From: Candidatus Uhrbacteria bacterium
GTDB taxonomy: Bacteria > Patescibacteriota > Patescibacteriia > UBA9934
DNA: 43,322 bases
Assembly (NCBI GenBank): GCA_903848275.1
Contig: CAINGB010000005.1
Coordinates: forward strand, 1-43,322
Direction: 5' to 3'
Part shown: positions 1 through 43,322 of the stretch, piece by piece
Position numbering within the stretch: the first letter of the stretch is position 1
Layout: every line of letters begins with the position of its first letter
Translations under genes and position numbers: made by a program
Notes under the pieces: model-generated
Seen by the model: only the letters and a program-made list of their open reading frames with translations
What the model was told of the DNA's origin: nothing
The model's database searches: none

Positions 1-1
1 C

Positions 2-2863
2 CTCATGATCGTCGCCGGGGCGGGCACTGGCAAAACCACCGTCATCACCAAACGCATCGCCTGGCTCATCGAATCCGGCCTCGCCAAGCAGGAGGAAATT
101 CTCGCCCTCACCTTCACAGAAAAAGCCGCCACGGAGATGGAAGAGCGCGTCGACCAACTCCTGCCTATCGGCTACCTCGACCTCTGGATCGCCACCTTCC
201 ACGGCTTTTGCGAACGCGTGCTGCGCACCTATGGCATCGACATCGGACTCGCTAACACTTTCAAACTCCTCACCACCGTCGACACCTGGATGCTGGTTCG
301 CAAGAACCTCAGTCTCTTCAATTTCGATTACTTTCAACCGCAGGGCAATCCCACCAAATTCATCGAAACCATTCTCACGCATTACTCCCGCGCTAAAGAC
401 GAAGGTGTTACGCCACAAATGTACCTCGCTCGCGTCGCTCAGCTCGACCTCGACGCCGAGTTCCCAGACCTCGCCGTACAGCCCTCCTCCCGCCAGGGGG
501 GAGTTGGAGGGGGTTTTACTGAAGTGGACGAACTAGAACGAAAGAAAGCACGCGAACTCGCCAATGGTTACGCCGTCTACCAGCAACTCCTCGCCGACAA
601 TAGTGCGCTCGACTTTGGCGACCTCATTTTGCAAACACTGACCCTCTTCCGCACGCGTCCTAACATCCTCAAAAAATATCAGGAGCAATTCAAATACGTC
701 GTGGTCGACGAATTCCAGGACACCAACACCGCCCAGTACGAACTCGTTAAATTACTGGCCGGCACTGCTCGCAACATCACGGTAGTGGGCGACGACGACC
801 AAGCCATCTACCGTTTTCGTGGTGCCGCGCTGGCCAACATTCTCAACTTTCGCACCGACTTCCCTGACACCGCTCGCGTCGTCCTCACCCACAACTATCG
901 CAGCGGTAAAGTCATTCTCGACCACGCCTACAGCCTTATTCAAAACAACAATCCTCATCGCCTCGAAGCGAGCGAGCAACTCAACAAACAGCTCGTGGCC
1001 GCGAACGGCACGGAGGGCTTCGTTGAACATCTTCACCTACCCACCCTCACCGACGAAATCGCCCAAACTGCCGAAATAATTCTCGCCCTCCACGCCGCTG
1101 GTTGTGCTTGGAACGACATCGCTATCCTCATCCGTGGCAACGACGCGGCAGATCCCTTCATCCTCGAGTTCGAGCGCGCTGGCATTCCGTACCGTTTCAT
1201 GGCGCTCTCCGGTCTCTACACTAAGCCTATTATTCTCGACGCTCTAGCTTACCTCCGCGCCGTCGATCAGCCTCACGACAGCCCGTCGCTTTATCGTATC
1301 CTTAGTCATCCTCGTCTCGGCTTACGAGAGAGTGATATCGTCGAACTCACCCTGCACGCCCGCAAAAGTGGCACCACTCTCTGGCAAGTTCTTGCTAGTT
1401 GCGACTTACTGCCGAACGTTACGGTCGACGGCAAAGAGCGCGCGGCAGAAATCCTTGTCATCCTCGATGACCTCCGTTCCCGCGCCAAGCGTCAACCGGT
1501 CACCGAACTCTACGTTGAAGTTCTCAAGCGCACCGGCCTCCTTGGCGACACCACGCGTTTAGGCGAACGCCAACAGCGCGAAGAGTATCAGCTCATGCAA
1601 TCTTTCCTCGAACGTCTCCGCCGTTTTGCGGAAGGCAGTGCGGACAAGAGCACGCACGCTTTCCTCGAGGAGTTCGCCCATGAACGCGCAGCCGGCGAAA
1701 GCGGTGCTCTGCCTCACGACGTGGAAGAAGGCCCGGACGTCGTCAACATCATGACCGTGCACGGTGCCAAAGGTCTCGAGTTCCGTTTTGTTTTCGTCGT
1801 CAATCTTGTGGAGCAACGCTTTCCCTCACAAGCCCGCGGCGCTTCACTTTCATTCCCACCAGACCTCGTTAACGAAGACTGGTCAAGCGAAGAGCATCAC
1901 CGCGAGGAACGCCGCCTGTTCTACGTCGCCATGACTCGCGCCAAAGAAGGTCTCTATCTAATGTCAGCCGACGATTACGGTGGCGTGCGTTACAAAAAAC
2001 CTTCTCGCTATCTCATCGAGCTCGGCTTCATCAGCCCCGACGCCATCAAAACAGGTCAGAAGGAAAAAGACGTCCTCGGTGGTTCAGCAGTCGTCACCGA
2101 TTCTTCGCCCTTCGTCTACAAAGTCCCGGAAAAACTCAGCTTCACGCAAATCACCGCCTTCGCCAAATGCCCACTGCAGTATAAATTCGCCCACGTCCTC
2201 CACGTTCCCATCTTTGGTCGCCATCAAATGAGTTACGGCAAGTCCATGCACAACACACTCCAACACTTCCTGGAATTCTTGCTGCCAGCCTCGACCGCAC
2301 CTTTACCGAGCCTCGTGGAATTACTCAAACTCTTCGACGAGCAATGGATCGACGAATGGTACGAAAGCGACGAGCAACGCGAAGAATATCGTACTGGCGG
2401 CCGATCATCGTTGGCAGCCTTTCACAAACAAGTCACCGAACAGCAACCCAAACCAATCTACTTAGAATCTGGCTTCACGCTTAAAGTTCTCGACGTCACC
2501 CTCAAAGGTCGCATTGACCGTATTGACCAAACCGCGGACGGTTGGGAAATCGTCGACTACAAGACTGGTGGCGCTAAGACCATTAAAGATTTAGCTTGGG
2601 ACGACAAACGTCAGTTGGTGCTGTACGCTATGGCTGTAGCTCAGTGTTTCCCCGACGCCCCGGCCAACATCAAACTCACTTACTATTACCTAGAAGACAA
2701 TTCCACCGTCAGCTTTGCGGCTACAGAGAAGGACAAAGCCAAACTCATCGACGACATTACGGACTTCATGAGCGCCATTAAAGTTAGCGACTTTGCGCCG
2801 ACGCCAAGTCAGCACACCTGCAAATTCTGCGACTTCCAGGAGATATGTGATTATAGAGCGTAG
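2..2863 (+). CDS. UvrD/Rep-family DNA helicase with C-terminal PD-(D/E)XK (AddB/Cas4-like) nuclease domain, 5' partial
   Basis: Walker A AGTGKT, VVDEFQDTN, GDDDQAIYRFRGA, VNIMTVHGAKGLEF, FYVAMTRAK; C-terminal GRIDRID..IVDYKTG and CPLQYKF...CKFCDFQEIC. Reading frame is open to the left edge of the window. Confidence 0.93.
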   Translation, partial: LMIVAGAGTGKTTVITKRIAWLIESGLAKQEEILALTFTEKAATEMEERVDQLLPIGYLDLWIATFHGFCERVLRTYGIDIGLANTFKLLTTVDTWMLVRKNLSLFNFDYFQPQGNPTKFIETILTHYSRAKDEGVTPQMYLARVAQLDLDAEFPDLAVQPSSRQGGVGGGFTEVDELERKKARELANGYAVYQQLLADNSALDFGDLILQTLTLFRTRPNILKKYQEQFKYVVVDEFQDTNTAQYELVKLLAGTARNITVVGDDDQAIYRFRGAALANILNFRTDFPDTARVVLTHNYRSGKVILDHAYSLIQNNNPHRLEASEQLNKQLVAANGTEGFVEHLHLPTLTDEIAQTAEIILALHAAGCAWNDIAILIRGNDAADPFILEFERAGIPYRFMALSGLYTKPIILDALAYLRAVDQPHDSPSLYRILSHPRLGLRESDIVELTLHARKSGTTLWQVLASCDLLPNVTVDGKERAAEILVILDDLRSRAKRQPVTELYVEVLKRTGLLGDTTRLGERQQREEYQLMQSFLERLRRFAEGSADKSTHAFLEEFAHERAAGESGALPHDVEEGPDVVNIMTVHGAKGLEFRFVFVVNLVEQRFPSQARGASLSFPPDLVNEDWSSEEHHREERRLFYVAMTRAKEGLYLMSADDYGGVRYKKPSRYLIELGFISPDAIKTGQKEKDVLGGSAVVTDSSPFVYKVPEKLSFTQITAFAKCPLQYKFAHVLHVPIFGRHQMSYGKSMHNTLQHFLEFLLPASTAPLPSLVELLKLFDEQWIDEWYESDEQREEYRTGGRSSLAAFHKQVTEQQPKPIYLESGFTLKVLDVTLKGRIDRIDQTADGWEIVDYKTGGAKTIKDLAWDDKRQLVLYAMAVAQCFPDAPANIKLTYYYLEDNSTVSFAATEKDKAKLIDDITDFMSAIKVSDFAPTPSQHTCKFCDFQEICDYRA

Positions 2864-2913
2864 GGAATGATTCTTTGGCGAGCCACTACCAACTACAAAC
2901 TACTAACTACTAT

Positions 2914-3243
2914 ATGCAAGGCATCGGCAATCTTCTCGCGACATCATTTCTTAAACGCCACGGCATCGAACAATCGGTCACCGCGACGATGATCGTGCAG
3001 CGCGCCAACGTCATTCTCGCCGACCTCATTATTAACTCGCCGCTCAAGAACGACGTCTACGTCATCTCCTACAAGAATGACGAGCTGGTCGTAGCTTGTC
3101 GTCACGCCGCGGCGACGCACGCCGTGCAAGGATTGCTGCCTCAATTACGCCAAGCTATCCAGCAAGACTTTCCCGATAAATCTTTTCTGGCACTCCGTAC
3201 TCGCTTAAGCGGCCAAGAGTGGTATAATAGTGAAAACATATGA
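2914..3243 (+). CDS. DUF721/DciA-like small protein
   Basis: ORF with ATG at 2914, preferred over TTG 2875 because the intervening bases are a heptamer repeat; sequence style resembles DUF721 (LVVACRHAAATHAVQGLLPQLRQAI). Confidence 0.55.
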   Translation: MQGIGNLLATSFLKRHGIEQSVTATMIVQRANVILADLIINSPLKNDVYVISYKNDELVVACRHAAATHAVQGLLPQLRQAIQQDFPDKSFLALRTRLSGQEWYNSENI

Positions 3244-3623
3244 ACCTCCGCGATTATCTTCTCTCAATTTTGGCTGGTACTGTGGCCGCGCTCACCTCGG
3301 CTGTTATCGTCCTCATCATGATCGACCCCGTGAGCGCCGGCTTACTCGCCCTTGCTAGTCTCTACATCACCCTTGGCGCCGCCGCTGTCGGCCTATTTAC
3401 CATCATCGGCACACTTGTCCGTGTTAAGCGCCAAGCCGCTGGTGCCGACGTCGGCCAGGCCGTAGCCCGCTCACTCCGCCAAGCTGTCATCTTTGCGCTC
3501 CTATTCCTCATCTCTCTATTTCTGTCTTCCCGCGATTTGCTCACGGTGTGGACAGTTTTACTTCTCATTATTTTGGTAACGTTAGTCGAGTTTTTCTTTC
3601 TGGCGGGGAAGCGTGAGGCGTAG
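3240..3623 (+). CDS. small multi-pass membrane protein, hypothetical
   Basis: 127-aa ORF with several hydrophobic segments; overlaps the previous stop (ATGA); TATAAT just upstream. Confidence 0.7.
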   Translation: MNLRDYLLSILAGTVAALTSAVIVLIMIDPVSAGLLALASLYITLGAAAVGLFTIIGTLVRVKRQAAGADVGQAVARSLRQAVIFALLFLISLFLSSRDLLTVWTVLLLIILVTLVEFFFLAGKREA

Positions 3624-3643
3624 TAAGATAGCTTCTACCACCT

Positions 3644-4696
3644 ATGTTTAACCGTCTTTTCGGTCGCTTTTCGCGCGACATCGCTATTGACCTTGGCACT
3701 TCGCATACTCGCCTTTTTATTAAGGAGAAGGGGATTGTCATGCACGAGCCGTCCATCGTCGCCATCAACACGCGCACTAATCAAATCCTGGCCGTCGGTC
3801 ATGCCGCCAAAGACATGGTGGGTAAGACGCCACCACATATAGTCACCACTCGACCGCTCAGCAAGGGTGTTATTTCCGACTTCGAAGTAACGGAAAAAAT
3901 GTTAAAATATTTCGTCGACACCATTCACCAAGAATCATTCACTATCGTGCCACGTCCACACATCGTCATGAGCGTGCCACTCGAAATTACGGAAGTAGAA
4001 CGCAAGGCTGTGGAAGACGCCGCTATCGGGGCTGGTGCCCGCGAAGTGTCCTTAGTGGAGTCACCAATTCTTGCGGCCCTCGGCGCCGGGCTACCTATTG
4101 AAGCCTCCATCGGCAACATGATTGTCGACATTGGCGGCGGCACAACGGAAATTGCCGTTATCTCTCTCTGCGGCATTGTCACCTGGAAGTCACTCACGGT
4201 GGCTGGCGACGAAATGACCAAAAATATCATCACTTACGCCCGTGACGTCTTTAATATTCTAACTGGTGACAAAGTAGCCGAGCAGGTCAAGATGCGCATC
4301 GGCAGTACGGTCGACACCGGCAACCGCTTAGAGATTGAAATGCGCGGTCGCGATCTCGTCACTGGTTTGCCTAAGCAAGTTATTATCAACGAAGGTCAGG
4401 TCCGTGAAGCGATCTACAAATCCGTCAAAGTCATCATCGAGAACATCAAAGCGACGATTGAAGTCACGCCACCGGAACTAGTCGCCGACATTTACGAGCA
4501 TGGCATTGTCCTGACCGGCGGGGGAGCCTTACTCCGGGGCATCGAACGGAGCATCAGCAAGGAGGTCGACATTCCCGTCCGCATTGCTGAAGACCCCATG
4601 ACCGCCACCGTGCGCGGCGCCGGCCTCTTACTCGACCAACCACTATTACTGAGGGACATCGCCTTGCCAGCCACTGGTCACGACGCCGTCAGATAA
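3644..4696 (+). CDS. mreB: rod shape-determining protein MreB
   Basis: IAIDLGTSHTRLFIKEKGIVMHEPSIVA, VDIGGGTTEIAVISL, GIVLTGGGALLRG; followed by mreC and mreD. Confidence 0.97.
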   Translation: MFNRLFGRFSRDIAIDLGTSHTRLFIKEKGIVMHEPSIVAINTRTNQILAVGHAAKDMVGKTPPHIVTTRPLSKGVISDFEVTEKMLKYFVDTIHQESFTIVPRPHIVMSVPLEITEVERKAVEDAAIGAGAREVSLVESPILAALGAGLPIEASIGNMIVDIGGGTTEIAVISLCGIVTWKSLTVAGDEMTKNIITYARDVFNILTGDKVAEQVKMRIGSTVDTGNRLEIEMRGRDLVTGLPKQVIINEGQVREAIYKSVKVIIENIKATIEVTPPELVADIYEHGIVLTGGGALLRGIERSISKEVDIPVRIAEDPMTATVRGAGLLLDQPLLLRDIALPATGHDAVR

Positions 4697-4703
4697 TTCG
4701 CCT

Positions 4704-5510
4704 ATGTTGCGCCAATCACGTATCACCAAAACCGGTTACGGCTTGCGCACAGCTGGCATTTTTGTTGCCATCATTCTTGGTTATTTATTACTCCGCGCCA
4801 TTCCGCCTGTTGGTCGAGTCTTCGCCCGGGTCGAGCACACCTTTGTCGTACTCGGTACTGGCATTGGGGGAGTTATTTCACGCGTCACCAGTTCCGAGGC
4901 ATCCACCAGCTCCAAACTCAATCTTTGTACCACACAGCTAGCTGCCGCTGCTACGCACATCGCCACACTCCAGAACGACGCCAAAAATGTCAGCGAGCTA
5001 GAAGCCACCATTGGCTACGTCAACGAAGCTCATGTCAAGGGCGTAGCAGCTCGCATCGTCACCAGGTCGCTGCCTGAGACATCGGTGCTTACTATCGACA
5101 AGGGGAGTAATGACGGCATTGTGAGCGGCAGTGCTGTCACAATTGCCGACGGTCATCTTCTCGGTGTCATCACGGAAGTCGCCAGTGGTTCGGCTCAGGT
5201 CCGTTTAGTCCACAGCCAGGCCAGCAGTATTCCGGCCATGATCGTGGGTAGCGACCGCACCATCGGTTTAGTGGAAGGCCAAGAGGGCACCGTGCTGCGC
5301 ATGCAATATATTCCGCTCGATGCCAACGTTCACGAAGGCGACGTTGTGGTCACTTCAGGCTTGGCTGGTGGTCTTCCCGCTAACATTGTCATCGGTTTGG
5401 TGACCAGCGTCATCAGCGTGGAGACAGCGCCGTTTCTGGAAGCTCTCATTGAGCCACTTTACGACGACCGTACTTGGACCAACGTGCTCGTCCTAAGTCC
5501 AACTTTGTAA
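4704..5510 (+). CDS. mreC: rod shape-determining protein MreC
   Basis: N-terminal TM, coiled coil, then VLTIDKGSNDGIVSGSAV...VRLVHSQASSIPAMI...VVTSGLAGGLPANIVIG. Confidence 0.93.
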   Translation: MLRQSRITKTGYGLRTAGIFVAIILGYLLLRAIPPVGRVFARVEHTFVVLGTGIGGVISRVTSSEASTSSKLNLCTTQLAAAATHIATLQNDAKNVSELEATIGYVNEAHVKGVAARIVTRSLPETSVLTIDKGSNDGIVSGSAVTIADGHLLGVITEVASGSAQVRLVHSQASSIPAMIVGSDRTIGLVEGQEGTVLRMQYIPLDANVHEGDVVVTSGLAGGLPANIVIGLVTSVISVETAPFLEALIEPLYDDRTWTNVLVLSPTL

Positions 5511-5511
5511 T

Positions 5512-6024
5512 ATGCGCGAGGCTATTTATCTTGCCTTCGGTTTTGCAATTACCATGCTGCTCGCCTTGTGCATTGTGCCATCTTTGCCGTACCCACTGAT
5601 GTATACACCGCTCGTGATGATCGCTGGCTTATTAGTGCTGCAGCGTGAAGGGGTCGGGCCGGGCGTGGCCTGGTTGTTACTTGGTAGTATTCTCATGACT
5701 GTCGATCACGTCGCTCCTTACACCCTTTGGCCCACCATTATTTCCACGCTGGTCGCCGTCATTTTCGCTACTCGAGTTTTCGCCACGCGCTCGGTTTACG
5801 CCCTCATGGGCCTCGGGTTAATCACCGGCCTCACTTATATTTTAACAGTCCTACTCGGTGCCCTCATCGCCGTGATCTTTTCTTCTACCCTCCTACCCAA
5901 CGGCCAACTGAGCTGGTCCAGCCTTGTAGCTTTTTTCTTACTCTTACAACTCGGCCTCTACCTCGGCTTCATGGCTATAGTTTCCTTGCGTAGCTGGACC
6001 TTGCGCACTTTTGTCGTCCGCTAA
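5512..6024 (+). CDS. mreD: MreD-like integral membrane protein
   Basis: 170-aa polytopic membrane ORF located between mreC and a class B PBP. Confidence 0.65.
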   Translation: MREAIYLAFGFAITMLLALCIVPSLPYPLMYTPLVMIAGLLVLQREGVGPGVAWLLLGSILMTVDHVAPYTLWPTIISTLVAVIFATRVFATRSVYALMGLGLITGLTYILTVLLGALIAVIFSSTLLPNGQLSWSSLVAFFLLLQLGLYLGFMAIVSLRSWTLRTFVVR

Positions 6025-6025
6025 T

Positions 6026-7921
6026 ATGAAGCCCCCTTCGCCTTTTGGCTCAATCTTAAATGACGACTTGGGCGTACTGTCAGATAGCTCGTCAGACATT
6101 GCGCTGGAAGAAGTAGTTAGTCGTCGTGGCCGGGTGGATAGCGAACCAGTGCGCGCTTTCGTTGGCAACGTCATTCCAGCCAAACGTTATAGACTCGGCA
6201 TTATTTTGACGCTCGGTCTGCTTAGCTTCTTTTTAGCTCGCGCTGGATATTTTCAAATCATCGAAGGCTCCACATACCGGGCCATCGCCGAAGCTAATCG
6301 TGGCCGTACGCACATTTTGCCTGCTAAGCGTGGTTTGATTACGGATAGGAGCGGCGTCATTCTCGCCAAGAACATTCCCTCGTTCACGCTCATTGGTCGT
6401 CCCAGTGAATTGCCAAAAAAGGAAGCGGCTCGCAATAGTCTGTTTGCGGAAGTAGCGACCGAGCTCGGTGGTGACGCCTTGGCCTGGACCGCAGCTTATG
6501 AGGCGGGTCACGCCGCTTCATCTTTCGAGCTAATGGAGAATGTCCCGTATGATCAAGCTTTGGCTTTTGCCGTACATGACAGCGACGTCGTTGGCATCGA
6601 CTTAATCCTTGATGCTAAGCGGTCTTACGTCACGAACGCCATTTTCTCGCTGTCACACGTCATGGGCTACACCGGTGTCATGAACGCGGAAGACTATGCC
6701 AGTGAGAAAGCTAACGGTTATCAACCTTATGACAAGATCGGCAAGCAGGGCGTAGAGTCAACACACGAAGCAGAGTTGCGTGGCACTAATGGTTACGAAA
6801 CTCTTGAGGTTAACGCCCAGGGCAAATATTTACGCACGGTAGCCAAGCAGGACCCAGTTGACGGCGCGCGTTTGACATTATCCATCGACGCCAACCTCCA
6901 GCAACATATCGAACAAGTCATGGCGGGTCGGCTCAAGGGTACAGTCGCTTCACGCGGCGCCGTCGTCGTCATGAATCCCAAGAACGGTGAAATCCTCGCC
7001 TTGGTTTCTTGGCCAGCTTATGACGCCAATCTTTTTACCGACGGCATCAGTCAAACTAATTATGACGCCTTGCTGAACGACCCCGATCACCCACTCTTTC
7101 CTCGGGCTACGGCAGGGGAGTACCCGTCAGGTAGTACCATCAAACCAGTCTACGCTGCGGCTGCTCTGACGGAGGGGATTATCACGCCGAGCACTACCGT
7201 CATGTCCACCGGTGGCCTGCAAGTCGGCAACCGCTTCTTTCCTGACTGGCGGCCTGGTGGTCACGGACTGACTAACGTCTATCACGCCATTGCGGACAGC
7301 GTTAATACTTTTTTCTACACCATCGGCGGTGGCTATGATACCTTCAAGGGTTTAGGCATTGACCGGCTTATGTCCTGGGCCGCTACCTTCGGCTTCGGTA
7401 CGGTGAGCGGACTTGATGTGCCAGGGGAGGGGGCCGGCTTTTTGCCAAGCCCAGCCGCCAAACAGGACGCGACTGGCGAGCCCTGGTATATCGGCGATAC
7501 TTACAACGTCTCCATCGGTCAGGGCGACTTCCTAGTTACGCCCGTTCAAATCGCCCGCGCCACTTCGGTCTTCGCTAACGACGGTGTGCTCGAAACACCG
7601 CACCTCGAACTCGGTCAAACGGAACCAGAGAAACGTGTAGTCACCTCCGAAGTCGCACAAGTCATCAAAGACGCCATGCTCCAAACCATCACCAACGGCT
7701 CAGCTACCTCCCTGCAAAGCGTGCCAGTAGCAGTCGCTGGCAAGACCGGTACCGCCCAATGGTCGCACTCCTCACCACCGCATTCCTGGTTCACCGGCTT
7801 CGCGCCTTACGACAACCCGGAAATCACCATCACCACCGTCATCGAAGAAGGCGGTAACGCCGCGCTGGCCATCCCCATCAGCCGCGAAATTTTAGAGTGG
7901 TACTTTGCGGGGAGAAAATAG
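6026..7921 (+). CDS. mrdA: penicillin-binding protein 2 (class B transpeptidase)
   Basis: N-terminal TM; AKRGLITDRSGVILAKN; SxxK motif YPSGSTIKP; SVN; KTGTAQ. ATG at 6026. Confidence 0.93.
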   Translation: MKPPSPFGSILNDDLGVLSDSSSDIALEEVVSRRGRVDSEPVRAFVGNVIPAKRYRLGIILTLGLLSFFLARAGYFQIIEGSTYRAIAEANRGRTHILPAKRGLITDRSGVILAKNIPSFTLIGRPSELPKKEAARNSLFAEVATELGGDALAWTAAYEAGHAASSFELMENVPYDQALAFAVHDSDVVGIDLILDAKRSYVTNAIFSLSHVMGYTGVMNAEDYASEKANGYQPYDKIGKQGVESTHEAELRGTNGYETLEVNAQGKYLRTVAKQDPVDGARLTLSIDANLQQHIEQVMAGRLKGTVASRGAVVVMNPKNGEILALVSWPAYDANLFTDGISQTNYDALLNDPDHPLFPRATAGEYPSGSTIKPVYAAAALTEGIITPSTTVMSTGGLQVGNRFFPDWRPGGHGLTNVYHAIADSVNTFFYTIGGGYDTFKGLGIDRLMSWAATFGFGTVSGLDVPGEGAGFLPSPAAKQDATGEPWYIGDTYNVSIGQGDFLVTPVQIARATSVFANDGVLETPHLELGQTEPEKRVVTSEVAQVIKDAMLQTITNGSATSLQSVPVAVAGKTGTAQWSHSSPPHSWFTGFAPYDNPEITITTVIEEGGNAALAIPISREILEWYFAGRK

Positions 7922-7971
7922 TAATCTTGACTCCCTCACCTCATCTGCTATCATATCCCCATCAAACAAAT

Positions 7972-8000
7972 CCGTTCCGCTTTTAGCGGAGCGGCTTTCG
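7972..8000 (+). terminator. candidate intrinsic terminator/hairpin between PBP2 and greA
   Basis: CCGTTCCGC-TTTTA-GCGGAGCGG hairpin followed by CTTTCGTT (weak T-tract). Confidence 0.45.
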
Positions 8001-8030
8001 TTCTATCTTGTTAAACCGATAATAGAGAGT

Positions 8031-8495
8031 ATGTCCAACCCCAACGTCACCTATATTTCAGCTAGCGGCCTCGTCGACATGAAGGCTGAGTTGATTGACC
8101 GTATTAAAAATATCCGCCCAATTATTGCCGGTAAAATAGGCGACGCTAAAGAGCTGGGCGACATCTCCGAGAACTTCGAATACCACGACGCCAAGGAACA
8201 GCAAGCGCAAAATGAAATGCGCATTGTCGACTTGACGCACATGATTTCCACGGCCGTTATTGTGGACAACAAAGTGGGCGGTATGGTCGGCCTCGGTTCT
8301 AAATTTACGGTTAAAGCGGGTGCCCTCGAAAGAACTTATCAACTCGTCGGCGAGAACGAGGCCAATCCAATGGAGGCTAAAATCAGCAATGTTTCGCCGC
8401 TTGGTGCCGCCTTCATGAACAAGTCATTGGGCGAAAAAGTGACGGTCACCACCCCGGGCGGGGAAGTCACCTACGAGATTGTCGCCATTGCCTAG
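8031..8495 (+). CDS. greA: transcription elongation factor GreA
   Basis: GDAKELGDISENFEYHDAKEQQAQNEMRI signature and GreA C-terminal domain; ATG at 8031. Confidence 0.95.
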   Translation: MSNPNVTYISASGLVDMKAELIDRIKNIRPIIAGKIGDAKELGDISENFEYHDAKEQQAQNEMRIVDLTHMISTAVIVDNKVGGMVGLGSKFTVKAGALERTYQLVGENEANPMEAKISNVSPLGAAFMNKSLGEKVTVTTPGGEVTYEIVAIA

Positions 8496-8506
8496 ACCGC
8501 TTGCCA

Positions 8507-8548
8507 GAAGCACTTCTTTCCCGTAAAATTGGGCGAGAAGTGCTTTTG
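8507..8548 (+). terminator. intrinsic terminator after greA
   Basis: AGCACTTCT (8509-8517) ... AGAAGTGCT (8536-8544) followed by TTTTG. Confidence 0.6.
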
Positions 8549-8567
8549 TATAGCTAGCGTTTTGCCT

Positions 8568-10040
8568 ATGTCTGGAGATGAAAAGTCCATGCGCCGAACT
8601 CGTTTAACTAGTCTACGCGAGCGGGGGATTGAGCCTTACCCAGCCGAACTTGAGCGGTCTCACGTTATCGCTGACGTGGTCAGTCAGTTCGATCAGCTTC
8701 AAGCTGCTAGTGCCGCAGTTACCATCGTCGGTCGCATCAAGGCCTTGCGTCAAATGGGTGGCCTCACTTTTATCCGTTTGGTAGATGGCACGGGGGACAT
8801 GCAGGTTGTGCTTAAAGAGGATCAGGTTGGCAACGAACAATATCAACTCTTCATCAATCACGCCGACGTTGGCGACTTCTTCGGCTTCACTGGCGGCATG
8901 TACGTCACGCAGAAAGGCGAACGTTCCGTGCTCGCCGGCAGCTTCACTATTCTCGCCAAGGCCTTGTCACCATTGCCCGACAAATGGAGCGGCTTGCAGG
9001 ACGTCGAACTGCGCTATCGTCATCGCGAGCTGGACCTCATCAGTAACCCGGAAGTGCGCCAGCGCTTTGAGGTTCGTTCTAAAATCGTTTCCACCATGCG
9101 CCGCTTCCTCGACGAACGTGGCTTCATGGAAGTCGAAACACCAATCTTGCAACCAATCCCCGGCGGTGCCAGCGCCCGTCCTTTCATCACTCATCACAAC
9201 GCACTCGACGCTGACTTATATCTGCGCATCGCCCCAGAACTCTATCTCAAGCGTCTCGTCGTCGGTGGCTTCGAGAAGATCTACGAAATTGGTCGCTGCT
9301 TCCGTAACGAAGGCATTGACTATGCGCACAATCCAGAGTTCACCATGATGGAACTCTACTGGGCCTACGCGGACAAAAACTCTTTTGTCGCCATGCTCGA
9401 AGAACTCATCGTCACTATTGTTAACGCCAGCTTTGGCGGCCTGGTCGTCCCTTACGGCGAGGGCACTATCGATTTCACCGCGCCTTGGAAAAAAGTCACC
9501 TTCCGCCAAGCCATCATCGACGCTTGCGGTATCGACATCGACACCATTCACTCGTCAGCCGAACTCTTCGTCGCCATCAAAGCTGCCAAGTTGAAGATCG
9601 ACTTCAAAGGTTGTGTCGGGATGGGCGAGTTCTACGATCAGCTTTACAAGAAAACGGCTCGCGCTGCTATCACTCAACCAACCTGGGTCTTTGACTACCC
9701 AATCGAACTCAAGCCGCTAGCCAAAGCCAACCCGAACGATCCGACTAAGAGTTCATCAGTTCAGCTCGTTGTCCAAGGCGCCGAAATTATCAACGCTTAC
9801 TATTACGAACTGAACGATCCTCTCGACCAGCGCGCGCGCTTCGAAGTCCAACAGGCCCTCCGTGAGCAGGGCAGCGAGGAGGCCCAGTGGATGGATGAAG
9901 ACTTCCTAAGTGCCCTCGAGCACGCCATGCCGCCAACCTCAGGCGTCGGCATCGGTATTGACCGCTTGGTCGCTTTCCTCACTAATTCACCAAGCCTCAA
10001 AGAAGTCATCCTCTTCCCAACGCTGAAGCCGCTCGTATGA
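8568..10040 (+). CDS. lysS: lysyl-tRNA synthetase, class II
   Basis: RTRLTSLRERGIEPYP, LRYRHRELDLISNPEVRQRFEVRSKI, FRNEGIDYAHNPEFTMMELYWAY, GVGIGIDRLV. Confidence 0.96.
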   Translation: MSGDEKSMRRTRLTSLRERGIEPYPAELERSHVIADVVSQFDQLQAASAAVTIVGRIKALRQMGGLTFIRLVDGTGDMQVVLKEDQVGNEQYQLFINHADVGDFFGFTGGMYVTQKGERSVLAGSFTILAKALSPLPDKWSGLQDVELRYRHRELDLISNPEVRQRFEVRSKIVSTMRRFLDERGFMEVETPILQPIPGGASARPFITHHNALDADLYLRIAPELYLKRLVVGGFEKIYEIGRCFRNEGIDYAHNPEFTMMELYWAYADKNSFVAMLEELIVTIVNASFGGLVVPYGEGTIDFTAPWKKVTFRQAIIDACGIDIDTIHSSAELFVAIKAAKLKIDFKGCVGMGEFYDQLYKKTARAAITQPTWVFDYPIELKPLAKANPNDPTKSSSVQLVVQGAEIINAYYYELNDPLDQRARFEVQQALREQGSEEAQWMDEDFLSALEHAMPPTSGVGIGIDRLVAFLTNSPSLKEVILFPTLKPLV

Positions 10041-10465
10041 CCAAGGTAATGGTTTTTGGTGCCTTCGACGTCCTGCACGAAGGGCATCACCACTTCCTAA
10101 AAGATGCTAAGGCGCTAGGCGACTATCTCATTGTCGCTCTGGCCTCGGACGCCAGCATTCGCTTCCTCAAAGAGCACGAACCAAAACAAAGTTTCGACGA
10201 GCGTGCCGCCGCCTTAAGTCTCAGCGAATACGTCGATGAAGTTGTAGCGGGGGACGAGCTAGATGACGACGGGAACGACGCCTTCGGAACGTGGCAAATA
10301 ATCGACAAATTAAGACCAGACATCATCGCCTGCGGTTACGACCAGCAGGCTATAAAAGAACTTCTCACGCAACGTTTTGCGACACTAGATTCGCCGCGAA
10401 TAATCAGCCTGTCACCGTTCGAGCCGACAATTTACAAATCCTCACTGCTCAACTCCCTTATATGA
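10037..10465 (+). CDS. cytidylyltransferase-fold (TagD/FAD-synthetase-like) nucleotidyltransferase
   Basis: MVFGAFDVLHEGHHHFLKDAKALGDYLIVALASD: HxGH nucleotidyltransferase motif. Confidence 0.85.
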   Translation: MTKVMVFGAFDVLHEGHHHFLKDAKALGDYLIVALASDASIRFLKEHEPKQSFDERAAALSLSEYVDEVVAGDELDDDGNDAFGTWQIIDKLRPDIIACGYDQQAIKELLTQRFATLDSPRIISLSPFEPTIYKSSLLNSLI

Positions 10466-11727
10466 TCGACTTAAAGATTCTCCGCGAAACGCCAAACGTT
10501 ATTAGAGAAGCCGCTAAGGCTAAGAATGTCGAGATCGACATCGACCGTATTCTCGACCTAGATCGCAAGGTGCGTGGCTTGAAGGGCGAGATGGAAAGCA
10601 TTGCCGCCCAAAAGAACGACTCCGGTAAGCGCATCGCTAAGGCCACGCCCGAGGAGCGCAAGGCGATGATTGAGGAAATGCGTCCGCTTGACGCTCGCGC
10701 CGAAAATTTGCAGGCTGAATTTGCGCCGCTCGCAGAAGAACTCGAAGAGCTGCTGCACAAAATTCCTAATCCGTCCTTGCCCGACGTGCGTCTCGGTCAC
10801 AGCGATACCGAAAACGTCGCTATCCGTTTGGTCGGCGAACCACGTAAATTCGACTTCACGCCCAAGGATCACCTGGAACTCGGCGAAGCGCTTGGTATCA
10901 TCGATACCGTGCGTGCGGCCAAAGTCAGCGGCGCTCGCTTCACGTACTTGGTAGGGGACGGAGCCCTCCTCGAAATGGCCCTCGTCGACTACGCCGTTCG
11001 TACCGCCATTAAACACGGCTTCACGCCAGTCACGGTGCCGCACCTTGTCAGCGCTAAAGCTATGCGTGCCATGGGTTATTTGGAGCACGGCGGGCACGAC
11101 GAAATTTACTACCTAGCTAAGGACAACCTCTATCTAATCGGTACCTCGGAACAAGCCATCGGACCCATGCATACGGACGAGATTCTCGACCTCGACGCTG
11201 GCCCTAAGCGTTACGTTGGCATTTCGCCTTGCTATCGCCGCGAGTCCGGCACCTACGGCAAGGACACTAAAGGTATTATCCGCTTGCACCAATTCACCAA
11301 AGTGGAAATGTTCAGCTTCTGTAAACCAGAAGACTCGGCCAGCGAACATGCCATGATGCTCCAAATAGAAGAAGAGCTTATGCAAGGCCTCGGTTTGCCT
11401 TACCACGTTCTCGACATCGTTTCCGGCGACCTTGGTTTACCGGCCGCCAAAAAGTGGGACATTGAAGCTTGGTTCCCATCCCAAGAGCGTTATCGCGAAA
11501 CACATTCCACCAGCAACTGCACGGACTTCCAGGCTCGCCGCTTAAACACTCGTTATCGTACGGAGGAGGGGATTAACTTCGTGCACACGGTTAACGGTAC
11601 TGCCTTCTCTGGCCGGCCAATCGCCGCCATCCTCGAAAACTTCCAGGAAGCCGACGGCAGCGTCCGCATTCCAGAAGTCTTGCAGGCCTATATGGGCAAG
11701 GCTGTAATCACGCCTCGAACGAGCTAA
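10462..11727 (+). CDS. serS: seryl-tRNA synthetase
   Basis: MIDLKILRETPNVIREA; coiled coil; LIGTSEQAI, YRRESGTYGKDTKGIIRLHQFTKVE, ETHSTSNCTDFQARRLNTRYR, VNGTAFSGRPIAAILENFQ. Confidence 0.97.
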   Translation: MIDLKILRETPNVIREAAKAKNVEIDIDRILDLDRKVRGLKGEMESIAAQKNDSGKRIAKATPEERKAMIEEMRPLDARAENLQAEFAPLAEELEELLHKIPNPSLPDVRLGHSDTENVAIRLVGEPRKFDFTPKDHLELGEALGIIDTVRAAKVSGARFTYLVGDGALLEMALVDYAVRTAIKHGFTPVTVPHLVSAKAMRAMGYLEHGGHDEIYYLAKDNLYLIGTSEQAIGPMHTDEILDLDAGPKRYVGISPCYRRESGTYGKDTKGIIRLHQFTKVEMFSFCKPEDSASEHAMMLQIEEELMQGLGLPYHVLDIVSGDLGLPAAKKWDIEAWFPSQERYRETHSTSNCTDFQARRLNTRYRTEEGINFVHTVNGTAFSGRPIAAILENFQEADGSVRIPEVLQAYMGKAVITPRTS

Positions 11728-11730
11728 CCT

Positions 11731-12885
11731 GTGAGTAACAACGCCACCATAAACCCACGTACCTGGGTCGAGATTTCGCGTCCCGCTATGGCGAGTAACG
11801 TCGCTGCTCTGCAGGCTTTGTTAGAGCCGACGGTATCTTTGTGCGCCTTCGTTAAGAGTTTTGCCTACGGTCACGACATCTCGCTTGTCACCAAGCTGCT
11901 CGGCGAGTCTGGCGTGACCCATGTTGGTGTTGACAGTATCGATGAAGCCTTGGCCGTGAGAGCAGTAGCACCAGAGGTGGCTATCTTCATTATGGGCATG
12001 GTGCCAGTTGAGCGCTTTAACGAGGTCGTCAGCCACGATTGCGTGCAGAACATTTATGATGAAGAAGGCTTGCGGGCCATTATTGACGCTGCCGTTAAGC
12101 AACAAAAGGTCGCCCTTATTAACATCGAAATAGAAACTGGCTTGAACCGTTTGGGCGTTATCGAGCGGGTTCTAGTCGACCTTTTACGAACCATTAAAAA
12201 TAATCCTCGCAGTGTTAAGCTGGTTGGCCTCTCGACTCATCTCTCGTCAGCCGAAGACGTCGCTGAGCAACATTACGTTTACGCCCAAGAAGACAGCTTG
12301 CAGCGCGCCCTGGAGCTTTGTGCGAGCTATGAACTGAGCGTCCCGTTCGTCCACTGCGCCAATAGTGCGGCGACAATTTTCGCACCACGCGTGCACGACA
12401 CCATGGTCCGCGTCGGCCTTGCCCTTTACGGCTTGTGGCCGAGCGCCGAACTCAAGCTGGCCGTACAGCGCGGTCGGGCTTTTGAATTGCAACCGGTCCT
12501 CAGCTGGAAGACTAAAGTTGTGCAAATCAAAGACGTTCCTGCTGGTGGAGCAGTCGGCTATGACCGCACTTTCATTACCAACCGAGCCATCCGGGTAGCA
12601 GTTTTACCGGTTGGTTATTGGGATGGTTACGATCGCGGCTTGTCGAATAAAGGCAAGGTTCTTATCCATGGTCGACCCTGTGCCGTCCTCGGGCGAATTT
12701 GCATGAACATGATGATGGTCGACGTCTCCGAAATCGCTCAGGTCAAAGCTGGCGACGTCGTTACGCTCTTGGGTCGGGAAGGAATTGGCACAGTCACAGC
12801 GGAGACAATCGCGGAGATACTTGGTACAATTAACTATGAAGTCGTCACTCGCATCAATCCGCTCATCCCACGTTTAGTCGTATGA
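11731..12885 (+). CDS. alr: alanine racemase
   Basis: SLCAFVKSFAYGHD (PLP Lys region), NIEIETGLNRLGV, AVGYDRTF, LPVGYWDGYDRGLSNKGKVLIHGRPCAVLGRICMNMMMVD. GTG start. Confidence 0.95.
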   Translation: MSNNATINPRTWVEISRPAMASNVAALQALLEPTVSLCAFVKSFAYGHDISLVTKLLGESGVTHVGVDSIDEALAVRAVAPEVAIFIMGMVPVERFNEVVSHDCVQNIYDEEGLRAIIDAAVKQQKVALINIEIETGLNRLGVIERVLVDLLRTIKNNPRSVKLVGLSTHLSSAEDVAEQHYVYAQEDSLQRALELCASYELSVPFVHCANSAATIFAPRVHDTMVRVGLALYGLWPSAELKLAVQRGRAFELQPVLSWKTKVVQIKDVPAGGAVGYDRTFITNRAIRVAVLPVGYWDGYDRGLSNKGKVLIHGRPCAVLGRICMNMMMVDVSEIAQVKAGDVVTLLGREGIGTVTAETIAEILGTINYEVVTRINPLIPRLVV

Positions 12886-13769
12886 TGCAGCACCGCAACT
12901 TTACGCGCGTTGCCCACGCCAAATCCTATGCTGGCGGTCGTTTGCGTAACCCTTTTTTTAGCCACGAGCCACGTCATATCAACCCTTGGTTCATATTAGT
13001 CGGCGTGGCGATTGTTAGCCTAGGTCTACTGGCAACTTTTCTTTACGTACCGCTTCTTCAGTATAATCAACTCGAAATTGACGGTCTAACTACCTTGTCT
13101 CCGGCCGACGTTGAATCCACGGTTAACGGTGTGTTAAACCATAATCGCTGGCTAATAGTGCCGGGTCATCAAATATTTCTACTGAATAGCTCGCGGGTCA
13201 TTAAAGAGTTAAACGCCAAGTTTAACTTCGCCAGCGTCTCTCTGCATCGATCCGGGCGTCATTTGGTGATTGCTGCCGTCGAAAGAATCACTCAAGTAAC
13301 CTGGCTCACGGGCGATAAGGCCTACTTACTGGATTTGTCCGGTTTAGCGGTCGCGGAAGCCTCACCAGAAGTGCTAGTAAATGTGCAAGCTCGTAAAGAT
13401 GGCGCAGCTACTATCCCTAGCGCACCAGGCGTGCAACCAACCATGCCAATCATTATCAATAATAAGGCGGAAGAGGTTGTTCTAGGTCAGGGAATCCTCG
13501 ATGTGACACGGCTGACCAATATCCTTATGCTCGACAGCGCCCTGCGCGAAAGGGGACTACTACCTCGCGCTTATGTATTCGATGACACTACGCAGCCCTG
13601 GTTAACGGTCCAGACTGATTCAATTTCTCTGCTAGTTGACGTCACCCAAAACATTTCGGAGGCTATGAGCATGTTTGACACCTACCGCACGCAAGGGAAC
13701 ACTTCTTTTACGACACTAAAATACATCGATTTACGTTTCGGCAATCATCTCTATATTCAAACTAAATAA
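12882..13769 (+). CDS. ftsQ: FtsQ/POTRA-like cell division membrane protein
   Basis: Single N-terminal TM followed by POTRA-like region (YNQLEIDGLTTLSPADVESTVNGVL...); ATGA overlap with alr. Confidence 0.6.
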   Translation: MMQHRNFTRVAHAKSYAGGRLRNPFFSHEPRHINPWFILVGVAIVSLGLLATFLYVPLLQYNQLEIDGLTTLSPADVESTVNGVLNHNRWLIVPGHQIFLLNSSRVIKELNAKFNFASVSLHRSGRHLVIAAVERITQVTWLTGDKAYLLDLSGLAVAEASPEVLVNVQARKDGAATIPSAPGVQPTMPIIINNKAEEVVLGQGILDVTRLTNILMLDSALRERGLLPRAYVFDDTTQPWLTVQTDSISLLVDVTQNISEAMSMFDTYRTQGNTSFTTLKYIDLRFGNHLYIQTK

Positions 13770-13775
13770 CCTCTT

Positions 13776-14249
13776 ATGAATACAGCCGAACTACTTAACA
13801 CTAAGGCGCCTGAATTCTCACTAGCGGATCAAGCTGGCAAGCTGCATAGCCTTAAAGATTACGCCGGCAAGTTACTCGTGCTGTATTTCTACCCGAAGGA
13901 TTTAACGCCTGGCTGTACCATTGAGGCCTGCAACTTCCGTGACAATCTAGCTCGTGTTAAGAGCGCCGGTGCAGCCGTGCTCGGCGTCTCAGCCGATTCT
14001 GTTAAGCGTCATGCTAAGTTTGCGGAGGTGGAGAAGCTCAACTTTCCAGTCCTGAGCGACGAGTCGCACGATATGCTAAACGCCTACGGTGTCTGGCAGG
14101 AAAAGAAAATGATGGGGAAGAAGTACATGGGCATTGTCCGTACGACACTTATTGTTGACGAACAAGGCACTATTCGTAAAATCTGGACGGACGTTAAAGT
14201 AAATGGTCACGTCGACGAAGTAATCGCCACGCTCAAGGATATGAAATAA
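13776..14249 (+). CDS. bcp: peroxiredoxin, BCP/PrxQ type
   Basis: APEFSLADQAGKLHSLKDYAGKLLVLYFYPKDLTPGCTIEACNFRD. Confidence 0.95.
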   Translation: MNTAELLNTKAPEFSLADQAGKLHSLKDYAGKLLVLYFYPKDLTPGCTIEACNFRDNLARVKSAGAAVLGVSADSVKRHAKFAEVEKLNFPVLSDESHDMLNAYGVWQEKKMMGKKYMGIVRTTLIVDEQGTIRKIWTDVKVNGHVDEVIATLKDMK

Positions 14250-14256
14250 CTGGCTT

Positions 14257-14430
14257 ATGGCAATTAGGACAGCTAGCGGTGGAAGACAGTTGGCCTGGAC
14301 TAAGGACCAAATCCTAGAGGGCGTGGTTAAATTCATCGATGAGCATAAATGCTTCCAAAAGCTGATGAATTTGACCGGTATCCCTATTTGCCTAGCGCCC
14401 GATCCATCCAGCGCACTTTTGGTGGATTAA
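14257..14430 (+). CDS. small ORF, possible N-terminal fragment of a disrupted gene
   Basis: 57 aa MAIRTASGGRQLAWTKDQILEGVVKFIDEHKCFQKLMNLTGIPICLAPDPSSALLVD*, same frame as ORF 14497-14904, separated by two in-frame TAA codons. Confidence 0.35.
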   Translation: MAIRTASGGRQLAWTKDQILEGVVKFIDEHKCFQKLMNLTGIPICLAPDPSSALLVD

Positions 14431-14496
14431 TCGGATTAAAAAAAAGAACTCAACGTAGTCGATAATGATTACCATAGAGGGAGTTATAGGAGTGAA

Positions 14497-14904
14497 ATGT
14501 GCAGGACTATTAATATTAGAGGTAGGGCTGATGAGCTGGCTGTAAGTAAAATGCTAGTTAAACTATTTGGGGAAGTGGCAGTCCACGAACAAGGGGCAGC
14601 TGGTGAAGATAATAAAGAAAGATTTGACTTTATTGTTTATTATAAGGACGGCAAATTTGCGGTTGATACATTCTATCCTTCAACTGTAGGTAATCTGGCC
14701 AAGATAGTCTGTATCAAGGCAGGGAAGTCCAATGATTTTAATGGCCCAATATATCTTGTTGTAAGGAATGTTGATATTACGGGAGACGTAATTAATCATC
14801 TAATATCAAACAAGACCCAACAGCTAAAAAGTAATTTAACCGTGCTTACATACAAAGATTTCTTTGAAAGGATCCAAGACTACCCTGTCCTAACTATTAC
14901 ATAA
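14497..14904 (+). CDS. hypothetical protein
   Basis: 135-aa ORF (ADELAVSKMLVKLFGEVAVHEQ...RFDFIVYYKDGKFAVDTFYP), coherent alpha/beta sequence. Confidence 0.6.
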   Translation: MCRTINIRGRADELAVSKMLVKLFGEVAVHEQGAAGEDNKERFDFIVYYKDGKFAVDTFYPSTVGNLAKIVCIKAGKSNDFNGPIYLVVRNVDITGDVINHLISNKTQQLKSNLTVLTYKDFFERIQDYPVLTIT

Positions 14905-15299
14905 GTAAGAGGGAAGGAGAATCTGTTATATTTAAATAGCTATTCGGGTGTCGCGCATTATACCTTTTGCGAACCATGAGTAGTTTTAACTACAATACGT
15001 CTCTAAACTATATTGATTACCAAACTGTTTAAACCCAGTATCCTTAATAACTGGGGCTAGTTATTCGTTCACTGCGCAGCCCCGCTTATCAATTACGAAT
15101 TATGATTTAATTCACTATTTTTGTAACGACTGTGTGCTCATTAAGTATGTGTCGCGATTTATTCGCCTACTACTATAGCTACCAACCAATACGTCGAGAG
15201 GTCAAAATCGACGACGCATTTAAATGCGCTGTGTTAAAACCAAGGTCCCATTATACCACTAAAATCAAACGCCAAAAGCAGGCCTCATCCTGGTAACGC

Positions 15300-16511
15300 T
15301 TAATTAGATAAATAACTCATCGGATTAACCGGGATACCGTTACTTCGTACCTCAAAGTGCAAATGCGGACCAGTTGAAAGACCAGCTCCTTGCATTCCAG
15401 GCTTACCACCAGACAAACCAATCTGTTCGCCGCGAGCCACGTACTGGTCAGCCTTAACATCCATGCGCATCAAGTGAGCGTAAAGCGTCGCCAAACCATT
15501 AGTATGAATAATCATTATGTAATTACCATATTGGCTGCCAGTTTTAGCCCAAGCCACATAACCAGGCGCCGCTGCTTCAACTGACGTCCCGACAGGTGTC
15601 GCAATATCTAGCCCTGAGTGTTCAAAAAGATGACGAAATGGGTACGTAGGGTCGTGAAATAACGTAGTAATAATCCCCCGCAATGGCCAAGTAATATCGG
15701 AGGACCCCTGCCCTATCTGATCATTCTGAGCCAGTTTAGCTTCAATTGAGTTCTGCAAAACGGAAATCTGCGAAGCCACACTTTGCTGTTCCTGTCGCAA
15801 TTCACTCATGAGCGTGGTGTACCCTGCTTGGCTATCCTCTGTTTGCGCCATGAGCACCTCCTTGGCTTGCTGTTGCCCTTGCAACTTAGCCACCTGTGCC
15901 GTCAACTCACCTGCTAAGTCATTCAACGACGCCAACTTCAATTCATGGTCCGCCTTATCTGCCTCAAGCCCAGCTTGCGTAGCCTGAGTAGCGTCAACCG
16001 CCTGTTTTAAACCACGGTTAACATCCTCCAGCTGTGACACACTATTAAACGCTTCGTGAAAATTGCCGGCGCCAAAAAACGTCGCGACCAAGCCGTGGTC
16101 CTCGTGCTGGTTTAAAGTAAACAGCATATTGGACAACATTGCTCGTTGCCGTTCTAGGTCAGCGGTCTGCGCCCCAATATCATTTTCCAAAACACGCATC
16201 TCCAAATTCTGCTGCTCAATTTCTGTTTGCGTCGAAGTAATATCTAACTCAGCGATAGCCGTTTGATTGGCAATCAAGGCCACATCATTAGCCAAAGATG
16301 CACTGATCGAAGCTGCGCCATTTATCCGCTTCTGTAAAATCGCCAACTTCTCATTAACCGAACTGATAGTCGCCTTTTTCTGGGCAATCTGGTCCTGCAG
16401 TTCCTGCGTCGAAAGATCAGCCGCTGAAACGCTCTTGGTATGACCAACCAACAAACCACATACCAATAACGGCAACATGATTAAACCGATTTTTCCTAGA
16501 CGTTGGCTCAT
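15300..16511 (-). CDS. murein hydrolase activator EnvC-like / M23 metallopeptidase with coiled-coil
   Basis: Signal peptide, long coiled coil, then HSGLDIATPVGTSVEAAAPGYVAWAKTGSQYGNYIMIIHTNGLATLYAHL...GPHLHFEVR. Confidence 0.95.
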   Translation of the reverse strand: MSQRLGKIGLIMLPLLVCGLLVGHTKSVSAADLSTQELQDQIAQKKATISSVNEKLAILQKRINGAASISASLANDVALIANQTAIAELDITSTQTEIEQQNLEMRVLENDIGAQTADLERQRAMLSNMLFTLNQHEDHGLVATFFGAGNFHEAFNSVSQLEDVNRGLKQAVDATQATQAGLEADKADHELKLASLNDLAGELTAQVAKLQGQQQAKEVLMAQTEDSQAGYTTLMSELRQEQQSVASQISVLQNSIEAKLAQNDQIGQGSSDITWPLRGIITTLFHDPTYPFRHLFEHSGLDIATPVGTSVEAAAPGYVAWAKTGSQYGNYIMIIHTNGLATLYAHLMRMDVKADQYVARGEQIGLSGGKPGMQGAGLSTGPHLHFEVRSNGIPVNPMSYLSN

Positions 16512-16556
16512 AGTTATTTTTTACTACTACCGACTACCAGATACTATCTACCAACC

Positions 16557-18014
16557 TTATATCTTTGCCAGTGCCTGCTGCAACCGAGCCACTGATTCCT
16601 CTTTTCCTAGCGCCCACAGCAGCTCATACGGACTAGCGGATTTTTCAAGGCCGGACAGTGCTACACGCAGTGGCCACAACACATTACCATTCTGCAGTCC
16701 GTTACTACTAATATACTCCTTAATGGCCGCCTCGAGAAGCGCTACTTTCGCAAACGTGGCATCATCAAGCTGGCCGATGACCTCCGTCACATTTTTTAAT
16801 TGCAGGGCCGAGTCTTCTGCTGTCGCTTTCTTCCAGGTCAAAATGGCCGGATCATAAGCAACTAGACCGACATACGCCCCCAACTTATCAGCGAACTCAG
16901 TCAGCTTGCTAACTCGCTCGCGTTCAATCATCAACGCTCTCTGTAAAGTCGCTGTTGATAAATCTAGTGTCGTAAAAGGTTGCACAGCCGCGACAAGCTC
17001 ACTCTGGGTCAACCTCATCAAATACTGATGGTTCATCCAGTCCAATTTTTCAATATTCATCACCGCCCCTGCCCTGCTGACTTTAGACAGGTCAAAAAGT
17101 TCTACCAGCTCAGCCCGTTCATAAATTTCCTGGTCCGCTTTTGGATTATAACCAAGTGTACTAATAAAATTTATTAGCGCCTCTGGCAAATAACCCTTAC
17201 TCAAATAACTTTCCACCGACACATCTCCTTTGCGCTTACTGAGTTTTGTCTTATCTGGATTCAAAATAAGCGGTACATGAGCATAAATTGGCATCGGAAT
17301 ATCAAGCATGGTGCACAAAATAATCTGCTTCGGTGTCGACGAAATCCATTCCTCGCCGCGCAAAACATGACTAATTTTCATCAAATAATCGTCGACAACC
17401 ACTGCCAAATGATAAGAAGCAAAACCGTCTGACTTAATAATAACTTGATCGTCGACGTCCGCATTATTAAAGCTAATCTCGCCGCGAATAGCATCCACAA
17501 ATTTAGACTCACCCTCCGGGATCCGCATCCGAATAACAAACTTCTCGCCCGCTGCTTGGCGCGCTTTCACTTCCTCGAGGCTCAAGTTTGCGCAACGACG
17601 GTCGTACTTGGGGTTCTGCTTAGCGGCGACCTGCGCAGCCCGCATTTCAACGAGCCGTTCGCTAGTACAAAAACACACATAAGCATTGCCGTCGGCTAAC
17701 AAGCGGTCAGCATACGGACGATACAAATCAAGTCTCTTCGATTGCGTATATGGACCAACATCACCCTTCTCGCTGAGCGTGCCTTCTGCTAACAAAATCG
17801 GCCCTTCATCGTAATCAATGTTCATCTTCTTAAAAGTTTTGAGCAAACTTTCCACCGCACCTTCGACCAAACGCGCCTGATCAGTGTCCTCAATGCGTAC
17901 CACGAACTGACCGCCAGACTGACGCGCCAAAAAGTAGTCGAACATGACTGTTCGGAGCGTTCCAATGTGCATGTAACCTGTTGGTGATGGAGCGATGCGA
18001 GTTCGTGTAATCAT
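16557..18014 (-). CDS. gltX: glutamyl-tRNA synthetase
   Basis: RIAPSPTGYMHIGTLRT (HIGH), KLSKRKGDVSV (KMSKS), overall length 485 aa. Confidence 0.96.
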   Translation of the reverse strand: MITRTRIAPSPTGYMHIGTLRTVMFDYFLARQSGGQFVVRIEDTDQARLVEGAVESLLKTFKKMNIDYDEGPILLAEGTLSEKGDVGPYTQSKRLDLYRPYADRLLADGNAYVCFCTSERLVEMRAAQVAAKQNPKYDRRCANLSLEEVKARQAAGEKFVIRMRIPEGESKFVDAIRGEISFNNADVDDQVIIKSDGFASYHLAVVVDDYLMKISHVLRGEEWISSTPKQIILCTMLDIPMPIYAHVPLILNPDKTKLSKRKGDVSVESYLSKGYLPEALINFISTLGYNPKADQEIYERAELVELFDLSKVSRAGAVMNIEKLDWMNHQYLMRLTQSELVAAVQPFTTLDLSTATLQRALMIERERVSKLTEFADKLGAYVGLVAYDPAILTWKKATAEDSALQLKNVTEVIGQLDDATFAKVALLEAAIKEYISSNGLQNGNVLWPLRVALSGLEKSASPYELLWALGKEESVARLQQALAKI

Positions 18015-18015
18015 A

Positions 18016-18828
18016 TTAGCGACCAGTTAATTGAAGAAAAATTTCAGGAACAGTGCGGCGTACAGGACGCCAAAAACGTTGTTCTTTTAATGTTTGAGCG
18101 ATCACGGTGCCAGGAAAGACGACCACAGCCCGCCAAATACGCTTATACCTCTGTGGCTCTATCCACAAGCGCCACAACCATTCAAGTCCCAGCTGCTGCA
18201 GACGTTGCGGTGCCCGGGGCAAAGTATTGCCAATCATCGCACAAGCACCACCCACACCAATCATTATTTTAACGCTCGGCCAACGCTTGAGGTGCTGTTT
18301 AATACAAGCCTCTTGTTTACCTTGTCCTAGGCCAACAGCTATCACCGCTGGCTTCATCTCGTCGATCACCTCCATTGTAAACTGAGATAAATCCCCCGCC
18401 GCATTTACTGGCCCTGGGTCAAAAGTGGTTACTTCCAGGCCCAAAAATCTGTGACGCAGATTAGTTGCCGCCCGCTCACAACTATCGTGCTCGCCAAGCA
18501 AATGGAGACGCTCACCTTCGCTCCAACATAACTCAGCCAGTATAAGTAAAGCCTGCACGCCTGGCACTCGATTTCGTAGTGTCTGTTCGGTTAATGCGGC
18601 CGCAGCAAAGCGTAAACCAACACCATCTGGTAAATTAAGAGCAAAACTATTCAACAGATTTTTAAACGAGACGTCCCGCTCTGCTGCTAAAAGAAATTCC
18701 GGGTTCGGTGTACAAACCGCCTTCGCCACCTGCTCTTCATGATCACTGAGCCAACCGCTAAACAAAGCACGAGTCTGTGCTACGTCGACGTTATCAATTC
18801 TCACTCCTAGCAGGTTGACTGAGTTCAT
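18016..18828 (-). CDS. WecG/TagA/CpsF-family glycosyltransferase
   Basis: NLLGVRIDNVD..., TPNPEFLLAA, LPDGVGLRFAA, RVPGVQAL, GLGQGKQEACI, GVGGACAMIG, APQRLQQLGLEWLWRLWIEPQRYKR. Confidence 0.93.
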   Translation of the reverse strand: MNSVNLLGVRIDNVDVAQTRALFSGWLSDHEEQVAKAVCTPNPEFLLAAERDVSFKNLLNSFALNLPDGVGLRFAAAALTEQTLRNRVPGVQALLILAELCWSEGERLHLLGEHDSCERAATNLRHRFLGLEVTTFDPGPVNAAGDLSQFTMEVIDEMKPAVIAVGLGQGKQEACIKQHLKRWPSVKIMIGVGGACAMIGNTLPRAPQRLQQLGLEWLWRLWIEPQRYKRIWRAVVVFPGTVIAQTLKEQRFWRPVRRTVPEIFLQLTGR

Positions 18829-19244
18829 AGGCCACGCCACAAAACAACACACACGGCGCCCAAGAAGTCATCAAACAAATCCTTCATCGTATCAGCCACA
18901 CTAGGTTGTGCTGGAATAGTCCAATGGAAGAATGGCGCCAACAGCTGATCACTAATAAACTCGTGCCATTCCCAGGCCACGCCAATCAGCATCACAAAAC
19001 CCACCACTACAAAAAAGTAGAATAGACGTTTGACCCAAGTCTGCTTTGACTTGAACGTAACTCCCTTTATCTGGTGATCAAATATGGCAAAAGCCAGCAG
19101 AGCCATCGCTACCCCACCAGCAAAATGCATGAAGATGTCATAACCAGGATACCAGGAATAAAGAGCAATCAAGCCAATTATGTGAAAAAATACCACCCAG
19201 GCCACAGCTTTTGCCGCTTGTTTATAAGTTGTCATATTGCCCAA
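18825..19244 (-). CDS. small polytopic membrane protein (DUF2238/YjdF-like)
   Basis: YPGYDIFMHFAGG...EWHEF...VADTMKDLFDDFLGA; ATGA overlap with downstream gene. Confidence 0.65.
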   Translation of the reverse strand: MGNMTTYKQAAKAVAWVVFFHIIGLIALYSWYPGYDIFMHFAGGVAMALLAFAIFDHQIKGVTFKSKQTWVKRLFYFFVVVGFVMLIGVAWEWHEFISDQLLAPFFHWTIPAQPSVADTMKDLFDDFLGAVCVVLWRGL

Positions 19245-19275
19245 TTCTAGCAGTAAAAAAGTGAGTGAGCAAGGC

Positions 19276-19304
19276 TTGACTAGGCTTTGTTAGCACTCTA
19301 TACT
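19276..19304 (+). promoter_or_regulatory. sigma70-like promoter of clpB
   Basis: TTGACT (19276-19281), 17-nt spacer, TATACT (19299-19304). Confidence 0.75.
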
Positions 19305-19316
19305 TAGGACTGCTAA
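19290..19316 (+). promoter_or_regulatory. CIRCE-like (HrcA) operator
   Basis: TTAGCACTC-N9-GACTGCTAA; differs by one base from the CIRCE consensus TTAGCACTC-N9-GAGTGCTAA. Confidence 0.8.
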
Positions 19317-19347
19317 GGATGCTCCTGTTTATTTTAGCCATTTTCCT

Positions 19348-21999
19348 ATGATGCCTAGTAATTTTACTTCAAAATCCAATCAAGCCATGCAGGCTGCGCA
19401 AATGATCGCCGCGGACAACGGCCAGCATGGTATCGAACCCATTCACCTCTTAGCTGCCCTTTTGGCGGACGACGACGGCCTAGTCATGACCCTTCTCCAA
19501 AAACTCAATTCGCCAATTTCGGCTATTCAGAACGACGTCGTCCGGATGCTCGAAACCATTCCTCGCCACGCCAGTGTAGAGCAGCCAATTCCGGGCCAAA
19601 TTTTTTTGACGCCACCTTTAGCTCACGTTCTGGAAAGCGCCATCACGCTCGCCAAACAATTCGGTGACGAATACATCTCCACCGAACATCTCCTCCTCGC
19701 TTTACTGACGGAAAAGATGACCGGCGGCTTACTCCACAACCACGGCCTAACAGCCGAAGGTATTTTGACAACGCTCAAAGAAATCCGCGGTGACGCCAAA
19801 GTTAACACCCCAGATCCAGAAAAGAAAACGCAATCAATTGAACGCTTCAGCGTCAACATGACCGAACTCGCCCGTCGCGGTAAATTAGACCCAGTTATTG
19901 GTCGCGACGAAGAAATCCGCCGGGTCATGCAAGTTCTGTCCCGCCGTACTAAAAATAATCCAGTTCTCATCGGTGAAGCTGGCGTAGGCAAGACCGCCAT
20001 CATCGAAGGCCTGGCTCAGCGCATCATTGCTGGCGACGTCCCCGAATCGCTCAAAGAAAAAGAAATCGTCAGCCTCGACTTGGGTGCGATGGTTGCCGGA
20101 ACCAAATTCCGTGGCGAGTTCGAGGAACGCCTCAAATCAGTCGTCAACGAGATCAACGCCAGCAACGGCAAAATCATTCTTTTCATCGACGAGTTGCACA
20201 TGTTGGTCGGCGCTGGCCATGGTGACGATGCCCCCATGGACGCTAGCAACCTCTTGAAGCCAGCTTTAGCTCGCGGTGAAATTCGCGTAGTTGGCGCCAC
20301 TACCACCAAGGAATACCAAAAACATATCGAGAAAGACCAAGCTCTGGAACGACGCTTCCAGCCCATCATGGTCAACGAACCAAGCATCGACGACACTATC
20401 GCCATTCTCCGCGGCATTAAAGAACGTTACGAAATCCACCACGGCGTGCGTATTTCCGACAACGCCATCGTCGCTGCTGCCGAACTCTCCACCCGCTACA
20501 TTACGGACCGTCAGTTGCCCGACAAAGCCGTCGACTTAATCGACGAGGCTGCCTCAGCGCTACGTTTGCAAATCGACTCCATGCCTGAAGAATTGGACCG
20601 TTTGAAACGCGACGAAATGCGCCTGCAGATTGAACGTCAGGCCTTGCTTAAGGAAGAAGACAGGGCGTCCAAGTCTCGTTTAAAAGAAATCGAGCGTCAA
20701 ATTGCCGACCTCAAGGAACAGTCCGGTGCCCTCGAAATCGCCTGGAATTCCGAAAAGCAACTAATTGAAGGCATTCGCGCCGCCAAGAACGACATGGACA
20801 AGCTCATCAACGAAGCCGAGTTTGAAGAACGTCGCGGCAACCTGCAACGCGTGGCGGAAATTCGCTACGGTCAAATCCCAGCCAAACGTGAGGCGCTAAA
20901 AAAGACCGAAGGCGAGCTAAAGGTTTTACAGCAACAACGCGGACTCTTAAAAGAAGTCGTCGGTGAAGAAGACATCGCTGCCGTCGTCGGCCGCTGGACC
21001 CATATTCCAGTCTCAAAAATGCTCGAGGGTGAACTAACCAAACTCGCCCGCATGGAAGACGCTCTTAAAAAGCGCGTCATCGGCCAGGCCGAAGCTATTC
21101 ACGCTGTCAGCAACGCCCTCCGTCGTTCGCGCGCTGGCATTAGCGAAGCCAACCGCCCTATTGGCAGCTTCATCTTCATGGGCCCAACCGGCGTCGGCAA
21201 AACCGAACTCGCTAAAGCCTTGGCCGAATTCATGTTCAACGACGAGAAAGCTCTCGTTCGTCTCGACATGAGCGAATACATGGAGCGCCACAGTATGAGC
21301 AAGATGGTCGGTTCCCCACCGGGCTATGTGGGCTACGATGAAGCTGGCCAGCTAACGGAGAAGATTCGCAAGCACCCTTACTCCGTTGTGCTCTTCGACG
21401 AAATTGAAAAAGCTCACCCCGACGTCTTCAACCTCCTCCTGCAGATTCTCGACGACGGCCACATTACGGACGCCAAGGGCCGCCAAGTGAATTTCAAGAA
21501 TACGGTCATCATCATGACGAGCAACATTGGTTCCGACGCCATTCTCAGCAATCAACAACGCTCGAGCCTCGGCTTCCACGACGGCACAGTCACGGCCGAC
21601 GACTCTACCAAGGGCAAGGTCCTCGAACTCCTCAAGGAACACTTCCGTCCCGAGTTCCTAAACCGCATTGACGAAACCATCGTCTTCCACGCCTTAACCC
21701 AAGAACAGATCGCCGAGGTCGTCGAACTCCAACTCGCCATCGTCGGTAAACGCCTAATCACCGAACGCGGTATTGGTCTCAAAGTCACCGAGAAAGCTAA
21801 GAAGTTGCTCGCACTCCGCGGCTACGATCCGCAGTATGGCGCCCGTCCTCTCAAGCGCGTCATTCAATCGATGATTCTTGACCCGCTGGCCATGAAAATA
21901 ATCACTGGCGACATTCGTGACAGCGCGGCTCTCACCATCGACGCTAACAAAAAGGAAGAGATTGAGATTCGAAGTAAACAGCTAGTTGGAACTAAGTAA
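19348..21999 (+). CDS. clpB: ATP-dependent chaperone ClpB
   Basis: Clp-N repeats, two AAA modules ([39 protein letters not shown]), middle coiled coil, [30 protein letters not shown]. Confidence 0.97.
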
Positions 22000-22006
22000 T
22001 ACAAAA

Positions 22007-22046
22007 TTCAAGTCCCGGACTCCTGGAGTCCGGGACTTGAATCTAA
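22007..22046. terminator. bidirectional terminator between convergent clpB and ppa
   Basis: Perfect inverted repeat TTCAAGTCCCGGACTCC-T-GGAGTCCGGGACTTGAA, followed by ATCTAATTTTT; the ppa side reads into an ATTTTGT tract. Confidence 0.85.
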
Positions 22047-22059
22047 TTTTTAACTATCA

Positions 22060-22566
22060 CTATTTCCTATAATTCTCCATCGCCGCTACGATAATTGCTT
22101 TAGCTGCAGCGGCATCCTGCCACTCCTCGATCTTGGTCATCTTTTTCTCCAAAATCTTGTAGCTCTCGAAGAAAAAAGAAATTTCATCTTTCAAGTGCTG
22201 CGTCACGTCGGCCAAGTCGTTGATGTGCTTAAAACGCACATCGTCCTTCGCCACTGCCAAAATCTTTTCGTCCTGGCCCTTGTCATCGCTCATGACCAGC
22301 ACGCCAACTGGACGGACGTCCACGGCCACACCTGGGAAAAGTGGGTTGCTGACCATGACCAAAACGTCTAATGGATCGCCATCACCGCCCAAAGTCTCCG
22401 GGAAGAAACCGTAATCGCAAGGGTAGAACATTGGTGAGAACAACACGCGGTCCAACTTGATAATGCCCTGTTCGTGGTCAAACTCATACTTGTTCTGACT
22501 GCCGCGTGGCACTTCAATCACGGCTTGGCAAATATCTGGGGCCTTGCTTCCAATGCTCAAATTCAT
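22060..22566 (-). CDS. ppa: inorganic pyrophosphatase
   Basis: VIEVPRGSQNKYEFDHEQGIIKLDRVLFSPMFYPCDYGFFPETLGGDGDPLDVLVM. Confidence 0.97.
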   Translation of the reverse strand: MNLSIGSKAPDICQAVIEVPRGSQNKYEFDHEQGIIKLDRVLFSPMFYPCDYGFFPETLGGDGDPLDVLVMVSNPLFPGVAVDVRPVGVLVMSDDKGQDEKILAVAKDDVRFKHINDLADVTQHLKDEISFFFESYKILEKKMTKIEEWQDAAAAKAIIVAAMENYRK

Positions 22567-22617
22567 AGTTGTGTAGTTAAAGTCGATGTCCGCATAATAA
22601 GGTCATTTTTGCCCTCT

Positions 22618-22654
22618 GTCAAAGGCTTTTCCGCCTGTGGTATAATAAAGCCCT
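22618..22654 (+). promoter_or_regulatory. extended -10 promoter (TGGTATAAT), likely leaderless
   Basis: TGGTATAATA with TATAAT at 22641-22646 and the ATG at 22655. Confidence 0.6.
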
Positions 22655-24022
22655 ATGAAACGACTTATCGCTACCCTGGCCCTGGCCACTCTAGTGCTCA
22701 CACCAGTCAGTTCGGTGTTAGCTTTTGACCCTAACTATATAATCTCCGACGAAGACTTAACCAACCCCTTCGCCCTCGACCGCAACCAAATTCAAGCCTA
22801 TCTCGACCGCGGCTTCCTCGGCACCTATCGTACCGAAGACAACGCTGGCGTCATTCGCTATGCTGCTGACATCATCTTACGCACCGCCCAAAGTGCCGGT
22901 GTCAGTCCAAAATTCCTCCTCGTTCTCTTGCAAAAAGAACAAAGTCTCGTGGAGGACGACGCCCCAACCGACAACCAGCTCGACTGGGCCACTGGCTATG
23001 CCGTCTGTGATGATTGCTCCAAGAACGACGGGACCATTCAACGCTGGCGCGGCTTTGGCAAACAAGTAAACTCCGCCGCCCTCCAATTCAGCGAGGGTTA
23101 TCTGGCCGACATCGCAGCCAAAGGCAGCACGCAAGGTAAGTATGGTCCGGCTATGCCAGTCGCCATCGATAGCACCACCGTCACGCCAGAGAACGCCGCC
23201 ACCGCCGCCCTTTACGCCTACACTCCGCACATTCACGGCAACGCCAACTTCGCCTCTATTTGGGACCGCTGGTTTGGCCAAGACTATCCAACCGGCTCAC
23301 TACTCCAAGCGGCCGGTGAAGCTGGTGTCTACTTAATCCAAGACGGTTACAAGCGTCCAATCACCAGTCACAGCGCCCTTACTTCCCGCTTCAACTCAGA
23401 TCTCATCGTTCAAGTTAGCAAAACTATTCTCAGCAATTATCCAGACGGAACGCCAATCAGCTTCCCCAATTACTCATTACTAGAAGATGAAGAAAGTAAT
23501 GTTTATTTATTAGTCGACGACAGCCTGCGCAAAATTGATAGCGACGCCACTTTCAAATCAATCGGCTTCTCGAGCGACGAAATTGTCGGCATTACCGACG
23601 CCGAACGCGCTGCCTACACCATGGGCAACGACATCACAAATAAAAGTGTCGACCCGGCCGGTAAGCTGTACCAACTAAAGTCCAACAAAGCCGTCTACTA
23701 CGTTCGCGACGGCATCCGTCAGGTCATCGTCGACCCTGCCATTCTTGCCGCTCGTTTCCCTAATGAAAAACCGACACCAGTCGATTCTGTCGTCATCGAG
23801 CAATACAAAGAAGGCAAAGCCTTGCTCCTACCCGACGGCAACCTAGTCAAAGGCGTCCTCGATCCAACCGTCTACGTCATCACTGACGGCATGCGTCGCG
23901 CCATTGACTCCGAAGCCACTTTCCATAGCTTTGGTTGGTCCTGGAACCACGTCCTCACTATCAACGACGAAGCTCTCGCCCTGCACCCACTTGGCGCTGC
24001 GCTAACCTCAGCTTCGAATTAA
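22655..24022 (+). CDS. secreted lysozyme-like protein with four C-terminal ~45-aa repeats
   Basis: Signal peptide MKRLIATLALATLVLTPVSSVLA; FLLVLLQKEQSLVE...ATGYAVC lysozyme-like pattern; repeats beginning GVYLIQDGYKRPI, NVYLLVDDSLRKI, AVYYVRDGIRQVI, TVYVITDGMRRAI. Confidence 0.75.
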   Translation: MKRLIATLALATLVLTPVSSVLAFDPNYIISDEDLTNPFALDRNQIQAYLDRGFLGTYRTEDNAGVIRYAADIILRTAQSAGVSPKFLLVLLQKEQSLVEDDAPTDNQLDWATGYAVCDDCSKNDGTIQRWRGFGKQVNSAALQFSEGYLADIAAKGSTQGKYGPAMPVAIDSTTVTPENAATAALYAYTPHIHGNANFASIWDRWFGQDYPTGSLLQAAGEAGVYLIQDGYKRPITSHSALTSRFNSDLIVQVSKTILSNYPDGTPISFPNYSLLEDEESNVYLLVDDSLRKIDSDATFKSIGFSSDEIVGITDAERAAYTMGNDITNKSVDPAGKLYQLKSNKAVYYVRDGIRQVIVDPAILAARFPNEKPTPVDSVVIEQYKEGKALLLPDGNLVKGVLDPTVYVITDGMRRAIDSEATFHSFGWSWNHVLTINDEALALHPLGAALTSASN

Positions 24023-24023
24023 T

Positions 24024-24815
24024 ATGATCATCTTTGCCGCGCACGTCCCCAACTCTCCTCTCCTCTTGCCCTCCATCAGCGGTGACCGGATTGGAGCTGT
24101 CACCAAAACCTGCGCGGCCCTGGATCAACTAGCCGACGAGCTCTACGCCGCCAAGCCGGACACTATCGTCATCATCAGCGACCACCCAACGCGTTACAGC
24201 GAAGCCTTTTCCATTTCCGTCAGCGACCCCTATACCGCAGACTTAGCCAACGTCGGCGACTTGAGCTATAAGCAAACCTATCACCCAGACTTCAGCCTAA
24301 TCGACGCCCTGCAACGAGCCCTCCGTAAGTTCGACGAAGCCGTCACCTTAACCACGGATCCGCATCTCAACTTCGCGGCCGCCATCCCACTTGATTTACT
24401 CACCGAGCATCTACCGAATATTCGCGTCGTGCCAATCAGTCCTTGCGACCTCGATCCCAAGGCCCACTTTACCTTTGGTCAATCACTCAAACACACTCTC
24501 AGCGAAAGTAAAAAACGCATCGCCGTCATCTCAGCTGGCGACTTTGCTCATACTCTAACCGACTTCGCTCCCGGCGGCCTCCACACGAGCGGCGCCGAAT
24601 ATGACGACACCTTGCTGACGCTGCTCGAACAACATAATGTTGTCGGCCTCTTACAAATCGAAGAGAAGCTACGGCACGAGGCTCAGGAAGCAGCCTATTT
24701 TAAACTTTTAATCCTGCTCGGCATTCTCGACGGCATGCCTGTTTCCACCAATCTGCTGAGCTACGAGTACCCTTTCGGCGTCGGCCTAGCTGTGGTAAAT
24801 TTTATTCTAGAATAA
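24024..24815 (+). CDS. AmmeMemoRadiSam system protein B / LigB-like class III extradiol dioxygenase family
   Basis: FAAHVPNSPLLLPSI, DTIVIISDHPTRY, RIAVISAGDFAHTL, YDDTLLTLLEQ. Confidence 0.75.
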   Translation: MIIFAAHVPNSPLLLPSISGDRIGAVTKTCAALDQLADELYAAKPDTIVIISDHPTRYSEAFSISVSDPYTADLANVGDLSYKQTYHPDFSLIDALQRALRKFDEAVTLTTDPHLNFAAAIPLDLLTEHLPNIRVVPISPCDLDPKAHFTFGQSLKHTLSESKKRIAVISAGDFAHTLTDFAPGGLHTSGAEYDDTLLTLLEQHNVVGLLQIEEKLRHEAQEAAYFKLLILLGILDGMPVSTNLLSYEYPFGVGLAVVNFILE

Positions 24816-24825
24816 CGAATAATCG

Positions 24826-24912
24826 CGGGGTAGTGGAGTAGCAGGGTGGCGGGGTAGCATCGGCTCTTTCGAGCTCACTACCCAGCTACGCCCCTACCCC
24901 GCCACCCAGCTA
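24826..24912. repeat. GC-rich heptad repeat arranged as an inverted repeat
   Basis: GGGGTAGTGGAGTAGCAGGGTGGCGGGGTAGC ... ACTACCCAGCTACGCCCCTACCCCGCCACCCAGCT. Confidence 0.75.
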
Positions 24913-24918
24913 ATAACC

Positions 24919-26865
24919 ATGTACCTCCGAGTTTATCCCATCCTCAGACTGCCGCGGAGGTTCGGCGTCTTTGACTACCAACTGCCGGAAGGACTCAACG
25001 TCTCGCCCGGCGATTTAGTGCACGTCCCATTCCATAATCGAGTTATCCTGGCCGTTGCCGTCGCTTTAACCGAAGTGACGGAAGTCCGTAGTAAGCTGGC
25101 CGAAGTAATCGACATCGCTTTTCCCGCCGCCCTCTCCGAGCCGGACATTCACCGCTTAGTGAATCTGGCCCAAACAATTGCCCAGTCACCGTCCACTATT
25201 TTTTTATCTACCTTCGGCCAGTTAAAATCTGAACATTCCGCCCCACGTCTAGTGTCGCAAAATAACACTCAACTCTCCTTACCCAAAGACCTAGTGGAGC
25301 AATTACAGAACATTGTAAAACTAATTCCTGAAAGAGCCTCGAAGGAGGGAGAAGTGGTCGGGCTTCTCTCGCGCCAAGCGAAGGTCGGCCCTGTGCCAGC
25401 CCCCGAGTCAGACGAGGTGAGTCAGCTGGTACGGTTGTCGACCTGCAGCGCGAAGCAAGAGAATCCGACTTCTTCGACCGGTGTAAATCAGACACGAATA
25501 GTCTGCCAACTAGGCACCGAAGCTTCTTTTGCCCTCGCCCGCCTCCTCCGTCAACGAACCAGTGGACAAATGCTCATCATCATGCCCCGCGAACGCGACG
25601 TCGAACTCCTCGGCCGCCTCATCGACCTCGGTAAAAGCACCGCCGTACTCCACGGTCACACCAAACCCTACGAACGCGAAAAAATTATTCACGCCTGGCG
25701 CTCCGGCCGCTTGTCGACCTTGATCGGCACTCTTCAAGCCACCCTCATTCCAGCCCACAAAATAGACACTGTCCTCCTCATGAGCACCGGCACGGACGAC
25801 CATTTTTCCGATCGCCGTAATCCACGGCTCGATAACCGCCTCTGCGCCGCAGCCCAGGCCGCCCAGCATAACGCCCTTTTCGTCACCACAGACTTCCTAC
25901 CACGCCCCGAAGAACTAGCCACCTTCGAACTCTCTTCTTTTTCACCAGCAGCCGAGCCAATCATGGTCGATTTGCGCAAACCCGACGAACAAACCGACAC
26001 CCAGCTACTCTCCGAAACCCTCCTTGCTGAGGTAAATAAGGCTTTACAAAGCCAAAAAAAGGTGCTACTTTTCTACAACCGCAAAGGCGTCGCCAAGCGC
26101 GTCGTCTGCTCCAGTTGTTGCGCCATGGTCATTTGCCCAACCTGCGGCAACGTCCCGTCCATCCGGCCACCAACGGCTCACTGCCTACGCTGCGGCCACG
26201 TCTGGCCCATTCCCGAGAAATGCGGTGCCTGCACTACTGGTCACCTTAATCTCAAAGGTATCGGCAACGCCCATCTGGAAAAAGCGCTCATCGCCCTCTT
26301 CCCTACTTACTCCGTCGGTCGCGTCGAGAAGAATCACACCGAGGGCAAGAACGCGCAAATCCAATTAGTGACCGAGTATTTCTTTTCGAGCCTCGTCTTA
26401 CCATTTGGCCCCAAAGAATATGGCCTGGTCGCCGACTTGGCTGCAGATCTCTCGCTCAATCCGGAAAACTTCCGTGCAGAAGAAGAAACAGCTCGCAAAC
26501 TGCACCGCCTAACCAGCTTCGGCAAACAGCAAAACGCCACGGTCCTCATCCAAACCTGGTTGCCCGACCTGATCGATGAGATGCGTAACGCTGAGACTTG
26601 GCTTAACAACGAGACGACCACCCGTCAAAGTTACGGGCTACCACCGTTCGCCGCGCAAGTCACCGTGCGTCACGTCGACTCGGCTGCGCTCATTGCCATC
26701 ACTAATCAAACCTTCCTCGACGTTCCGGAAAAGCTTGAAGCCATCGGCCGAATTCCGTACAATAAACTCGACGAAGTAATCGACACTCTGGCCACACTAC
26801 CCGACACCGCCGTCATTTCTATTGATCAAACCTATGCCAGCTCTCACCGTCCTCTGCAATCCTAA
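24919..26865 (+). CDS. priA: PriA (primosomal protein N')-like protein, apparently lacking helicase motifs
   Basis: N-terminal YLRVYPILRLPRRFGVFDYQLP; zinc region CSSCCAMVICPTC...CLRC...CGAC; LIQTWLPD...YGLPPFAAQV. No Walker A or DEAH found. Confidence 0.8.
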   Translation: MYLRVYPILRLPRRFGVFDYQLPEGLNVSPGDLVHVPFHNRVILAVAVALTEVTEVRSKLAEVIDIAFPAALSEPDIHRLVNLAQTIAQSPSTIFLSTFGQLKSEHSAPRLVSQNNTQLSLPKDLVEQLQNIVKLIPERASKEGEVVGLLSRQAKVGPVPAPESDEVSQLVRLSTCSAKQENPTSSTGVNQTRIVCQLGTEASFALARLLRQRTSGQMLIIMPRERDVELLGRLIDLGKSTAVLHGHTKPYEREKIIHAWRSGRLSTLIGTLQATLIPAHKIDTVLLMSTGTDDHFSDRRNPRLDNRLCAAAQAAQHNALFVTTDFLPRPEELATFELSSFSPAAEPIMVDLRKPDEQTDTQLLSETLLAEVNKALQSQKKVLLFYNRKGVAKRVVCSSCCAMVICPTCGNVPSIRPPTAHCLRCGHVWPIPEKCGACTTGHLNLKGIGNAHLEKALIALFPTYSVGRVEKNHTEGKNAQIQLVTEYFFSSLVLPFGPKEYGLVADLAADLSLNPENFRAEEETARKLHRLTSFGKQQNATVLIQTWLPDLIDEMRNAETWLNNETTTRQSYGLPPFAAQVTVRHVDSAALIAITNQTFLDVPEKLEAIGRIPYNKLDEVIDTLATLPDTAVISIDQTYASSHRPLQS

Positions 26866-27313
26866 TCCTGAACTGCGCGTTCTTTCTGTTGCCCTGAGCA
26901 CAGAAGAAATTTTATTGCCGCACACGCAAAAACTAATCGACGACATGATTGTCACTATGCAGGTAGAAGACGGCGTCGGCCTAGCCGCCCCACAAGTCGG
27001 CGCTCATCTCCGCCTCATCGTCGCCGAAACTCCGCATGGCAACCTTGCCTTCATTAACCCCGTCATTACATCGCGCTCGGTTCGCCTAGTAAACTCCACC
27101 GAAGGTTGTCTCTCTGTTCCTGGCATGTCTGGCACCGTTAAGCGCCATTCCAGCGTCAAAGTGACTGCCCAAGATCGCACCGGCAAGACCATTGAACTCA
27201 AAGCCAACGGCCTGCTCTCCATCATCTTCCAGCACGAAATCGACCACTTGGACGGCGTCCTCTTCATTGACCGCGCCGAGAAAGTTATCACCGACGTAAA
27301 ATCTCGCCTTTAA
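26834..27313 (+). CDS. def: peptide deformylase
   Basis: GVGLAAPQVG, EGCLSVPG, FQHEIDHLDGVLF: all three motifs. Confidence 0.97.
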   Translation: MPALTVLCNPNPELRVLSVALSTEEILLPHTQKLIDDMIVTMQVEDGVGLAAPQVGAHLRLIVAETPHGNLAFINPVITSRSVRLVNSTEGCLSVPGMSGTVKRHSSVKVTAQDRTGKTIELKANGLLSIIFQHEIDHLDGVLFIDRAEKVITDVKSRL

Positions 27314-27321
27314 TTTTCTTC

Positions 27322-28248
27322 ATGAAAATCATCTTCTTCGGCACCCCCCAATTTTCCGCTGACTTCCTGCAAGGCCTCCTGAACGAGCCCTCCTTCGAAG
27401 TTATCGGCGTCGTCTGCCAACCGGACGAACCACTCGGCCGCAAGAAGATTTTAACCGCGCCTCCAACCAAGCAACTCGCTATTATTCACAACATCCCCGT
27501 CTTCCAACCAACCAAGCTCAAGGACGACGCTTTCGTCGAATCTTTGCGTTCCCTTCAGGCCGACGCTTTCGTCGTCGTTGCTTACGGTCGCATTATCCCG
27601 CAAATCGTCCTCGACTTACCCAAACTCGGGGTCATCAACGTCCACCCATCACTTTTACCAAAATATCGCGGCCCTTCCCCCATGCAATCCGCCATCGCGG
27701 CCGGCGAAACGGAAACCGGCATCTCTATCATGCTTCTCGACGCCCTCATGGACCACGGGCCGATTTTGGCGCAAACGAAGTTATCGATTACCCCAGCCAC
27801 CACCAGCGAATCGTTAATGTCCACAGTAGTCGAGGTCGGCGTGCCACTTCTCATCGATACATTGAAGAGGTTCGAACAAGGCCAGATCAAACCAGACGAG
27901 CAGGATCATTCCGCCGCCACTATCTGTTCGTTACTCAGCCGCGCGGACGGTATTATCAACTGGACACAACCAGCACATCTGATCGACGCCAAAATCCGCG
28001 GCCTCAACCCTTGGCCCGGCACCAGCACCGCTAATCTCAAAATCTTCTCTGCCTGTATACGCTCAACGTATACGCTCAACGTAGACCTACCTCCAGGCCA
28101 AGTCCTCATCGAGGGCGATCACCTCTTCATCGGCACCGGCACGACTGCCCTCGAAATCCTGGAACTCCAACCCGCATCCGGCAAACGCATGCCCGCCGCC
28201 GCCTTCATCGCTGGTCATCACGAACTAAACGGTACGAGTCTACTGTAA
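27322..28248 (+). CDS. fmt: methionyl-tRNA formyltransferase
   Basis: MKIIFFGTPQFSADFLQGLL, VVAYGRIIPQIVLDLPKLGVINVHPSLLPKYRGPSPMQSAI..GETETGISIMLLD..MDHGPIL. Confidence 0.97.
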   Translation: MKIIFFGTPQFSADFLQGLLNEPSFEVIGVVCQPDEPLGRKKILTAPPTKQLAIIHNIPVFQPTKLKDDAFVESLRSLQADAFVVVAYGRIIPQIVLDLPKLGVINVHPSLLPKYRGPSPMQSAIAAGETETGISIMLLDALMDHGPILAQTKLSITPATTSESLMSTVVEVGVPLLIDTLKRFEQGQIKPDEQDHSAATICSLLSRADGIINWTQPAHLIDAKIRGLNPWPGTSTANLKIFSACIRSTYTLNVDLPPGQVLIEGDHLFIGTGTTALEILELQPASGKRMPAAAFIAGHHELNGTSLL

Positions 28249-28260
28249 ATATTTTATTGA

Positions 28261-28463
28261 GCCAGAGCCTTGTAGAAGTGAGCGATTGCCGTTGTTTCCT
28301 CTTACGACACTCGGACACGCCCCGTGTGAATCGCTCCCGAGAGCTCGAAGGGCTTTAAGCGATTTACCGGTCGCCATTCCAAAATCTACTCAGTTAAGAA
28401 ATGTGGCGGGCGTGTTCGAGTTAGGAGGAGGAAACACGGCAGTCGCGAGCGACGAGCCTTGGC
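28261..28463. other. large imperfect palindrome / candidate structured RNA or palindromic repeat element
   Basis: 28282-28322 pairs with 28407-28446 (GCGATTGCCGTTGTTTCCTC...ACTCGGACACGCCC vs GGGCGTGTTCGAGT...GAGGAAACACGGCAGTCGC); outer GCCA/TGGC; internal hairpin AATCGCT...AGCGATT. Confidence 0.65.
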
Positions 28464-28473
28464 CGTAAACAAT

Positions 28474-30231
28474 TTAAGGTAAAAACCCACCTGCTTGAAT
28501 ACTCCACAATTTCTTATACGTCCCCTCATGCTGAATCAGTTCTTCATGCGTTCCAGCGTCAACCACTGCCCCCTTTTCGATGACAACGATACGGTCCATC
28601 TGCATAATCGTACTCAGTCGATGCGCGATAACAATCACCGTTTTACTCTTCATCAACTCATGCAAAGCATCTTGAATCAGTGACTCGCTTTCAGAATCGA
28701 GGCTACTCGTCGCTTCGTCGAGCACAAGTATTGGGGCATTCTTGAGAATCGCCCGCGCAATCGCCACCCGTTGACGTTCACCGCCGGAAAGTTTGACGCC
28801 GCGCTCACCAACCTTCGTATCATAACCATGTGATAGTTCGGAAATAAACTCATGACAATGAGCTTTCTTGCTGGCTGCAATCACTTCTTTATCACTAGCC
28901 TCACGCCTACCATAACGAATATTCTCCATGACTGTGCGGTGGAACAGCAGCGAATCCTGCGGCACGAGCGACACCAGCGACCGTAAACTCTCCTGCGTCA
29001 CTTTGCTAATATCTTGGCCGTCGATAGTTATCGAGCCCTTAGTCACGTCAAAGAACCGCATGAGGAGCTTAATCACCGTACTCTTCCCCGCGCCACTCGG
29101 TCCAATAAACGCCACTTTTTCCCGCGGCTTAATGTCGAGCGTCATGTCATGCAAAATCATCCGGCCGTTACTATAACCAAAGGACACTTTTTTAAAGTTA
29201 ATCTCACCCTTCTTAACCTGCAACTTCTTAGCGCCCTTCTTGTCCACTAACTCGTAAGGCATTTCCAAGATATCGACCATTTCTTTAGCGTCAGCAAACC
29301 CGTCATATAAGTCACGAATAACTCGGCCGAAGTCATAAAGTCGCATAAACAAAGCCACGAGCGCTGTCTGAATGAGCGCAAAATCACCAAGCGTCATCTT
29401 GCCCTGTACATACAAGTTAATCGCCACATACATGGCAACACCCTGCAGCACAAACATAAAGCCGGCCTGTACACCGTCATTCACACTACCCAAATTCCAA
29501 GTGAACGTCACCATTTTACGCCACCGAGCATTCACCTCCCAGAACCTCGCCGCCTCAAACTTTTTTCCCACAAACTGCTGAATTGTCATCGCGTTACCAA
29601 TAGCGTCGGCCAATTTACCGCCCGATTCAGTATCAAGCTCAGCCCTAATCAAGTCATACTTCAGCTTCCACTTTGCCACAATGAAGTTGACGACAGCAAA
29701 GAGAAACACCCAAATACAAAGTATGCCAGCAAACAAAGGGCTACGCAGGTAAAAGATAACAATCGTACCAACTATACTGACAAAAATCTGCACCAACTTC
29801 CAAGTCACCTGGTCCATTATTCGTTCAAAAGCCCGACCAAAACGGTGAATTTTCTTAACGAGTGAGCCAGCAAAGTTATCGGTAAAAAACCTATACGAGT
29901 GGTTCAGCAAATGCTCAAAAGCAGTTTGCTCAAGGTCGACGATCACTCGCGGCTGAATATAATTATTAGTCACGTCCGCCAAGCGCTGCAACAACCACAA
30001 ACCCAAGTTGACACCAACTATCCAAACCAGCACTCCAATTAACGTCGACGCTAACGCTTGGCCCGTCTGACCAGTCGTGAACGCGTCAAAAAATTGCTTG
30101 TTAAGTAACGCTGGTACCAAGTTGAGAATGTTAATCGCCACCAACACCAATAACAAGAAGCTTATCGCTAACGGATACCGCTTAACATGTTGCCAGTAAA
30201 CTTTAATTGTTGAGTTTATAGATAACGACAT
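28474..30231 (-). CDS. ABC transporter, fused permease/ATPase (MsbA/exporter type)
   Basis: GPSGAGKSTVIKLLMRF, LSGGERQRVAIARAIL, LVLDEATSSLDSESE; N-terminal TM domain. Confidence 0.96.
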   Translation of the reverse strand: MSLSINSTIKVYWQHVKRYPLAISFLLLVLVAINILNLVPALLNKQFFDAFTTGQTGQALASTLIGVLVWIVGVNLGLWLLQRLADVTNNYIQPRVIVDLEQTAFEHLLNHSYRFFTDNFAGSLVKKIHRFGRAFERIMDQVTWKLVQIFVSIVGTIVIFYLRSPLFAGILCIWVFLFAVVNFIVAKWKLKYDLIRAELDTESGGKLADAIGNAMTIQQFVGKKFEAARFWEVNARWRKMVTFTWNLGSVNDGVQAGFMFVLQGVAMYVAINLYVQGKMTLGDFALIQTALVALFMRLYDFGRVIRDLYDGFADAKEMVDILEMPYELVDKKGAKKLQVKKGEINFKKVSFGYSNGRMILHDMTLDIKPREKVAFIGPSGAGKSTVIKLLMRFFDVTKGSITIDGQDISKVTQESLRSLVSLVPQDSLLFHRTVMENIRYGRREASDKEVIAASKKAHCHEFISELSHGYDTKVGERGVKLSGGERQRVAIARAILKNAPILVLDEATSSLDSESESLIQDALHELMKSKTVIVIAHRLSTIMQMDRIVVIEKGAVVDAGTHEELIQHEGTYKKLWSIQAGGFLP

Positions 30232-30238
30232 GGCTGGA

Positions 30239-31723
30239 TTATATCATGCCCTTTAACTTCCTATAAATCTCCACCATCGCCCAAGTATCCAGTGCGCAAT
30301 AATCGAGCAAGTCGCGCTTAATCTTCTCCTTATCGCTGGCCGACGTCGACGCTGAGATGAGCTTCTCCCAGCGCTCACTCGCCTGGTCGCCCTTACTGAT
30401 ATTCATCACGCTGTAATTGAGGCTCGGCACCAAGACTGGCAAAACTTTCTTAATACTCGCACTCCCCTTAAAAGCCGGGTCGACATAGTAGCCATCGGAG
30501 AAGATCGTCATCAAATCGAACATCTTATCATTAATCTCTTTCAAAAACGACGCATATTCTGGGTGCAACTCAGCCAGCTTGTCATTCCGTTGCTTCTCAT
30601 AACTGCTGTACCAACTAATCACCGTCCCGTTCGGATCGAGGTCCTTCTTCATGCGCTCGATGAGAGGCAACGTCAAATCTCCCTCCGGCTCCGTTATCAA
30701 GAACTCGCGGTGCTCTATCTCCCCATCTGCTCCCATTATATGCAAGCTATACTGGAACGGAATCTGCTCATACGCCCCAAAGCCGTCGAACATGGGAATA
30801 GCGCTGCTATACCCCTCGTAATCAAAGAACTGTAACGGGAACTGCAAGCCGTCTAGCGCTTCTTTAATCGCTCCGTAATCAATTATCGCTTTGCCGAGCA
30901 CATAAGACTCATACTGCAGCTTTTGCGCCACGTTCAAGTCCTCGGGGTTATGGATGTCCTTAAGCGACAACTCCCCGCGGTCCACCCAATCAAGCAACTT
31001 CTTCTTGCTCATGCCTATGCGGTTGAAGTTATGAACCGAATACTCTGGCACTTCAGGATTCGAGTACGCAAAAGTGCTGCACTGATTGCTCCGCCCCTCG
31101 TACACGCAAGCGCAACCTTTCTCCTCCGGCAACAGCAAACACTCCTTCATCTGCATCATCTCCCCCTTCACTTGTTCCTCCGCCGCCGTCACCTCCCCCG
31201 TCAAATCTGCTTCGATGAACAATTCACAATTAACAACCTTACCCTGCTTACGATATTCACGATTCAAATGAATGACGCCAGCCTTAGCAATCTTGACCCC
31301 ATACGCCTCAATCACAATCTTCTGAAATGCCAAATCGTTGACGTGGTGATGCGGCACTTTGCGCTTCACCTCATTCGTCGCCTTCACCTCCCATAACTCC
31401 CAGCCATCGAGTTCCGTATTAAACCGCAAAATATCCGCCCGCAAATAAAACACGTCCTCCTGGAACGTCGCCTGAAAAATCGTCTTCTTCTCCTCAATGG
31501 TCTTCTTCGTATCGATCACCGCCTGACCATGATGACTCTCAATCAACACTCCCTCGGGATAGAGGAGTCTACACGCCGCCTCAGCCAAGTTACCGTCCTC
31601 AATAATCTTCTTCTCAAAATCGCTAAACTCCACATCTGCAAACAACTCCGGCTTATGCTTCCGCAGCCACAGGTTCTTCTTGCAAAATGTATATTCCAGG
31701 TAATCTGTTTTGGTGATGAGCAT
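30239..31723 (-). CDS. DUF2779-domain protein (Cas4-like nuclease N-terminal region, exonuclease-like C-terminal region)
   Basis: LITKTDYLEYTFCKKNLWLRKHKPEL; LWEVKATNEVK; LQFFDYEGYSSAIPMFDG; YCALDTWAMVEIYRKL. Confidence 0.8.
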   Translation of the reverse strand: MLITKTDYLEYTFCKKNLWLRKHKPELFADVEFSDFEKKIIEDGNLAEAACRLLYPEGVLIESHHGQAVIDTKKTIEEKKTIFQATFQEDVFYLRADILRFNTELDGWELWEVKATNEVKRKVPHHHVNDLAFQKIVIEAYGVKIAKAGVIHLNREYRKQGKVVNCELFIEADLTGEVTAAEEQVKGEMMQMKECLLLPEEKGCACVYEGRSNQCSTFAYSNPEVPEYSVHNFNRIGMSKKKLLDWVDRGELSLKDIHNPEDLNVAQKLQYESYVLGKAIIDYGAIKEALDGLQFPLQFFDYEGYSSAIPMFDGFGAYEQIPFQYSLHIMGADGEIEHREFLITEPEGDLTLPLIERMKKDLDPNGTVISWYSSYEKQRNDKLAELHPEYASFLKEINDKMFDLMTIFSDGYYVDPAFKGSASIKKVLPVLVPSLNYSVMNISKGDQASERWEKLISASTSASDKEKIKRDLLDYCALDTWAMVEIYRKLKGMI

Positions 31724-31725
31724 AA

Positions 31726-32249
31726 CTATTTATTAACTTTATCAGAAAGAATACCGAACATACTCAACACATTATTTAAAGTTCGAACATTCCAATTCTG
31801 TTGCCCTGAACTCAATCCTTGCAAGTGCACAGCATTTCGTTTTTCACGTATTCGTTCGACTCGTTTAAAGATATCATCATTAATTAAACCGAGTTTTCGT
31901 GACATCTCATTAATCTGTTTAAAATCTGTATGTTTAGTTAAAATAAACTTCTTTTTGCTCCGTTTGCAAAAAACTATATTTTCAAATTTTGCCACGATCC
32001 CAGCTGGTAGCTCATACGTCTCACCATGTTGCCAAACATCCAAAATCAAGTCAGACTCTTTAGCTTTAGCTATTCTCTCAAATAGTAGCTTATGCATCAA
32101 CGCTTCAATAATTGCACTAGCAAATAAAATCGCCACCTGATAGTAGCGACCCTTAGCGCGACCTTTTACTGATCAGCATGCTTTAACTGAGTAGTGACTT
32201 GATCCAAATTCCAATCAACATTTCTCCAAAAAATATCATCATCGGACAT
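31726..32249 (-). pseudogene. HEPN-like hypothetical protein, frameshifted
   Basis: MSDDDIFWRNVDWNLDQVTTQLKHADQ* (from ATG 32249) runs by one base shift into VKGRAKGRYYQVAILFASAIIEALMHK...REKRNAVHLQG...; putative RxxxxxxH motif. Confidence 0.5.
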
Positions 32250-32257
32250 ATACTTGA

Positions 32258-32464
32258 CTACCGACCAAAATATTTATCAGCCATTTCTGCTAATCTTGCC
32301 AGTGGCTCAAAACCCATTCTTCTCAGCTCTTCAATTCTGCGAGCACCAGACAGCACCTCATAATCAGCAGCCGGTCTATTCCGCCGTTCAGACCGAGAAC
32401 GAACTCTACCCGTAGCTGCAGCTCGGGTCACATTAGTTGATTTCTTTAATGTTGCAGTCGTCAT
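32258..32464 (-). CDS. small hypothetical protein
   Basis: 68-aa ORF MTTATLKKSTNVTRAAATGRVRSRSERRNRPAADYEVLSGARRIEELRRMGFEPLARLAEMADKYFGR. Confidence 0.45.
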   Translation of the reverse strand: MTTATLKKSTNVTRAAATGRVRSRSERRNRPAADYEVLSGARRIEELRRMGFEPLARLAEMADKYFGR

Positions 32465-32489
32465 ATAACTCAATGATAACAAACTATCC

Positions 32490-32954
32490 CTACTCTGCAA
32501 ACTCCACATACTCCTCAACCGCCGTATCCTCCTGACTATACGCCATCTCATCTTCCTGTGCCTCATCAGTAACTCCCGTCATTCCACTCTTACCAGCTGT
32601 CCCCATCATTCCATTAAATGTCTGCTCTTTGAGCATGCGATCAACCCACAACCTAAACTTCGTCGCCAACCCCGGATTAACTCTATACCCAACACACAGC
32701 ACAGCCTCCAAACTATAACACTTTGTCTCATACTTTTTCCCATCCCTCGCAGTTATCCGGCATTTCCGGACAACTGTATTCTGGCTAACCTCACCGCCTT
32801 TAAACGCATTCTGTAAATGTTCACTGACCGTCTTCACACTGACCCCAAACACCTCCCCGATCTCTTTCTGCGTCAGCCAGACAGTGTGGTTTTCTACTCT
32901 TACCTCAAGTTTTATAGAACTATTAGGTAAAGTATAAGTAGCACTACTAATCAC
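32490..32954 (-). CDS. RhuM-family protein, N-terminal (Bro-N/HTH-like) module only
   Basis: VWLTQKEIGEVFGVSVKTVSEHLQNAFKGGE...YSLEAVLCVGYRVNPGLATKFRLWVDRML; lacks the C-terminal half seen in 37853-38890. Confidence 0.75.
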   Translation of the reverse strand: MISSATYTLPNSSIKLEVRVENHTVWLTQKEIGEVFGVSVKTVSEHLQNAFKGGEVSQNTVVRKCRITARDGKKYETKCYSLEAVLCVGYRVNPGLATKFRLWVDRMLKEQTFNGMMGTAGKSGMTGVTDEAQEDEMAYSQEDTAVEEYVEFAE

Positions 32955-32955
32955 A

Positions 32956-33210
32956 CTATAAATGATTAGAAATCTTCAATACCCTGATAAGCTTTTGACT
33001 CTGGTCATATGTAAAAAGACAGCGCCATTTTTTCGAGATATAAAATTCCCAAACATCAACTCCCTCATGATACACATTATTAAGAGGTTTCGCGTTAAGT
33101 GATGGATAATTTAGTCCAACTACCTTCAAAAATTTAAACTTTCGTTCGACCACTTTAAAAACACGTTGATCCTTGACCTGTTTCGAATTTTTTTTGATAA
33201 GCATCATCAA
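32956..33210 (-). CDS. RelE/HigB-like type II toxin
   Basis: 84 aa; VWEFYISKKWRCLFTYDQSQKLIRVLKISNHL fits the RelE superfamily C-terminal pattern; directly downstream of a DUF4065 gene. Confidence 0.7.
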   Translation of the reverse strand: MMMLIKKNSKQVKDQRVFKVVERKFKFLKVVGLNYPSLNAKPLNNVYHEGVDVWEFYISKKWRCLFTYDQSQKLIRVLKISNHL

Positions 33211-33228
33211 AAATCACCTCAACTCCGC

Positions 33229-33741
33229 TCATAAACTAGTCAATGATAAACTAGAATCAAGTAAAGCCAGGTCCTTGTCGATTACTTTCCCCATTTCTCC
33301 ACCATTCTCATGCACAGTAATATTATAGGAATCTAAACCATGACTCAAGTCTTCTAATTGCTTAGGACTTAAATCCTTATATCTATTTAAAACTGTCAAC
33401 AAAAATCCCGTTAATTCCGGTGCAAATTCCTTCGAACGCTCAGTTGGTAAATAATCTTCTAGTCCAGGATCGGCTTTAGCATTTTTAATAATTTGTTGGC
33501 GCCTCACCATGTCAGCAATCAATACTTTGTAGTTATTAACGATTGGTCCCATGGGCAAAGCGGCATACTCAGCATTAGTCAGCTCCCTATCGTTCTCAAA
33601 AATATAGGTAAATTCAAGAAAAAATGCTAATTTATTTAGTTTTTTAATACCCATATTTGGGTTTGAATTATTCAAAATAAAAAGCAAAAGATCTTCTATC
33701 TTCAACGCCGGTTTATTCATATTCTTAACTTCTACCTGCAT
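33229..33741 (-). CDS. Panacea/DUF4065 (SocA-like) antitoxin-domain protein
   Basis: MGIKKLNKLAFFLEFTYIFENDRELTNAEYAALPMGPIVNNYKVLIADM: DUF4065 pattern. Confidence 0.8.
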   Translation of the reverse strand: MQVEVKNMNKPALKIEDLLLFILNNSNPNMGIKKLNKLAFFLEFTYIFENDRELTNAEYAALPMGPIVNNYKVLIADMVRRQQIIKNAKADPGLEDYLPTERSKEFAPELTGFLLTVLNRYKDLSPKQLEDLSHGLDSYNITVHENGGEMGKVIDKDLALLDSSLSLTSL

Positions 33742-33823
33742 ATTAACAATAGTATCACGCCCTTAAGTTAAAATCACTGTCTGAAACTTTTAATGTTATT
33801 GAATACCGTTACATTAAAATATT

Positions 33824-34027
33824 TTACTTAAATAACTTTCTCAACAGCACCACTAAACTAATCGACGTCCGATTAAAAATCCTATTATACAGCGCCTTCC
33901 TAGGATTACTCACCCAGCCCCAACCCATAGGCATTTTAAACCCCAAATTATGCCTTATTATTCTCCGCCAACTCACTCTCGCGGCCAAACTCTTCCGCCA
34001 CGACGGCATACGTATTCCAAAGCGCAT
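33824..34027 (-). CDS. small basic conserved-looking protein
   Basis: 67 aa MRFGIRMPSWRKSLAARVSWRRIIRHNLGFKMPMGWGWVSNPRKALYNRIFNRTSISL; ends in an NPRKALYNRIFNRT-type motif recalled from small uncharacterised proteins. Confidence 0.5.
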   Translation of the reverse strand: MRFGIRMPSWRKSLAARVSWRRIIRHNLGFKMPMGWGWVSNPRKALYNRIFNRTSISLVVLLRKLFK

Positions 34028-34042
34028 ACTTAAAATTGTTAA

Positions 34043-34727
34043 TTAACCCTTATAACAAGTACAGACAGAATATGGATGATTAACACAGTAACCAGTAGTT
34101 GCTATATTCGCCAAAGATAAACCACCTGAAACTGAAACGCTGGGAAAATCTATATATTTTCCTGGTACACCTACAGACAACGAAGCTAAAGGCAATGATG
34201 CAAGTGTGATTGCACTGGGAAAGAATTGAGATGATTGAGCATATTTTGGTGCGAATACAGCAGAACCGAATTGGCAGGCACTCAAACTTTCTTTTTCAAT
34301 TTTTATACCTTCTACTGGAATTACGGTCTTCTTTGTAAATGCATTAATGAACTCACTCAATGTTTGGTAAATTGTAATTTTAAATTTTGATCTTTCACTC
34401 CATTCTTTTTTCAGAAAATCTTTAAAAATAATATCTTGCCCTGACTTTTTTTTCAACAAAATCAAACCAATCTCCATCTACAGAAATAATCGAAATATCA
34501 TCTTTAGTACAATATGTTAATAATATTTCCCATACTAATTCATCACCAATATAATCTTCTTTTTTCCCAGGAGGATTACCCCTCTCCTTACGTACTCTAG
34601 CTAAATTTAAAATTACTTCCGTTTCTGGAGTTTTTTTAGCAAAATCAGATAAAGGGGTAAAATGATCGACTACCAACTGCTTTGCCGATTTTATGTATAA
34701 ATCTTTCACTTTATCTAGGGTAATACG
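34043..34727 (-). pseudogene. PIN/DUF4935-like gene remnant: 5' end lost at an IS, internal frameshift
   Basis: Frame 1 (34422-34742): ...ELVWEILLTYCTKDDISIISVDGDWFDFVEKK; continuation in another frame (34043-34477): SGQDIIFKDFLKKEWSERSKFKITIYQTLSEFINAFTKK; shift at an 8-T run, 34446-34453. Confidence 0.6.
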
Positions 34728-34817
34728 TAAGTCTGCCACCAATCAGGTTGCAGATTTTATGTTTACTTAGCTACAAAAGAGACTTTTAAGACAGGAATAG
34801 GTAAGTTAGCCACCAAT

Positions 34818-35606
34818 ATGGCTAAATATTCTTGTCCGTTTTGTGGTTTTTGTCGTTCGTGGGTAGTTCGAGGTAAGAAACGAAAGTGTAAGCAATGTCG
34901 CCATGAGTTTAGCGACAAGACATATCCCGTTCAGGGGTTTCGTTTAACGAAGCAGACTTGGCAGACTGTCATTGCTACCTTCTTACGTGAACGAACAGGA
35001 CGACGCGTCGCTTCGGAGGCGGATGTAAGCGAGAAGACAGCTCAACGCATGCTGCATCTTCTACGAGAGCTCATGGCGAGTGAGAAGCCAGCTCAGTTCA
35101 TTGGAATCGTTGAGATGGACGAAGCCTACATTGGCGGCCAACGTAAAAATAAACGTTTACGCATTCGTCGAATTCAAGGCAAGAGAGGTCACGGAACAGA
35201 TAAATTGCCCATCGTTGGCCTGTTTTCTAGAGCCTCAGGTCAAGTTTTTGTTGACGTCGAGCCTCGCAAACTCGACGTCGCATATATCTTCAACACCATT
35301 CAAGAACGTGTCATTCCCGGCTCAACGATCTTTACAGATGGCTTTAAGATGTATCGTGGTCTAGCGAAGATTGGCTATGTGCATGAGTTCGTCGACCACG
35401 CTGGAGATGAGTACGTACGAGGTGACGTCCACACCAACAATATAGAGGGTTTCTGGGGCATCATGAAGCGTAAGATGAGCTGTATTGGTGGCATGCGAAG
35501 AGAGCGTCTTCCGTTATTCGTCGGTGAGATAGTTTGGAAATTTAACCATCGAAAACAGTCTCTTGGAGAGCAAGAAGGAGCGCTATTCGCGCTCCTTCTT
35601 AAGTAA
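34818..35606 (+). CDS. IS1595-family transposase
   Basis: N-terminal zinc ribbon CPFCGF..CKQCRHEFS; EMDEAYIGGQRKNKR; FTDGFKMYRGL; VHTNNIEGFWGIMKRKM. Confidence 0.94.
   Translation: MAKYSCPFCGFCRSWVVRGKKRKCKQCRHEFSDKTYPVQGFRLTKQTWQTVIATFLRERTGRRVASEADVSEKTAQRMLHLLRELMASEKPAQFIGIVEMDEAYIGGQRKNKRLRIRRIQGKRGHGTDKLPIVGLFSRASGQVFVDVEPRKLDVAYIFNTIQERVIPGSTIFTDGFKMYRGLAKIGYVHEFVDHAGDEYVRGDVHTNNIEGFWGIMKRKMSCIGGMRRERLPLFVGEIVWKFNHRKQSLGEQEGALFALLLK
35572..35600 (+). terminator. perfect 12-bp hairpin at the transposase 3' end
   Basis: AAGAAGGAGCGC-TATTC-GCGCTCCTTCTT. Confidence 0.6.
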
Positions 35607-35635
35607 TAAATTGGTGACTGTTGGTACGTATTACC

Positions 35636-37339
35636 CTATTTAATACCTGCAACCTTCGCATATTGCATCCAATCAGCGATTTGTGCGGATGTTTGAGTTA
35701 TAATTTTCTTTAGAATCATTCCTATTTCAGTAGCCGTATAGGCCAGAGCATCCCCTACTTTTATTCGGGTAGATTTACGACTCTCAGCTAAGTTAGTTTC
35801 TAGGTACGTCTTCTCCCATGGTTCTAATTTCGTTACTTGATTCTCACTGTACTCATCTACTATTCTACGTGACAGAGTATACACAGAATCACCCTTCTTA
35901 GCAGTCATAATGTAGTTATCCTTCGGTGATACAGTTTCATTATTTGATGAAGTAACCGGTTGTTTAGAAGTAATAGTATTAGTTTTTTGCGTTACTACAA
36001 TAGATGAGGATGCTATAACATTGTTAGCTGCTACAGATACCGAATGAATTCCGGCTATCAAAAACAAAATAATCAACGCTACAGCTGATGTATAGACAAA
36101 ACCTACCCCCGTCATTGATTTTGTAGGCATGACAACATTATTCTCGTCTGCATCAATACGCGTACCCCACTTTGTTTGCCAAATAGTTAATAGAGCAAAA
36201 ATTCTCGTAGGCACTAAAATGAATACATGAAAAAATGCATACAAAATGAAAAGTAGAAAACCAATATCTCTCGTACGGAATAATCCATAGAATGAACGAA
36301 CAATAGCCACACCCACTAAAATGGAGAAATACAAGACCAAAAGATGCCCGTCACCGATCGTTATTCCTCGTCCGATGACATACGACAAGGCAAAAATTAG
36401 CATGAATGGCATCACGAATTGATGTAAGAGCTCATACAACAAATACGGATGATGCTTTGTAGCATGACGCAAAGTCCACATCATTTCACGGTAAAAACTC
36501 TTATTCCATCGAATTTGCTGACGAATATACTGCGCTACAGTATCTGGTACATAGGTATGAGCTACGGCTTGATTATCGAAAACAACATCATGACCACGCT
36601 CTAAAACTAAATTAGTAAGATGACGATCATCGCCAAATGTACAAGGCTTTCCTAAAAAACGTTGGGATACGTATTGATCTTTTACTTCCTCGATAATACT
36701 ACGACGGTAGGCTGAGAATGGCCCAGAACAACACATCAATACAGAAAAATAACTCTGCGCAGCTCGTTCTTGATGAAATGCTGTCCAATATCTATAACTG
36801 ATTAATTTTGTTAATAAATTTTTGTTCTTATTTTCTACTCGCACGTCTCCCGTTAGTGCACCTATTTTAGAATCCGCAAAACGTTTAGCAATTTCATTCA
36901 AGGAAGTGACTGAGTGCAATATAGTATCCGAATCCAAGGTCACAATTAAATCTCCTTTTGCTATATCAAAACCTATTTTTTGTACATGCCGCTTTCCGAT
37001 GTTGCGGTATGCAAGAATAACCCTAACTTTATCACTCTGATAACGGGAGTAAATTTTTTGCTGTAATAGCTCACGATTAACTGAGCCATCATCAACTACA
37101 ATAATTTCAAAATTATCATAAGTTTGTTTTAATAGAGCATCAAGACAAGCAGATAAAATAGAAGGATCTTCGTTGAAAACTGGAATGATAACTGATACGG
37201 AAAAGCCAGATGCTACTTTTATATTAGAAGTATGTTTCTTTTGTTTAACATGCTCAAGGTGAGCAATAATAATTTGAGAAATAATATGTAATACAGCAAA
37301 AAAACCGTAGATCAAAAAAATGATTGTAATGGCTGACAT
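35636..37339 (-). CDS. family 2 glycosyltransferase (processive synthase-like) with C-terminal LysM-like tail
   Basis: VSVIIPVFNEDPSILSACLDALLKQTYDNFEIIVVDDGS, TLDSDT, TFGDDRHLTN, QQIRWNKSF; multiple TMs; C-terminal YIMTAKKGDSVYTLSRRIVDEY. Confidence 0.9.
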   Translation of the reverse strand: MSAITIIFLIYGFFAVLHIISQIIIAHLEHVKQKKHTSNIKVASGFSVSVIIPVFNEDPSILSACLDALLKQTYDNFEIIVVDDGSVNRELLQQKIYSRYQSDKVRVILAYRNIGKRHVQKIGFDIAKGDLIVTLDSDTILHSVTSLNEIAKRFADSKIGALTGDVRVENKNKNLLTKLISYRYWTAFHQERAAQSYFSVLMCCSGPFSAYRRSIIEEVKDQYVSQRFLGKPCTFGDDRHLTNLVLERGHDVVFDNQAVAHTYVPDTVAQYIRQQIRWNKSFYREMMWTLRHATKHHPYLLYELLHQFVMPFMLIFALSYVIGRGITIGDGHLLVLYFSILVGVAIVRSFYGLFRTRDIGFLLFILYAFFHVFILVPTRIFALLTIWQTKWGTRIDADENNVVMPTKSMTGVGFVYTSAVALIILFLIAGIHSVSVAANNVIASSSIVVTQKTNTITSKQPVTSSNNETVSPKDNYIMTAKKGDSVYTLSRRIVDEYSENQVTKLEPWEKTYLETNLAESRKSTRIKVGDALAYTATEIGMILKKIITQTSAQIADWMQYAKVAGIK

Positions 37340-37497
37340 ACTGGAAAATTAGCCTATTTGCTTCTGTAATAAATATCAACAAGGCAAAGCCTAAGTAAAA
37401 TCTATTAAAAAACAGTTAAATTTTTAATGACCAAAGGTTAACACGTTTTATGTCCTTCTACGCTGTGGATAACTTCTTCGCTAATGCTTAACAAATT

Positions 37498-37848
37498 TTA
37501 CAACTCCGTATACTTCACCGCACTCCCCATACTCTTCTCCACCGGATACTTCTCCCCATTCTTCGCCAGTTTGCGCTCGAAGGCGTCACTCAGGTCAATC
37601 CCCAAGTCATGCGTCATGAGGAGTACCCAGTAGAACACGTCCGCTAGTTCGTCCGCCACGTCGGATTTGTGCTCCGCAAGGTACTTGGTCAAAGCGTCGC
37701 CATTCCGCCATTGGAAGTGCTCTAGGACCTCTGTGGCCTCCAGTTGGAGCGAAATAGCGCAGTCCTTGGGATTATGGAATTGCCGCCAATTCCGGGCGTC
37801 GCGAAAGGAGGTGACGAGGGCGGTCAGTTCAGAGATAGATTTAGGCAT
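37498..37848 (-). CDS. MazG-like nucleotide pyrophosphohydrolase
   Basis: FRDARNWRQFHNPKDCAISLQLEATEVLEHFQW...DVADELADVFYWVLLMTHDLGIDLSDAFERKLAKNGEKYP. Confidence 0.93.
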   Translation of the reverse strand: MPKSISELTALVTSFRDARNWRQFHNPKDCAISLQLEATEVLEHFQWRNGDALTKYLAEHKSDVADELADVFYWVLLMTHDLGIDLSDAFERKLAKNGEKYPVEKSMGSAVKYTEL

Positions 37849-37852
37849 ACTA

Positions 37853-38890
37853 TTATGGATTTTTCGAGTTTATTCTTAATGCTAAATCAAAATCAGAAAC
37901 GAAAAGTCTATCCTGCGTTTGCCGATACTTCTCAAACTCAGTCAATGCCAGAGCCTCGGCCACCTCGTGCGTCACTTGACCAGCGTTAGCTAGGATCTCT
38001 CGTTCATTAAATTTCAAGAAGGCGTCTAGCTTTACCACCCAGTCGTCCATTCGCATAAGTATTCCGCGCTCAGCCTGAGCTTCTGCGTAGTCCAAATACA
38101 TGGTCACGATTCTATTCAGGTGATCAAGTTCCTTTTCTTGTAAATAATTCTTAGCAATCACTACGTCATGTTCGCGTATTTCTCCTAAAGGTGAGTTCTT
38201 CCAAACAGTTAAACCAAGATTGGGTTTGGCGCTGTCAACCCTATCAACAATGATCTCCGCCGCCGTTTTACCAGTAATCGCAAAATGCAGTTTATTTTGC
38301 ACGGTAGCGAAGAAGCTCTTGGTAATTTCGCTATCTGGTTTATAGTCGGCGCTACACTGGGCGTAGATATCGGTCACTTTCTGATACATGCGCCGTTCGC
38401 TGGAACGAATGTTACGAATACGCGCCAATTGCTCCTCAAAGTAGTCTTTGCCGAAAATGCTGTTAGGGTTCTTCAAACGCTCGTCATCCATGGTAAAACC
38501 CTTAATAATGTATTCACGCAAACGCTCCGTGGCCCACATGCGAAATTGTGTTGCTTGGGCTGAATTTACTCGGTAACCGACGGAAATGATAGCATCTAAA
38601 TTATAGTACTCAATCTTTCGGGTTATCTCTCGCTGCCCTTCCGTTTGAACTTGTGCAATTTTTGCACAAGTTGCCTCTAACAAAAGTTCACCCTCTTTGT
38701 ATATATTTTGTAAATGCTTAGTCACTACGCTTCGTTCAACACCAAAAAGTTCTGCTATTTTAGCTTGTGTGAGCCAAATAGTTTCATCACGCAAAAAAAT
38801 CTCTAATTTTACCTGGCCATTTGGCGTTGTATATAACAAAAACTCAGTAAAGCTATTGTTTGGTACTATTTTTTTTGTTTTTTTAGCCAT
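37853..38890 (-). CDS. rhuM: RhuM-family protein
   Basis: EIFLRDETIWLTQAKIAELFGVERSVVTKHLQNIYKEGEL...YYNLDAIISVGYRVNSAQATQFRMWATERLREYIIKGFTMDDERLKNP. Confidence 0.92.
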   Translation of the reverse strand: MAKKTKKIVPNNSFTEFLLYTTPNGQVKLEIFLRDETIWLTQAKIAELFGVERSVVTKHLQNIYKEGELLLEATCAKIAQVQTEGQREITRKIEYYNLDAIISVGYRVNSAQATQFRMWATERLREYIIKGFTMDDERLKNPNSIFGKDYFEEQLARIRNIRSSERRMYQKVTDIYAQCSADYKPDSEITKSFFATVQNKLHFAITGKTAAEIIVDRVDSAKPNLGLTVWKNSPLGEIREHDVVIAKNYLQEKELDHLNRIVTMYLDYAEAQAERGILMRMDDWVVKLDAFLKFNEREILANAGQVTHEVAEALALTEFEKYRQTQDRLFVSDFDLALRINSKNP

Positions 38891-38901
38891 ATATGTAGCT
38901 A

Positions 38902-39729
38902 CTAACCTCGACCTATTTTCTTGCCACTACTTTTCAACGTCTTTTCAACCTTCTTTAAATCCTCCTCGGCTGGCAGATTCTCTGGTTGAATCCCACTTTT
39001 TAGCAGAACCTCACGCACGTTCTGATTATTCTTGATATGCTCAGCGGCAATCGGCTGCTCACCATACAATGCACGTTCTTTCTTCACATTAAAACTAGTA
39101 ATCTCATTCGCCAAATCTTTAGCCTTAATCGTTACCGCCGGCAAGAAGTCAGCCAACGGGCGCTTGGCTGCAATCCCGAGCTTGGCTTTCATCTCCTGAG
39201 TACTATGGCCACCAAACAAAACAGTATCGCCTTTACTCTTAATCCTCGCTAAGCCCATATTGTCGACCCCACGCTCAAACAACACTCCAGATAACTCCCT
39301 ATCTGATTCCGTCAGCTTCTTGCGGGCCTGTAATCGCTCCAGATCCGCCAAACGCTTCACAACCACCTCTTGATTCCTAGTCTGGACTGCGAAGTAAGTT
39401 TGGGCAAAAGCAATTTCGTCTTTCCGTGGGTCGCCATTCTGGGCAATGAGATAACAAGCGTAACGCGTTAGCATAATATCTGCTATTTCTCGATTGCCTC
39501 CCTTCGGTACTGCTATCGATTTGTTGACGTCAACAAAATGATCGTTTATTGGTTGTTTTACATTTTCACAAGCAATTTTTGCCTTGTCCACAATTTTCTC
39601 GAAGTTCCTCCATTCATCATAACCCAACAGAATCTGCAGTTCCCGAGCATACCAAAACTCCACACCGTTATCCTCATGAACACATTCTTCAAAATTCTTG
39701 TGTAAAGTGGTGATAATTTGTGGGTCCAT
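38902..39729 (-). CDS. dinD: DNA damage-inducible protein D (DinD)-like
   Basis: [34 protein letters not shown]...[33 protein letters not shown]...[24 protein letters not shown]. Confidence 0.92.
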
Positions 39730-39826
39730 AGGATTTTCATTTTATTACAAGGCATCTTATCACATTCTTTTGGCTATTGGACAAAGCTATAATCTAAGCT
39801 ATTCTGTAACCACTAATCTCTATTAT

Positions 39827-40450
39827 ATGAAACCCGAAGCACAGTACCAAGCACTTATAGAGCAAGTTTATACAGCTGACCCACAGGCACTCATTGAACT
39901 TGCCAACCGCATGAATGAGGAAGAAAACGAAGAGGTCGTAGACTTTTTAATCGATGCTTTTGACACCGCCTGTTTATTATACGCCATGGGCGGAACATCT
40001 TCTCCAAGCACCGAGCACGATGACTGGCAACACTTTAAGCTTATAGTAAAATACTACGACCAATACAACGATCATCAGGAAACACTCATTCATAATGAGG
40101 CAGAGTTGATTCAGACAAAATTTGAAATAGGTGTCCTTAAGAACCTGCAACAAAAAAATAATGTTGGTATTGATGCCGACTACATAGCACACTCATTAGA
40201 ACTATTTAATCGCAGAATTGAAATAATAGAGAATAGTAATAGCGAGGAACAGCAACAGTTGAAATTTTGTGAAATTTGGCTCGATGAAGCAAAAAAACAA
40301 CTAGTACATCCAAGATTTTCTTCATTACCAAAAGCGTTGATGGAAGATTTAATCGAGGCTGTGAGTTTTCGCTTATCTGAAAAGGAACATTGCGATGACT
40401 GTCCAACGTGCGTAGGAGATGCTGATGAATTAGATGATTCTGAGGGGTAA
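39827..40450 (+). CDS. hypothetical acidic protein
   Basis: 208-codon ORF from ATG 39827 with TATAAT at 39788-39793; ends CDDCPTCVGDADELDDSEG. Confidence 0.65.
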   Translation: MKPEAQYQALIEQVYTADPQALIELANRMNEEENEEVVDFLIDAFDTACLLYAMGGTSSPSTEHDDWQHFKLIVKYYDQYNDHQETLIHNEAELIQTKFEIGVLKNLQQKNNVGIDADYIAHSLELFNRRIEIIENSNSEEQQQLKFCEIWLDEAKKQLVHPRFSSLPKALMEDLIEAVSFRLSEKEHCDDCPTCVGDADELDDSEG

Positions 40451-40458
40451 ACTGACTA

Positions 40459-40553
40459 ATAAACGTGAAAAACATCAAATTTTCATAATAATTCACGTTT
40501 ATCTTGACTATAAACGTGAATTATGGTAAAATAACGTTATAATTCACGTTAAT
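40459..40553. promoter_or_regulatory. promoter with four ATAAACGTGAA-type operator sites upstream of fic
   Basis: Sites 40459-40469 (+), 40488-40502 (-), 40510-40524 (+), 40539-40550 (-); TTGACT 40504-40509, 17-nt spacer, TAAAAT 40527-40532. Confidence 0.8.
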
Positions 40554-40600
40554 TATTTGCTATAGCTAGGCTCAAGTCGTATCTAAAAGAGATTGATAAT

Positions 40601-41434
40601 TTGCGTAAACGCTATTTTTTAGCTTTACCAGGCAAAGAATCGCTCATGAAATTAATTAGTGAAGCTGAGGTTTCGGAACAAGTTTATAACTCAAATGCTA
40701 TTGAGAATAGCACGTTAACCTTGGAAGAGACCGAGAAGATTTTGCTTAAACTTGACCTCGATCGCTATATCAGCGAACGAGAATTATTCGAAGCCAAGAA
40801 TCTGGCACAAGTAACCAGCTACATGGAAGTTCGGGCCCACGAACAGCCACTCAATGAGGACGTGGTGCTCCTGCTCCACAAAATGCTGCTAACGAATATC
40901 CGGACAGATATCGCTGGACGTTTCCGAGGGCCTGACGAGTGGGTTCGTGTTGGTAGTTACATCGCTGCCAATCCAGCCAATATTTACGAGCTTCTGGCTA
41001 ACATGTTTACAGAATATGCCGCTAATCCGCAGCTGCACATCGTTAAACGTCTAGCTAAGTTTCATTTAACCTTTGAACACATCCACCCCTTCATCGACGG
41101 CAATGGCCGCATGGGCCGCACTATGAATAACTACCTTTTACTACGTGACGGTTATGTGCCGCTCACTATTCTTTTCGCTACCCGCGAGTTGTATTACCAG
41201 GCTTTCAAGGAGTTTGATGCGACAGGTTCAACGTCGACTATGGAAGATATCATCGGTTTAGCCCTACGAGAAAGTTACCACAAGCGCTTGGCATATCTTG
41301 AAGGTAAAAAGATTATTACCCTCAATGAATATGGGAAGATAAACGATATCACGCTTTCTGCCCTACTCAATAAAGCCACACGTCAAACTATTGAAGCTTT
41401 TCGCGAGAAAGGGACGTGGAAGATTGGAGTTTAA
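40601..41434 (+). CDS. Fic-family protein (putative AMPylase) with N-terminal inhibitory motif
   Basis: HPFIDGNGRMGR (Fic motif); YNSNAIENS (S/TxxxE[G/N] inhibitory motif); C-terminal SALLNKATRQTIEAFREKGTWKIGV HTH-like. True start may be upstream of the TTG. Confidence 0.93.
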   Translation: MRKRYFLALPGKESLMKLISEAEVSEQVYNSNAIENSTLTLEETEKILLKLDLDRYISERELFEAKNLAQVTSYMEVRAHEQPLNEDVVLLLHKMLLTNIRTDIAGRFRGPDEWVRVGSYIAANPANIYELLANMFTEYAANPQLHIVKRLAKFHLTFEHIHPFIDGNGRMGRTMNNYLLLRDGYVPLTILFATRELYYQAFKEFDATGSTSTMEDIIGLALRESYHKRLAYLEGKKIITLNEYGKINDITLSALLNKATRQTIEAFREKGTWKIGV

Positions 41435-42986
41435 ACGGCAACCTCACCATCTCCTTCTCCCCATCTTTTACAAGCTGAGTCAGCAACCCCTCCCAGTCAA
41501 AAAACGGCAAGACAAACAACATGTACCCCAAGCCGATCGGGTGGTTCAAATACGGCGAGAAGACGTGGGTGACAAAGAGAGCGACCACACCAGCGTACAG
41601 GCCGATGGTCAGCCAACGGTGACCGTGATTGTGGTAGGTGAAGTAGAAGGCGCGGCTGACGACGACGAGGTACCAAACGAAGGCGATGAGGCCGAGCAAG
41701 CCCATCTTGAGCCAAATGTCTTGATAGCCCCATTCAAAACGATAAGTGGTGTATTCGCCAGTTGGGTTGGTGGCCCGAATCCGTGGGTCGTCAGTAATGA
41801 AGGTGACGTTGTGACCAAAGCCCCGGCCCAACATCGGACTCGCCACAATCTCCTGGTACATCGGGTAAAGCAAATTCCAACGGCTGCTAATAGCCAGGCC
41901 ACGATCGTCCGCTTGCGACGATTTATAGAAAGCCGCATCTTTTAAATTTGGATGCTTGGGAATCGGGCTAACAATTACCGCCCAGAATAGCACTACACCA
42001 ACAGCCATCACCACACCAACTCGACCAGCATTCAAAACATATTTACCAACAGTTTTCGGTGCATCAAGTAAGGCGAACAACGCGACAATGGCAGCTCCAG
42101 CCACCGCCCCAAGCACAAAGCTCCTGCTCAAACTCGCCACAAACGTGGCCGTGCAAAGAATCAGCGTCGCCTTAGCTGCGAGCGGCATCCTCTCACTCTT
42201 CCACACCGTAAACTTCGCCGCCACCAGCGCAAAAATCATGACCATCGGGAAGAAATGCGCCGGCTCGAAAACGCGGAAGTACCAGGGGCTGGCACTCGAC
42301 AAAAAGTGACCGACAAACCAGTTCGGTCCAGTGAGTAACGTCACCTCGGCAATCCGGGCGTCACGCACAAACTCGTAAACTCCCCGCAGTAATCCCCCCG
42401 GCAAATGCGTGAAGAGGAAAACAATCAACAACGTATTCACGCAAATGAAAACAGTACTGGCAAAAAATACCTGCAACAATTCCCGCTTCTTATTGCTATC
42501 CCAAACGATCGACAACAGCGGCAATAAATAGGCGATCGTCACATAACTATTCGCATCATCGAACGCTTGACCAACGTTGTTCTGCGCGAAGCCAATCACG
42601 GTACCAACCACCACCGCCACGAGTAACAGCAACCACGGCGTATCACGCAACACCATGAACTTGGGCCACGTCTTAGTCTTAATCGACGTCGCGAGCCAAG
42701 CCAACATCACCGCCGCAAAAATCACCATCCTGATGCTCAAACTAAATCCGCCAACACTAGCGTCAATCAAGTGACCATGTCCGCCCACCATAATCTCCGC
42801 AAAAGCAATTAGCAACCCATTAACTGGATTCTTATACGCCATGACGGCCGTCACCACAAAAATGACGCCGAGCACAATCAACGACGGAATTTGTTGATGC
42901 TGAATAGGAATCGCCACCAGCGTCGTAAGCGTCAATGCCGCCAACACTACCCCTGCTGTCTTGCCGATGAATTGCTTGCTAAACAT
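41388..42986 (-). CDS. O-antigen ligase/polymerase-like polytopic membrane protein
   Basis: ~12 hydrophobic segments; RWNLLYPMYQEIVASPMLGRGFGHNVTF and late cytoplasmic/periplasmic loop typical of Wzy/WaaL-type proteins. Confidence 0.8.
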   Translation of the reverse strand: MFSKQFIGKTAGVVLAALTLTTLVAIPIQHQQIPSLIVLGVIFVVTAVMAYKNPVNGLLIAFAEIMVGGHGHLIDASVGGFSLSIRMVIFAAVMLAWLATSIKTKTWPKFMVLRDTPWLLLLVAVVVGTVIGFAQNNVGQAFDDANSYVTIAYLLPLLSIVWDSNKKRELLQVFFASTVFICVNTLLIVFLFTHLPGGLLRGVYEFVRDARIAEVTLLTGPNWFVGHFLSSASPWYFRVFEPAHFFPMVMIFALVAAKFTVWKSERMPLAAKATLILCTATFVASLSRSFVLGAVAGAAIVALFALLDAPKTVGKYVLNAGRVGVVMAVGVVLFWAVIVSPIPKHPNLKDAAFYKSSQADDRGLAISSRWNLLYPMYQEIVASPMLGRGFGHNVTFITDDPRIRATNPTGEYTTYRFEWGYQDIWLKMGLLGLIAFVWYLVVVSRAFYFTYHNHGHRWLTIGLYAGVVALFVTHVFSPYLNHPIGLGYMLFVLPFFDWEGLLTQLVKDGEKEMVRLPFKLQSSTSLSREKLQ

Positions 42987-42995
42987 AATCTTTAA

Positions 42996-43322
42996 CTAAC
43001 CTCGCTTAATAACCGCCGCGCCGTAAGCCAACATTATAAACACCGGTGCCAGAATCCACAAAAGCAAAGCCGAGCCAACCCCATGATGCTTGGCAAAATA
43101 TTTACGCATACTCTCCCGCACCCACTTTTGTTTGCGAATCGTGGCCAACTGGTTAAACGTATGGCCCTTGTGGTGCACAATCTCCACGTCGGCATAATGA
43201 CGAATGGTGAAGCCCGCGTCATGTGCCATCTTGCAATAATCCACCTCTTCAAACCAAATGAAATAACGCTCGTCAAACAAACCAATCTTATCGATAACTT
43301 CTTTACGAATCATCATGAACGC
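42996..43322 (-). CDS. family 2 glycosyltransferase (rhamnosyltransferase-like), 5' partial at window edge
   Basis: AFMMIRKEVIDKIGLFDERYFIWFEEVDYCKMAHDAGFTIRHYADVEIVHHKGHT; frame open at right edge. Confidence 0.9.
   Translation of the reverse strand, partial: AFMMIRKEVIDKIGLFDERYFIWFEEVDYCKMAHDAGFTIRHYADVEIVHHKGHTFNQLATIRKQKWVRESMRKYFAKHHGVGSALLLWILAPVFIMLAYGAAVIKRG

Follow-up and report, generated by a model that had tools for sequence, protein, structure and literature searches.

Does the Panacea (DUF4065) gene considered here, together with the RelE-like reading frame and the short RhuM-like gene that follow it, encode a toxin-antitoxin (TA) or defence system of three parts, as the first-pass annotation of this DNA proposed, or an ordinary antitoxin-toxin pair beside an independent gene? 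The window, by which we mean the whole stretch of 43,322 nucleotides that was analysed, is one 43-kb contig of a draft genome (985 kb, 48 contigs, 99% complete). All four reading frames of the proposed locus lie where they had been placed, but the assignment of one of them has changed:

33229-33741, minus strand: PanA, a putative stand-alone Panacea/DUF4065 antitoxin (PF13274, E 3.7e-12)
33157-33232, minus strand: N-terminal frame of the toxin gene (MSGVEVIFDDAYQK...), matching MSGVNVTFHSDYEK of the intact toxin at locus L048
33188-33195, minus strand: run of eight A as read on that strand (A8), site of the toxin frame change
32956-33210, minus strand: C-terminal frame of the toxin gene, the earlier 84-aa ORF, assigned by alignment and by the predicted RelE/YoeB fold of the L048 toxin
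32490-32954, minus strand: short RhuM N-terminal-domain protein (RhuM-N), 154 aa (PF13310, PADLOC PDC-S05)
32258-32463, minus strand: small basic ORF, 68 aa from ATG 32463, of no family

An antitoxin gene and its split toxin

The DUF4065 call at the head of the locus holds, as PanA scores 47.6 bits against PF13274 (cut-off 25.7); it carries no DNA-binding or helix-turn-helix (HTH) domain. The frame runs over 33741-33229 as described, but its start does not stand: translation probably begins at ATG 33720, giving 163 aa, because this fits the 158-163 aa length of relatives. Those at L047 and L048 are 74-79% identical to PanA (76% for L048, on a Ca. Peribacteria contig), and pN of 0.14 against pS of 0.83 points to purifying selection.

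The partner of PanA had been taken for a toxin of 84 aa starting 18 nt downstream, and here the first description has to be replaced, as the split of the toxin gene over two frames had escaped it. The homologous start is ATG 33232, which overlaps the PanA stop (ATGA). The frame that opens with MSGVEVIFDDAYQK soon meets a stop, and the protein carries on as NSKQVKDQ... in another frame, with the junction at the A8 run; the 84-aa ORF is only the 3' part of the gene. In this assembly the genome therefore holds its toxin as two frames rather than as the intact 91-aa protein of L048, which begins MSGVNVTFHSDYEKNSKQVKDQ at an ATG that likewise overlaps its PanA stop (ATGA). The TTG-ATG-ATG at which the 84-aa ORF opens has no counterpart in the relatives and appears to be accidental. 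An SD-like GAGGTGA lies upstream of these ATG codons, and the ORF could be translated; its product would lack strand beta-1 and would keep all nine residues that are invariant in the family alignment. Compared with L048 over 78 codons, the window toxin has an omega of 0.07, and its C-terminal part (pN 0.15, the same as PanA) has no excess decay, as if it were still selected. Since the surviving codons are as conserved as PanA, the break would be recent, or rescued in some way, or an error of assembly.

The pairing of a Panacea antitoxin with a RelE-like toxin is borne out by its recurrence. The same toxin family follows PanA in genomes G045, G018, G076, G403, G091, G214 and G371 and on the Ca. 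Peribacteria contig, with a whole toxin ORF at L048, L072, L074-L077 and L007, and with an overlap or a short gap between the genes at loci other than the window and L048. Because these eight other loci carry the same pair, chance is excluded, and we take the pair to be real. To place the toxin among known folds, we modelled the intact L048 protein by AlphaFold with an alignment of five members (mean pLDDT 80, pTM 0.69). The best Foldseek matches in the PDB were YoeB (7v6w/7v5y), archaeal RelE (1wmi) and YafQ, with E of 7e-6 to 9e-5, probability 1.0 and TM of about 0.75-0.8. On this model the partner of PanA is a RelE/YoeB-fold toxin, and the RelE-like label is upheld by an intact relative. 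No Pfam or NCBIfam RelE-type model matches the toxin above cut-off, and its relatives give weak ParE_like, HigB_toxin and Gp49 matches. The likeness to RelE, YoeB and YafQ lies in the predicted fold, the length and a conserved C-terminal His; the window toxin differs in its split frames, in an identity of 10-18% to the nearest solved structures, and in having an activity that is predicted.

PanA is a whole ORF at every locus of the pair, and at three of ten loci it stays intact beside a broken toxin: in the window, in G018 (L008), where the frame changes elsewhere in the gene, and in G067 (L011), where an internal deletion leaves MSGVRVV... and ...VLRVCNHL.

Broken toxin-like genes in a variable hotspot

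The locus is part of about 9.7 kb of cargo between two flanking genes:

31724-41387: variable hotspot, with the DUF2779 gene on one side and the O-antigen-polymerase-like gene on the other
30239-31723: DUF2779 gene, hotspot flank
41388-42986: O-antigen-polymerase-like gene, hotspot flank
31726-32249, minus strand: HEPN-like gene in two frames (MSDDDIFWRNVDWNLDQ... at 32249-32166, then 32136-31726)
34043-34715, minus strand: PIN_12-like gene (PF16289, E 1.3e-4)
34718-35636, plus strand: IS1595-family element, transposase at 34818-35606 (PF12762, E 1.6e-29)

In genome G066 the two flanking genes are adjacent, an empty site, and in G065, a genome of the same genus, the cargo between them differs and includes a type III restriction-modification system, DUF3800, RhuM and Bro-N genes. 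Also in the G065 hotspot is a second, non-homologous pair of HTH-Panacea and toxin-like genes beside a short RhuM-N (L065:5065-6732). A full-length RhuM gene stands next to a Bro-N/DinD-like gene in the window (37853-39729, minus strand; PADLOC PDC-S05, PDC-S13); this pair is conserved at the hotspot in G065 and is a possible two-gene defence unit. Between the PIN_12-like gene and PanA lies a 67-aa basic ORF (MRFGIRMPSWRKSLAARVSWRRIIRHNLGFKMPMGWGW...; 33824-34027, minus strand).

Whole ORFs in the window cargo are those of PanA, RhuM-N, RhuM, Bro-N, a MazG-like protein, a glycosyltransferase and the transposase, and three toxin-like genes are broken in frame: the PanA partner, the PIN gene and the HEPN-like gene. 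This selective disabling of toxin-like genes is the most interesting observation that we made, and it concerns three genes only. Orthologues outside the hotspot, compared between the window and G065, are all in a single frame, and the frame breaks are restricted to the hotspot. At the IS1595 end the PIN_12-like gene has lost the region for its N-terminus, and it changes frame at an A8 run (34446-34453); its two frames match, one after the other, 126-190 and 194-249 of a 338-aa relative that is intact (intact relatives at L173 and L174 are about 340 aa long). The IS1595 element is present as a single copy with terminal inverted repeats GGGTAATACGTA. It has no matching target-site duplications, and the adjacent glycosyltransferase gene draws part of its stop codon from the right end of the element, which suggests that sequence was deleted when the element inserted or later. 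Intact 180-aa relatives of the HEPN-like gene occur in G066 and on contig C25 of the genome to which the window belongs, with an invariant R..RN..H motif on which the HEPN label rests, and a profile search of the set against the PDB returned nothing useful. An intact HEPN-like paralogue lies beside an HflX-like GTPase gene both in the genome of the window (L071:9242-9787) and in G066.

How should the toxin frame break be read? A sequencing or assembly error at the A8 run would leave the toxin intact and the locus a plain working pair. A frame change inside a homopolymer, in a draft of 48 contigs and in a toxin without excess decay, fits such an error, but we consider it unlikely: in the 372 kb of the genome covered by our homopolymer check, the other A8 runs lie inside intact ORFs of 696, 478 and 304 aa, the orthologues outside the hotspot are free of frame breaks, two more toxin-like genes are broken nearby, in one case away from any long homopolymer, and the toxin has been lost in G067 and G018 as well. 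Alternatively, the A8 run may be a site of transcriptional or translational slippage or a phase-variation switch, with a functional toxin made at low output. Such rescue has precedents: genes of the insect endosymbiont Blochmannia that are frameshifted at poly-A tracts yet conserved are rescued by slippage (PMC3017870), and slippage rescue has been described for tssM of Citrobacter (PMC4256274). The purifying selection on the codons 3' of the run, which contain no further stops, and the A8 frame shift of the PIN gene would be expected under slippage. Nevertheless, the run is short (8), the intact L048 toxin has no A-run at this position, where it reads GAGAAGAAC, and, with the other broken copies owing their breaks to a deletion or to a frame change elsewhere, the run does not qualify as a conserved device. 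For us, slippage is quite improbable.

The RhuM-like neighbour

RhuM-N matches profile positions 2-60 of 252 in PF13310 (E 5.8e-12) and, over residues 6-116, PADLOC PDC-S05 (E 1.9e-36); it thus has a RhuM N-terminal domain, not the full RhuM domain, and had been rightly described as a RhuM-like protein with the N-terminal half alone. Its likeness to the RhuM family covers the N-terminal ~116 residues. In place of the C-terminal domain, to which it is unrelated, there is a short acidic tail that is predicted to be disordered (pLDDT mostly >90 for residues 1-110 of the model, <50 for 121-154). The tail, AYxQEDTxxEEYVE, is common to the short forms of the window and G065, and essentially no other match reaches into it. 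We considered a fresh truncation and rejected it, as no RhuM C-terminal sequence lies downstream in any frame and the tail is also present in G065; to judge from these sequences, RhuM-N is an established short form. It is evolving fast, with an omega of 0.30 and a dN of 0.43 versus 0.05-0.08 for its neighbours. Foldseek searches with its model gave weak winged-helix matches alone (best E 0.07), and DNA binding is plausible; the family is a candidate single-gene defence (PDC-S05). Viral contigs yielded one weak fragment when searched with RhuM-N and nothing when searched with the intact toxin, so we see no sign of a phage-borne version. As for the small basic ORF beyond it, the ORF exists and matches no family, but its 102-aa version starts out of frame inside RhuM-N, and the 32463 start is likelier.

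Could RhuM-N be a third component that serves the Panacea-RelE pair as DNA-binding regulator or sensor? Its GTG start lies 1 nt beyond the toxin stop, RhuM families are PADLOC defence candidates, and an outside DNA-binding protein could give autoregulation to a PanA that has no HTH. In G065, too, a Panacea-RelE-like pair has a short RhuM-N beside it, and the acidic tail of that protein is the same. There, however, RhuM-N comes first, upstream at a distance of about 93 nt instead of downstream, followed by HTH-Panacea and then RelE-like, and the pair is not homologous: its PanA is 26% identical to that of the window and has its own HTH, and its toxin is unmatched by our toxin profile. The first-pass annotation had proposed a search for co-occurrence of the three genes in other genomes. 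At the eight other copies of the pair the toxin is never followed by RhuM, which adjoins just one of 45 other Panacea loci, the one in G065; two further RhuM profile matches are the HTH of PanA itself (L009) and a Bro-N-like gene with another gene in between (L048). RhuM is found in 104 of the 381 genomes of the class, and, among the matches listed, G000 alone has RhuM and Panacea side by side. GC content also changes abruptly at the toxin/RhuM-N junction, from 34% to 46% (PanA 34.5%, toxin 33.9%, RhuM-N 46.2%, backbone 51.7%). We therefore rejected RhuM-N as a conserved third gene: its absence from the other eight pairs, the GC change and the non-homologous pair of G065 mark it as a separate neighbour in the same hotspot, the tripartite claim is not supported, and we hold it to be very improbable. 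Also very improbable is that the acidic-tailed RhuM-N is a genus-specific accessory that partners whichever Panacea-RelE pair holds the hotspot, with frame breaks at poly-A runs keeping the dose of the toxins low, in which case it would be a detached DNA-binding or sensing partner of two non-homologous pairs in two species.

A probably decaying PanAT locus

We favour, at a probability of about three in four, a horizontally acquired, hotspot-borne type II PanAT (PanA-PanT) locus with a degraded toxin and an independent RhuM-N. Such a locus would consist of a stand-alone PanA translationally coupled by ATGA to a RelE/YoeB-fold PanT, seated in a defence/TA hotspot that belongs to a patescibacterium resembling Ca. 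Uhrbacteria. Stand-alone Panacea proteins neutralise toxins by direct binding (NetFlax 2023, PMC10440598), and in an intact relative PanA would, by family, bind and block its toxin directly, while the freed toxin would, by fold and family, cleave ribosome-bound mRNA. In this genome the toxin frame appears to have been broken at the A8 run recently, because no further decay is seen, and the locus would at present yield an intact antitoxin and no more toxin than a form altered at its N-terminus or rescued by slippage. PanA would then have little or no cognate toxin, and we speculate that it may be kept as a shield against incoming relatives of the toxin. RhuM-N would be an independent candidate-defence gene of the hotspot. 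Against this reading stand a possible assembly error at the A8 run, which would leave the toxin intact, the undecayed toxin C-terminus, the SD-like GAGGTGA and the RhuM-N beside PanA-RelE in G065.

Known PanA partners include ParE-type and other known toxins, with accessory third genes present sporadically (Kurata et al. 2022, PMC8832971). With the published PanAT systems (PMC8832971, PMC10440598) the locus shares a stand-alone Panacea antitoxin, an antitoxin-first order with an overlapping or nearly overlapping toxin gene, a known toxin fold (RelE/ParE in the published network) and a mobile distribution. The clade of the window differs in a predicted RelE/YoeB-fold toxin that falls below all Pfam cut-offs, frame-broken here, and that has PanA as its partner throughout the Patescibacteria genomes that we searched.

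The locus is thus most likely a decaying ordinary PanAT system and not a new three-part one, and a spurious three-gene system can be struck from the candidates. In its place we add a recurrent pairing of Panacea with a RelE/YoeB-fold toxin in Patescibacteria, and a natural case of repeated toxin loss with the antitoxin kept, which bears on how solitary antitoxins persist, including anti-addiction or sensing roles.
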